From: Gammaproteobacteria bacterium
GTDB taxonomy: Bacteria > Pseudomonadota > Gammaproteobacteria > Nitrosococcales > Methylophagaceae
Reading direction: 5' to 3'
DNA: 45,360 nucleotides
Assembly: GCA_029210875.1 (NCBI GenBank)
Contig: JARGFJ010000021.1
Coordinates: 1-45,360 of the forward strand
This document shows positions 1-45,360 of this stretch, piece by piece. A model generated the notes under the pieces. That model was not told the DNA's origin. It ran no database searches and was given only the letters and a program-made list of their open reading frames with translations. How positions within the stretch are numbered: the first letter of the stretch is position 1; the number at the start of each line of letters is the position of its first letter. Made by a program: the position numbers and the translations under genes.

Positions 1-21
1 AAAGGTCGTCATAATTGCCCA

Positions 22-60
22 AGGGGGTCAATTTTACTACGGTGCTAGGGGGTCAGTTTT
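22..60. repeat. Tandem direct repeats resembling an IS21-family terminus
   Basis: Two nearly identical 14-bp direct repeats, AGGGGGTCA followed by A or G and TTTT, occupy 22-35 and 47-60, starting 25 bp apart. Multiple short terminal repeats containing GGGGTCA-TTTT are typical of IS21-family ends. The bases from 61 to about 245 hold only short overlapping frames on both strands with no recognisable transposase motif, so I do not call a gene there. The rest of the element, if present, lies outside the left edge. The assignment rests on pattern memory and has not been compared with a database. Confidence 0.4.
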
Positions 61-245
61 GCAGTGTTGGTGACAGTCTGGAATCCGACGTCAAGTTGAT
101 TGCCTGCCAGATGACGCTGGATTTGTTCGATTTTCAGCAGCAAGACTTCATTGACGGCATTGATTATGGCGGCGCAGCGACTTTTTTCGAGTTTGCTGGT
201 GAAGCCGATGTCAGTTTGTTCATTTGATTTGATTTTTATATTCAC

Positions 246-516
246 AACAAGTGACTATACCCGTCGTAATCACTGAATTTGCAGATTTATAGCACAGATA
301 CTGACCGCACTAGAAAAACAGAAAATTCAATTACCACTGGTATATTGACATTGACCATTACTGCATTTGCGTTTAGCAGCCATATCTTGTCCTTAACTGA
401 GGAACAAGCGGATACTATCCGTTTACGGGTGATATTGTCAGCTTTATGGGGAGAATGAAGCGTTTATTCAAACGCTAACAAAACCAGCTAACTTAATGAT
501 TTTTATTGGGAAATAA
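246..516 (+). other. Gene-poor stretch with a possible decayed reading frame
   Basis: No convincing gene is present. One plus-strand frame is open from 270 to the TGA at 456-458 and ends with a plausible protein-like tail (SHILSLTEEQADTIRLRV), but it has no ATG, only CTG or TTG starts, and no ribosome binding site. It may be the remnant of a gene cut by the mobile element at the left edge. I looked here for a tRNA-Leu gene, which follows tRNA-Cys in the equivalent E. coli operon, and found none. Confidence 0.2.
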
Positions 517-590
517 TGGAGGCTGCGGTCGGAATCGAACCGGCGTAAACGGAGTTGCAGTCCGGTGCATGACCACTCTGCCACGCAGCC
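517..590 (-). tRNA. tRNA-Cys (anticodon GCA)
   Basis: Read on the minus strand, the 74-nt cloverleaf begins GGCTGCG and pairs with CGCAGCC at its 3' end. The anticodon arm CGGACTGCAACTCCG exposes GCA, which decodes cysteine codons. The T arm contains GGTTCGATTCC. The 3' terminal TCCA is encoded in the DNA. It lies 53 nt downstream of tRNA-Gly in the same orientation, as in the E. coli glyW-cysT order, with a hairpin between them. Confidence 0.96.
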
Positions 591-606
591 TTTGAGTGTT
601 AAGACT

Positions 607-636
607 AAAAAGCCGTAGTTTGATTCTACGGCTTTT
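607..636 (-). terminator. Hairpin between tRNA-Gly and tRNA-Cys, terminator-like
   Basis: AAAAGCCGTAG at 608-618 pairs perfectly with CTACGGCTTTT at 626-636 around a 7-nt loop. On the minus strand the stem ends in a run of T, as in a rho-independent terminator; the A/T flanks make it potentially bidirectional. It lies directly after tRNA-Gly and before tRNA-Cys, so it should end or reduce transcription from the pgsA side, unless it serves as a tRNA processing site. Confidence 0.7.
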
Positions 637-643
637 CGGAATT

Positions 644-719
644 TGGAGCGGAAAACGAGGTTCGAACTCGCGACCTCAACCTTGGCAAGGTTGCGCTCTA
701 CCAGCTGAGCTATTCCCGC
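644..719 (-). tRNA. tRNA-Gly (anticodon GCC)
   Basis: The minus strand gives a 76-nt cloverleaf beginning GCGGGAATAGCTCAGCTGG, with the D arm consensus AGCTCAGCTGGTAGAGC. The anticodon stem CAACCTTGCCAAGGTTG exposes GCC for glycine. The T arm carries GTTCGAACC, and the 3' end TCCA is encoded. It lies 38 bp after the stop codon of pgsA in the same direction, matching the pgsA-glyW order of E. coli, so it is probably cotranscribed with pgsA or uses a promoter inside it. Confidence 0.97.
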
Positions 720-757
720 TTAGAAAGATGTGCATTATAGGCACTTATTTTTTGATG

Positions 758-1315
758 TCAAGCCTTAGGCTTCAATAACGGCCACGCAGCTTTGATATAG
801 CTAATCATTGAGCTAATCGTTAACCAAGCAGCAACGTACAGCAATGCTATTCCCACTTCAAATACCGGTATTCCAAACAATGGTTTATAGAATATCAGGC
901 AGCCAATCGCCATCATTTGAAAGCTTGTTTTTAGTTTACCGACATTTGATACTTTGACTACATTTCGTTCACCTAACGCAGCCATCCATTCACGTAAAGC
1001 AGAAATAATGATCTCTCTTGCGATAATTATGACAACTGGGATTAACAGGTATGGTTCCGGTGTTTTATAAATAATTAACACTAATGCAACAACAACAATT
1101 AATTTATCGGCAACAGGATCGATAAAAGCGCCAAACGGTGATGTTTGATCCCATCTACGAGCCAAGTAACCATCCAACCAATCGGTCAATGATGCAACCG
1201 CAAACACAATGGTTGCCCATGTAGTGGCTGATTGAGTCGGTAAAAAATATAAACCGATTAATACTGGGATTAATCCTATTCGCAATAAACTAAGGATATT
1301 AGGCAAATTCAACAT
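758..1315 (-). CDS. pgsA: CDP-diacylglycerol-glycerol-3-phosphate 3-phosphatidyltransferase PgsA
   Basis: PgsA makes phosphatidylglycerophosphate from CDP-diacylglycerol and glycerol 3-phosphate, the committed step to phosphatidylglycerol and cardiolipin, in the inner membrane. The 185-residue protein has the CDP-alcohol phosphotransferase signature D-x2-DG-x2-AR-x8-G-x3-D-x3-D at residues 45-70 (D45, D48, G49, A52, R53, G62, D66, D70); the aspartates bind metal and substrate. The rest is hydrophobic, with several membrane segments, and length is normal for the family. It follows uvrC by 51 bp on the same strand and precedes tRNA-Gly and tRNA-Cys, the same order as in E. coli. Identification is secure. 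Confidence 0.96.
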   Translation of the reverse strand: MLNLPNILSLLRIGLIPVLIGLYFLPTQSATTWATIVFAVASLTDWLDGYLARRWDQTSPFGAFIDPVADKLIVVVALVLIIYKTPEPYLLIPVVIIIAREIIISALREWMAALGERNVVKVSNVGKLKTSFQMMAIGCLIFYKPLFGIPVFEVGIALLYVAAWLTISSMISYIKAAWPLLKPKA

Positions 1316-1366
1316 GAAAGACTCTTTAAATTACTACAATGCCTAAATAGTAGCATCATCTGTCAC

Positions 1367-3205
1367 TTATTTCTCACCATGAAATAAATCGTATATTTTT
1401 TGAGCCAAGGCTTCACTTATGCCATCTACCTGAGCCAGGTTTTCAACACCTGCACGTTTGACTTCTTGCAAGCCGCCAAATTGTTGTAATAATTTTTGGC
1501 GTCGTTTTGGCCCCATTCCTGGTATATCTTCAAGTGCTGATGTTTTGCGTGCCTTTGCTCGCCGTTGACGATGGCCTGTAATTGCAAAACGATGCGCTTC
1601 ATCTCGAACTTGTTGTAGCAAGTGCAAGGCGGGGGAATCGGCAGGTAAATTCACCTCACCTTCACGCCCCACCAAGAATAAGGTTTCTTCTCCTGGACGA
1701 CGTTCTGGTCCTTTGGCAATGCCCAAAATATCAATATCAAGTTGCAACTCTGCTAAAACAGAAACCGCTTCTTTTATTTGACCTTTACCACCATCGATTA
1801 ATAACAAATCAGGACGCTTACCCTCGCCTTTTTGTAAACGGGTAAAGCGACGTGTTAACGCCTGATTCATCGCAGCATAATCATCACCGGGTGTAATGCC
1901 TTCAATATTAAACTTACGATAATCTGTTTTTATAGCGCCTTCTAATCCAAATACAACACAGGATGCGACGGTTCTCTCACCACTGCTATGACTAATATCA
2001 AAACACTCTAGACGTTTGGGTATTTCATCCAAATTAAGTGCTTGCTGCAACAGTTCAAAACGTTGTAATAAATTAGAGCGACTACTTAAACGTTGAGCCA
2101 AACTTATATCGGCATTGGTCATTGCCATTTTCATCCAACGTACACTGGTGCCACGTTGAGGACAACGCAGTAATACACGATGTTGCGATTCGGTTTTCAA
2201 AACGTCTTGCAATAACTCAAGATCTTCTGGCTTATGACTCAACAATATTTCAACGGGAACATCTTTGCCTAAATAATATTGTGGAATAAAGGCAGATAAC
2301 AGCTCTTCGGGCGTACTATCAGCAGAGCCTTTAGGAAAATAGCTTTTATTACCCAAGTTGCGTCCACCCCGTATAAAACACACTTCAACTACTGCGATAC
2401 CATCTGCAATTTTGACTGCCAGCACATCAAGATCACCATGTTCGGAACTGACATATTGACGTTCTTGTACCCGTCTAAGGCTGATAATTTTGTCTCTAAT
2501 AAAAGCGGCTTTTTCAAAGTCCAACTCTGCAGAGGCGTGTTGCATTTGTTCAGAAAGTTCATCCATGACCTGTTGATTTTTACCTTCCAAAAACAAAATC
2601 GTGTGTTGTATATCTTTTTGGTAGTCCTGTTCAGAAATCAAACCAACACAAGGCGCAGTACAGCGCTTAATTTGATATTGCAAACATGGACGTGAACGAT
2701 TCTGATAGTAAGTATCATCACATTGGCGAACCGGAAATAGCTTTTGTAGCAGAGTTAAACTTTCCCGAACGGCGCCGGCACTCGGATATGGCCCTAAATA
2801 TTTACCGACCTTGCGTTTACTGCCACGGTGCAAGCTTAATCTGGGAAACTTATGGCCTGATATATACAAATAAGGGTAGGTTTTATCATCGCGTAACAGA
2901 ATGTTATAGCGAGGCATAAACTCCTTAATCAGATTATTTTCAAGAATAAGGGCTTCGTTTTCAGTATGGGTCACACTGATTTCAATACGGTTGATTTGTG
3001 CAACCATAACGCGTGTTTTAGACGTTAAACCGGTTTTTCGGAAATAACTTGAAACTCGATTTTTAAGATTTTTTGCCTTACCAACATAAATGACCGTATT
3101 ACTGTTATCGATCATCTGATACACACCCGGCAGCTGGGTTAAGGTTTTTAAAAATGCTGACGAATCAAATCTATCTGGCGTTAGCTGGCTCGGTTGTTGA
3201 GTCAT
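1367..3205 (-). CDS. uvrC: Excinuclease ABC subunit UvrC
   Basis: UvrC makes both incisions around bulky DNA lesions after UvrAB recognition in nucleotide excision repair. The 612-residue length is typical. The N-terminus has a GIY-YIG nuclease domain (GVYQM near residue 28, then VIYVGKAKNLKNR), responsible for the 3' cut. A UVR motif that contacts UvrB lies near residues 210-245 (DFEKAAFIRDKI). An RNase H-like domain for the 5' cut contains ECFDISHSSGE and DLLLIDGGKGQ, and tandem helix-hairpin-helix motifs end the protein (DIPGMGPKRRQKLL, VDGISEALAQKIY). The ribosome binding site is weak. It lies between a small membrane protein gene (21 bp upstream) and pgsA. UvrC and Mfd serve the same repair pathway and lie nearly back to back here. 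Confidence 0.98.
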   Translation of the reverse strand: MTQQPSQLTPDRFDSSAFLKTLTQLPGVYQMIDNSNTVIYVGKAKNLKNRVSSYFRKTGLTSKTRVMVAQINRIEISVTHTENEALILENNLIKEFMPRYNILLRDDKTYPYLYISGHKFPRLSLHRGSKRKVGKYLGPYPSAGAVRESLTLLQKLFPVRQCDDTYYQNRSRPCLQYQIKRCTAPCVGLISEQDYQKDIQHTILFLEGKNQQVMDELSEQMQHASAELDFEKAAFIRDKIISLRRVQERQYVSSEHGDLDVLAVKIADGIAVVEVCFIRGGRNLGNKSYFPKGSADSTPEELLSAFIPQYYLGKDVPVEILLSHKPEDLELLQDVLKTESQHRVLLRCPQRGTSVRWMKMAMTNADISLAQRLSSRSNLLQRFELLQQALNLDEIPKRLECFDISHSSGERTVASCVVFGLEGAIKTDYRKFNIEGITPGDDYAAMNQALTRRFTRLQKGEGKRPDLLLIDGGKGQIKEAVSVLAELQLDIDILGIAKGPERRPGEETLFLVGREGEVNLPADSPALHLLQQVRDEAHRFAITGHRQRRAKARKTSALEDIPGMGPKRRQKLLQQFGGLQEVKRAGVENLAQVDGISEALAQKIYDLFHGEK

Positions 3206-3226
3206 ACGTTAGGGCAAGGTTTCAGT

Positions 3227-3427
3227 CTAGTCATCTTTTTTGGGTGCGTATTGACGTTGATAGCATTTGTGAGCCTGATAGAAGCTATTTGCAGATAAAC
3301 CTAATAATACAAGGCCGCCAATTAACGCTGGTACTTCATCACTAAAAAAATAAAACATTACAATAGCTGCTATTAATTCACAACTACCAATCACTTTAAG
3401 TAATACAACATTTTCAATACGCTTCAT
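3227..3427 (-). CDS. Small conserved-looking two-helix membrane protein
   Basis: I do not recognise this 66-residue protein. It has two hydrophobic segments (roughly residues 8-28 and 33-50), joined by SDEVP, and a charged, Lys-rich C-terminus (YAPKKDD), so it probably sits in the inner membrane with the tail in the cytoplasm. The ATG at 3427 is preceded by a good GGAG seven bases away, which supports translation. It ends 21 bp before uvrC on the same strand and is probably the first gene of a uvrC-pgsA transcript. Function unknown. Confidence 0.65.
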   Translation of the reverse strand: MKRIENVVLLKVIGSCELIAAIVMFYFFSDEVPALIGGLVLLGLSANSFYQAHKCYQRQYAPKKDD

Positions 3428-3565
3428 TACATAACTCCAGATACGGATGCATCAATTTCAGGTCGGGCTATTATCACACAATAAACATAGGGAATAAATC
3501 TTAGCCTTGTCCGACATCAAACAGGCGTGTAATTAATTGCAACGCTATCGGTTGTTTGTGGGAAA

Positions 3566-6500
3566 ATGTCGGACTTTGTTCTAAATGTATATTTGAAAAG
3601 TGTCATGGCAACAACCGACGTAGCGAATCTATTACATCCTAAACTTCCGCAGACAGTGTCGGCACAATTACGTGCCGGGCAACTCTATGGCAGCGCTCAG
3701 GGATTACTACTTGCTAAAGCAGCGCAGGAATACGATGGTCCGTTATTAGTTATTACCGATGACACTGCAACAGCACATCGCCTGGAGCTTGAAGTACGTT
3801 TTTATTTCGGTGAAAACACATTACCTATTTTACACTTCCCTGATTGGGAAACCTTGCCATACGATACCTTCTCACCGCACCAGGACATTGTTTCAGAACG
3901 TCTAGATACACTACGCCAACTGCCTGATTTCAAACGTGGCATATTGATGGTGCCTATTTCAACTATCATGCATCGTCTTGCACCACGCACATTTCTCGAA
4001 GGCAACACTTTATTATTAAAAACAGGTGATCAATTTGACATTGAAGCATGGCGAACCAGACTCGAGCGTGCTGGCTATCGTTATGTTTCACAAGTAATGG
4101 AACATGGCGAATTTGCCGTTCGTGGTGCCATTGTCGATTTATTCCCCATGGGTAGCAAACTACCTTACCGAATTGATTTATTTGACGATGAAGTTGATAC
4201 CTTACGAACGTTTGATCCTGAAACACAACGCTCTATTAATACCATCTCATCAATACAACTATTGCCGGCACGTGAATTTCCAGTTACTGAGGATAGCATT
4301 CAACTATTCCGTCAAAAGTTTCGTGCAACATTCTCTGGCGACCCACAACGCAGCCATGTTTATCGTGAAGTCAGTGAAGGCAATATGCCGGGTGGTATTG
4401 AGTATTACTTACCTTTGTTTCTGGAACAAACCAATAGCCTGATTGATTATTTGCCAGACAACACATTACTGGTCAATATCAATGATTCGCATCATGCAGC
4501 TGATAGTTTTTGGCAAGAAATCAATGCCCGTTATCAGCAACATAAAGTCGATAATGAACGGCCACTACTTGCGCCCAATGATATGTTTATTCCGGTTGAG
4601 GATCTGTTTGCTACTTTCAAACAATACGCTCGACTCAACGCTCAAACCTTCGAATTAGAACAAGGTGCTGGCAAACTTAATTATCGTAGCCAATTACCGC
4701 CACAATTAACGCTTAATGCACGTCACGAAAAATCATGCGAAGCCTTGATTCAATTTATCGACAACTTTGATGGTCGTATTTTATTTGCTGCCGAAACTGC
4801 AGGCCGACGAGAAACATTATTAGAATTACTTGCTGAAAATAGCATTCAACCCAAAAAATATACAACTTGGGACGAATTCCTTGCTGGCAAAGACAGCCTT
4901 GGTATCACTGTCGCCCCGCTTGAACATGGCCTGTTATTACCTGGAAGCAAACTTGCAGTTGTTGCCGAAACCCAATTATTTGGTCAACAAGTCATGCAAC
5001 GGCGGCGACGTAGCCGTAAAAAACGTGATTCTGATGCCATTATTCGCAATCTTGCAGAGCTGACTATTGGTGACGCGGTGGTTCATGAAGATCATGGTGT
5101 CGGACGTTATCTTGGTCTACAAACACTTGATGTCGGTGATGTCACAACAGAATACGTCACGCTCGAATATGCCAAAGGTGACAAATTATATGTGCCGGTT
5201 GCTGCTTTAGATTTAATCAGCCGTTATTCAGGTGCAGCGCCAGAACTGGTGCCTTTACATAAACTTGGATCAGGTCAATGGGAAAAAGCACGACGTAAAG
5301 CAGCTGAAAAAGTACGTGATGTCGCAGCTGAATTACTTGATATTTATGCCCAACGTGCCGCCCATAAAAAACCGCCAATAACTGATCCAGATGAACAATA
5401 TGCTGCTTTTATTGCATCATTTCCATTTGAAACCACACCCGATCAACAAGATGCCATTGATGCAGTTATTGATGATATGACATCAGATAAACCTATGGAT
5501 CGTTTGGTCTGTGGTGATGTCGGCTTTGGTAAAACAGAAGTAGCCATGCGTGCCGCCTTTTTGGCAACACAAGCTGGCAAACAAGTGATGGTATTGGTGC
5601 CAACCACATTATTAGCCCAGCAGCATTACGAGAATTTCAAAGATCGTTTTGCTGATTGGCCGGTACATATTGAAGTTATGTCACGTTTTCGTAGCAAGAA
5701 ACAGCTTGATGCTGTTAAAGATGCCATGACCGACGGCACTGCCGATATTATTATCGGCACTCATAAACTACTGCAACAAGATATTAATCCTAAACGATTA
5801 GGTTTATTTATACTCGATGAAGAACATCGTTTTGGCGTTACTCAAAAAGAACAAATCAAAAAGTTCAGAGCCGAAATTGATGTATTGACCCTAACGGCAA
5901 CACCAATACCACGAACCCTTAATATGTCGATTTCGGGCATTCGCGATCTGTCTATTATCGCCACGCCACCAGCACGACGATTAGCAATCAAAACCTTTGT
6001 CCAACAATGGAAGGCAGAAAATATTCGTGAAGGTATACTGCGTGAAATTAAACGTGGTGGGCAGGTCTATTTCCTTCATAACAAAGTAGATGATATTGAT
6101 CGGGTTGCTCGTGAAATTGAAATGATCGTGCCAGAAGCCAAAGTCACGATTGCACATGGTCAAATGCGTGAACGAGAACTCGAACAGGTTATGCTCGATT
6201 TTTATCACCAACGCTTTAATGTTTTGGTCTGTACAACCATTATTGAAACCGGTATCGATATTCCATCTGCCAATACTATTTTTATTGATCGTGCTGACAA
6301 ACTTGGTTTAGCTCAGCTTTATCAAATTCGTGGTCGTGTAGGTCGTTCCCATCATCGAGCTTACGCCTATTTAATCGTGCCGCCACAGAAAGCCATGACT
6401 AAAGATGCTATCAAACGTTTAGAAGCGATTGAATCAATCGAAGATTTAGGTGCTGGTTTTACCTTGGCAACACATGATATGGAAATTCGTGGTGCAGGTG

Positions 6501-7072
6501 AATTGCTGGGTGATGAACAAAGTGGTCAAATGCAGGAAATTGGTTTTACCTTATATAACGAATTATTAGAACGCGCAGTCAGTGCCCTTAAATCAGGTAA
6601 AGAACCTAGCTTAAACATGACCGATCGTCATTTTGTTGAAATCGACCTCCATGTTCCAGCTCTGATTCCAACGGATTATCTGCCAGATGTACACACCCGT
6701 TTAGTATTATATAAACGTATTTCTGCGGCTGCAGATAGTGACGCATTACGTGAATTACAAGTGGAAATGATTGATCGCTTTGGCCTATTGCCTGAACAAG
6801 TACAAACCTTATTTGCTATCCATGAAATTCGTTTCAAAGCAAAACAGTTAGGTATTCGTAAAATTGATGTTTATGATCAGGGCGGCCGTTTATTATTTGA
6901 TAAAGAACCTAACATTGAACCGTTAACCATCATTCAACTGATTCAATCTCAACCGGCTAAATATAAACTAGATGGTCAGGATAAACTACGCTTTATAGAT
7001 AATATGCAGGATGCTGATAGTCGCTTACTTGGCATTAATGCCCTGTTAGATAAGCTATCTAAAACAGCATGA
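3566..7072 (+). CDS. mfd: Transcription-repair coupling factor Mfd
   Basis: Mfd is the ATP-driven translocase that removes RNA polymerase stalled at DNA lesions and recruits UvrA. The protein has all family parts in order: UvrB-like N-terminal modules (with ILHFPDWETLPYD near residue 90), an RNA-polymerase-interacting domain (IGDAVVHEDHGVGRYLGL near 505), a RecG-like helicase core with Walker A GDVGFGKTE near 650 and the DEEHRFG box, motif VI QIRGRVGRS, and the C-terminal UvrA-masking domain (DRFGLLPEQVQTLF). Two starts are possible: ATG 3566, just after GGGAAA, gives 1168 residues; ATG 3605, giving 1155 residues beginning MATTDVANLL, is closer to the E. coli length. It is divergent from the uvrC cluster. 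Confidence 0.97.
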   Translation: MSDFVLNVYLKSVMATTDVANLLHPKLPQTVSAQLRAGQLYGSAQGLLLAKAAQEYDGPLLVITDDTATAHRLELEVRFYFGENTLPILHFPDWETLPYDTFSPHQDIVSERLDTLRQLPDFKRGILMVPISTIMHRLAPRTFLEGNTLLLKTGDQFDIEAWRTRLERAGYRYVSQVMEHGEFAVRGAIVDLFPMGSKLPYRIDLFDDEVDTLRTFDPETQRSINTISSIQLLPAREFPVTEDSIQLFRQKFRATFSGDPQRSHVYREVSEGNMPGGIEYYLPLFLEQTNSLIDYLPDNTLLVNINDSHHAADSFWQEINARYQQHKVDNERPLLAPNDMFIPVEDLFATFKQYARLNAQTFELEQGAGKLNYRSQLPPQLTLNARHEKSCEALIQFIDNFDGRILFAAETAGRRETLLELLAENSIQPKKYTTWDEFLAGKDSLGITVAPLEHGLLLPGSKLAVVAETQLFGQQVMQRRRRSRKKRDSDAIIRNLAELTIGDAVVHEDHGVGRYLGLQTLDVGDVTTEYVTLEYAKGDKLYVPVAALDLISRYSGAAPELVPLHKLGSGQWEKARRKAAEKVRDVAAELLDIYAQRAAHKKPPITDPDEQYAAFIASFPFETTPDQQDAIDAVIDDMTSDKPMDRLVCGDVGFGKTEVAMRAAFLATQAGKQVMVLVPTTLLAQQHYENFKDRFADWPVHIEVMSRFRSKKQLDAVKDAMTDGTADIIIGTHKLLQQDINPKRLGLFILDEEHRFGVTQKEQIKKFRAEIDVLTLTATPIPRTLNMSISGIRDLSIIATPPARRLAIKTFVQQWKAENIREGILREIKRGGQVYFLHNKVDDIDRVAREIEMIVPEAKVTIAHGQMRERELEQVMLDFYHQRFNVLVCTTIIETGIDIPSANTIFIDRADKLGLAQLYQIRGRVGRSHHRAYAYLIVPPQKAMTKDAIKRLEAIESIEDLGAGFTLATHDMEIRGAGELLGDEQSGQMQEIGFTLYNELLERAVSALKSGKEPSLNMTDRHFVEIDLHVPALIPTDYLPDVHTRLVLYKRISAAADSDALRELQVEMIDRFGLLPEQVQTLFAIHEIRFKAKQLGIRKIDVYDQGGRLLFDKEPNIEPLTIIQLIQSQPAKYKLDGQDKLRFIDNMQDADSRLLGINALLDKLSKTA

Positions 7073-7084
7073 TATATCAGCTCA

Positions 7085-7186
7085 ATGAGTAAAACTGTAA
7101 CAATTATTGTCATTTTACTTGTGAGTTTTTGTGTATATCTTGCAATTGATATTCAGCGTCAGCAAAAACAAGCAATGGTATTTTGA
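7085..7186 (+). CDS. Possible 33-residue single-pass membrane peptide
   Basis: A short frame starting 12 bp after the mfd stop encodes MSKTVTIIVILLVSFCVYLA followed by IDIQRQQKQAMVF. A single hydrophobic helix (about residues 5-20) and a basic/polar tail are the usual form of small bacterial membrane proteins. No good Shine-Dalgarno sequence precedes the ATG, so translation is uncertain, although coupling to mfd is possible. No family recognised. Confidence 0.3.
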   Translation: MSKTVTIIVILLVSFCVYLAIDIQRQQKQAMVF

Positions 7187-7274
7187 GTAAAATACGATTA
7201 AGCCTTTGTTGTTATTAAAGTTATTTTTATCTCTACCGCTAAACTGAATTATAAAGATACAGTTTGGAAATTTT

Positions 7275-7493
7275 ATGATAGAAATACCAGGGCAAAATAC
7301 AACTCCGATAGTTACTGCCAGTTCACCTAAGAGTAATGTACGTTTTAACAGCATTTCAGAAGAAGATAGGGCTATGGCAGCGGTTGAACGCCGTTTATCA
7401 CCAACACGTCGCCGCCCTCAACAATCTAAAAAACAGATCGAGCGTCGTGTGTCATCTGATCGCCGTCGTTCATCATTTAGCCGCAAAGCATAA
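7275..7493 (+). CDS. Small basic protein with arginine-rich C-terminus
   Basis: This 72-residue protein is not one I can name. The N-terminal half is polar and low in charge; the C-terminal half is strongly basic and repetitive, with three similar blocks (VERRLSPTRRRP, IERRVSSDRRRS, FSRKA). Blocks of the ERR-x-DRR type occur in small uncharacterised proteobacterial proteins, and a nucleic-acid or ribosome contact is a reasonable but unproven inference. GGAAATTTT immediately precedes the ATG and could be a ribosome binding site. It stands alone on the plus strand, about 200 bp after mfd and just before a cluster of repeats. Confidence 0.55.
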   Translation: MIEIPGQNTTPIVTASSPKSNVRFNSISEEDRAMAAVERRLSPTRRRPQQSKKQIERRVSSDRRRSSFSRKA

Positions 7494-7555
7494 ACTTAAC
7501 TAACCCCAACTCGGGATAAGAAACATGCTGTCATTGCCACCGTCTTAAAAACACG

Positions 7556-7652
7556 GTCATTGCGACCTCGAGGTAGAGCCGTGGTGCGAAGCAATCCATT
7601 CCCAAATCTTGGTTCAACACTAGGTTACCGAGGTCTACGACCTTGCAATGAC
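7556..7652. repeat. Interspersed repeat with GTCATTGC / GCAATGAC ends
   Basis: This 97-bp segment begins GTCATTGC (7556-7563) and ends with the inverse GCAATGAC (7645-7652); GTGCGAAGCAATCCATT lies inside. Dispersed palindromes with GTCATTGCGA ends and GCGAAGCAATCC inside are common in many gammaproteobacterial and rickettsial genomes. A second TCATTGCCAC, possibly a partial copy, lies just upstream at 7531. No coding potential was seen. It directly abuts the next repeat. Confidence 0.65.
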
Positions 7653-7717
7653 AACTCGGTTGTGGGTTGGGTTTCAACCCAACACTGTTCGACTAAAGTC
7701 GAACCTACAACCGAGTT
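7653..7717. repeat. Three-way-junction palindromic repeat (BIME/REP-like)
   Basis: AACTCGGTTGT (7653-7663) pairs with ACAACCGAGTT (7707-7717). Inside lie two perfect hairpins: GTTGGGTT/AACCCAAC (7666-7683) and GTTCGACT/AGTCGAAC (7687-7704). The whole folds as a cruciform or three-way junction. It ends 4 bp after the stop codon of the oxidoreductase gene (minus strand) and could act as its 3' stabiliser or weak terminator. Similar composite hairpins are dispersed in many bacterial genomes. Confidence 0.75.
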
Positions 7718-7721
7718 AAGG

Positions 7722-8735
7722 TTAACTAAGCTGAACTCGTTGGCCGGTTTTAGCTGATTGCAACGCTGCAACAATCGTTTTGCAATTTGCTTTTGCATCT
7801 TTGAATGATAGTGCTGGCGGCTTACCAGATAAAACACAGTCACTAAAATGTTCAATCTCTCGCACAAAATGATTAGCAACATCCAAAACCTGTTGATATT
7901 GTTCTCCCACATCTGTCCACCATGAAATGATAGGTGCATCATCTGGATTTTGCCAAACAGTTTCACATTTAATTCCACCAAGCGTACCGATAATTTCATA
8001 TTCACTACGGCGTGCTCGCTCAAAGCTCATATCAAAGTGGGCAAAACGTCCCTGTCCGTAATCCAATACACCCGCTAAACTGGTATCAGCTTCATGTTCG
8101 TTCAGTTTAGCCATTGCCATAACTGATAAAGGATCAGTATCAAACCATTTGCGAGCGGTGTGAATTGCATAAGGACCAATATCCCACATGGCACCACCAC
8201 CGTTATCAATCGATCTGGCAAGTCGATACAATCGGGCTGGTTTCATCGGAAATGAAAAACAGGTTTTGACAGTACGTACATCACCAATCACGCCCGAATC
8301 GAGTAATGCTTGCACATAGTCATGTTGTGGATGAAACACATACATAAATCCTTCCATCACTGTCACCTTATGTCTCACAGCCGCCTGTTCAATCTGTTCT
8401 ATTTCTTCCAGTTTCAGTGCCATTGGTTTTTCAATTAAAACATGCTTACCCTGTGCAATCGCTTTCAGAGCCCATTCGGTGTGTTCTTCATTTGCCATCG
8501 GCAAATAAATTGCATCAATATCCTTATTATTTAATAGTTGTTCAGGATCATCCAAGGTCAAGACATTCGTCTCATTTGGTGCGTATTTAGCGAGTGTTTG
8601 AGCTGCGGCGCCTTGTCGTCTGCTTGCAATTGCAACTAGCCTGGCATTGCTCGCCTCAACAATGGCTGGCAATAAACGCTCATTGACTCTGGCTGCACCA
8701 AGTATTCCCCAACGTAAAACTGAATCTGTGGTCAT
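7722..8735 (-). CDS. Gfo/Idh/MocA-family NAD(P)-dependent oxidoreductase
   Basis: This 337-residue protein belongs to the Gfo/Idh/MocA dehydrogenases, which oxidise or reduce sugars, inositols and related compounds with NAD(P). The N-terminal Rossmann fold shows the dinucleotide loop GILGAARVNE at residues 10-19 and the family's conserved EKP at 102-104 (HVLIEKPMAL). The C-terminal domain contains the catalytic-region sequence GGGAMWDIGPYAIHTAR, as in trans-1,2-dihydrobenzenediol and xylose dehydrogenase-like members. Length is normal. The ATG at 8735 has AAGGA eight bases upstream. It is a single gene between repeats, so context gives no substrate; I would not name one. Confidence 0.88.
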   Translation of the reverse strand: MTTDSVLRWGILGAARVNERLLPAIVEASNARLVAIASRRQGAAAQTLAKYAPNETNVLTLDDPEQLLNNKDIDAIYLPMANEEHTEWALKAIAQGKHVLIEKPMALKLEEIEQIEQAAVRHKVTVMEGFMYVFHPQHDYVQALLDSGVIGDVRTVKTCFSFPMKPARLYRLARSIDNGGGAMWDIGPYAIHTARKWFDTDPLSVMAMAKLNEHEADTSLAGVLDYGQGRFAHFDMSFERARRSEYEIIGTLGGIKCETVWQNPDDAPIISWWTDVGEQYQQVLDVANHFVREIEHFSDCVLSGKPPALSFKDAKANCKTIVAALQSAKTGQRVQLS

Positions 8736-8847
8736 GTGTAATTCCTTGTTTTGAATATCAGATCATCATAACCATTTACAATCAGAAGTGCCAATGCCAT
8801 AAAACCATGAAATAGTTGCTGTTTTTATCTGCACTTTTTTAGCTTAT

Positions 8848-9120
8848 GCTAGGGTCTGTTGACCTTTCATAGCCGCCTCTGTTGTGAGTTGAAAAACCGT
8901 CAACCAAGGCGCGAGGAATGAAGCTTGGTTGTTCCAAGTGAATGACGAGCAACACCGGGTGACGGTTTTTCAATCACAACCCAGAGGGCTGGGGCTGTTT
9001 TTCCGCCCCACAGCGTTGGAAATGACTTATGTAGAATAACTACATCGCATCATTTCCGCCTTGTTGGACGCAAAAACAGCATCCAGCAGTGGTGGCGATG
9101 AAAGATCAACAGACCCTAGC
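8848..9120. mobile_element. 273-bp MITE-like element with nested inverted repeats
   Basis: The ends are imperfect inverted repeats of about 28 bp: GCTAGGGTCTGTTGA at 8848 and its complement ending at 9120. Inside are two folded arms. Arm 1 pairs 8881-8902 with 8960-8980 (TTGAAAAACCGTCA against TGACGGTTTTTCAA), with CAACCAAG/CTTGGTTG (8901-8908, 8924-8931) nested within. Arm 2 pairs 8994-9006 with 9068-9080, enclosing GGAAATGA/TCATTTCC (9018-9025, 9050-9057) and ATGTAG/CTACAT (9029-9034, 9040-9045). There is no open frame of gene size. The architecture fits a non-autonomous transposable element. It fills most of the 418-bp gap 8736-9153; the first 110 bp of that gap show nothing else clear. 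Confidence 0.75.
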
Positions 9121-9153
9121 TAAACTCTTTTTCACCCACATAAAGGAACGATT

Positions 9154-9660
9154 ATGACTATTGAAGTTGGACAACGCTTACCAGCAGGAAAACTCACAGA
9201 ATGTAATGAGTTTGATCCAGAAAATGGCTGCCCGATGAATCCGCAACCGCAAGATGTTGCCGAGCTAACCAAAGGCAAAAAAGTTGTTATCTTTGGTGTG
9301 CCGGGTGCTTTCACACCGCTATGTTCCGCACAACACCTGCCTGGTTATGTCGACTATGCGGATCAAATAAAAGCCAAAGGTGTCGACAGCATCTGGTGTA
9401 TGGCAGTGAATGACGCTTTTGTTATGGCGGCTTGGGGAAAGGCAAACAACGCAACAGGCAAAGTCAATATGATGGCTGATGGCAGCGCCGAATATACCAA
9501 AGCACTAGGCTTGGATCGTGACCTAACTGCCGGTGGTATGGGTGTCCGCTGTTATCGTTTTGCGATGATTGTTGATGACGGTATTGTCACCTATCTAGGT
9601 GTGGAAGGATCGGGCGAATTTGGCGTATCAAAAGCTGAAACGATTCTAGATTTGCTTTAA
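9154..9660 (+). CDS. Peroxiredoxin, Prx5 (AhpC/TSA, redoxin) type
   Basis: The protein reduces hydrogen peroxide or organic hydroperoxides in the cytoplasm through a peroxidatic cysteine. The active-site motif P-x3-T-x2-C is present as PGAFTPLC at residues 50-57, so C57 is the peroxidatic residue, followed by HLPGY as in Prx5 members. Other cysteines (C17, C26, C82 and C133) leave the resolving mechanism open. At 168 residues it has the usual single-domain length, without a fused glutaredoxin. AAGGA precedes the ATG by six bases. The gene is preceded at 33 bp by a MITE-like element, so its promoter must lie inside or beyond that element. A hairpin follows the stop codon. Confidence 0.93.
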   Translation: MTIEVGQRLPAGKLTECNEFDPENGCPMNPQPQDVAELTKGKKVVIFGVPGAFTPLCSAQHLPGYVDYADQIKAKGVDSIWCMAVNDAFVMAAWGKANNATGKVNMMADGSAEYTKALGLDRDLTAGGMGVRCYRFAMIVDDGIVTYLGVEGSGEFGVSKAETILDLL

Positions 9661-9685
9661 CTTGGAATTCCACACTTTTGTTGTG

Positions 9686-9718
9686 ACACATCTGACTAAT
9701 TCAGATAGTCAGATGTGT
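9686..9718 (+). terminator. Hairpin after the peroxiredoxin gene
   Basis: ACACATCTGACTA (9686-9698) pairs perfectly with TAGTCAGATGTGT (9706-9718) around a 7-nt loop. The 13-bp stem is strong, but only TCTGATTT follows rather than a T run, so it is either a weak terminator or a 3' stabilising hairpin. It could serve both the peroxiredoxin gene and the convergent gene ending at 9806. Confidence 0.5.
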
Positions 9719-9805
9719 TCTGATTTCCTGCGACCCACAACAGGCAGACGTTATAAGTTATAAAACAAGGCTACTTTATGTTCCATCTTACAATATGTGT
9801 CCTAA

Positions 9806-10057
9806 TCAGGTACAACAGCCTTTCAAATCAGATTTGCTATGCGGTGCATTCTGCATTGGAGGACATACCATCGAACCAAAAGAACAGTAAACGCAACAAT
9901 CCCCCTGGTTTGGTCGCAACAACGTACCACACGATTTGCACTCATAAAAGAATTGGCAGGCATCGGTAGGCATAGTTTCATTTTCAGCATGCCCACATTC
10001 GGGACACGTAATCGTAGATCGAAAAATGACTGTTGTTGCTTGTGTTGTTTCGCTCAT
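9806..10057 (-). CDS. GDCCVxC-domain small cysteine-rich protein
   Basis: This 83-residue protein has eleven cysteines: C18/C21 and C40/C43 form a probable zinc-ribbon pair, and the signature GDCCVYC covers residues 52-58, followed by VCPPMQ. It matches the family NCBI calls 'GDCCVxC domain-containing (seleno)protein', often found beside MerR regulators and Mer-type transporters; some homologues carry selenocysteine, whereas here the positions are ordinary cysteines. A metal-binding or metal-delivery role is inferred. I chose ATG 10057 because it overlaps the merC stop as ATGA and is preceded by AAAGGA; the longer start at 10087 would extend ten residues into merC. It is translationally coupled to merC. 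Confidence 0.85.
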   Translation of the reverse strand: MSETTQATTVIFRSTITCPECGHAENETMPTDACQFFYECKSCGTLLRPNQGDCCVYCSFGSMVCPPMQNAPHSKSDLKGCCT

Positions 10058-10485
10058 GATTGCACATCCTTTAGTGATATTTCGCAAGTTTTATTTGCTG
10101 GAAAAAACAGATCCCAAATAGAAACACATACCATAATAGCCAAGCCAGAATATGTTACGTAAACACTCCATCCGTACTGAAAGAAGGGGTACAACGATAG
10201 CAAGACTAGGGTTGGTCCAATAATGCCGATCAGACTACGGTGCCATTGACGATGACTAAACCACCCCAATACATTAGCAAGCAATGCAAGACTTGCAAAC
10301 ATCGGTAAAACAGTTTCGATGAACACCCATTCCCATTGACTTAAAAACCCCATACCCAAAGCAGCACCAAGACTTGCAATAGCAGGAAAACACATTGCAC
10401 ACCCCATTGCTGATATAACAGCACCAACTGAGCCAGCCTTATCTGTTACACCTGTTAATAATAAGCCTAAATAAGTAATTTTCAT
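10054..10485 (-). CDS. merC: MerC-family mercury/heavy-metal inner-membrane transporter
   Basis: MerC proteins are four-helix inner-membrane proteins that bring Hg(II), and reportedly other soft metals, into the cytoplasm. This 143-residue protein has the conserved MGCAMCFPA (C29 and C32) in the first helix region, then GAALGMGFLSQWEW and NVLGWFSHRQWHRS, all characteristic of the family, and four hydrophobic segments. It is transcribed away from the MerR-type regulator from a typical spacer-extended promoter, and the GDCCVxC gene overlaps its stop by 4 bp. No merA reductase or merP lies in the window, so complete mercury detoxification is not shown here; the metal may not be mercury. Confidence 0.88.
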   Translation of the reverse strand: MKITYLGLLLTGVTDKAGSVGAVISAMGCAMCFPAIASLGAALGMGFLSQWEWVFIETVLPMFASLALLANVLGWFSHRQWHRSLIGIIGPTLVLLSLYPFFQYGWSVYVTYSGLAIMVCVSIWDLFFPANKTCEISLKDVQS

Positions 10486-10519
10486 GATACTTTACCTAAA
10501 AACATAATCGATAGATGCT

Positions 10520-10550
10520 AGAATAAACCCTAAAGTAACTACAGGGTCAA
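10520..10550 (-). promoter_or_regulatory. MerR-type operator/promoter of merC
   Basis: On the minus strand the -35 box TTGACC (10545-10550) and -10 box TATTCT (10520-10525) are separated by 19 bp, the over-long spacer typical of promoters activated by MerR-family proteins through DNA distortion. Between them lies a 21-bp dyad, ACCCT...AGGGT, at 10527-10547. On the plus strand the -10 region reads TAGAAT (10519-10524), so the regulator's own promoter may use overlapping bases. The AGGG half-site lies eight bases before the regulator's ATG and may also serve as its ribosome binding site. Confidence 0.88.
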
Positions 10551-10554
10551 GTAT

Positions 10555-10941
10555 ATGCGTATAGGTGAACTTGCAGCAGAGTGTGATTGCTCTGTTGAAA
10601 CAATTCGATATTACGAAAAAGTTGGACTGCTATCAAAGCCTGAGCGTGCAGAGAACGGTTATCGAACCTACACAGAAAATCAACTTAAATGGTTACAATT
10701 TATTCTACGCTGTAGAAGAATAGGTCTAACCCAAGATGAAATTCGTCAGTTGGCAGACATAGAGACGAAGGTATCAGCAAAGTGTGATGAAGTGAACGAA
10801 CTGCTAACACAACATTTAGTAAATTTACATCGTAAGCTTGATGATCTGAAACAAATGGAAAAATCAATTTTACGTCTTAAAAACAAGTGTGAAAAAGGTA
10901 CATTAGGTGATTGTCTCGTAATAGTTGAACTCATGAAATGA
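10555..10941 (+). CDS. MerR-family heavy-metal-responsive regulator (CadR/PbrR-like cysteines)
   Basis: A 128-residue MerR-type activator. The N-terminal winged helix-turn-helix is standard (MRIGELAAECDCSVETIRYYE), followed by a long dimerisation helix and a short metal-binding C-terminus. The cysteines at 77, 112 and 120 match the spacing of CadR/PbrR (about 77, 112, 119) better than MerR, whose Hg-binding cysteines are 82, 117 and 126. The sensed metal is therefore more likely cadmium, lead or zinc than strictly mercury, although it controls a merC gene. It is divergent from merC and starts 4 bp beyond that promoter's -35 box, so it presumably autoregulates. There is no conventional leader apart from AGGG in the operator. 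Confidence 0.9.
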   Translation: MRIGELAAECDCSVETIRYYEKVGLLSKPERAENGYRTYTENQLKWLQFILRCRRIGLTQDEIRQLADIETKVSAKCDEVNELLTQHLVNLHRKLDDLKQMEKSILRLKNKCEKGTLGDCLVIVELMK

Positions 10942-11053
10942 TAAACATTGATTTTAACAAAACAGTTACTTTGATCTATTGAATGAATGACTGCCTGGGT
11001 TCAGTCTGAGTTACAGTCTCAATTACTTAGAAATCCGAAGCAAAGTCCGCTAT

Positions 11054-11722
11054 TTACATTTCGGTAATATGGCCATTATCAGCAACAAACACCGTTGTAG
11101 CTAATGACTCAAAAATACCATGTTCGACCACACCCGGTATCGAACTTAAAACGTGATTTAATTCTGATGCACCGATAGTGTCAGGAAAACGAGCATCTAA
11201 TACCAAACTGCCATGAGAGCTTATTGCCAAACCATCGCCAGCACTATTGGCTCTTAACTGTGCTTGTCCACCGACTTTTTCTATTGAAGCTAATACTAAT
11301 TTCCATGCAAAAGGCATGACTTCAACCGGTATCGGGTAGTTTTGACCGATATAAGACACTAGTTTAGTCTTATCAACTAACACCAGAAATTTATCACTTG
11401 CTTTGGCCAATAATTTTTCTTTAACTAAATCATAACCTCGACCTTTCAACAGGATCTTATCGTTAGTGACTTCATCAGCGCCATCAACATAGATATCAAG
11501 TCGACTGATATGTTCAATTGAAACCACCGGCAAACCGAGTTCTTGGGCTTTAATGGTGCTAATAATTGAACTGGCAACGCATTGGACATGTAAACTCTGT
11601 TGTTGTTTGCGTGCCAGTTCTTCGATGAAATAATTTGCGGTTGAGCCAGTGCCTAAGCCAACGATCATATCGTTTTGTATCAATTGCGCAGCATGAACTG
11701 CCACCTTTTGCTTATCATTCAT
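11054..11722 (-). CDS. rpiA: Ribose-5-phosphate isomerase A
   Basis: RpiA interconverts ribose 5-phosphate and ribulose 5-phosphate in the non-oxidative pentose phosphate pathway. The 222-residue protein shows the phosphate loop GLGTGSTA (residues 22-29) and the catalytic YVDGADE (D80, D83), with K93 and E102 at the places of the E. coli active-site lysine and glutamate. The usual KGGG-AL loop reads KGRGYDL (93-99), a variant that keeps K93. AGGTG precedes the ATG. It is divergent from a fructosamine-kinase-family gene with a 125-bp gap. That pairing is meaningful because ribose 5-phosphate is a strong protein-glycating sugar. The identification is secure despite the loop change. Confidence 0.94.
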   Translation of the reverse strand: MNDKQKVAVHAAQLIQNDMIVGLGTGSTANYFIEELARKQQQSLHVQCVASSIISTIKAQELGLPVVSIEHISRLDIYVDGADEVTNDKILLKGRGYDLVKEKLLAKASDKFLVLVDKTKLVSYIGQNYPIPVEVMPFAWKLVLASIEKVGGQAQLRANSAGDGLAISSHGSLVLDARFPDTIGASELNHVLSSIPGVVEHGIFESLATTVFVADNGHITEM

Positions 11723-11847
11723 AAGGTCACCTTTTACATTTTAATTAGTCAAAAAAATCTGATGCTTAAACGTTATCCGGGCTTGCATCCACTATTGGCA
11801 GAGCTATAGCATACAATCTAGCAATATCTATGACGGAAGGATAGCCC

Positions 11848-12729
11848 ATGACTGATTTCAAGCAAATTATGACAGATATTGAACACGCTACTGGCAAGAC
11901 GTTGGCAAACTACACAACAAATCCGATTAGTGGTGGATGCATCAATACTGCCTACAAACTAGAAAGTGCTGATAATAGTTATTTTATTAAACTCAATCAC
12001 GCCAATTTGATCGATATGTTTACAGCGGAAGCAGACGCGTTAAGTGAATTTACACACATTAACTGCGTGCGTGTGCCTCAAGTAATTTGCTCAGGCATTG
12101 CTGATGGCCACAGTTATTTAGCACTCGAATATATTGACCTTAAAGGATTAAGCAGCAATGCAGGGAAATTATTAGGTTCTCAACTTGCCCAATTGCATCA
12201 ACATCAACAATCCTATTTTGGTTGGCATCGTGATAACACTATTGGTAGTACCGAACAAATCAATTCAAGAGAACATGACTGGGTGACATTTTGGCAACAA
12301 CATCGTTTAGGCAAACAGTTGCAAATCGCTGCAAAAAATGGATATCGAGGTCGACTGCAAGATAGAGGTCACTTACTTTTAGAAAATGTCGCTCGCTTTT
12401 TTGATGGTTATTCACCGGAACCGGTATTACTTCATGGAGATTTATGGGGCGGTAATGCCGCCGCAGATGAATTGGGTCATCCTATTATTTTTGATCCGGC
12501 CACTTATTACGGTGATCGTGAGACAGATATTGCAATGACTGAGTTATTTGGTGGTTTTGGAGGTGATTTTTATGACAGCTATCACTCTCACTATCCGCTT
12601 GACCCTGGTTATCGCACTCGTAAAACCTTATACAATCTATACCATATCATTAACCATGTTAATTTGTTTGGTAGTGGCTATTTGGGGCAAGCACAATCAA
12701 TGATTGACCGACTTCTGGCTGAAATATAG
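11848..12729 (+). CDS. Fructosamine/ketosamine 3-kinase family protein
   Basis: These kinases phosphorylate O3 of sugars attached to protein amines; the product is unstable and the sugar falls off, repairing glycation. Bacterial homologues are reported to prefer ribulosamines and erythrulosamines over fructosamines. The 293-residue protein carries the family N-terminus (PISGGCINTAYKL, the nucleotide loop), the ATP-site lysine in YFIKLN, the catalytic loop LLHGDLWGGN and the metal-binding FDPATYYGDRETDIAM. Length is typical. AAGGA lies eight bases before the ATG. rpiA is divergent upstream and a low-molecular-weight phosphatase gene follows on the same strand; both fit a role with ribose-5-phosphate adducts. 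Confidence 0.92.
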   Translation: MTDFKQIMTDIEHATGKTLANYTTNPISGGCINTAYKLESADNSYFIKLNHANLIDMFTAEADALSEFTHINCVRVPQVICSGIADGHSYLALEYIDLKGLSSNAGKLLGSQLAQLHQHQQSYFGWHRDNTIGSTEQINSREHDWVTFWQQHRLGKQLQIAAKNGYRGRLQDRGHLLLENVARFFDGYSPEPVLLHGDLWGGNAAADELGHPIIFDPATYYGDRETDIAMTELFGGFGGDFYDSYHSHYPLDPGYRTRKTLYNLYHIINHVNLFGSGYLGQAQSMIDRLLAEI

Positions 12730-12886
12730 CGCTGTTTACATCTTGAATTGATTCTGATTGAAACATACTCTACTCATCATCTATGAGTGGGTGCTTGAAG
12801 CTTAATAAAGTTTAAAGGTAAATTGTACGCAGACATTAGAAGCAATTTAATTGCTGATTATCAACGATATTTTGTATAGGAATTTT

Positions 12887-13357
12887 ATGAAACAAATAAA
12901 AGTACTCTTCGTTTGCATGGGCAATATATGCCGCTCACCAACGGCAGAAGGTGTATTTAATAAAGTGATTACAGATCAAGGCAAAGCTGACCATTTTATG
13001 GTCGATTCAGCGGGAACACATGCCTATCATGTCGGCGAAATGCCTGATGCACGAGCACAGCAAACTGCTCGTCAGCGTGGTATAGATCTAAGTAACATCA
13101 GAGCCCGAAAAGTAGCCCCTTTAGATTTTGAACATTTCGACTTCATATTGGCTATGGATTCAGATAATTATCAACTTTTATTAGATGCCAGCCCAAGCCA
13201 ATACCATCAAAAAATCAAATTATTTTTAGAGTTTGCATCCGAGGCAAAACAAAAAGATGTACCCGATCCCTACTTTGGTGGTCAAAATGGCTTTGAGCAT
13301 GTGTTTGACCTGGTTGAACAGGCATCAATCGGTTTTTATGAATCTGTCATGAAATGA
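12887..13357 (+). CDS. Low-molecular-weight protein-tyrosine-phosphatase family protein
   Basis: The 156-residue enzyme starts almost directly with the P-loop C-x5-R-S: CMGNICRSPTAEG, with nucleophile C10 and R16. The general-acid aspartate is in VPDPYFGG (D127). The sequence is of the eukaryote-like, single-domain class rather than the Wzb or arsenate-reductase class. The human member of this class is also reported to dephosphorylate protein-bound ribulosamine 5-phosphates, which makes its place after a ketosamine-kinase gene notable. I chose ATG 12887 because TAGGAA stands just before it and it leads straight into the P-loop; an upstream start at 12851 would add twelve unconserved residues. 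It lies 157 bp after the kinase gene. Confidence 0.92.
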   Translation: MKQIKVLFVCMGNICRSPTAEGVFNKVITDQGKADHFMVDSAGTHAYHVGEMPDARAQQTARQRGIDLSNIRARKVAPLDFEHFDFILAMDSDNYQLLLDASPSQYHQKIKLFLEFASEAKQKDVPDPYFGGQNGFEHVFDLVEQASIGFYESVMK

Positions 13358-13443
13358 ACACATTAGCTTATCTTTCACAAGATAGATAACCAAGGTATGA
13401 TTATCCGATTTATCACACTACCTGCCATCGCAAGGAACCAATA

Positions 13444-14910
13444 ATGACCATGCCTTTTCTTTCCCGTAATATCATGATAACAACCTTGTTCTCCAGCATT
13501 CTATTGTTGATTTTCCCTCAATTTTCCTATGCTGCAGAAGAAATGCACACTATCGATCTGACAGGGCATTGGGTAGGTTACGCTGCCTTGCTGCTTTTTG
13601 TTGTGGCTTACGTCATGGTCATCGCTGAAGAAAAAATTCATATGCGCAAATCAAAACCGGTTATGGTCGCAGCCGGTATTATTTGGGCTATGATCGCCAT
13701 AATTTATGCGCAACATGGTGATCAACATACGGCAGAAATAGCTATTCGTCATAATCTGTTGGAATACGCTGAACTGTTATTATTCCTGTTAGCAGCAATG
13801 ACTTATATTAATACCATGGGTGAACGTGGTGTCTTTGATGCGCTACGTAGCTGGTTAGTTAACCAAGGTTTTTCATTACGCAGTATTTTCTGGCTGACCG
13901 GTCTTTTAGCTTTTTTCATCTCACCCATTGCAGATAACCTAACAACAGCACTATTAATGGCAACAGTTGCCATGGCTGTAGGTGGTAACAATCATAAATT
14001 TGTCGCTATCGCTTGCATAAATATTGTTGTTGCCGCGAATGCCGGCGGTGCCTTTAGCCCATTTGGTGATATTACAACCTTAATGGTTTGGCAAAAAGGC
14101 GTAGTTGATTTCCATGAATTCTTCGCATTATTTGTGCCATCAGTAGTTAACTGGTTAGTCCCGGCAGCGATAATGTCAATTGCAGTGTCAAATGAAAAAC
14201 CACCAGCACTGAACGAAACAGCAAAAATGAAAGAAGGCGGACTAGTTGTAGTTGGATTATTTTTGATCACAATTACTATGGCAGTATGTGCTCATAATTT
14301 CTTACACATTCCTCCTGTTATCGGAATGATGACTGGCTTAGGCATCCTTAAGCTATATGGTTATAGACTCAAAATGGTCGACAAACGTAAAACTGTTACG
14401 GAAGCATATGATGGACAATCGTCATTAACCATTGAAAACGCAGCAACAGCCAAAGAACCATTTAATATCTTTCAGCAGTTGGAACGTGCTGAGTGGGATA
14501 CTCTCATGTTCTTCTATGGCATTATTTTATCTGTTGGTGGTCTAGGTACAATTGGTTATTTAACACTTGGTTCACACCTGTTGTATGGTGATTTGGGGCC
14601 AACTACCGCTAATATTTTGATAGGTCTCATCTCAGCTGTGGTTGATAATATCCCAGTAATGTTTGCAGTGTTATCGATGATGCCGGATATGAGTCATGGT
14701 CAATGGTTGCTGGTGACGCTTACTGCCGGTGTCGGTGGTTCTTTATTATCAATTGGTTCTGCTGCTGGTGTTGCAGTGATGGGACAAGCACGAGGTATTT
14801 ACACCTTTTTTGCCCATCTTAAATGGATTTGGGCAATTGCATTAGGTTATGCTGCCAGCATTTGGGTTCATTTATGGCTCAATGCCGATAAGTTTCATCC
14901 CTTAGCGTGA
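13444..14910 (+). CDS. nhaD: Na+/H+ antiporter NhaD
   Basis: NhaD exports sodium in exchange for protons across the inner membrane and is typical of marine and halophilic gammaproteobacteria. The 488-residue protein belongs to the ArsB/NhaD superfamily: an N-terminal hydrophobic segment that may be a signal peptide, about a dozen membrane helices, and conserved buried motifs SPIADNLTTALLMATVAMA and VDNIPVMFAVLSM. AAGGA lies eight bases before the ATG; a second ATG two codons later is also possible. The stop is only 29 bp before a SulP transporter gene in the same direction, so the two are probably cotranscribed. The sodium gradient may thereby be tied to anion uptake. Confidence 0.94.
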   Translation: MTMPFLSRNIMITTLFSSILLLIFPQFSYAAEEMHTIDLTGHWVGYAALLLFVVAYVMVIAEEKIHMRKSKPVMVAAGIIWAMIAIIYAQHGDQHTAEIAIRHNLLEYAELLLFLLAAMTYINTMGERGVFDALRSWLVNQGFSLRSIFWLTGLLAFFISPIADNLTTALLMATVAMAVGGNNHKFVAIACINIVVAANAGGAFSPFGDITTLMVWQKGVVDFHEFFALFVPSVVNWLVPAAIMSIAVSNEKPPALNETAKMKEGGLVVVGLFLITITMAVCAHNFLHIPPVIGMMTGLGILKLYGYRLKMVDKRKTVTEAYDGQSSLTIENAATAKEPFNIFQQLERAEWDTLMFFYGIILSVGGLGTIGYLTLGSHLLYGDLGPTTANILIGLISAVVDNIPVMFAVLSMMPDMSHGQWLLVTLTAGVGGSLLSIGSAAGVAVMGQARGIYTFFAHLKWIWAIALGYAASIWVHLWLNADKFHPLA

Positions 14911-14939
14911 TGTTCGAATTTGAGTTTATTTAAAACAGC

Positions 14940-16661
14940 GTGTTTTCAGCATTACGTCGATCGCTCAAAAGCAAACCATCACTTAGTGAGATTCAGACCA
15001 ATGTCATAGCAGGTCTATCTGTTGGTATTATTGCCTTACCGCTTTCTATGGGTTTGGCAATTGCCAGTGGTGTTGCTCCTCAACATGGACTTTATACCGC
15101 AATTGTTGCAGGAATCGTTATTGCTTTAACAGGGGGATCCAAGGTCAATATATCAGGCCCAACCGCTGCGTTTGTTGTAATTTTATTGCCTATTGTTCAA
15201 CAATTTGGCCTCGGTGGCTTGTTAGTTAGCGGATTGATGGCTGGCATTATTTTAATATTGCTCGGTCTCGCCCGATTAGGCGGTCTGATTCAAATTGTGC
15301 CTTATCCTGTCACTGTTGGTTTCACATCAGGCATTGCTGTAGTCATAGCCACATTGCAAATAAAAGACTTACTCGGCTTAGATACTACCAGTCTTAACGG
15401 TAACTATATCGACAATTTATCAGTAATCGTTCAAGCAATACCGCATCCCAATTGGCAAGAAAGCATTATTGGACTACTCACTCTTACAGTATTATTTAGC
15501 TGGCAGCGTTTACAATCCAAGATCCCGGCACATTTAATCGGTTTATTGCTTGGTTCGATTGCTGCTTGGCTAGCAACGCTACTAATACCTGAATTTGAAG
15601 TAGCAACTATCGGTTCACACTTTCACTATGATCTTAATGGGGTTATCGGTAACGGCATTCCTCCCTTTTTACCCGAATTCAACCTGCCTTGGCATTTACC
15701 AGATCGTGACGGAAACACCATCGGGTTATCATTTGACCTTATTCGCTCTTTAATGGGTGCAGCCTTCGCTATCGCAATACTCGGGGCCTTAGAATCGTTA
15801 TTGTGTGCCGTTGTTGCTGATGGTATGTCAGGTAAAACGCATAACCCTAATGATGAACTAATTGGTCAAGGCATAGGCAACATCATCGTCCCCTTCTTTG
15901 GTGGTTTACCGGCCACTGCTGCGCTGGCCCGTACCGCCAGCAATATCCGTAGCGGTGGGACATTACCCCTGGCATCCGTTGTTCATTCTTTGGTTATTTT
16001 AGGGTCTATTTTAGTGTTAGCACCATTGTTAGCCTATATCCCAATGGCTGCCATTGCTGCGTTACTATTAATGGTTGCCTGGAATATGAGTGAATTAAAG
16101 CACTTTACCCGCATCATAAAAGTCGCACCAGCTGGAGATAAAGCAACGTTGTTGACGTGTTTCACGTTAACGGTATTATTTGATATGGAAATTGCCGTTG
16201 CTGTTGGTTTGGGTCTGGCTGCAGTGTTATTTATTCGGCGAAGCATTGAGTTAACAGGTTTAAAATTAATTCCAAACTATGAAACAGAGCACCCACGTGC
16301 TGATGAATTACCCAATGATGTATTAATTTATGATGTTAATGGTGCTATGTTTTTTGGATCTGCACAAAAAGCGCTGAGTGTACTCACCCATATCAGTGAC
16401 GTTAAAACGGTCATTTTAGATATGTCTGACGTAACGATGTTGGATATGACAGCAATGATTGCAATGGAATCTATTGCTAAAAATTTCAAACAACATAACA
16501 TCAAAATGGTTATTAATAATCTTGATGCACGCATGATATTGAAGCTAAGAAAAGTCGGTATTCATAAAGAAAATGGCTTGGTTGACTATTCCAGAACGAT
16601 TCACGAAGCCATTACGCTTGTTTTAGAACAGATAGCCGAAGCACACATAACAGAAAAATAG
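14940..16661 (+). CDS. dauA: SulP-family anion transporter, DauA-like
   Basis: The 573-residue protein is a SulP/SLC26 transporter: about twelve membrane helices, then a cytoplasmic STAS domain from about residue 455 (LPNDVLIYDVNGAMFFGSA, and VILDMSDVTMLDMTAM). Long conserved runs such as GVAPQHGLYTAIVAGIVIAL, GPTAAFVVILLP and SLLCAVVADGMSG resemble E. coli DauA, an aerobic C4-dicarboxylate carrier, more closely than sulfate permeases. SulP members also carry bicarbonate, so the substrate is not certain. The start is a GTG (14940), with no strong ribosome binding site; it falls just before the conserved region. It follows nhaD by 29 bp and probably depends on that transcript. Confidence 0.88.
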   Translation: MFSALRRSLKSKPSLSEIQTNVIAGLSVGIIALPLSMGLAIASGVAPQHGLYTAIVAGIVIALTGGSKVNISGPTAAFVVILLPIVQQFGLGGLLVSGLMAGIILILLGLARLGGLIQIVPYPVTVGFTSGIAVVIATLQIKDLLGLDTTSLNGNYIDNLSVIVQAIPHPNWQESIIGLLTLTVLFSWQRLQSKIPAHLIGLLLGSIAAWLATLLIPEFEVATIGSHFHYDLNGVIGNGIPPFLPEFNLPWHLPDRDGNTIGLSFDLIRSLMGAAFAIAILGALESLLCAVVADGMSGKTHNPNDELIGQGIGNIIVPFFGGLPATAALARTASNIRSGGTLPLASVVHSLVILGSILVLAPLLAYIPMAAIAALLLMVAWNMSELKHFTRIIKVAPAGDKATLLTCFTLTVLFDMEIAVAVGLGLAAVLFIRRSIELTGLKLIPNYETEHPRADELPNDVLIYDVNGAMFFGSAQKALSVLTHISDVKTVILDMSDVTMLDMTAMIAMESIAKNFKQHNIKMVINNLDARMILKLRKVGIHKENGLVDYSRTIHEAITLVLEQIAEAHITEK

Positions 16662-16779
16662 TGTTTTGTTCTTCTTCAACAAAGAGTGCAATTTGGTATA
16701 CACCCGACATCAAATAGCATAAATCACGTTCAGCATGTAAAATGCCTGACTACCTAATTGCGTCCGAGCCTCTCTCACC

Positions 16780-17835
16780 ATGTTATACAACACTGACGAT
16801 TTGCGAATTACTGGATTGCAGGAAGTCCTGCCTCCAGCTGAACTACACCAGGAATTACCGATCACTGACAATGCTTCAGCAACGGTGTTTAATGCTCGCA
16901 AACAAACTCAAGATATTATTCATGGTAAGGATGATCGCTTATTAGTGATTATCGGACCCTGCTCAATACATGATCCTGATGCGGCTCGTGACTATGCACG
17001 TCGCTTACTACCACTTATTGCTGAACTTAAAGATGATCTACATATCGTCATGCGAGTCTATTTTGAAAAGCCTCGTTCGGTTGTTGGCTGGAAGGGGCTA
17101 ATCAATGATCCGTATCTTGATGGTAGTTTCAAAATAAATGATGGCCTGCATTTCGCTCGCAAATTATTGCTTGATTTAGCGGAAATGGGTGTACCAGCTG
17201 GTAGTGAATACCTGGATTTAATCAGTCCTCAATATATTGCAGACTTGATCTCATGGGGCGCTATTGGTGCCAGAACCACTGAAAGCCAAGGCCACCGTGA
17301 ATTAGCGTCAGGTTTATCCTGTCCAGTTGGTTTTAAAAATGCCACAGATGGTGGTTTGCAAATAGCAGTTGATGCCTGTTTATCAGCATCTAAACCACAC
17401 CACTTTATGTCAATGACTAAAGCTGGCCGATCTGCGATTTTTTCAACGACAGGTAATCCTGACTGTCATGTTATTTTACGTGGCGGTAAAACACCTAACT
17501 ATGATGCTAAAAGCATTAATGAGGCCGCTGAAACTATTGGTCGAACTGGTCAAGCAGCTCGGTTTATGGTTGATTGTAGTCATGCTAACAGTGGTAAGAG
17601 TCACATCCAACAAGAAGTTGTCTGTCGCGATGTAGCCCAGCAAATTAGTAATGGTGAAAAACGCATCATGGGGCTAATGTTAGAGAGTAATCTTGTCGGA
17701 GGAAGGCAAAATGCTACTCCAGGTAAAGACTTAGTCTACGGCCAAAGCATTACCGATGCGTGTATGGCATGGGATAATAGCGAAGTACTGCTACGTGAAT
17801 TAGCAACATCTGTACAAAACCGACGAAAAAAATAG
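16780..17835 (+). CDS. aroG: 3-deoxy-7-phosphoheptulonate synthase (DAHP synthase, class I)
   Basis: This enzyme condenses phosphoenolpyruvate and erythrose 4-phosphate, the first step of the shikimate pathway to aromatic amino acids. The 351-residue protein is closely similar throughout to E. coli AroG: N-terminal NTDDLRITGLQEVLPP, PEP-site LLVIIGPCSIHDP and VMRVYFEKPRSVVGWKGLIN, then GAIGARTTESQGHRELASG and a metal-site VDCSHANSGK. AroG and the related AroF/AroH differ in feedback inhibitor; the N-terminus resembles AroG, but which amino acid inhibits it cannot be fixed by eye. The ATG lacks a Shine-Dalgarno sequence but aligns with the AroG start. It lies alone between dauA and the rnf operon. 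Confidence 0.93.
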   Translation: MLYNTDDLRITGLQEVLPPAELHQELPITDNASATVFNARKQTQDIIHGKDDRLLVIIGPCSIHDPDAARDYARRLLPLIAELKDDLHIVMRVYFEKPRSVVGWKGLINDPYLDGSFKINDGLHFARKLLLDLAEMGVPAGSEYLDLISPQYIADLISWGAIGARTTESQGHRELASGLSCPVGFKNATDGGLQIAVDACLSASKPHHFMSMTKAGRSAIFSTTGNPDCHVILRGGKTPNYDAKSINEAAETIGRTGQAARFMVDCSHANSGKSHIQQEVVCRDVAQQISNGEKRIMGLMLESNLVGGRQNATPGKDLVYGQSITDACMAWDNSEVLLRELATSVQNRRKK

Positions 17836-17935
17836 CCTTGAAGCCACTATCTCAAACCAGCCATAAACAGGCTAAGCCTTTCATAAGCAAGCATTAATAT
17901 ACACTATTAATTCTGCTGATGCGGTCAAAATCAGC

Positions 17936-17941
17936 TATAAT
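17936..17941 (+). promoter_or_regulatory. Consensus -10 box upstream of rnfA
   Basis: A perfect TATAAT stands 66 bp before the rnfA ATG in the 172-bp gap after aroG. No good -35 box lies 16-18 bp upstream, so it would need an activator or be weak. It is the only consensus -10 box in the gap. No clear terminator for aroG is seen. Confidence 0.35.
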
Positions 17942-18007
17942 GCCTTGTTAAAACGAATTTAGAATGTTAGCTTGTAAAAATTCCTGACGATTTTAGTAGG
18001 TTATTAT

Positions 18008-18589
18008 ATGGCAGAGTATGCCCTCATATTGATTAGCACCATCTTGGTGAATAATATTGTTCTGGTTAAATTCTTGGGCTTGTGCCCATTTATGGGCGTT
18101 TCCCGCAAATTGGAAACAGCTATGGGTATGGGCCTTGCAACGACTTTTGTGTTGACCCTGTCGTCAATTACTAGCTATTTAATCAATGAATACCTATTAA
18201 CACCACTCGGCATCGAATTTCTTAGAACGATAAGCTTTATCTTTGTCATTGCGGTTGTTGTGCAATTTACAGAACTTGTTGTGCATAAAACCAGTCCACT
18301 ACTCTATCAAGTGTTAGGTATTTTTCTGCCACTGATCACAACTAATTGTGCAGTATTGGGGGTCGCATTATTGAACGTACAAGAACAACATGGATTTATT
18401 GAGTCAGCCCTATATGGCTTTGGTGCTGCTATCGGTTTTTCAATGGTCTTAGTTATTTTTGCTGCGATGCGTGAACGCATTGCTGCTGCCGATGTACCTG
18501 TACCCTTTCAAGGTGCTGCTATTGGTTTGATCACAGCTGGACTGATGTCTATGGCCTTTATGGGCTTTGCTAGCCTAGTTAAGGTTTAA
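18008..18589 (+). CDS. rnfA: Rnf electron transport complex subunit A (RnfA/RsxA)
   Basis: First gene of a six-gene rnf operon. The Rnf complex moves electrons between ferredoxin and NAD while moving Na+ or H+ across the membrane; in E. coli the same proteins (Rsx) reduce the SoxR sensor. RnfA is a six-helix membrane subunit related to RnfE and to NqrD/NqrE. The 193-residue protein has the family's [18 protein letters not shown] near the N-terminus and [15 protein letters not shown] in the centre, the cysteine-bearing motifs that coordinate the intramembrane iron-sulfur centre in these paralogues. AGG lies just upstream of the ATG, and rnfB starts 3 bp after the stop. Confidence 0.97.
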
Positions 18590-18592
18590 TCT

Positions 18593-19153
18593 ATGTTTAC
18601 AGCTATTATTGCCATCACGGTGATGGCGCTTATCTTTGGTTTATTGCTAGGTTTTGCTTCTATTCGATTTAAGGTCGAAGGTGATCCCATTGCCGATCAA
18701 ATTGATAAAATATTACCTCAAACTCAATGTGGCCAATGTAGTTTTGCTGGTTGCCGTCCCTATGCTGAAGCAATTGCTGCCGGTGAAGCTGATATTAACC
18801 GTTGCCCACCTGGTGGTGAAGCAACAATTCAAGCGTTAGCTGAATTATTAGAAGTTGAGCCAAAACCGCTTGATGAAGAATGTGGTGTCGAAAAACCCAA
18901 AACATTAGCAGTGATTGATGAAGATCGTTGCATAGGTTGCACCTTATGCATTCAGGCTTGTCCTGTTGATGCTATTTTAGGTGCCGCAAAACACATGCAT
19001 ACGGTCATCGCAAGTGAATGTACTGGTTGTGAATTATGCGTACCACCATGCCCTGTAGATTGTATTGATATGGTTGAAACAAAACAAAATCCAAACACAT
19101 GGCGCTGGCCTGATCCTGATCATGTTGATATCCAATTAGGAGATCGCTCATGA
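18593..19153 (+). CDS. rnfB: Rnf complex iron-sulfur subunit B (RnfB/RsxB)
   Basis: RnfB is the membrane-tethered ferredoxin-like entry subunit of Rnf. The 186-residue protein has one N-terminal helix (residues 3-25), then the C-x2-C-x4-C-x16-C cluster motif (C46, C49, C54, C71), then two classical 4Fe-4S ferredoxin motifs, C113/C116/C119/C123 and C143/C146/C149/C153. All twelve ligands are intact, so three clusters are expected. The length is close to E. coli RsxB, without the extra ferredoxin domains found in acetogens. Its stop overlaps the rnfC ATG by 4 bp (ATGA), indicating translational coupling. Confidence 0.97.
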
Positions 19154-20664
19154 GTACTGTTGCAGGTTCATTTCCTGGTGGTTTAGTGCTTAATGGTCAA
19201 AAAAAACGCTCAACCCAGACCCCTATCCGCAAAACGCCTTTGAGTAAAAAGCTGATCTTGCCATTGCAACAACACATTGGTTCAGAATCCATACCCATTG
19301 TAAGTGTTGGAGACAAGGTACTAAAGGGTCAAAAAATTGCTAAAGCAGATGGTCATGTTTCTGTGTATCTGCATGCACCTAGTTCAGGCACTATTAGTGC
19401 CATCGATGAACAACCGATACCACACCCATCGGGCTTATCTGGACTTTGTATCACTATCGAAACGGATGGACTGGACACATGGATTGAACACCACCCAATA
19501 GCAGATTACACTCAACTATCTGAGCATGATATTCGTCAACATGTGCGTGAAGCAGGCATAGTTGGTCTGGGTGGCGCCGGTTTTCCTAGCTTTATCAAAC
19601 TCAATCCAGGCGTACATCATCACGTTGAAACATTGATCATCAATGGTGTCGAATGTGAACCCTATATCACCTGTGATGACATGCTAATGCGTGAACGCGC
19701 TGATGGCATTCTCGATGGTATCGAGATTATTCGTTTTGCATTACGTGTTAAAAACTGTGTTATTGCTATTGAAGATAATAAGCCTGAAGCAATTTCGATA
19801 ATGGAACTCGCATTAGCTGCCAGACCAGAGCTAACTGACACAACAATCATGGTTGTACCAACTCGTTATCCTGCAGGTAGTGAAAAACAACTGATTCAAG
19901 TCGTCACTGGCAAACAGGTACCTAGTCACGGTTTGCCTATTGATATCGGTATCGTATGTCATAATGTTGGAACTGCTTATGCTATTGGTCGCGCTATCAA
20001 ACATGGCGAGCCACTTATCTCACGTATCGTTACTGTCACTGGCACAGATGTCAAACATGCCGGTAATTTCGAGACCTTGTTCGGCACACCCATGCATGAG
20101 TTATTAGCCTTTTGTGAAACCACTCGCGAACCCAATGCGCCATTTATTCTGGGCGGTCCAATGATGGGGTATAACCTGTCTGGTGATAATTTGCCCGTCA
20201 CTAAAACAGCCAACTGTATTTTAGTGGGTGTTGATGCTGCTGCTCCAGCAGAAAAACCGCTACCCTGCATACGCTGTGGTGAATGTGCAGCAGCTTGTCC
20301 TGCCAGCTTATTACCACAGCAGTTATATTGGTATGCTCGCGATAAAGATCTGGAAAAAACCCGTCAATACAACCTGTTTGATTGCATCGAATGTGGCTGT
20401 TGCAGTTATGTCTGCCCAAGTAAAATTCCACTGGTTCATTACTTTCGTTTTGCCAAAACCGAAACAATGAATCAAGAACTGGAAGCAGCTAAATCTGATC
20501 AGGCTCGCATACGCCATGAAAACCGTTTAGCTCGTCAGCAATTAGAGCAACAAGAGAAAGAAGAGCGTCAACGTCAACGAAAATTAGCTTTAGCAGCCTC
20601 TCAAGCTGCCAAAGAAAAGCAGGAACAAGCCGCACAATCCCCATCTGACGGAACGGAGAGCTAG
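19150..20664 (+). CDS. rnfC: Rnf complex subunit C (RnfC/RsxC)
   Basis: RnfC is the cytoplasmic subunit that binds FMN and NAD(H), related to NuoF and NqrA. The 504-residue protein has the N-terminal biotinyl-like region, a Rossmann-like FMN/NADH core with [12 protein letters not shown], and two 4Fe-4S motifs, [12 protein letters not shown] and [12 protein letters not shown], near residues 375-425. The C-terminus is a highly charged Gln/Glu/Arg/Ala tail of about 60 residues ([16 protein letters not shown] and so on), probably a coiled coil. E. coli RsxC has a much longer repetitive tail (about 740 residues in all), so this tail is a short version, not a truncation of the core. rnfD follows after 2 bp. 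Confidence 0.96.
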
Positions 20665-20666
20665 CC

Positions 20667-21695
20667 ATGCCTTTAAGAAGTAGATTATCTTCACCGTTTT
20701 TATCGGGAATGAATCGAGTCACCTTGATCATGGCACAGTTACTATTAGCATTGATCCCGGCAATTATTGCTTTAGTTTATTTTTTTGGACCTGGTGTTCT
20801 AATCAATATCGTACTTGCAGTGGTCATTGCATTAGTTACTGAAGCTGTGATGCTAAAACTGCGTCATCGTCCTATTAAGCCTTTTTTAACCGATGGCAGT
20901 GCAATTGTGACGGCGGTGTTACTTGCTATTGCACTACCACCACTAGCACCTTGGTGGTTAACAATGGTGGGGATTCTGTTTGCCATTATTTTTGCTAAAC
21001 ATTTATATGGTGGACTAGGCTATAACCCATTTAACCCGGCAATGGTTGCCTATGTATTACTGTTGATTTCATTCCCGCTTGAAATGACAACATGGTTACC
21101 TATATCAGCTTTCAGTGATGCACCCATAGAGTTTGATTCAGCGTTTCAAATGATCTTTCAAGGTCAATTGACTACAGCGGTTGATAGTTTATCTGGCGCC
21201 ACCCCGCTTGATGCGATGAAAACTGAGATTGGCTTACTACACGTACCATCACAAGTGATTCAACAACCATTATTTGGTCATTTTGGTGGTAAAGGTTGGG
21301 AATGGGTTAACATCTGGTTTGCCATCGGTGGCCTGGCATTATTGTATCGCCGTGTGATAAGTTGGCATATACCGGTTGCCATGTTAAGTGGTCTATTAGC
21401 TATTAGTCTTATCACATGGTTGCTTGCACCAGAAACAACCGCCTCACCACTCTTTCATTTAGTGAGTGGCGGTACAATGTTAGGGGCATTTTTTATTGCA
21501 ACAGATCCTGTTACAGCAGCCACCACAGTTAAAGGACGATTAGTATTTGGTGCTGGCGTAGGTCTATTAACCTACATCATACGCGTCTGGGGCGGTTACC
21601 CCGATGGCATTGCTTTTGCGATAATAGTAATGAATATGCTGGTGCCGTTAATTGATTATTACACCCAACCAAAAGTCTATGGAGCAGTGAAATAA
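20667..21695 (+). CDS. rnfD: Rnf complex subunit D (RnfD/RsxD)
   Basis: RnfD is an integral membrane subunit carrying a covalently bound FMN and probably part of the ion path; it is related to NqrB. The 342-residue protein has about nine membrane helices, the conserved GGLGYNPFNPAMVAYV, and the flavinylation motif SGATPLDA in which T179 should carry the FMN through a phosphoester bond. The quinone/flavin region DPVTAATTVKGRLVFGAG and a conserved C-terminal helix follow. Its stop codon overlaps the first base of rnfG, so the two are coupled. Confidence 0.96.
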   Translation: MPLRSRLSSPFLSGMNRVTLIMAQLLLALIPAIIALVYFFGPGVLINIVLAVVIALVTEAVMLKLRHRPIKPFLTDGSAIVTAVLLAIALPPLAPWWLTMVGILFAIIFAKHLYGGLGYNPFNPAMVAYVLLLISFPLEMTTWLPISAFSDAPIEFDSAFQMIFQGQLTTAVDSLSGATPLDAMKTEIGLLHVPSQVIQQPLFGHFGGKGWEWVNIWFAIGGLALLYRRVISWHIPVAMLSGLLAISLITWLLAPETTASPLFHLVSGGTMLGAFFIATDPVTAATTVKGRLVFGAGVGLLTYIIRVWGGYPDGIAFAIIVMNMLVPLIDYYTQPKVYGAVK

Positions 21696-22327
21696 TGGCG
21701 TCATTAAAAACCCATATTTTTCGTGTTGGCTTAATGCTGGCTGTATTTGCTATCGTAGCAACGTCACTTGTTGCAATGACAGAAGCTAATACCCGAGAAA
21801 AAATCAGCGAAAATGAGCGACAAGCCTTATTGAAGGCAATCAATCAAATTGTAGATAGTAGTGACTATAATAATGCTATTTTGTCAGATACCTTAACGAT
21901 CAGTAAAAACAAGCTCTTAGGAACAAAACAAGACACCACTATTTATAGAGCTCGTTTTGATGCTAAACCTGTGGCAGCAATATTCACCAGTGTTGCACCT
22001 AATGGCTATAGCGGTGAAATCAAATTACTGATCGGTGTGTATTACGATGGTAGCATTGCTGGCGTTCGAGCGATCAACCATAAAGAAACGCCTGGTTTAG
22101 GTGATAAGATAAATGAACAAAAATCAGATTGGATCCGTCAATTCAAAGGACTTTCTTTAACAAATCCGTCCGAATCAAAATGGAAAGTTAAAAAAGATGG
22201 TGGCCAGTTTGATCAGTTCACAGGAGCGACCATTACGCCACGTGCTGTGGTCGGCGCCGTAAAAAAATCCTTAGAATATTTTAATAAAAATCGCGACACA
22301 TTGTTTGAGGTAACGCCAGATGAATAA
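21695..22327 (+). CDS. rnfG: Rnf complex subunit G (RnfG/RsxG)
   Basis: RnfG is a single-pass membrane protein whose periplasmic FMN-binding domain carries covalent FMN; it is related to NqrC. The 210-residue protein has one N-terminal helix (about residues 8-28), a periplasmic domain with [21 protein letters not shown] and TPGLGDKI, and the flavinylation motif TGAT at residues 176-179 (T179 is the FMN site). Covalent attachment in this family requires ApbE, which is not in the window. It overlaps rnfE by 8 bp. Confidence 0.96.
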
Positions 22328-23006
22328 TAACTACAGCACTATCATTCGTGATGGTTTATGGAAAAATAACCCCGCGTTAGTCCAACTATTAGGACTGTGT
22401 CCTTTGCTTGCAGTGACAAATACCACGATAAATGGCTTAGGTTTAGGACTCGCAACTATCTTAACCTTAGTTGCATCAAATGGTTTGGTATCTCTCCTTC
22501 GAAAGCATATTCCTGACGAAGCACGTTTACCTGTGTTTATGCTAATAATTGCATCAATTGTAACCATTATCGAATTATCAATGAATGCATGGTTTCATGA
22601 GTTATATGTGATTTTAGGTATTTTTATTCCATTGATCGTCACCAACTGCGCCATAACTGGTCGTGCTGAAGCGTTTGCATCACGCAATCCGGTTGGGCCG
22701 GCACTTGTTGATGGTTTAATGATGGGTTTAGGGTTTACTGCTGTACTCGTTTTATTAGGCTCAATGCGTGAATTGATTGGGCAAGGCACGCTGTTTAGTG
22801 AAGCACACTTAATGTTTGGTGACGCAGCACGACAATTTACGATTGTCATATTTGAAGATTATCGTGGCTTTTTAATCGCATTATTACCGCCAGGTGCCTT
22901 TATTGGCTTAGGTTTAATTGTCGCCTTAAAAAATGTCATTGATGCGCGACAAAAAGCCCAAGAAACCAAACAAAAAGCGATGATCGCTGAAGCTGTCGCT
23001 GGATAA
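22320..23006 (+). CDS. rnfE: Rnf complex subunit E (RnfE/RsxE)
   Basis: RnfE is the second six-helix membrane subunit, paralogous to RnfA and related to NqrD. The 228-residue protein shows [18 protein letters not shown] near the N-terminus and [20 protein letters not shown] in the centre, the paired cysteine motifs mirroring those in RnfA. A basic, Lys/Gln-rich cytoplasmic tail follows the last helix. It starts inside the end of rnfG and ends 2 bp before nth, which continues the operon as in E. coli. Confidence 0.96.
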
Positions 23007-23008
23007 GC

Positions 23009-23659
23009 ATGAATCAGCAACAGCGATATGTGTTTTTTGCTCGACTCAAAGCACATAATCCAGAGCCGACAACCGAGCTTAATTACACTAGCCCGTTTGA
23101 ATTATTGATTGCCGTTATTTTATCTGCACAGGCAACCGATATTGGTGTAAATAAAGCAACTGATAAACTCTATCCTATTGCGAATACGCCACAAGCGATT
23201 CTGGATTTAGGCATCGATGGACTTAAACAATACATCAAAACCATTGGTTTATTTAATAGTAAGGCTGACAACGTGATTAAAACCTGTCAGCAACTATTAA
23301 CCTTACATAATGGTGAAGTGCCTGAAGATCGTTCTGCCCTCGAAGCACTTCCCGGTGTAGGACGTAAAACAGCTAATGTCATCTTAAATACCATCTTCAA
23401 ACACCCTGTTATTGCCGTTGATACCCATCTCTTTCGTCTTGCCAATCGGACAGGTCTGGCTAAAGGCAAAACAGTACGTGAGGTTGAAGATCGTCTGATG
23501 AAAGTTGTGCCCAATGAATTCAAACAAGATGCCCACCACTGGCTGATCCTACATGGCCGCTATGTCTGCGTTGCAAGAAAACCACATTGTGAACACTGTG
23601 TCGTTACAGATTTGTGTGACGAATTTCGTCGTCAGCAAAAAAAGATGATAAAAAGTTAA
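23009..23659 (+). CDS. nth: Endonuclease III (DNA glycosylase/AP lyase)
   Basis: Nth removes oxidised pyrimidines from DNA and cleaves the resulting abasic site. The 216-residue protein has the helix-hairpin-helix LPGVGRKTANVIL with catalytic K120, the catalytic D138 in VDTHLFRLANR, and the C-terminal 4Fe-4S motif with cysteines 187, 194, 197 and 203, the same residue numbers as in the E. coli enzyme. It is the seventh gene of the rnf operon, 2 bp after rnfE, an arrangement shared with E. coli. The next gene starts at its stop codon (TAATG). Confidence 0.98.
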   Translation: MNQQQRYVFFARLKAHNPEPTTELNYTSPFELLIAVILSAQATDIGVNKATDKLYPIANTPQAILDLGIDGLKQYIKTIGLFNSKADNVIKTCQQLLTLHNGEVPEDRSALEALPGVGRKTANVILNTIFKHPVIAVDTHLFRLANRTGLAKGKTVREVEDRLMKVVPNEFKQDAHHWLILHGRYVCVARKPHCEHCVVTDLCDEFRRQQKKMIKS

Positions 23660-24087
23660 TGTTTGGACAAAACCGTCAACAACTACGTCAGTTTTACCAT
23701 GATGTTTGGCAAAAAAAACAGAATAATGTAGCTCTAAATGCATTAGAAACCATCATTGCACAGGTTATCGAAGCTCACCCTGAATACCATTCAATTTTTC
23801 AGAGTGATGCCAGTTTAGAGCAAGATTATTTTGTCGAAGCGGGTCAAACAAATCCGTTTTTGCATATGGGCTTGCATATCTCATTGCATGAACAAATTTC
23901 AAGCAATCGACCTGATGGCATCCGAGAACTATATCAACAGCTATTACATAACTATGGTGATGCTCATGGAGCTGAACATCAGATGATGGAATGTTTAACC
24001 GAATCACTTTGGTTGGCACAACGTAATAATACAGTGCCATCAGAAGCTGATTACTTAGAAGCACTGACGCAATTATTACGTAGGTAA
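23659..24087 (+). CDS. DUF1841 family protein
   Basis: A 142-residue cytoplasmic protein of the uncharacterised DUF1841 family, recognised by MFGQNRQQLRQFYHDVWQK at the N-terminus and NPFLHMGLHISLHEQISSNR in the middle. The C-terminal half is helical, with conserved histidines (HNYGDAHGAEHQMMECLTE), which might bind metal. Its ATG overlaps the nth stop by one base, so it is coupled to nth. Members of this family are often found after nth, but no function is known. Confidence 0.85.
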   Translation: MFGQNRQQLRQFYHDVWQKKQNNVALNALETIIAQVIEAHPEYHSIFQSDASLEQDYFVEAGQTNPFLHMGLHISLHEQISSNRPDGIRELYQQLLHNYGDAHGAEHQMMECLTESLWLAQRNNTVPSEADYLEALTQLLRR

Positions 24088-24090
24088 CCT

Positions 24091-24498
24091 ATGACAAACA
24101 AAATTACTGTAAGTGTCGAGTTTTATTTTAAAGGAAAAGCTTTTAGCCCCAGTTCTGAACTGGATTTAGATAAAGTCATGCATACCTATGGCACATTACC
24201 CGATCTTCACCTGTTATTAGCTCAAACAAGTGATATCGATAGCTATTCCTATGAATTTGAAATGTTAATTGCCGAACCTATCCAATTCAGTCAGCCACAA
24301 GGTAGTGCAGTTACTTTTTATAATGAAGGTCAGTTTGATCAACATGGTTTTGAGCAGGCATGGCATCAACAACAGCAGCTCGACTACTTGGCACCGCTCA
24401 TAAAACAACAACTTGATATTGATAATATCGATGATCATCCCAAGCTTAAAAATGTGATTTTGGCGGCTTACAATTTGGGTAAAACTAATCAAGCCTGA
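24091..24498 (+). CDS. Conserved hypothetical protein at the end of the rnf-nth operon
   Basis: I do not recognise a named domain in this 135-residue acidic, soluble protein. It begins MTNKITVSVEFYFKGKAFSP, predicted to be beta-rich, and has a mixed helical C-terminal half rich in Gln, Asp and His. There is no signal peptide, membrane segment or cysteine motif. It starts 3 bp after the DUF1841 stop, so it is almost certainly the last gene of the same transcript. Position suggests a shared role with the DUF1841 protein, but nothing more can be said. Confidence 0.7.
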   Translation: MTNKITVSVEFYFKGKAFSPSSELDLDKVMHTYGTLPDLHLLLAQTSDIDSYSYEFEMLIAEPIQFSQPQGSAVTFYNEGQFDQHGFEQAWHQQQQLDYLAPLIKQQLDIDNIDDHPKLKNVILAAYNLGKTNQA

Positions 24499-24545
24499 CA
24501 AAACATAGCGTGAACATTGATTAACCATAACAATAAGACAGTATT

Positions 24546-25550
24546 ATGAAAGCATTCGGTTTTACCAGTAACAGTTCAGACCCGATATTAGTTGAACAGG
24601 CGACGCCAAAAGCCACAGGCAACGATCTGTTAATTGCTATTGAGGCGATTGCCGTCAATCCAGTTGATACTAAAGTTAAAGCCAGTATTAACCAAGCATT
24701 AGCATCACCTAAAATAGTGGGTTGGGATGCGGTTGGTACTGTCATTGAAACTGGTGATGATGTTGATTTATTTACTGTCGGTGAACGTGTGTTTTACGCT
24801 GGAGATGTCGGACGTTCTGGCTGTTATGCCAGCCATCAACTGGTAGATCAACGTATCGTAGGTCTTGCACCCAAATCATTATCTGCACAACAAGCGGTAG
24901 CTATGCCTCTGACCAGTCTAACCGCATGGGAAGCCTTATTTTCCAGACTCAAAATTACTGCTGAGCGTGATGCTGGTAAAAACATTCTTATTATAGGTGG
25001 TGCCGGTGGTGTGGGTTCGATTGCTATTCAACTGGCAAAAAAAATAGCCAAACTAAACGTTATTACTACGGCATCTCGATCAGAATCAGAGCGATGGTGT
25101 GTTAAGCAAGGTGCTGATCATGTCATTAATCATCATGCTGATCTCGTCCTACAATATCGTAGCCTGGGTTTGGCTGATCCAGACTATATAGTGTGTCTTA
25201 ATAACACAGATCGACATTTTAAAAGCATGGCTGAATTAATTGCACCACAAGGTATGATCTGTAGCATTGTCGGAACACAACAAAAACACGATCTAGATTG
25301 CCTCAAATCTAAAAGTGCTGGCTTTGTCTGGGAGTTTATGTTCACTCGCCCCATGTTTAAAACTAACGATATCTCACAGCAACATCACATCCTGACACAG
25401 GTATCACACTTACTTGATAAAGGCGAACTTAACTCGACTTTAACTGAAATCATAGGCCCGATAACAGCAGAAAACATTATGCTAGCCCATAACAAATTAG
25501 TGTCAGGCAATACCATAGGAAAGCTTGTTCTAACAGCTATTTGTGACTAG
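24546..25550 (+). CDS. Zinc-type alcohol dehydrogenase family / quinone oxidoreductase-like protein
   Basis: A 334-residue member of the medium-chain dehydrogenase/reductase superfamily, probably an NADPH-dependent reductase of quinones or enones. The N-terminal GroES-like domain carries VNPVDTKVKA and VGWDAVGTV; the Rossmann domain has IIGGAGGVGSIAIQLAKK near residue 145, typical of NADPH-using members. The cysteines of the structural zinc lobe of true alcohol dehydrogenases are absent, as in the quinone-oxidoreductase-like subgroup, despite that subgroup's 'zinc-binding' database name. It lies alone between the rnf-nth operon and a cytochrome gene. The substrate cannot be read from sequence. 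Confidence 0.88.
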   Translation: MKAFGFTSNSSDPILVEQATPKATGNDLLIAIEAIAVNPVDTKVKASINQALASPKIVGWDAVGTVIETGDDVDLFTVGERVFYAGDVGRSGCYASHQLVDQRIVGLAPKSLSAQQAVAMPLTSLTAWEALFSRLKITAERDAGKNILIIGGAGGVGSIAIQLAKKIAKLNVITTASRSESERWCVKQGADHVINHHADLVLQYRSLGLADPDYIVCLNNTDRHFKSMAELIAPQGMICSIVGTQQKHDLDCLKSKSAGFVWEFMFTRPMFKTNDISQQHHILTQVSHLLDKGELNSTLTEIIGPITAENIMLAHNKLVSGNTIGKLVLTAICD

Positions 25551-25616
25551 CTATTTCGCCATACAGCTTATACCCGTATAATTATCGTTTTATTTAATTT
25601 ACTTTAAGGTTTGTTC

Positions 25617-26096
25617 ATGACTACTCAAAAATCAGGCAAGTTCTTTTTTGGAAGTATTGTTACTTTTCTTATTATCGCTTTAGTAATTAAAGTCATTCTT
25701 GTTAACGTACAAGATGTGAGCAAAAACGTTGTTGCTCCTGAAAGCATGACCGAACAAGCAATTCTGGAACGCATTAAACCTGTAGCTGAAGTCTATGTTG
25801 GTGAAGCACCTGTAGTGGAAGTTGCAGCTGTTGAAGAAACTGCAGCGGAATCAGGTAGTGTTGGTGAAAAGATCGTCACTCAAGTATGTGCCATGTGTCA
25901 TGCTTCAGGCATGATGAACTCACCTAAACTGGGTAGTGCTTCGGACTGGGCACCTCGTATTGAAAAAGGTGTAGACACCTTATATACAAATGCGATTAAC
26001 GGCATCAACATGATGCCTGCTCGTGGTGGTCGACCTGATTTAAGTGATGATGATGTTAAAGCTGCTGTTGACCATATGGTTGAACTAGCCAAATAA
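25617..26096 (+). CDS. Membrane-anchored cytochrome c5 family protein
   Basis: A 159-residue c-type cytochrome. One N-terminal hydrophobic segment (about residues 9-30) anchors it to the inner membrane; an acidic, Val/Glu/Ala-rich linker (60-82) follows, then a cytochrome c5-type domain with the heme motif CAMCH at 91-95. An axial methionine is probably in INMMPARGG (M132 or M133). It should carry electrons in the periplasm, for example to a terminal oxidase or peroxidase. I chose ATG 25617, preceded by TAAGG at eight bases, over the TTG two codons earlier. A strong terminator follows the stop. Confidence 0.9.
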   Translation: MTTQKSGKFFFGSIVTFLIIALVIKVILVNVQDVSKNVVAPESMTEQAILERIKPVAEVYVGEAPVVEVAAVEETAAESGSVGEKIVTQVCAMCHASGMMNSPKLGSASDWAPRIEKGVDTLYTNAINGINMMPARGGRPDLSDDDVKAAVDHMVELAK

Positions 26097-26105
26097 TCAA
26101 ACAAG

Positions 26106-26129
26106 GCCCACCCTAAGGTGGGCTTTTTT
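26106..26129 (+). terminator. Rho-independent terminator after the cytochrome gene
   Basis: GCCCACC (26106-26112) pairs perfectly with GGTGGGC (26117-26123) around the loop CTAA and is followed by six T. It lies 9 bp after the cytochrome c5 stop codon. Confidence 0.93.
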
Positions 26130-26155
26130 ATTTTGATCCAGATTAAAAACAAACA

Positions 26156-26443
26156 ATGAAAACAATGCACTTCCCTTACATTGCATTATCACTCGCGATA
26201 ATGTTGTTATTAGTTGTTTTCAAAGGTAGTCAGTTCGATAATAATGGCACAACGTTTTTACCGTTACTCACTTTATTAATAATGAGTGAATTTGCATTTT
26301 TTGTGACTGCAATTGGCACTTACATCGGCTTCAAGCAACTCCGAACCACTGGCTTTCAAGCTGTTTACGCCATGGCAACACTTTTATGTTTGATATTATC
26401 AGTACGCTTTTTGCTATTAGGCTTCTCACTCTGGCCGCTTTAA
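26156..26443 (+). CDS. Small three-helix membrane protein of unknown function
   Basis: The 95-residue protein is mostly hydrophobic, with three predicted membrane segments (about 6-23, 36-58 and 69-92), separated by KGSQFDNNGTT and a short basic loop (GFKQLRTTG). I cannot assign a family. Two ATGs, at 26156 and 26165, are possible and neither has a good Shine-Dalgarno sequence. It begins 27 bp beyond the cytochrome terminator and precedes the DUF1456 gene by 48 bp. Its membrane topology makes a real gene likely. Confidence 0.55.
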   Translation: MKTMHFPYIALSLAIMLLLVVFKGSQFDNNGTTFLPLLTLLIMSEFAFFVTAIGTYIGFKQLRTTGFQAVYAMATLLCLILSVRFLLLGFSLWPL

Positions 26444-26491
26444 GTTATTCCACTTTTTACCACTTGACCTAACAATTTAAGGTATTTCTTC

Positions 26492-26956
26492 GTGACTAAT
26501 AATGACATTTTACGCCGTATTCGCTATACCTTTGATTTTAGTGATGCCAAAATGATCGCGCTCTTTAAATTGGCTGAAGTTGACGTGAGTCGTGAACAAA
26601 TAAGCAATTGGCTAAAGAAAGAAGATGATCCTGATTATCAAAATTGCCCAGACAAACAACTCGCTATTTTCTTAAATGGTTTAATCAATGACATGCGTGG
26701 CAAAAAAGAAGGCCCACAAGTTGAACCAGAAAAAAAACTCACTAATAACATCATCTTCAGAAAACTCACCATTGCGTTAAACCTTCAAGCTGAAGACACT
26801 CTTGAAATTCTTGAACTTGCAGACTTACGCATTAGCAAACATGAATTAAGTGCTTTCTTCCGTAAGCCTGATCACAAGCACTATCGTCAATGCAAAGATC
26901 AGGTATTACGTAATTTCCTTTTTGGAATGCAGTTAATGTATCGCGAACAGGATTAA
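26492..26956 (+). CDS. yehS: DUF1456 family protein (YehS-like)
   Basis: The 154-residue protein consists of two copies of the DUF1456 domain (about residues 3-68 and 84-150): MTNNDILRRIRYTFDFSDAK resembles TNNIIFRKLTIALNLQAED in the second half, and each copy ends in a run like DPDYQNCPDKQLAIFLNGL. E. coli YehS has the same two-copy form and no established function. The start is a GTG at 26492, with TAAGG ten bases upstream. It is a soluble, all-helical, highly charged protein. The repeated helical units would suit nucleic-acid or protein binding, which is only a guess. Confidence 0.88.
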   Translation: MTNNDILRRIRYTFDFSDAKMIALFKLAEVDVSREQISNWLKKEDDPDYQNCPDKQLAIFLNGLINDMRGKKEGPQVEPEKKLTNNIIFRKLTIALNLQAEDTLEILELADLRISKHELSAFFRKPDHKHYRQCKDQVLRNFLFGMQLMYREQD

Positions 26957-27057
26957 GTAAAATAGCTCTATCTCGCTAAAGATTTGATCGTAGACAAGTG
27001 AACAATTATTGGTTTATCTTGTCGTATAGCAAACAACTCAAATAATCAGTTGCATAG

Positions 27058-27086
27058 TTAAAGCAAGGCGTTTTCCTAGCTATAAA
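27058..27086 (+). promoter_or_regulatory. Possible sigma-70 promoter of nhaA
   Basis: In the 180-bp gap before nhaA, TTAAAG (27058-27063) and TATAAA (27081-27086) are spaced by 17 bp. The -10 box matches five of six consensus bases, the -35 box only three. Transcription would begin near 27093, about 45 nt before the ATG. Nothing else recognisable lies in the gap. Confidence 0.35.
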
Positions 27087-27136
27087 ACTGCCGCATGCAA
27101 AACATTTACTTAATACCAGGATAGTAACTTACAATC

Positions 27137-28504
27137 ATGCTGACAAAAAAATCTAAAGCCGGAATATATCATGCTCCGTGGGAAAAAAGTTTTGATAAAT
27201 TAGTATCGCCATTTGAGGAGTTTATTCATCGTCAAACCACCAGTGGTCTGTTACTTATGGCAACGGCGATTCTTGCATTAATCCTTGCCAATAGCTCCCT
27301 AGCCTATAGTTACTCCCATGTCATGCATACTTTAATTAATGTCAGTATTGGTAACTGGGCAATTGAAATGACGCTACATCACTGGATCAATGATGGTCTG
27401 ATGGCGCTTTTCTTTTTTGTCGTTGGGCTAGAATTAAAACGTGAGATCCTGGTCGGTGAATTAGCTTCGATCAAAAATGCTATTTTGCCGATTGCTGCTG
27501 CAATCGGTGGTATGGTCGTGCCTGCTTTAATCTATTTTTCAATAAATCCCGAAGGTGACACCGCCAGTGGCTGGGGCATTCCAATGGCAACTGATATTGC
27601 TTTTGCTATCGGTGCCTTAGCCCTATTAGCAAGTCGTGTCCCCAAAGCTTTAATCACCTTCCTTGTCGCCTTAGCGATTGTTGATGATTTGGGTGCGGTA
27701 CTTGTTATTGCTGCATTTTATACAGAATCTATTAACTTTATTCCGTTAATCGCCGCTGGTGTTATCTTTTTGATTTTGCTGTCTTTTAATATGCTAGGCA
27801 TTCGCAAAACCTTACCTTATTTTGTTGTTGCCGTGGCGTTATGGTATGCCTTATTACTATCAGGTATTCATCCAACATTGGCCGGTATCCTCGGAGCGAT
27901 GTCGGTTCCAGCCATTCCAAAGTATGATCCGACTCGCTTTAGTAAACATGTACATAAATTAATGCGTGATTTCGATGCGAGTTATGAGCCAGGTACTAAT
28001 ACCATGACCAATGATAAGTTACATTCTGTCGTTGAAAGATTAGAACACGGTGTTGAAAGTGTCGGTGTACCTCTGAAACGTTTAGAACATACATGGCATA
28101 TCCCTGTTGCTTATCTCATCATTCCAATTTTTGCTTTAGCCAATGCAGGTATCGCAATTGATATTAGCTCGGCGACTGCAACATTAGGCCATCCTGTTAC
28201 ATTAGGAGTTATGCTTGGTCTGATCTTAGGTAAATTTATCGGTATTGCAGGGGTAAGTTGGGTCATGCTGAAACTTGGCATAGCTCAACTTCCCAAAGAT
28301 ACGCGCTTTACTCAAATAGCAGGGGTATCACTACTTGCCGGTATCGGCTTCACCATGTCGATCTTTGTCGCCCAATTAGGTTTCGGAGAAAATGAAACCC
28401 TGTTACTTATGGCTAAAACTGGTATTTTAGCGGCGTCGCTTATTTCCGGTATTGCTGGTTATATATGGCTTTATGTCGTAAGCCAGCCACCATCTGAAAG
28501 TTAA
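27137..28504 (+). CDS. nhaA: Na+/H+ antiporter NhaA
   Basis: NhaA is the electrogenic antiporter that exchanges one Na+ for two H+, giving sodium and alkaline pH tolerance. The 455-residue protein keeps the ion-binding aspartate pair D183/D184 in ALAIVDDLGAVLVIAAFY, the MATDIAFAIGALAL helix, and the C-terminal GIGFTMSIFVAQLGF. It is longer than E. coli NhaA (388 residues) because of an N-terminal cytoplasmic extension and an inserted hydrophilic loop of about 60 residues (TRFSKHVHKLMRDFD onward), as in many marine and alphaproteobacterial versions. It converges on rep with three bases between the stop codons and no terminator. Confidence 0.96.
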   Translation: MLTKKSKAGIYHAPWEKSFDKLVSPFEEFIHRQTTSGLLLMATAILALILANSSLAYSYSHVMHTLINVSIGNWAIEMTLHHWINDGLMALFFFVVGLELKREILVGELASIKNAILPIAAAIGGMVVPALIYFSINPEGDTASGWGIPMATDIAFAIGALALLASRVPKALITFLVALAIVDDLGAVLVIAAFYTESINFIPLIAAGVIFLILLSFNMLGIRKTLPYFVVAVALWYALLLSGIHPTLAGILGAMSVPAIPKYDPTRFSKHVHKLMRDFDASYEPGTNTMTNDKLHSVVERLEHGVESVGVPLKRLEHTWHIPVAYLIIPIFALANAGIAIDISSATATLGHPVTLGVMLGLILGKFIGIAGVSWVMLKLGIAQLPKDTRFTQIAGVSLLAGIGFTMSIFVAQLGFGENETLLLMAKTGILAASLISGIAGYIWLYVVSQPPSES

Positions 28505-28507
28505 ATA

Positions 28508-30520
28508 TTAACCCAACATACCGCGAATATTAGACAGGTGAGCTTTGCCGCGTTGTTTACGTTCTTCTGGGTCAACCTGCGATTTATCTGAGGTCCAGAC
28601 TAAGTCTTCTGGCGGTAGCTCGCGTAAAAAGCGACTTTCTTCGCATTCGACTTTTTCACCATAGCGTTTACGCGTGTTTGCCATAGTAAATACCAGTGAA
28701 CGCTGTGCTCGGGTTATTCCGACATAAGCCAAACGACGTTCTTCTTCGATATTATCTTGTTCGATACTGGTACGATGCGGCAGAATTTCTTCTTCCATAC
28801 CAATAATAAAGACGTGTGGAAACTCTAAACCTTTAGCCGCATGCATTGTCATTAGATGGACTGCATCGGCTTGATTTTCATCTTGTTGACGATCCATAAT
28901 ATCCATTAAGGTCAATCGTGCGGTGATATCACCGATATTCTTTTCTTCCGTATCTTGTTCGATCATTCGACCTATCCACGCAACTAATTCTTCGACGTTT
29001 TCCATACGTCGTGTTGCTTGATTGGGATCACCCGTCACTTCTTCTAGCCAAGCGCGATAATCAATTTCTTCGATCATATCTTTGACAGCATCAAGCAAAT
29101 TGCCTCGATTGGCACGATCAGCAATATCGATCAACCAATTACAGAAATGCTGAATGCGAGCCATTGCCTGTGTTGAAAGTTGCTCAGCCAAACCAAATTC
29201 AAAACACGCACCAAACATACTTGTTTTACGTTGTGCAGCGTAATTACCAATAGTCTGCAAAGTACTGGCACCAATACCTCGGCGTGGCGTATTAATAACA
29301 CGTAAGAACGCATTATCATCATCTTGATTAGCTAATAATCTTAGATAGGCCATAATGTCTTTCACTTCAACACGAGCAAAAAACGAGGTGCCACCTGTTA
29401 AGAAATAAGGCACATTATGTTCACGTAAAATCTTTTCAATCGGTCTTGATTGATGATTACTTCGATATAAAATCGCATAATCTTTGAAGTTCGCATGATA
29501 TTTAAGCTTGTGATACAGCAGTTCAGATACCACTTTTTCAGATTCATGATCATCATCACGACAACCAATGACCCGAATCGGATCGCCCTCGCCCATTGCA
29601 CTCCATAATTTCTTTTCGAAAATATGAGGATTGTGACCAATCAACTCATTAGCAACACGTAAAATGCGTCCCATTGAACGATAATTTTGTTCTAATTTAA
29701 TCAGCTTTAATCGTGGAAAATCCTGTTGTAACTGTACTAAGTTTTCAGGGCGTGCACCACGCCATGAATAGACTGACTGATCATCATCACCTACGACAGT
29801 TAATGCTTCGCGTATTCCTACCAGTTGTTTGACTAATTCATACTGACAGCCATTAGTATCCTGATATTCATCCACTAATAAATAATGAATTCGCGCCTGC
29901 CAACGTTGTAACACGTCAGCATTATTGCGAAACAATAACACTGGTTTCAAAATCAAATCATCAAAATCAACCGCGTTATAGGCTTGTAATGCTTCGACAT
30001 AACGATGATAAACCTTGGCAGCAGCTACTTTTTGGCCATCATCTGCCAACGACATTGCCTGTTCCGGCAAGATCAGCTGATTTTTCCATTCAGAAATTTG
30101 CCACTGACATTGTTCGGCATGTTCACTATCTGCTGCAAAGTCACGCCCCATCAAATCGCGTAATACTGCCAGACTATCTTGTGCATCAAAAATCGAAAAA
30201 CCAGCGCGAAAGCCAAGATGAGCATAGTCACGCCGTAGAATATTAAGTCCCATGGTATGGAAGGTCGATACCATTAGACCTCGCGCTGAGGCATTGCGTG
30301 ATGCCATTAATTCAGCCACCCGACTTTTCATTTCTCGTGCAGCTTTATTGGTAAAGGTCACAGCGGCAATATTGCGCGGTGCAATGCCACACTGTTCAAT
30401 CAGATAGGCTATTTTCCGAGTGATAACACGGGTTTTACCACTACCAGCACCGGCTAAAACAAGTAAAGGTCCATCAATATGCCGAGCCGCTTCCCGCTGC
30501 TGCGGATTAAGATCACGCAT
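28508..30520 (-). CDS. rep: ATP-dependent DNA helicase Rep
   Basis: Rep is a 3'-to-5' superfamily 1 helicase that helps replication forks pass protein barriers, especially transcribing RNA polymerase. The 670-residue length matches E. coli Rep (673), shorter than UvrD. Motifs: Walker A AGAGSGKT (23-30), VDEYQDTNGCQYELVK, DDDQSVYSWRGA, LEQNYRS, MTMHAAKGLEFPHVF and EERRLAYVGITRAQ. The MRDLNPQQREAARHIDGPLL opening and the HYGEK-type C-terminus favour Rep over UvrD. Its ATG lies inside the end of comM (8-bp overlap), so the two are translationally coupled. It is convergent with nhaA. Confidence 0.95.
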   Translation of the reverse strand: MRDLNPQQREAARHIDGPLLVLAGAGSGKTRVITRKIAYLIEQCGIAPRNIAAVTFTNKAAREMKSRVAELMASRNASARGLMVSTFHTMGLNILRRDYAHLGFRAGFSIFDAQDSLAVLRDLMGRDFAADSEHAEQCQWQISEWKNQLILPEQAMSLADDGQKVAAAKVYHRYVEALQAYNAVDFDDLILKPVLLFRNNADVLQRWQARIHYLLVDEYQDTNGCQYELVKQLVGIREALTVVGDDDQSVYSWRGARPENLVQLQQDFPRLKLIKLEQNYRSMGRILRVANELIGHNPHIFEKKLWSAMGEGDPIRVIGCRDDDHESEKVVSELLYHKLKYHANFKDYAILYRSNHQSRPIEKILREHNVPYFLTGGTSFFARVEVKDIMAYLRLLANQDDDNAFLRVINTPRRGIGASTLQTIGNYAAQRKTSMFGACFEFGLAEQLSTQAMARIQHFCNWLIDIADRANRGNLLDAVKDMIEEIDYRAWLEEVTGDPNQATRRMENVEELVAWIGRMIEQDTEEKNIGDITARLTLMDIMDRQQDENQADAVHLMTMHAAKGLEFPHVFIIGMEEEILPHRTSIEQDNIEEERRLAYVGITRAQRSLVFTMANTRKRYGEKVECEESRFLRELPPEDLVWTSDKSQVDPEERKQRGKAHLSNIRGMLG

Positions 30521-32012
30521 TCAGTCTATCTAGTCGTCGATAAGAAATAGCTTCACTCAGATGTGCCGTTTGAATATGTTCACTGTCTGCTAAATCAGCA
30601 ACAGTACGCGCAACTTTCAAAATGCGATGATAGGCGCGTGCCGATAAGCCCAAACGACTAATTGCCTGTTCTAATAATTGATAATCACTGTCTTGCAAGG
30701 AACAATAAACCTCTAACTCTTTATGTTCTAGTAAATAATTTGCTTTGTTTGCACGTTTCAACTGGCGTTCTCTGGCAATGGTGACACGTTGTCTTACTTC
30801 TGCACTGGTTTGTTCAGTGTGTTGCTCAGTTCGTAACAATGACTTTGCTATAGAAGGTACTTCAATCAACATATCAATCCGATCCATCAATGGACCTGAT
30901 ACTCTGGCACGATAACGACGTACCTGATCTTCCGTACAATGACATCTATTATCGCCCAAATAACCACATGGACAAGGATTCATAGCTGCCACCAGTTGAA
31001 AGCGAGCGGGAAATTCCGACTGAAACGCTGCTCGCGAAATGGTGATCTTGCCAGATTCTATTGGTTCGCGCAGTACTTCCAGCACTTTTCTATCAAATTC
31101 AGGCAATTCATCTAAAAACAAAATCCCATTATGCGCGAGTGATATTTCACCGGGACGAGGTGGGCTACCACCTCCGACCATAGCAACCGCTGACGCAGTA
31201 TGATGTGGTGAACGAAAAGGTCGTTGTCGCCACTTTGTATTATCAAAGCCCATTCGAGAAATAGACAGTACAGTTGCGCTATCAACGGCTTCCTCTTCTG
31301 TCATTTCCGGCATAATGCCGGGCAAACGACTTGCCAACATCGTTTTCCCGGTGCCGGGTGGCCCTGTTAACAGCAAAGAATGACTGCCTGCGGCTGCGAC
31401 CTCTAATGCCCGACGTGCATTAGCTTGACCTTTTACATCTGCCAAATCGGGATAGTCACGACGTTGATGCGTTGTTGTCTGTTGATGAATTTCTAAATCC
31501 TGTTGGCCTGATAAATAAGCACAGACATGTAACAAATGATTGGCTGTTCTACATTTAGCATCGGCTAACAATACGGCTTCATCACGATTGGCTTGCGGTA
31601 AAACCAGTTCTCGCCCTGATTTTGCAACTGACATTAATGTCGGTAACACACCACGAACAGAGCGTAATTCTCCGGCAAGCCCCAATTCACCAATAAACTC
31701 TTTATCTTGTAATGATGTCAGTGGAATTTGACCTGAAGCCGCCAAAATTCCCAATGCAATCGGCAGATCAAAGCGCCCTCCTTCTTTCGGTAAATCTGCA
31801 GGTGCTAAATTAATCGTAATCCGTTGTTGTGGAAAATTAAATTGAGAATTGATCAATGCAGAACGCACCCGATCTTTACTTTCTCTGACAGCCATCTCAG
31901 CAAGACCAACAATCGACAGGCTAGGTAAACCATTAGAAATATGCACTTCTATCGTGACTATGGGTGCATCAATGCCGGTCAATGCTCGGCTATATACTGT
32001 TGCTATTGTCAT
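30513..32012 (-). CDS. comM: YifB family Mg-chelatase-like AAA ATPase (ComM)
   Basis: ComM is a hexameric branch-migration helicase that promotes recombination of incoming DNA during natural transformation. The protein has the N-terminal Lon-protease-like fold (SLSIVGLAEMAVRESKDRV), the AAA core with Walker A GPPGTGKT at 217-224, Walker B GILFLDELPEF, a cysteine-rich loop CPCGYLGDNRCHC, and the Mg-chelatase C-terminal domain (AYHRILKVARTVADL). I chose ATG 32012 (499 residues), preceded by GGGAAGG; a longer start at 32105 would add 31 residues unlike the family. It overlaps rep. Being widespread, it does not alone prove competence. Confidence 0.93.
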   Translation of the reverse strand: MTIATVYSRALTGIDAPIVTIEVHISNGLPSLSIVGLAEMAVRESKDRVRSALINSQFNFPQQRITINLAPADLPKEGGRFDLPIALGILAASGQIPLTSLQDKEFIGELGLAGELRSVRGVLPTLMSVAKSGRELVLPQANRDEAVLLADAKCRTANHLLHVCAYLSGQQDLEIHQQTTTHQRRDYPDLADVKGQANARRALEVAAAGSHSLLLTGPPGTGKTMLASRLPGIMPEMTEEEAVDSATVLSISRMGFDNTKWRQRPFRSPHHTASAVAMVGGGSPPRPGEISLAHNGILFLDELPEFDRKVLEVLREPIESGKITISRAAFQSEFPARFQLVAAMNPCPCGYLGDNRCHCTEDQVRRYRARVSGPLMDRIDMLIEVPSIAKSLLRTEQHTEQTSAEVRQRVTIARERQLKRANKANYLLEHKELEVYCSLQDSDYQLLEQAISRLGLSARAYHRILKVARTVADLADSEHIQTAHLSEAISYRRLDRLNA

Positions 32013-32073
32013 CATCACCTTCCCTGGTCTATTTTGATTTATCAGAGGTTTAATTGTTTCAGATCTGACAACA

Positions 32074-32772
32074 TTAATCCATCTGTTGTAACCAGCGCAC
32101 ACCACCTAAACGGCGTTGTTGCTGCAAATTCCAGACGGCTCTATCTCGAATATGTTGTTCGGGTCTTGCAGGATTATATCGCAATGGACTGGGTAAACAG
32201 GACGCAAGTAAGGCAGACTGCATCGGGCTGAGCTGGCGTACTGTTTTACCAAAATGATACTGACTGGCAGCCTCTAAACCAAAGACCCCCTCGCCCCATT
32301 CGGCAATATTTAAGTACACTTCCAAAATACGTTGTTTACCCCACGTTAACTCGATTAATAAGGTAAACCACGCTTCAAGTCCTTTTCTTAGCCAACTTCG
32401 TCCCGTCCAGAGATAAACATTCCGGGCAACTTGTTGGCTAATGGTACTGGCACCTCGCAATTTTTTGCCGTTAGATGATGATTCCAAAGCGTGAAAAATT
32501 GCATCAATATCAAAGCCCTGATGCAAAGGAAAACGTTGATCTTCCGACGTCACGACGGCCAGTGCTGCTTGTTTGGGAATCGTATCCCAATCAAGCCATG
32601 TTTGTTTAAGTTTAAATTGTTGATTGCTAGAGGCTAACCATCTATCGATCATGACCATGGTTACAGGTGGATTTAGCCATCTAAAAGGCACAACAGTAAC
32701 AAGGCTCAACACAATAAATGCGAGCAGTAGCAATAAAGTATAACGAATCAGGCGTGTTTGAATTTTTTTCAC
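32074..32772 (-). CDS. mtgA: Monofunctional peptidoglycan glycosyltransferase MtgA
   Basis: MtgA polymerises lipid II into glycan strands at the outer face of the inner membrane. The 232-residue protein has one N-terminal membrane helix (about 10-30) and a GT51 domain with the catalytic-Glu motif VTSEDQRFPLHQGFD (E77), RGASTISQQVARN, and KRILEVYLNIAEWGEG. There is no transpeptidase domain and the length is normal, so it is the monofunctional form. The start codon is GTG at 32772, without a clear ribosome binding site. It lies 61 bp upstream of the chosen comM start on the same strand. Confidence 0.95.
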   Translation of the reverse strand: MKKIQTRLIRYTLLLLLAFIVLSLVTVVPFRWLNPPVTMVMIDRWLASSNQQFKLKQTWLDWDTIPKQAALAVVTSEDQRFPLHQGFDIDAIFHALESSSNGKKLRGASTISQQVARNVYLWTGRSWLRKGLEAWFTLLIELTWGKQRILEVYLNIAEWGEGVFGLEAASQYHFGKTVRQLSPMQSALLASCLPSPLRYNPARPEQHIRDRAVWNLQQQRRLGGVRWLQQMD

Positions 32773-32861
32773 AGGTGTGATCGTACCAGAATCTTCACTA
32801 CATAATTGTGTAAGCTAACAACATGTGCTGACGCGCTTGACTTATCCTGATCTAATGGTAT

Positions 32862-33173
32862 TTAGTGATATGAACAGCAATAATCCACAAGCTCTGTCAC
32901 AATCAAATCAAATGATGAATCTCCCGATACTTCAAACTGCTCGCCACCAATAACGGTGTTCCAAGCGTCACTTCCAGCTAGTTTATAACGTAATTGTCCG
33001 GCTAAAATTTCCATTAGCTCTGGCTGTGCTGTGCCAAATGTGTATTCACCCGGCATCATAATACCCAAGGTTTTAGTGCTGCCATCAGCAAACGTGACTG
33101 TTCGGCTTGTAACATTACCATTGAAATAGACATTGGCTTCACGCGTAACGGTGACATTGTTAAATTCAGACAT
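32862..33173 (-). CDS. ppnP: Pyrimidine/purine nucleoside phosphorylase PpnP
   Basis: PpnP is a small cupin-fold enzyme (formerly DUF1255, YaiE) that splits nucleosides with phosphate into base and ribose 1-phosphate. The 103-residue protein carries the family landmarks VYFNGNVTSRTVTF, LGIMMPGEYTFGTAQPELM and GGEQFEVSGDSSFDLIV, and ends CCSYH where the E. coli protein ends CRYL. AAGAG lies seven bases before the ATG at 33173. It follows ubiK on the same strand, 72 bp after the stop at 33246. No other nucleoside salvage gene is nearby. Confidence 0.94.
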   Translation of the reverse strand: MSEFNNVTVTREANVYFNGNVTSRTVTFADGSTKTLGIMMPGEYTFGTAQPELMEILAGQLRYKLAGSDAWNTVIGGEQFEVSGDSSFDLIVTELVDYCCSYH

Positions 33174-33194
33174 AATTTTCTCTTAATTGTTATT

Positions 33195-33275
33195 TTCTAA
33201 TTCGCTGACACGTTGCTCTTGTTCTAATTCCGCAACACGTTGTACTTATTCTAATTCCGCAACACGTTGCTCAAG
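33195..33275 (-). repeat. Three 27-bp tandem repeats at the end of ubiK
   Basis: Read on the minus strand, three in-phase copies (33249-33275, 33222-33248 and 33195-33221) each encode a variant of QEQRVAELE. The first codon of the second copy is TAA where the third copy has CAA, and this is the stop codon used by ubiK. Beyond it the frame stays open through copies two and three to a TAA at 33183-33185, encoding VQRVAELEQEQRVSELENNN. Confidence 0.9.
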
Positions 33276-33479
33276 GGCTTCCAATTTTGAACGGGTGCGA
33301 TGTAAAACCTGAGTTTGAACATCAAACTCTTCCCGCGTGACCAAATCAAGCTTGGCGAATGTTGCACTTAATGCGGCCCGAATATTTTTTTCGACATCTT
33401 CTTGCATCTCTGTAAAGCTTGCAGGCATAACCTTACTGATCGCTTGAACTACTTCTTCCAGTTTTTTAGGATCTAACAT
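33246..33479 (-). CDS. ubiK: Ubiquinone biosynthesis accessory factor UbiK, shortened C-terminus
   Basis: UbiK (formerly YqiC, BMFP family) is a small coiled-coil protein that associates with UbiJ and membrane lipids and aids aerobic ubiquinone synthesis. The 77-residue protein begins MLDPKKLEEVVQAISKVMP with an amphipathic helix, continues with VEKNIRAALSATFAKLDLVT and the highly conserved REEFDVQTQVL-RTRSKLEALE, and ends in a heptad-like EQRVAELE. E. coli UbiK is 96 residues. Here a TAA in the second of three 27-bp repeats ends the frame; without it the protein would continue 20 residues. The conserved core is complete, so it is probably functional. AAGGA precedes the ATG. Confidence 0.92.
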   Translation of the reverse strand: MLDPKKLEEVVQAISKVMPASFTEMQEDVEKNIRAALSATFAKLDLVTREEFDVQTQVLHRTRSKLEALEQRVAELE

Positions 33480-33594
33480 TATTTTTATCCTTATATTTTT
33501 TGCCAGCTATTCTACCATTAGTCAGCATCGTTAATCGCTCGATATGATAAATTGTCACATTATTAAAACCTAATTATTGTTCCAGGAGAAAAGC

Positions 33595-34083
33595 ATGATT
33601 CAATCTGCTGTCACCGACTTGCTTAATCAGCATAAGTTTAACTACGACGTTATAGAAATTCCGTTATCAGAAGATAAAAAACCAATTAGACAATTAGAAG
33701 AATTATTGCAATCACAAAACCGTGATCCTAATTCCGTTGTAAGAAGCGTGTTATTTAAAAAGAATTCGGGTGGTTTTACCTTGCTAGCCGTTGCAGGCAT
33801 TGGTCGTGCTGATTGGGCATCATTACGTAAACACCTTGGCGAACGTAAATTACGCATGGCGGAATATGATGAAGTTGTTGAAGCAACAGGCTATGTCGTC
33901 GGTGCGGTCCCCCCCGTTGCTTTGCCTGACACAATTCAAGTCTTAGTTGATGATAGTGTGAGCGAGTTTGATACCGTCATTATTGGCAGTGGTGTATTGG
34001 GTTATGCCCTATCCCTTGCAAGTGCTGATTTACTAACATTATTAGCCGAGTGTGATCGTGGTCAGTTTGTTAAAACTGAATAA
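33595..34083 (+). CDS. YbaK/EbsC-domain aminoacyl-tRNA deacylase family protein
   Basis: YbaK-fold proteins hydrolyse mischarged aminoacyl-tRNAs such as Cys- or Ala-tRNA(Pro) in trans. The 162-residue protein shows the family landmarks VVRSVLFKKNSGGFTLLAVA, LGERKLRMAEYDEVVEATGY and VGAVPPVALPD. Its N-terminus (MIQSAVTDLLNQHKFNYDVI) is the typical first helix. The subfamily (YbaK, ProXp-ala or YeaK) cannot be fixed by eye. I chose ATG 33595, which has AGGAG seven bases upstream, rather than the TTG at 33577. It is divergent from ubiK, and converges on the AT-rich two-gene cassette after a small hairpin (34088-34101). Confidence 0.86.
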   Translation: MIQSAVTDLLNQHKFNYDVIEIPLSEDKKPIRQLEELLQSQNRDPNSVVRSVLFKKNSGGFTLLAVAGIGRADWASLRKHLGERKLRMAEYDEVVEATGYVVGAVPPVALPDTIQVLVDDSVSEFDTVIIGSGVLGYALSLASADLLTLLAECDRGQFVKTE

Positions 34084-34116
34084 TCAATGAGACTTTTCTC
34101 AATCGTATTTAAGTTT

Positions 34117-34860
34117 TTAAATCAGCAAAGCTTGTGGATAAGAATGGTGAATTTTATTTTTCAGTAATTTACCATTTTGATGTTTATTCCGTTTAACACC
34201 ATCAGCTCCCCATGTTCCCCACTGTTTAAAGAAGAAAGCAATATTTTGTTCTTCGCATTGCTCCTGAATATTTAGTGCCCACTGTTCTTTCATAGGGCGA
34301 GCTTTACTACCACTTTCTCCGCCAACAATCACCCAGTGAATTCCTGAAAAATCAACATCACCTAGATCTTCTAATAATGGCTCAACAGATAAAAAACGAA
34401 TTTTGGCCGGTATCGTTTTTAAAACTTCCATCCGTGGTAGCCCTTCTTTAATATTTTCAACACTTACTCCCAACCAAACATTGTCAGGTACATTTCTATT
34501 TTGGAAATATGCTAAAAGTTGGTTTTCACGCTTGGTCAATATTTGATAACGATGTTGCGGCGTTTGTTTGATCACTTGAAATACTTTGTCGATAAACTCA
34601 AAAGGTACATTTTCGTGAAATAAATCACTCATAGAGTTTACAAAATAAGTAGTCGGTTTTTTACGCTTAATTGGTTGAGATAATCTTTCCTCTAAAAGAC
34701 TTAATTCAAAACCATTTTGATATCCATTTGCCCCCATGGCTTTTAAACGTTTTGCCATGACTTCGGCGTAACAATGTTTACAACCAGCCGAAACCTTTGT
34801 ACACCCAGTGGTAGGGTTCCAAGTTTGTTCTGTCCATTCTATTTGGCTTTTAGTTGTCAT
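34117..34860 (-). CDS. Three-Cys-motif Gp37/Gp68 (DUF5131) family protein
   Basis: This 247-residue protein belongs to the family named for phage proteins Gp37/Gp68. It opens with IEWTEQTWNPTTGCTKVSAG and has the three-cysteine motif C20-x6-C27-x2-C30 followed by YAE, which suggests an iron-sulfur site related to radical-SAM-like proteins, although the spacing is not the classical C-x3-C-x2-C. Further conserved pieces are VNSMSDLFHE, ILTKR, WLGVSVEN, RFLSVEPLL and WVIVGGESGSKARPM, then FFFKQWGTWG. The biochemical activity is unknown to me. Its ATG overlaps the stop of the TcmP gene (ATGA), and such pairing gives TcmP its name. Confidence 0.9.
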   Translation of the reverse strand: MTTKSQIEWTEQTWNPTTGCTKVSAGCKHCYAEVMAKRLKAMGANGYQNGFELSLLEERLSQPIKRKKPTTYFVNSMSDLFHENVPFEFIDKVFQVIKQTPQHRYQILTKRENQLLAYFQNRNVPDNVWLGVSVENIKEGLPRMEVLKTIPAKIRFLSVEPLLEDLGDVDFSGIHWVIVGGESGSKARPMKEQWALNIQEQCEEQNIAFFFKQWGTWGADGVKRNKHQNGKLLKNKIHHSYPQALLI

Positions 34861-35960
34861 GATATTAATTGAACCGTCACTTTAATCAGATGGTTTTTAT
34901 AGTTTGAATAATTTAAATGATAACCACTTTTTGCATTTAAAAAATATTCTACTTTTATTTTGTTGTTCTTTTTAAATTTTTGTAAAATTTTATTCGTATG
35001 TTTTGGTTTAAAACCTAATTTCAATGTCCATTCATAAATCTCATTATTATTCTTACTTTCTCGTAAGTATAGTTGTAACTCTTGTTCTAGCTCATCAGTT
35101 TTTTGCGCTTCTAAGAACATGTCAACTTGATTGGTATGATTGAATCCACTGCCTTGTTGATCATCTAAACTCCATTTTACTTCTACGATTTTTTCCAATC
35201 CTAAGATATGTTGGGTTATAAAAAATAAAGCATAATAGCTCCCTTTCTGATTTTTAATATGATATGAGGTAGCAAAATATTCATCTTTAAAAGTAAGTGA
35301 TTGCTCTATCGCCTTTATCAAGTCAATATCACCGCTAATCGTATCTACATCAATATCAAATTGTTCTACAAACCCTTTAAGTGGTAAAAAATCTTTTTCA
35401 ATATCATCACCTAGAGTTTTGTCCTTAAAACGTGTCATTTGATTAATAGGTAAAAAAATTATAACTTCCGTTCGCCTATTTCTTAATAACTCCTCAATCA
35501 AAAGCTTATCAATCTGCTTGTATCCATAAGGATCAATAAAAACTAGATTTCTTGTTTTACTATCCTGTTTATTATTTATTCCATCTATTAATTTCTTAAT
35601 TAAATCAGTAGCATCTTCATTATGAGTACGGGTTAAAAATGTTTGTTTCTGTGATTCGAGCCATTCTTTTGTTATTTTTATACGTTTTTTACTCAAGTCA
35701 TTCAAAGTTAATGTAATCTCAGTTTTACTCTCTGGGTAAAATTTTTGAACTCTTTGAATTTGCTTAAAAGCACGAACGGCTCCACTCTCTTTGCCATCAT
35801 CATAAAATGCCTGTCCACAAAACATATCGTAAATATTTATCTTCTCTACATATTGAGTTGTAAACAGAATAGGTAAATATCGTTCTAAATAATGAATATA
35901 AAATTTAAGCTTCGCTTCTGTATGAGGTTTAACAGTATTTTTTGTTTCTTTTCTGCTCAT
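34857..35960 (-). CDS. tcmP: Three-Cys-motif partner protein TcmP
   Basis: A 367-residue protein of the TcmP family, defined by genomic pairing with three-Cys-motif proteins. The N-terminal half looks like a Rossmann-type domain similar to methyltransferases: INIYDMFCGQ at 41-50, LTLNDLS at 84-90, and LVFIDPYGYKQ at 139-149. The C-terminal half (from about residue 290) is helical and basic, with a winged-helix-like GFKPKHTNKILQKFKKNNKI. AAGGA precedes the ATG. It is much richer in A+T and in Lys, Ile and Asn codons than its neighbours, a sign of recent acquisition. The enzymatic activity is not established; a SAM-dependent or nucleic-acid-related role is inferred. Confidence 0.88.
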   Translation of the reverse strand: MSRKETKNTVKPHTEAKLKFYIHYLERYLPILFTTQYVEKINIYDMFCGQAFYDDGKESGAVRAFKQIQRVQKFYPESKTEITLTLNDLSKKRIKITKEWLESQKQTFLTRTHNEDATDLIKKLIDGINNKQDSKTRNLVFIDPYGYKQIDKLLIEELLRNRRTEVIIFLPINQMTRFKDKTLGDDIEKDFLPLKGFVEQFDIDVDTISGDIDLIKAIEQSLTFKDEYFATSYHIKNQKGSYYALFFITQHILGLEKIVEVKWSLDDQQGSGFNHTNQVDMFLEAQKTDELEQELQLYLRESKNNNEIYEWTLKLGFKPKHTNKILQKFKKNNKIKVEYFLNAKSGYHLNYSNYKNHLIKVTVQLIS

Positions 35961-36067
35961 TTTTTATCCTTAAATTATTTATCTTCCATAAGATTAATGA
36001 GTTAGTCATCAAAATTATACTCTTAAAGTATCATCAATCATCTTGATGAAACAGTGCAAATACGATG

Positions 36068-37795
36068 TTAGTGTAGCAATTGCGCCAAACCGCTCTCACG
36101 TTGATGTTGAGTGTTGATGGTTTTACGAAGGATAGCTTCATTGGCAACTATCATCAGCTGTTTTTTAGCCCGCGTGATCGCAGTATAAAGTAACTCACGA
36201 TTCAACATGCTGTTGTCTTGATCTGGCAATAACACACTGATTGCATCAAATTCTGAACCCTGACTTTTATGAATCGTCATCGCATAAGCCGTTTCATGTG
36301 CTGGCAAACGCGATAAATCAACCCAACGTAAGGTGTTATCAATGAGAAAACAGGCATGTAATTCTCCGGCATCATCTTTAAGGATTAAGCCGGTATCGCC
36401 ATTAAATAGCTGTTGGCGATAGTCATTTTGGCTAATCATGATCGGGCGACCATGATAAAAGTCTTGCTGGCTACGCCAACCGTGTCTGGCCAAGTTTTGT
36501 TCGATTAATTGATTTACTGATACTACAGAATAAGGGCCTTGTTTAAGCGCACATAATACGCGATAACCATCAAACGTCTTAATGCATTCCAGAGGACTTT
36601 TTGAGGTTTTTATAAGGTCAAAATAAGCGTGATACCCTGCAATTAATACCGTCAAATCTGGTTGTTGATGCCAAATCGTTTCAGTTGAATTACTGATAAG
36701 CTCAAGCACGTCATCTGCTTGTGCAGCCTGAATAGCTTTTGCCAAGCGTCCAATATCACTGTCTCCAGCAAAGCGATAACTCTGCTGTAATGTCACCACA
36801 CTATCAGACAAAATTGTCTGTGCTGAAGGTTCAATCTTGAGTTCAATACCCGAAATCGCTTTGACCTGTTCGGCAAAAGACTCGCTAAATGTCATAGGAT
36901 GGTCACATAAATTTGCCAACACCGCACCTGATTCAACCGAGGCTAATTGTTGACTATCGCCTAATAAAACCAGTCGAGTTGATGGTGCCAATGCATTTAA
37001 TAATTTTGCCATCAAACTAATATCGATCATTGAGGCTTCATCAACAATCACTACATCAAAAGGCAAAGGTCGCTCGGCATCATATCGCCCTTGTTCAAAT
37101 TGGGCGCTAATACCAAGCAAACGATGCAAGGTTTTGGCCTGTAAGCGATCACTGTCACTATTGCCAATTGATTGTTGTAAGCGAGCAGCCGCTTTGCCTG
37201 TTGGCGCTGCCAATGCAATGCGAGGCGGATGACATTGCTTTAATAATGATTGAATTATGCGTAACACAATCGTGGTTTTACCTGTGCCTGGCCCACCAGA
37301 TATCACACAAAACTGTTTGCTTAGGGCCATTATGACTGCGACTTTTTGCCAATCTATGCCATCTGTTGAACTATTCCAGCCTAAAAAATCCTGTTTCAGT
37401 TGTTCACTATCAATGGCTAATGTGGTTTGGCTTCGCTGTTTTATCGCCTTCGCAACATGACGTTCATCTTGCCAATAACGATAAAGATAAACCAAGCCAT
37501 TTTCAGTCAATATAAGTGGACGATACTCATTATCAGCCCCGACAACAGCGCTATTTTTAAGTCGTGTTTGCCACTCATTTATCTCAGGCAAAACCTCACT
37601 CACACTCTGATACATTTCACTAGCCTGCTGCAAATTCAAACAAACATGGCCTTGTGATACGGCATCACTCACCAGTCCAGCGGTTAGTGCAACAAGTTCA
37701 TCCTGACTTGAGTCGTGGCGTTGAATATACGCAGTAAATTGACACGCTAACTCACTAAATCCGGCTTGGCGTAATAGTTTAGTAACATCGTTCAT
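36068..37795 (-). CDS. recD: Exodeoxyribonuclease V subunit alpha RecD
   Basis: RecD is the 5'-to-3' helicase of RecBCD, which processes double-strand breaks and degrades linear foreign DNA. The 575-residue protein has Walker A GGPGTGKT at 167-174, VVIVDEASMIDI, LLGDSQQLASVESGAVL, and the C-terminal YAMTIHKSQGSEFDAISVLLP and LLYTAITRAKKQL. Length is a little below E. coli RecD (608). Its ATG overlaps the recB stop by 4 bp, so it ends the recC-recB-recD operon. Immediately downstream, after 107 bp, is the AT-rich TcmP cassette on the same strand. Confidence 0.96.
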   Translation of the reverse strand: MNDVTKLLRQAGFSELACQFTAYIQRHDSSQDELVALTAGLVSDAVSQGHVCLNLQQASEMYQSVSEVLPEINEWQTRLKNSAVVGADNEYRPLILTENGLVYLYRYWQDERHVAKAIKQRSQTTLAIDSEQLKQDFLGWNSSTDGIDWQKVAVIMALSKQFCVISGGPGTGKTTIVLRIIQSLLKQCHPPRIALAAPTGKAAARLQQSIGNSDSDRLQAKTLHRLLGISAQFEQGRYDAERPLPFDVVIVDEASMIDISLMAKLLNALAPSTRLVLLGDSQQLASVESGAVLANLCDHPMTFSESFAEQVKAISGIELKIEPSAQTILSDSVVTLQQSYRFAGDSDIGRLAKAIQAAQADDVLELISNSTETIWHQQPDLTVLIAGYHAYFDLIKTSKSPLECIKTFDGYRVLCALKQGPYSVVSVNQLIEQNLARHGWRSQQDFYHGRPIMISQNDYRQQLFNGDTGLILKDDAGELHACFLIDNTLRWVDLSRLPAHETAYAMTIHKSQGSEFDAISVLLPDQDNSMLNRELLYTAITRAKKQLMIVANEAILRKTINTQHQRESGLAQLLH

Positions 37796-40700
37796 GATGA
37801 TTTTCCTTGCATGTAACGATCTAAAGCCTCAAGCAAATCAATATTGATTTGGTCAGAAAACACGCCTGATTGCTGCCAATCGGGATGCATGCCACGAATA
37901 AACAAATACAAAACACCCCCTAAATGCTGGGCAGGATCATAATTTGGCAATCGCAATTTCAAATAGCGATGCAAGGCAAGGCTATAAATCAAATATTGCA
38001 ATGGATAATCATGTGACAGCATTGCATCATCTAATTGTGTTTGTTGATAATCCTGTTGCTTATCACCCAAGAAATTCGACTTATAATCGACCACATAAAA
38101 TCGACCTTGATGTTCAAACACCATATCAATAAAGCCTTTCATGAAGCCTGTCAGGTCATAAAAAGCCAGGCGATCGATTACGTGTGTTAGCACTGAATTA
38201 TCAGTTAAATACGGTTGAAGCTGTTTCTTGAGCGACGTTGCAGATAAATGAGCAACAGGGAAATAAAATGCCATTTCATCAATCCGTTGAGCAGGCTTTA
38301 AATCAGCCAAACAAAAACGTTGTTCGGTCAATAACGGTGTCGCCACGATCTCAGACAACCACTGGCAGACAACATCTGTCCATGATTGATCAAAGCCATA
38401 TTGCACCAGGATCCGACTCATTTGTGAACGTGAGGCATCATCATGCGCTTGGCTAAAATCCCATACCTCCAACATGCGGTGTAAGCAAGTTCCAGCTTGA
38501 GCACCACGAGGAAAGCCAAAACGATCACGTCGGATCTGAGGTTTAAGTTCAAGCTCTAATGTCATTAATGTCATTTCGCTATAACTGGCACCATCGTAGT
38601 CTGGTAACTCTGCATCATGTCCAGCTGTTAAAGCACTGAAACTACCAATTCGCCAAGGCTTGCGAATATGACCAGTAAAGTCACGCGACTGTAATAGCAC
38701 ATTCTCGTCATCCTGTTTATTTAAGGCTATCGCTGGTTGTTCAACTAAGTCCGTGATTGAAAATAAGGGTTGCTGTTGCACGACTAGCTGGTGTAAATCT
38801 TCCGTCATATTTGTCGCATCAATGGCATCACGCTCAGGATGCAATAATGAAAATAAAGCCGATTTAGTAACATCAGCCACTGTGCCCCAACAAATGACAC
38901 AACGCTCTCTGGCACGGGTTAAGGCAACATATAAAAGGCGTAACTCTTCGGCTTGTTGTTCTTGTTCAAACACCTGTTTGGCCTTGGTTAAGGCTGGTTC
39001 AGCCATGGCAACATAGGCTGCATTGTTGTGTTCGGGATCATGAAACTGAATCAACTCAGCTTTGTTTTTAGGTGAATTGACGTGCCATAAAAATGGACAA
39101 AATACGATTGGATATTCCAAGCCCTTACTTTTATGAATTGTGATGATTTTGACTAAATGTTCATCACTTTCCAAACGTAACTGTGCCGTTTCATCATCAC
39201 CATCAACCGATGCCCGATGAGACGATAGCCATGTGATGACAGAATCTATTGCGCTTTTCTGGCGTTGGCAATAATCCTGAATCAGCTCAGCCAAATGATA
39301 CAGGTTGGTCAGTTGGCGTTCTCCCTGCTGCCGTGCCAATAACCGTTGTTGCACGTTTTGCGACACCATCAAGTGCCTAAACATCGACATAAAGCCTTTT
39401 TTTAGCCAAAGCTGGTGCAATTCATAGAATAAATCGAAATAGGGTAGCCATTGTTGTTCATCTTGCTGGCAGTGATATAACTCATCGGCTGTTAAACCAA
39501 AAAATGGCGATGCTAATACTGTGGTAATACGAGCAACATGATTGGGTTCGGCAACGGCTAACAACAAGCGCTCCATCATGACAGCTTCATCTGAGGCAAA
39601 AATGGTTTCTCGTCCCTGTTGCACGCTGTTGATACCACGTCGCAATAAACACTGTTGTATTTCACTGGCTTGAATATGGTTTCGTACCAATACGGCAATG
39701 TCGCCACCTGATAAAGGACGTTGCTGTTCATCTTCTATCAACGTTGCTTGATGGTTTTGTGCCAAATTTAATAGGAGTGCAATTTGATCGGCAGTTGAGT
39801 TTGCAGCCAACTGCATCATATCGCCTTTAGTCATGGCTTTATCGGTGCTTGCCCAGACTAATTGCAACGGAGCATGATCAGTTTGCTCAATCGCTAAGGC
39901 AGTTTCAGATGGTCGCGCTGTAGCAACGGCATGGAATGGAATATCGTCATAGATAAAAGGGCTCTCTTGTCGTTGAAATAAGGCATTAACCGCAGCGACT
40001 AAATCAGGATGTGAACGCCAGTTTTTATCCAGAGTATGTTCATGTTCAGTCGCTGATTTGGCTGTGAGATAAGTAAAAATATCAGCACCACGGAAACTAT
40101 AAATGGCTTGTTTCGGGTCGCCTACAAAAAAAGTCGGCAAGCCGCTATTTTGATAAATGCGTCGAAAACTCTGATATTGCACTGGATCCGTATCTTGAAA
40201 CTCATCAATTAGTGCTGCTCGATATTTATCTCGTAACAATACCACCAGCTGCTCACCATGTTCAGCTGATAAGGCTCGTTCAAGATTGATCAACAAATCA
40301 TCATACGATTGCACTTGTTGCTGTTGTTTTAACGCGGGTACTTTGTCATTGAGATAATCAAGCAATGACAAACGTAACGTTTGTAATTGAATAGTACGTG
40401 CCAGCTCAAGTTGCTGATAACGTTCAAGCAAGTTCTCACAAGCAGTCCAAAATGTAAGCTCAGGTAACACCTGATCTCTTTTAAGTGCATCTTCAAGCTT
40501 TTCAGGCGTAAAACGATTGAAGTCATCAAATAATGTCGCTGGCGGTGATGTTTGTTCTAATAAAGCCATCAATTGCAATAACCACTTATCAACACTACTG
40601 ACACGATATTTATTTCCGTTTAATAACGCTTTATTTTGTAAAGTAGCAATCACCTGTTCCTGCTGTTGATGCCACACGGTTTTGACCAACTCAAAGTGTT

Positions 40701-41295
40701 GCATAACAGCATGTTGTGCCTTTTCAGCATCACTCTCAGGTAAATCGAGATAATTCAGATAAGGCTTACCGATCAAGCCTCGAATCGATCTTAATAATGA
40801 TTCTGGTGTTTGATGTTTGGCTAATAAATAAGCTGCAAACTCAGGTGTTGCCTCACTGACATTACAACGCCAAAAATCATCGGTGGCCGCTTGCAAGATG
40901 TCACGCTCATCGCCGATCAAATCAACATCAAAACGCAAACCACTTTCAAAGGCATAGTCTGTTAAAACACGCTGACAAAAACTATGAATAGTATAAATAG
41001 CCGCTTGGTCAAAACTCTGAATAGCCAGTGCCAAGGTATCCAGAGCATGTTTATCGTGCGATCTTTGTTGTAATAGTTGCTGACGTTTGTCTGCTAATTT
41101 TTGACGTAATCTATCACGTAATTCTTCTGTTGCAGCTCGGGTGTAGGTCACAACCAGAATTTGCTCAACTTTCAAATTCTGTTCCAATACCAAACGCAGG
41201 TATAACTCAGCCAAGGTATAGGTTTTACCGGTACCGGCACTGGCTTCAATCAAGTTCATGCCTGCTAAGGCAACGCTATTCACATCAAAACTCAT
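37792..41295 (-). CDS. recB: Exodeoxyribonuclease V subunit beta RecB
   Basis: RecB supplies the 3'-to-5' helicase and the only nuclease of RecBCD. The 1167-residue protein has Walker A EASAGTGKT at 17-25, ALIDEFQDTDPVQYQSF, FVGDPKQAIYSFRGAD, IHKSKGLEYPIVFCPF and LLYVALTRARERC. The C-terminal nuclease domain retains GFMKGFIDMVFEHQGRFYVV followed by DYKSN, containing the metal-binding aspartates and lysine. Length is close to E. coli RecB (1180). It overlaps recC upstream and recD downstream by 4 bp each. No ptrA protease gene separates recC and recB, unlike E. coli. Confidence 0.97.
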   Translation of the reverse strand: MSFDVNSVALAGMNLIEASAGTGKTYTLAELYLRLVLEQNLKVEQILVVTYTRAATEELRDRLRQKLADKRQQLLQQRSHDKHALDTLALAIQSFDQAAIYTIHSFCQRVLTDYAFESGLRFDVDLIGDERDILQAATDDFWRCNVSEATPEFAAYLLAKHQTPESLLRSIRGLIGKPYLNYLDLPESDAEKAQHAVMQHFELVKTVWHQQQEQVIATLQNKALLNGNKYRVSSVDKWLLQLMALLEQTSPPATLFDDFNRFTPEKLEDALKRDQVLPELTFWTACENLLERYQQLELARTIQLQTLRLSLLDYLNDKVPALKQQQQVQSYDDLLINLERALSAEHGEQLVVLLRDKYRAALIDEFQDTDPVQYQSFRRIYQNSGLPTFFVGDPKQAIYSFRGADIFTYLTAKSATEHEHTLDKNWRSHPDLVAAVNALFQRQESPFIYDDIPFHAVATARPSETALAIEQTDHAPLQLVWASTDKAMTKGDMMQLAANSTADQIALLLNLAQNHQATLIEDEQQRPLSGGDIAVLVRNHIQASEIQQCLLRRGINSVQQGRETIFASDEAVMMERLLLAVAEPNHVARITTVLASPFFGLTADELYHCQQDEQQWLPYFDLFYELHQLWLKKGFMSMFRHLMVSQNVQQRLLARQQGERQLTNLYHLAELIQDYCQRQKSAIDSVITWLSSHRASVDGDDETAQLRLESDEHLVKIITIHKSKGLEYPIVFCPFLWHVNSPKNKAELIQFHDPEHNNAAYVAMAEPALTKAKQVFEQEQQAEELRLLYVALTRARERCVICWGTVADVTKSALFSLLHPERDAIDATNMTEDLHQLVVQQQPLFSITDLVEQPAIALNKQDDENVLLQSRDFTGHIRKPWRIGSFSALTAGHDAELPDYDGASYSEMTLMTLELELKPQIRRDRFGFPRGAQAGTCLHRMLEVWDFSQAHDDASRSQMSRILVQYGFDQSWTDVVCQWLSEIVATPLLTEQRFCLADLKPAQRIDEMAFYFPVAHLSATSLKKQLQPYLTDNSVLTHVIDRLAFYDLTGFMKGFIDMVFEHQGRFYVVDYKSNFLGDKQQDYQQTQLDDAMLSHDYPLQYLIYSLALHRYLKLRLPNYDPAQHLGGVLYLFIRGMHPDWQQSGVFSDQINIDLLEALDRYMQGKSS

Positions 41296-44200
41296 AATTT
41301 TTCTCCAAGCAAATGGGCTTGGATTGGCTCATAGATCGCTAAGGCCAATTGTTGAAAGTGTTGGTCTAATGGCGGACGTGTATAGAGTTGTTGATGATAA
41401 ACATCATCAGCCTCACCACTGACTTGTTGATTGCCAAACCAACTAGCCTTGATCGCATTCTCTGGAGAGGCACGACCATCATTCAAACTCGCCTGGGCAT
41501 AGGCATAACTGGTGTTATTAAAAAACGCCAACGGCTGATGTAAACCCTGCCAATAAAAATCTAGCAATTGCTTGAGATAGCTCATTGGCTCATCAACTGG
41601 TTTAAATTGATAGTGATTATCATCAGTCACAATTTCACTGTTTGTAAGCACACCTTTGGGTTGAACAATATTTAACAACAGATGTTCAAGCCATAAACCA
41701 ACAAGATCATGGCCTTTGGTTTTTGCCATACGATAGACAAATATGCCTTTATCAGAAAGATGTTCAAACTGCCCTGTTATCACAAAGTCATCTACCTTCA
41801 CCTCAAATGGTATTGCTTCGATAAATAAGCTTGGATAATGCGATAGCAATTGTTCAGAAAAGGCATCAACTCTATCCACCTGTTTATCAAAAATCTGCTC
41901 ACCTAGTATGCCTTGGGGCAAGATACCACTAGCCTGAGCCAGTGCTAATGCGTCGCTGGTATCATGCTTATTTAATCGAGCCTGTAATAACTGCTGGCGT
42001 AATTGCCATGCATCAAGACCATCCAGATCAAATGGTTCTCGCACTTCCAGTTGTTCATCAGCTAATTCCAGTCGCAAGCCTAAACGTTGTCTTAATAGGA
42101 ATCTGGCAGGATGTTTAAAGAAATTAACTAATTGACTAAGACTGACATAACGCCAGTCATCATCTGCTTCAGGTAAAGCCTGAGCAAACCAATCAATTGA
42201 CTGTTGTTCGAGTGTTGTCGGACATTGTGCCTGGTCAAAACTAAATAATTTGAGCTCACTATTATTAAAATAACGTTGGCTAAATGCTTGCAGTGGATGT
42301 TTGGTTAAAAGTTGATCCCATAGCTTCTCACCCTGTTCTGTACTAAAAGACTGGTTAATTACATCACGTAAATCACTGACCAAAACCGACGGTGGTATCG
42401 GTGTATTATCTCGAATGCTGGCACCAACATAACTTATATATAAATGGCGTTTACACGACAACAAGGCTTCTAAAAATAAATAACGATCATCATCCCTGCG
42501 AGAACGGTCACCGCGCTCAAAGTCTTTTGACAATAAATCAAAACCTTGTATCGGTTGTTGTCTTGGGTAACTAGCATCGTTCATCCCAATCAGGCAGACG
42601 ACTTCAAATGGAATACTTCGCATTGGCACCATGCCACAAAACGTCACGCCATGCCCCATAAAGCGATTTACTGTCTGACTGGTTTCAAGATTATCCGTTA
42701 ACCAATCTTTCAACAATGCTAATGAAATGTCTTGCTCAAATTCAGCTAACTGGGTTGTTTCAACACATTTGTCGATGGTTTGACGAATCAGGATTAACTC
42801 GTTGTCCTGAGCATCATTACCACGACTATCAAACACCCTTTCAAGCATGTTATTCAACATCACTTGCCACTGCATTGGTGTTCGATTAGCTTTTAATAAA
42901 AAACGTATTTCATCCAAACAATCGACAAAGGCACACAGTTGCGCCATTAAACTGGCTCTATCACCAGTTATGCCATCAAAGGCTAACTGCTGATCAAATA
43001 ACCGTGTTGCTTGCCCCTGTTCATTCAGTGGCATCGCATAACCTAACAACAAACGATCTAAGCCTGCTCGCCATGTATTATTCTCTGTTTCAGGCAAATC
43101 AAATTCGGCCTTATGTTGGGCTGATAATCCCCAACGGATATTCGTGTCCCGAAGCCATTGTCGAATTAAGCTAAGCTGGTCTGCCTCAATTGAAAAACGC
43201 TGTTGAATTGCGTCACATTCCAATAAGCTGATAATAGTCTCACTATCAAATCGAGATTGTGGCAGACCAAGTAGACTTATAAAGGCATTAATCAGGGTGC
43301 TTTGATAGCGAATCCCGCAATCAGCAATACCATAACTAATTGATTGGCTTGATGAAGCATTGCCAAAAACAGCATCAATCCAGGGCGCATAAACCTCAAT
43401 ATCCGGTGTCATCACAACCACATTGGTTGGCGACAAATCAGAATTGTGTTCAAACAAGGCTAATAATTGATCGTGTAACACCTCTATTTCACGCATGGTG
43501 CTATGACACGAATGCACCATAATCGAATTATCGTTAGACGTTACAACCACCTTATCATCATCTAAACTACGATCAGTTAAGCTAAAAATATCGTATTGTA
43601 ATTGGCCTAATAGCGTGTCTGTTTCAGGCGGATAGAACGCTTCAATCGCCACATGCTCCGCTTCTTGCAATTGTTCAAAAAACGCTTGGCCTTGCTTACC
43701 TAAACTCGCTAATAATGGGTGTCCTGTTGACAGATAGTCATCCACATTATCAGATGCTAATCGCTTTTTCGCCTGTGTTTTTAAATCGGTTAAATCACCC
43801 CAATATTCTTCACTCGGTGATAAAAAGAATAAGGTGATATCACAATGGCGTGCCATCAATTCAAACAGTTTCAAATAGACAGGGGGTAATGCCGATATAC
43901 CGAATATCGCTAAACGTTGGGGCAAGCCTTCAGGCCGTGTTTGCGTTGTTGTTAAAAACCTATTGAGTTGTTGCAACAAATTGGCACGATGCATCGCGGG
44001 GGCATCACCTGCTGTTAGTTTTTGCCACAATTTTGCTTGCCAATGCGGTGTTAGACCCTGCTCCCATTGGTCTAACCAATGTGGGCGATACATCAAATAT
44101 TGGTCAAAAATATCGGCTATTCGATAGGCCAAGGCAAAGCGTTTTTGAGCATCATCCTGCTCACCTAAATACGCTTTCACTATTGCAAAATCATTATCAT

Positions 44201-44507
44201 CACAACAGTCAGGTAACAATTCAAATATGCGCCATGCCATCGCATCAGTCGAAAAAGCAGACTGTTGCGGCACATCAGGTAACACCTGTCTAAATAACGT
44301 CCAGATATAAGCTGAAGGATATGGAAACTCAATATGACTTGCCACACCATGCTGTTCAGCCAGATACAACGACAACCATCGGGCTAATTCATTACTTTGA
44401 ACAATCACCGTTTCTGCGGTCAATGGAGGCAATGGATCACGCTGTTGTAACTCAGCAAGTTGTGCAGCCAAACGCACCATATCATTACTGTATACAACAT
44501 TTAGCAT
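41292..44507 (-). CDS. recC: Exodeoxyribonuclease V subunit gamma RecC
   Basis: RecC holds RecB and RecD together, splits the DNA strands and recognises Chi. The 1071-residue protein has the inactive helicase- and nuclease-like folds typical of RecC, with AETVIVQSNELARWLSLYLA near the start, FGISALPPVYLKLFELMA, GVTFCGMVPMRSIPFEVVCL, GMNDASYPRQQP and GDRSRRDDDRYLFLEALLS. AAGGA lies nine bases before ATG 44507. It is the first gene of the recCBD operon; a possible -10 box TATAAA for this strand lies at 44581-44586, without a good -35. Residue changes in the Chi-reading channel cannot be judged by eye. Confidence 0.96.
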   Translation of the reverse strand: MLNVVYSNDMVRLAAQLAELQQRDPLPPLTAETVIVQSNELARWLSLYLAEQHGVASHIEFPYPSAYIWTLFRQVLPDVPQQSAFSTDAMAWRIFELLPDCCDDNDFAIVKAYLGEQDDAQKRFALAYRIADIFDQYLMYRPHWLDQWEQGLTPHWQAKLWQKLTAGDAPAMHRANLLQQLNRFLTTTQTRPEGLPQRLAIFGISALPPVYLKLFELMARHCDITLFFLSPSEEYWGDLTDLKTQAKKRLASDNVDDYLSTGHPLLASLGKQGQAFFEQLQEAEHVAIEAFYPPETDTLLGQLQYDIFSLTDRSLDDDKVVVTSNDNSIMVHSCHSTMREIEVLHDQLLALFEHNSDLSPTNVVVMTPDIEVYAPWIDAVFGNASSSQSISYGIADCGIRYQSTLINAFISLLGLPQSRFDSETIISLLECDAIQQRFSIEADQLSLIRQWLRDTNIRWGLSAQHKAEFDLPETENNTWRAGLDRLLLGYAMPLNEQGQATRLFDQQLAFDGITGDRASLMAQLCAFVDCLDEIRFLLKANRTPMQWQVMLNNMLERVFDSRGNDAQDNELILIRQTIDKCVETTQLAEFEQDISLALLKDWLTDNLETSQTVNRFMGHGVTFCGMVPMRSIPFEVVCLIGMNDASYPRQQPIQGFDLLSKDFERGDRSRRDDDRYLFLEALLSCKRHLYISYVGASIRDNTPIPPSVLVSDLRDVINQSFSTEQGEKLWDQLLTKHPLQAFSQRYFNNSELKLFSFDQAQCPTTLEQQSIDWFAQALPEADDDWRYVSLSQLVNFFKHPARFLLRQRLGLRLELADEQLEVREPFDLDGLDAWQLRQQLLQARLNKHDTSDALALAQASGILPQGILGEQIFDKQVDRVDAFSEQLLSHYPSLFIEAIPFEVKVDDFVITGQFEHLSDKGIFVYRMAKTKGHDLVGLWLEHLLLNIVQPKGVLTNSEIVTDDNHYQFKPVDEPMSYLKQLLDFYWQGLHQPLAFFNNTSYAYAQASLNDGRASPENAIKASWFGNQQVSGEADDVYHQQLYTRPPLDQHFQQLALAIYEPIQAHLLGEKL

Positions 44508-44622
44508 TAAATTATGTCCTTGTAATTAACTGTTGGTGGTGTCTGAACCTAACTAATTTCATGACCAGCATAACAAATGTTTTATATACGTCATATCGGT
44601 CATACAAATCGATTGTAGAAGC

Positions 44623-44651
44623 TTGATAGAATGCCGATAGAAGCATATTTT
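44623..44651 (+). promoter_or_regulatory. Possible sigma-70 promoter in the recC-divergent gap
   Basis: TTGATA (44623-44628, five of six consensus bases) and TATTTT (44646-44651, four of six) are spaced by 17 bp in the 261-bp gap between recC and the plus-strand gene at 44769. It would leave a leader of about 110 nt. The rest of the gap is AT-rich with no clear structure. Confidence 0.4.
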
Positions 44652-44768
44652 GATATTTTGTAAAAAAACTATTGTAAAAAAGAAAGAACAAATGCACTAT
44701 CCTCAAAATTTCAATAACAATTCTGTTTGCCGCTACGTTAGCGATAGATTTTATGAGGATTTATTTTT

Positions 44769-45131
44769 ATGAGTAACGATTTCGGTTCCGACGTTTGGTA
44801 TGGCGAATTAAGAGCAACCAAAGGCAACACAATTGTCATTCGTGATGATCAATTACCCGAAGCAAACAAAGGCCGCATCTACCTTTACAACACAGAACGT
44901 GATGCCATCATTCAATATGATGAAACCATTGTTTGTCCTAAATTATTTGAATTAGATGCTGAGCAACGCAAACAAGCAGAAGCTAAATTCAATGCAAGTT
45001 GGGAAGCCGCACGTAAACAATTGATCCGCACACACGGCAAACCATCGGCTCAAGCTGAAGCTAAAAAATCATCAGTAGATGATTTACTGCCAACAGATGA
45101 TGATGACGGTATTGATGAAGATGATGATTAA
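44769..45131 (+). CDS. Conserved hypothetical protein with acidic C-terminal tail
   Basis: A 120-residue soluble protein that I cannot name. The first half (GSDVWYGELRATKGNTIVIR, and IYLYNTERDAIIQY) looks beta-rich, like a small barrel; a helical segment follows (DAEQRKQAEAKFNASWEAAR), and the end is strikingly acidic: SVDDLLPTDDDDGIDEDDD. Acidic tails of this kind can mimic DNA or contact basic proteins, which is only inference. GAGGA precedes the ATG by nine bases and a strong terminator follows, so it is a single-gene transcription unit divergent from recCBD. Confidence 0.75.
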   Translation: MSNDFGSDVWYGELRATKGNTIVIRDDQLPEANKGRIYLYNTERDAIIQYDETIVCPKLFELDAEQRKQAEAKFNASWEAARKQLIRTHGKPSAQAEAKKSSVDDLLPTDDDDGIDEDDD

Positions 45132-45166
45132 TTTTCCATCATCATACTAAGCACAAATCCAATCTA

Positions 45167-45205
45167 AAAAGGTCGATCATCATACTTGATGAGCGGCCTT
45201 TTTTT
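45167..45205 (+). terminator. Rho-independent terminator after the acidic-tail gene
   Basis: AAGGTCGATCATCA (from 45169) pairs, with two mismatched positions, with TGATGAGCGGCCTT (ending 45200) around a short loop, followed by seven T from 45199. The A-rich 5' side makes it possibly bidirectional. Confidence 0.85.
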
Positions 45206-45302
45206 ATACGCATCATTCCTACCGTCACAGATTAAAACGGTGAGGCTTGCCTACAAAAGGAGAGCTCTGCCTCCCTGATACGTTAAATAACCTGAGATCG
45301 GT

Positions 45303-45360
45303 TTAAGAGACGACCATCATCTTAAATTCTTCACTAGTAATTTTCAGTGATGGCTTGTTC
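45303..45360 (-). CDS. C-terminal end of a gene cut by the window edge (uncertain)
   Basis: On the minus strand a frame enters from the right edge and ends at a TAA at 45303-45305, encoding NKPSLKITSEEFKMMVVS. Eighteen residues are too few for identification, and chance is possible. The bases 45206-45302 between this and the terminator show no feature I can support. Confidence 0.25.
   Translation of the reverse strand, partial: NKPSLKITSEEFKMMVVS

What the first reader, a model, noticed from the sequence alone, without database searches (positions are those of the whole stretch)
34117..35960. AT-rich TcmP / three-Cys two-gene cassette beside recBCD
Two overlapping genes (ATGA) encode a TcmP-family protein with methyltransferase-like motifs (DMFCGQ, FIDPYG) plus a winged-helix-like tail, and a Gp37/Gp68-type protein with a C-x6-C-x2-C site. 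Their base composition is visibly more AT-rich than the flanking ubiK, ybaK-like and recD genes, and the pair sits directly after recD, whose complex destroys foreign linear DNA. Family pairing is known, but I know of no established activity. A nucleic-acid modification or anti-phage role is inference from composition, the phage-related family, and context.
Basis: partly seen in the sequence, partly recalled or inferred. Interest (0 to 1): 0.7.

Follow-up and report, generated by a model that had tools for sequence, protein, structure and literature searches.

The report
Acquired methyltransferase and radical-SAM gene pair
This is a small, AT-rich, recently gained two-gene cassette that very likely encodes a nucleic-acid methyltransferase and a radical-SAM enzyme working together; the pair is already listed as an untested phage-defence candidate, and its chemistry can now be tested directly.

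Summary
Two genes overlapping by ATGA (TcmP 34857-35960, DUF5131 34117-34860) sit between ybaK and recD and are AT-rich (GC 0.28 and 0.36; 36 other ORFs 0.412 +/- 0.021). Acquisition is supported: 0 of 24 same-genus genomes carry DUF5131; the closest loses homology at the ybaK and recD stop codons and has an MmeI-type restriction-modification gene beside recD. The pair is not new: PADLOC lists it as candidate PDC-M30, with no activity shown. What I add is mechanism. TcmP models as an RlmJ-like methyltransferase with a winged-helix tail; the Lys and Asp that RlmJ needs are kept in 62 and 63 of 63 TcmPs. DUF5131 models as a radical-SAM barrel with an invariant CX6CX2C. DUF5131 is nearly constant; TcmP is hypervariable, and one partner swap is demonstrated; 16 of 80 loci hold two TcmPs with one DUF5131. 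In 10 of 80 loci a LexA-like regulator lies directly upstream. Most likely: a mobile two-enzyme nucleic-acid modification cassette used in conflict with phages or mobile elements; a DNA-damage role is a strong rival. Anti-phage action is unproven.

The parts
34857..35960 (-). TcmP (three-Cys-motif partner), 367 aa; RlmJ-like methyltransferase plus C-terminal winged helix
   Evidence: TIGR04474 1.2e-35; PDC-M30A 5.5e-94; AlphaFold2 model and fold comparison; hhalign to RlmJ
34117..34860 (-). DUF5131 (phage Gp37/Gp68 family), 247 aa; radical-SAM-like barrel
   Evidence: PF07505 8.8e-108; PDC-M30B 1.1e-115; TIGR04471 'radical SAM mobile pair protein A' 2e-31, below its cut-off; model
34857..34860 (-). 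ATGA stop/start overlap joining the two genes
   Evidence: sequence read
35142..35942 (-). methyltransferase domain, TcmP residues 7-273
   Evidence: range aligned to E. coli RlmJ, Z 17.2, rmsd 2.9, 201 residues
35910..35912 (-). codon of Lys17, equivalent of the catalytic K18 of RlmJ
   Evidence: hhalign column; K in 62 of 63 TcmPs, one gap
35532..35534 (-). codon of Asp143 (motif IV, D-P-Y-G), equivalent of RlmJ D164
   Evidence: hhalign column; D in 63 of 63 TcmPs
34866..35114 (-). winged-helix-like tail, TcmP residues about 283-365
   Evidence: secondary structure of the model, with low confidence around 345-358; GMT-wHTH 0.0026, below cut-off
34771..34803 (-). C-x6-C-x2-C site of DUF5131 (C20, C27, C30)
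   Evidence: invariant in 26 aligned sequences and in 68 of 68
34084..36067 (.). AT-rich interval between the ybaK and recD stop codons, without a match in the fetched contigs of the closest genome
   Evidence: homology to G004 ends at 34083 and at 36066; GC

Best explanation
A horizontally gained two-gene cassette of the PDC-M30 type. TcmP is an RlmJ-like, SAM-dependent amino-methyltransferase that uses a Lys-Asp pair (K17, D143) to activate an exocyclic amine of a nucleobase, and its winged helix helps it hold nucleic acid. DUF5131 is a radical-SAM enzyme whose CX6CX2C site holds an Fe-S cluster. I infer that they act on the same nucleic acid, TcmP choosing and methylating the site and DUF5131 doing a constant second step, and that the cassette is carried for conflict with phages or other mobile elements. 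Shown here: the pairing, the acquisition, predicted folds, conserved catalytic residues and one case of partner exchange. Inferred: catalytic activity, nucleic acid as substrate, the order of the two steps, and the biological role.
For: Acquisition: PF07505 in 0 of 24 same-genus genomes; homology to the closest genome G004 stops at both flanking stop codons, with a five-domain MmeI-type enzyme beside recD there; low GC. Pairing: TcmP within 500 bp of DUF5131 in 73 of 80 loci, and a DUF5131 ORF beside TcmP in 18 of 19 other class-level TcmP loci. TcmP: RlmJ-family chains lead the VIA-align look, Z 16.7-17.3, then Trm1 14.2 tied with histamine methyltransferase 13.9; profile comparison 94.6% probability with K17 on K18 and D143 on the motif IV Asp; both residues are needed for RlmJ activity (PMC3814359, abstract and passages). 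DUF5131: spore photoproduct lyase Z 12.4, viperin 11.8, RlmN 11.3; the first 39 rows are all radical-SAM enzymes. Asymmetry: median identity 66% for DUF5131 against 18% for TcmP, in loci chosen by DUF5131; two TcmPs with one DUF5131 in 16 of 80 loci; partner swap p-AU 5e-8. Conflict context: PDC-M30; integrase directly upstream on three plasmids; McrC and N-6 methylase nearby; next to a phage repressor.
Against: No activity of either protein is known. TcmP motif IV is D-P/Q-Y-G, not DPPY, and Pfam's RlmJ model does not match it. Plain Foldseek ranks other methyltransferases above RlmJ. DUF5131's Cys spacing is not the canonical CX3CX2C; its best Foldseek hits are SPL at E 1.9e-3 and 4.3e-3, followed by unrelated proteins. 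No nuclease accompanies the pair. Phages carry it. Three of 80 loci hold DUF5131 with no TcmP found although not near a contig end, as does one of 8 inspected plasmids. Far neighbours match PADLOC families too, so defence enrichment is not shown, and the Pfam near/far contrast rests on small numbers.
Confidence: 0.5

Rival explanations
1. DNA-damage response cassette: DUF5131 repairs or edits a damaged base, like spore photoproduct lyase, TcmP marks or recognises DNA, and the set is induced by RecA through LexA-like regulators.
For: Closest fold is spore photoproduct lyase. A LexA/S24-like protein (seed named by eye) lies directly upstream on the same strand in 10 of 80 loci, overlapping DUF5131 by 4 bases in L152, L156, L172 and L180, and an annotated S24 peptidase does so on a Comamonas plasmid. 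Peptidase_S24 matches 6 of 142 near and at most 1 of 124 far ORFs. A solo DUF5131 locus, L132, holds a DinB-like gene (recognised by eye).
Against: Viperin and RlmN lie within about 1 Z unit, so the fold does not single out SPL. LexA/CI-like control is equally typical of prophage and mobile-element cargo. TcmP hypervariability is unlike a housekeeping repair enzyme. The window copy has no such regulator. One of the ten loci, L156, has no TcmP.
Confidence: 0.2
2. RNA modification cassette: TcmP methylates tRNA or rRNA, as RlmJ does, and DUF5131 adds a second change, as TYW1 does on a base methylated by Trm5 (recalled), protecting RNA from phage or host nucleases.
For: RlmJ is the nearest methyltransferase by fold, with Trm1 among the next; RlmN and TYW1 are among the radical-SAM matches.
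Against: RlmJ's active site is described as more similar to DNA m6A enzymes than to RNA m62A enzymes (PMC3814359 abstract); the winged helix and LexA-type neighbours point as much to DNA.
Confidence: 0.2
3. DUF5131 is a maturase that modifies the TcmP protein itself, and TcmP alone is the working enzyme.
For: Close pairing, and one DUF5131 with two different TcmPs.
Against: The TcmP residues kept in nearly all sequences (K17, D45, F47, G49, D143; Y24 in 60 of 63) lie mostly at methyltransferase motif positions; no separate target site is visible.
Confidence: 0.07
4. An ordinary chromosomal pair with drifted composition, not acquired.
For: Genes are intact and tightly overlapped.
Against: 0 of 24 same-genus genomes have DUF5131; breakpoints at both stop codons against a genome about 94% identical at the junctions.
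Confidence: 0.03

Closest known systems
PDC-M30 (PADLOC-DB phage defence candidate; components M30A and M30B)
   Same: Both components match strongly and are adjacent
   Different: PDC-M30 is itself only a 'guilt-by-embedding' candidate without an assigned function. The window pair adds an acquired-site example and a mechanism to test
RlmJ, 23S rRNA m6A2030 methyltransferase
   Same: Fold (Z 17.2, rmsd 2.9 over 201 residues), motif X Lys and motif IV Asp
   Different: DPYG instead of DPPY, added C-terminal winged helix, mobile and paired with DUF5131, no match to the Pfam RlmJ profile
Spore photoproduct lyase (radical SAM)
   Same: Barrel fold (Z 12.4, rmsd 3.0 over 191 residues)
   Different: CX6CX2C spacing, 247 aa, no credible sequence match in the PDB; viperin nearly ties
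TIGR04471/TIGR04470 radical SAM mobile pairs
   Same: DUF5131 resembles pair protein A (E 2e-31), and that family is also found on plasmids
   Different: Score 109 is far under the cut-off of 355; the partner here is TcmP, not protein B
Restriction-modification systems
   Same: Methyltransferase-like gene on mobile DNA, in the slot where G004 has an MmeI-type enzyme
   Different: No restriction nuclease in the cassette

Membership tests
PDC-M30 | component A and component B profiles matched by neighbouring genes | tested here: met
   5.5e-94 and 1.1e-115
PDC-M30 | anti-phage activity | not testable with these tools
   PMC10855318 (passages) reports PDC-M30 in 32 of 100 P. aeruginosa strains, 68.8% of them phage-resistant: a correlation
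TcmP, TIGR04474 | score over curated cut-off | tested here: met
   123.7 against 53
DUF5131, PF07505 | score over gathering cut-off | tested here: met
   359.8 against 28.9
RlmJ, PF04378 | match to the family profile | tested here: not met
   not among Pfam matches up to E 1; a true RlmJ scores 266 bits
RlmJ, PF04378 | catalytic Lys and motif IV Asp | tested here: met
   hhalign columns and 62/63 (one gap), 63/63 conservation
RlmJ, PF04378 | DPPY motif IV | tested here: not met
   D-P/Q then mostly Y, mostly G in TcmPs
Radical SAM superfamily | partial TIM-barrel fold | tested here: met
   rows 1-39 of the VIA-align look are radical-SAM enzymes, Z 12.4 to 9.3; Foldseek alone is weaker
Radical SAM superfamily | three Cys for a 4Fe-4S cluster, canonical CX3CX2C | tested here: inconclusive
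   three invariant Cys but CX6CX2C; the cluster itself is not testable here
Spore photoproduct lyase | lesion repair and hydrogen-donor Cys | not tested
   only the fold was compared
Restriction-modification | nuclease in the cassette | tested here: not met
   two genes only, neither with a nuclease family among Pfam matches up to E 1

The most novel reading that the evidence does not exclude
A modular nucleic-acid hypermodification system in which one constant radical-SAM enzyme finishes the work of interchangeable RlmJ-like methyltransferases: TcmP places a methyl on a base of its own choosing and DUF5131 attacks it by radical chemistry. Diversification and swapping of TcmP would change the target while the chemistry stays fixed, and LexA/CI-like switches would turn the set on during infection or DNA damage.
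Probability: 0.25. Interest if true: 0.85.

Novelty: new member of a known kind. Interest (0 to 1): 0.5.

Why it matters
The pair is widespread (TcmP above cut-off in 20 of 369 class-level genomes, the window's own included; DUF5131 in 408 of 72,556 plasmid records and 161 of 50,697 phage records), and I found no known activity. A Lys-Asp methyltransferase and a radical-SAM enzyme in one mobile unit would be a new modification chemistry in phage-host conflict or a new damage response, and named residues now make it testable.

Tried and rejected
Mobility signals of its own: no transposase or integrase gene in the cassette, no convincing terminal repeats, and the spacer before recD occurs once in the held genome. 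I treat it as passive cargo.

Close relatives of the window TcmP are rare: none in viral contigs; 1 of 397 other phylum-level genomes by single sequence, at 24% identity; five plasmids, best 29%; eight Gordonia phage records at 22-25%.

Sequence relatives of known structure: none credible for either protein alone or as profile. Plain Foldseek ranked histamine methyltransferase and others first for TcmP, with no RlmJ in the 50 rows shown; RlmJ led only in the VIA-align second look. For DUF5131 Foldseek gave two SPL chains and then unrelated proteins.

Neighbourhood test against PADLOC: 251 families matched by 142 near ORFs, 96 by 124 far ORFs. One protein matches many families, and counts per protein were not given. 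Far ORFs also match defence models (for example DrmD 2, mad2 3; mad2 also 3 near). I do not claim defence enrichment. Near and far ORFs came from 37 of 80 loci, those with at least 8.6 kb on both sides; ORFs under 110 aa or over 1000 aa, and those with unread bases, were dropped.

TcmP counts: of the 68 adjacent TcmP ORFs, 5 are under 250 aa, perhaps cut by my simple ORF picker, and were left out of residue counts (63 used). That picker also missed DUF5131 in four loci, which I mended from the match coordinates.

Tree of DUF5131: 63 loci with TcmP of 250 aa or more plus the window; 17 of 80 loci left out, among them L119, a partial DUF5131 at a contig end that is 85% identical to the window's. 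Tree of TcmP: 39 TcmPs of 330 aa or more, the window, one plasmid and one phage copy; some long branches meet, so only the window/L118 test is used. Both trees are of the 'quick' kind.

The ybaK-recD order itself is not fixed: in G004 ybaK sits beside genes that lie on another contig of the window genome, and in G016 and G019 the two genes are about 56 and 308 kb apart on one contig. So one insertion between two always-adjacent genes is too simple. The search for the DUF853-like gene in G000 and G004 found nothing but had no positive control.

Codon-usage statistics beyond GC and GC3 were not computed. The E. coli control hit of TIGR04474 was not itself inspected; the similar-sized hit L107 is RlmJ. 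One search listed 30 of 394 papers, mostly other uses of the letters TCMP; PMC7387457 and PMC5463345 were seen only as listings.

Full report
Observation. Their families are TcmP (TIGR04474) and DUF5131 (PF07505). GC is 0.284 for TcmP and 0.363 for DUF5131 against 0.412 +/- 0.021 for 36 other ORFs in the window; GC3 is also low, z -3.4 and -1.9. The flanks are ppnP, ubiK, ybaK-like, recD and recB.

Acquisition. Among 40 related genomes, the window's own included, DUF5131 occurs in 3, and in 0 of the 24 others of the same genus. Against the closest genome, G004 (about 94% identical at the junctions), homology ends at 34083, the ybaK stop, and at 36066, two bases past the recD stop. Beside recD, G004 has a 912-aa protein with all five MmeI domains, a restriction-modification enzyme. 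In five other genus members with ybaK and recD close together on one contig, the gap is 0.8 to 7.1 kb and holds other genes, for example a HerA/DUF853-like ATPase and small methyltransferases named by eye. In G016 and G019 the two genes are on one contig but far apart. In G004 they are on different contigs, and ybaK has other neighbours. So the region is rearranged as well as invaded. The cassette has no mobility gene or clear terminal repeat of its own.

Pairing and diversity. Of 20 class-level loci with TcmP, 19 show a DUF5131 ORF next door (found by motif), the window's own included; L096 does not. Of 80 genome loci fetched by DUF5131 similarity (the best 80 of 552 confirmed stretches), 68 have TcmP within 300 bp and five more within 500 bp. 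One has it 1.9 kb away and six have none, three of these close to contig ends. The 68 pairs are arranged TcmP first (27), DUF5131 first (22) or convergent (19), never divergent. Median pairwise identity is 66% for DUF5131 and 18% for TcmP; the loci were chosen by DUF5131 similarity, which inflates the contrast. Arrangement needs at least 9 changes on the DUF5131 tree (shuffled mean 30.2; starred branches force only 2 for each group). Sixteen of 80 loci hold two TcmPs with one detected DUF5131. Among the rows of the tree, the window's DUF5131 is sister, with starred support 99, to that of a Bathymodiolus endosymbiont (L118, 82% identical). Yet their TcmPs fall in different clades: holding them together is rejected, p-AU 5e-8 (the pair was named from the DUF5131 tree, after I had seen that single-sequence search does not link their TcmPs). 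The window's TcmP is nearest to one from Flavobacteriales (31%) and one on a Hymenobacter plasmid (29%). So partners have been exchanged here, and the GC step between the two window genes fits that.

What the proteins are. The TcmP model (mean pLDDT 82.5, pTM 0.83) matches RlmJ-family structures best in the VIA-align look: 2oo3 Z 17.3, rmsd 2.8, 201 residues; E. coli RlmJ 6qe5 Z 17.2, rmsd 2.9, 201 residues; then Trm1 14.2 and histamine methyltransferase 13.9, which are tied. Plain Foldseek put other methyltransferases first, best E 6.5e-6, with no RlmJ in the rows shown. Profile-profile comparison with seven RlmJ-like sequences gives 94.6% probability, E 7e-8, and puts K17 on RlmJ K18, the DxFxG motif on DxHAG, and D143-P144 on the motif IV Asp-Pro. 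In RlmJ, K18A and D164A abolish activity, and the paper compares this pair with K11 and D171 of T4 Dam (PMC3814359, abstract and passages). Across 63 TcmPs K17 is kept in 62 (one gap) and D143 in 63; position 144 is P in 34 and Q in 29. The DUF5131 model (pLDDT 82.5, pTM 0.82) matches spore photoproduct lyase (Z 12.4, rmsd 3.0, 191 residues), viperin (11.8) and RlmN (11.3); the first 39 rows are radical-SAM enzymes. Foldseek alone is weaker: SPL at E 1.9e-3 and 4.3e-3, then unrelated proteins. Its CX6CX2C-YA is kept in 68 of 68.

Context. On plasmids DUF5131 occurs in 408 of 72,556 records. I inspected eight, picked by me from the more similar half of the 40 listed: seven have an annotated TcmP next to it, one (Roseovarius) does not. 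Three, from Stutzerimonas and Pseudomonas, share integrase-DUF5131-TcmP; Nocardioides has McrC and an N-6 DNA methylase nearby; Agrobacterium has two TcmPs. A ninth plasmid, Hymenobacter, found by its TcmP, also has the pair, near an integrase and a transposase. Gordonia phage Bosnia carries the pair convergently, TcmP overlapping the annotated repressor by 4 bases, about 3 kb from the integrase. Two other phages inspected have DUF5131 beside an annotated DNA methylase (Bakery) or with no annotated partner (Bipper). Among the nearest ORFs of 37 loci, Phage_integrase matches 6 of 142 and Peptidase_S24 6 of 142; neither reaches 2 of 124 among far ORFs. A LexA/S24-like protein lies directly upstream on the same strand in 10 of 80 loci: five end at or overlap DUF5131, five precede TcmP by 5 to 110 bases, three of these from one Gallionellaceae group. 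The PADLOC comparison of near and far ORFs does not show a clean excess of defence genes.

Literature. PADLOC lists both proteins as PDC-M30. PMC10855318 (passages) calls PDCs non-validated and finds PDC-M30 in 32 of 100 P. aeruginosa strains, 68.8% phage-resistant. PMC11878078 (passage) lists two PDC-M30 in PA14. PMC12445080 (a table passage) lists a TcmP gene, SMa2243, directly after the Hna defence gene SMa2245; the passage does not show whether they are one operon. PMC12429752 (a table passage) lists TcmP in Sinorhizobium prophages. PMC3765255 (abstract and passages) links SplB-like radical-SAM photolyases to SOS operons. PMC12988326 (passages) says that most PDCs await experiments. Searches for TcmP, three-Cys-motif, DUF5131, PF07505, Gp68 family, GMT-wHTH and PDC-M30 showed no paper on their activity; one search showed 30 of 394 papers, and most subscription journals are not held.

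Judgement. Acquisition is well supported (about 0.9). The RlmJ-like and radical-SAM folds are well supported (about 0.85 each), activity less so (about 0.7). Nucleic acid as substrate is likely (about 0.65). Anti-phage use is plausible but unproven (about 0.45), with a DNA-damage role as the main rival on function. The locus is a new member of a known but uncharacterised kind.

Noticed in passing
L075:4413-4775: In genus member G006 a second, partial recD C-terminus lies about 2.5 kb from the intact recD, with transposase-like ORFs between (named by eye): the recD 3' side looks recombination-prone.
   Followed up: partly
L069:753-3491: Complete MmeI-type restriction-modification gene directly beside recD in the closest genome, G004, in the slot where the window has TcmP.
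   Followed up: yes
L152, L156, L172, L180, just upstream of DUF5131 (end at 10004): LexA/S24-like regulator overlapping DUF5131 by 4 bases, suggesting RecA-linked control.
   Followed up: partly
L132:2329-6484: A DUF5131 without TcmP, in a locus that also holds a DUF72-like gene and a DinB-like polymerase gene (recognised by eye).
   Followed up: no
window genome, 42 matches listed: Two short stretches of about 130-170 bases from between genes of G004 recur on many contigs of the window genome, like miniature interspersed elements.
   Followed up: no
L074:7633-8415: An ORF downstream of ybaK in G006 that looks like a class D beta-lactamase by eye.
   Followed up: no
window 44501-45000: Another GC dip (0.342) just past the ORF that ends at 44507 (probably recC, not tested).
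   Followed up: no
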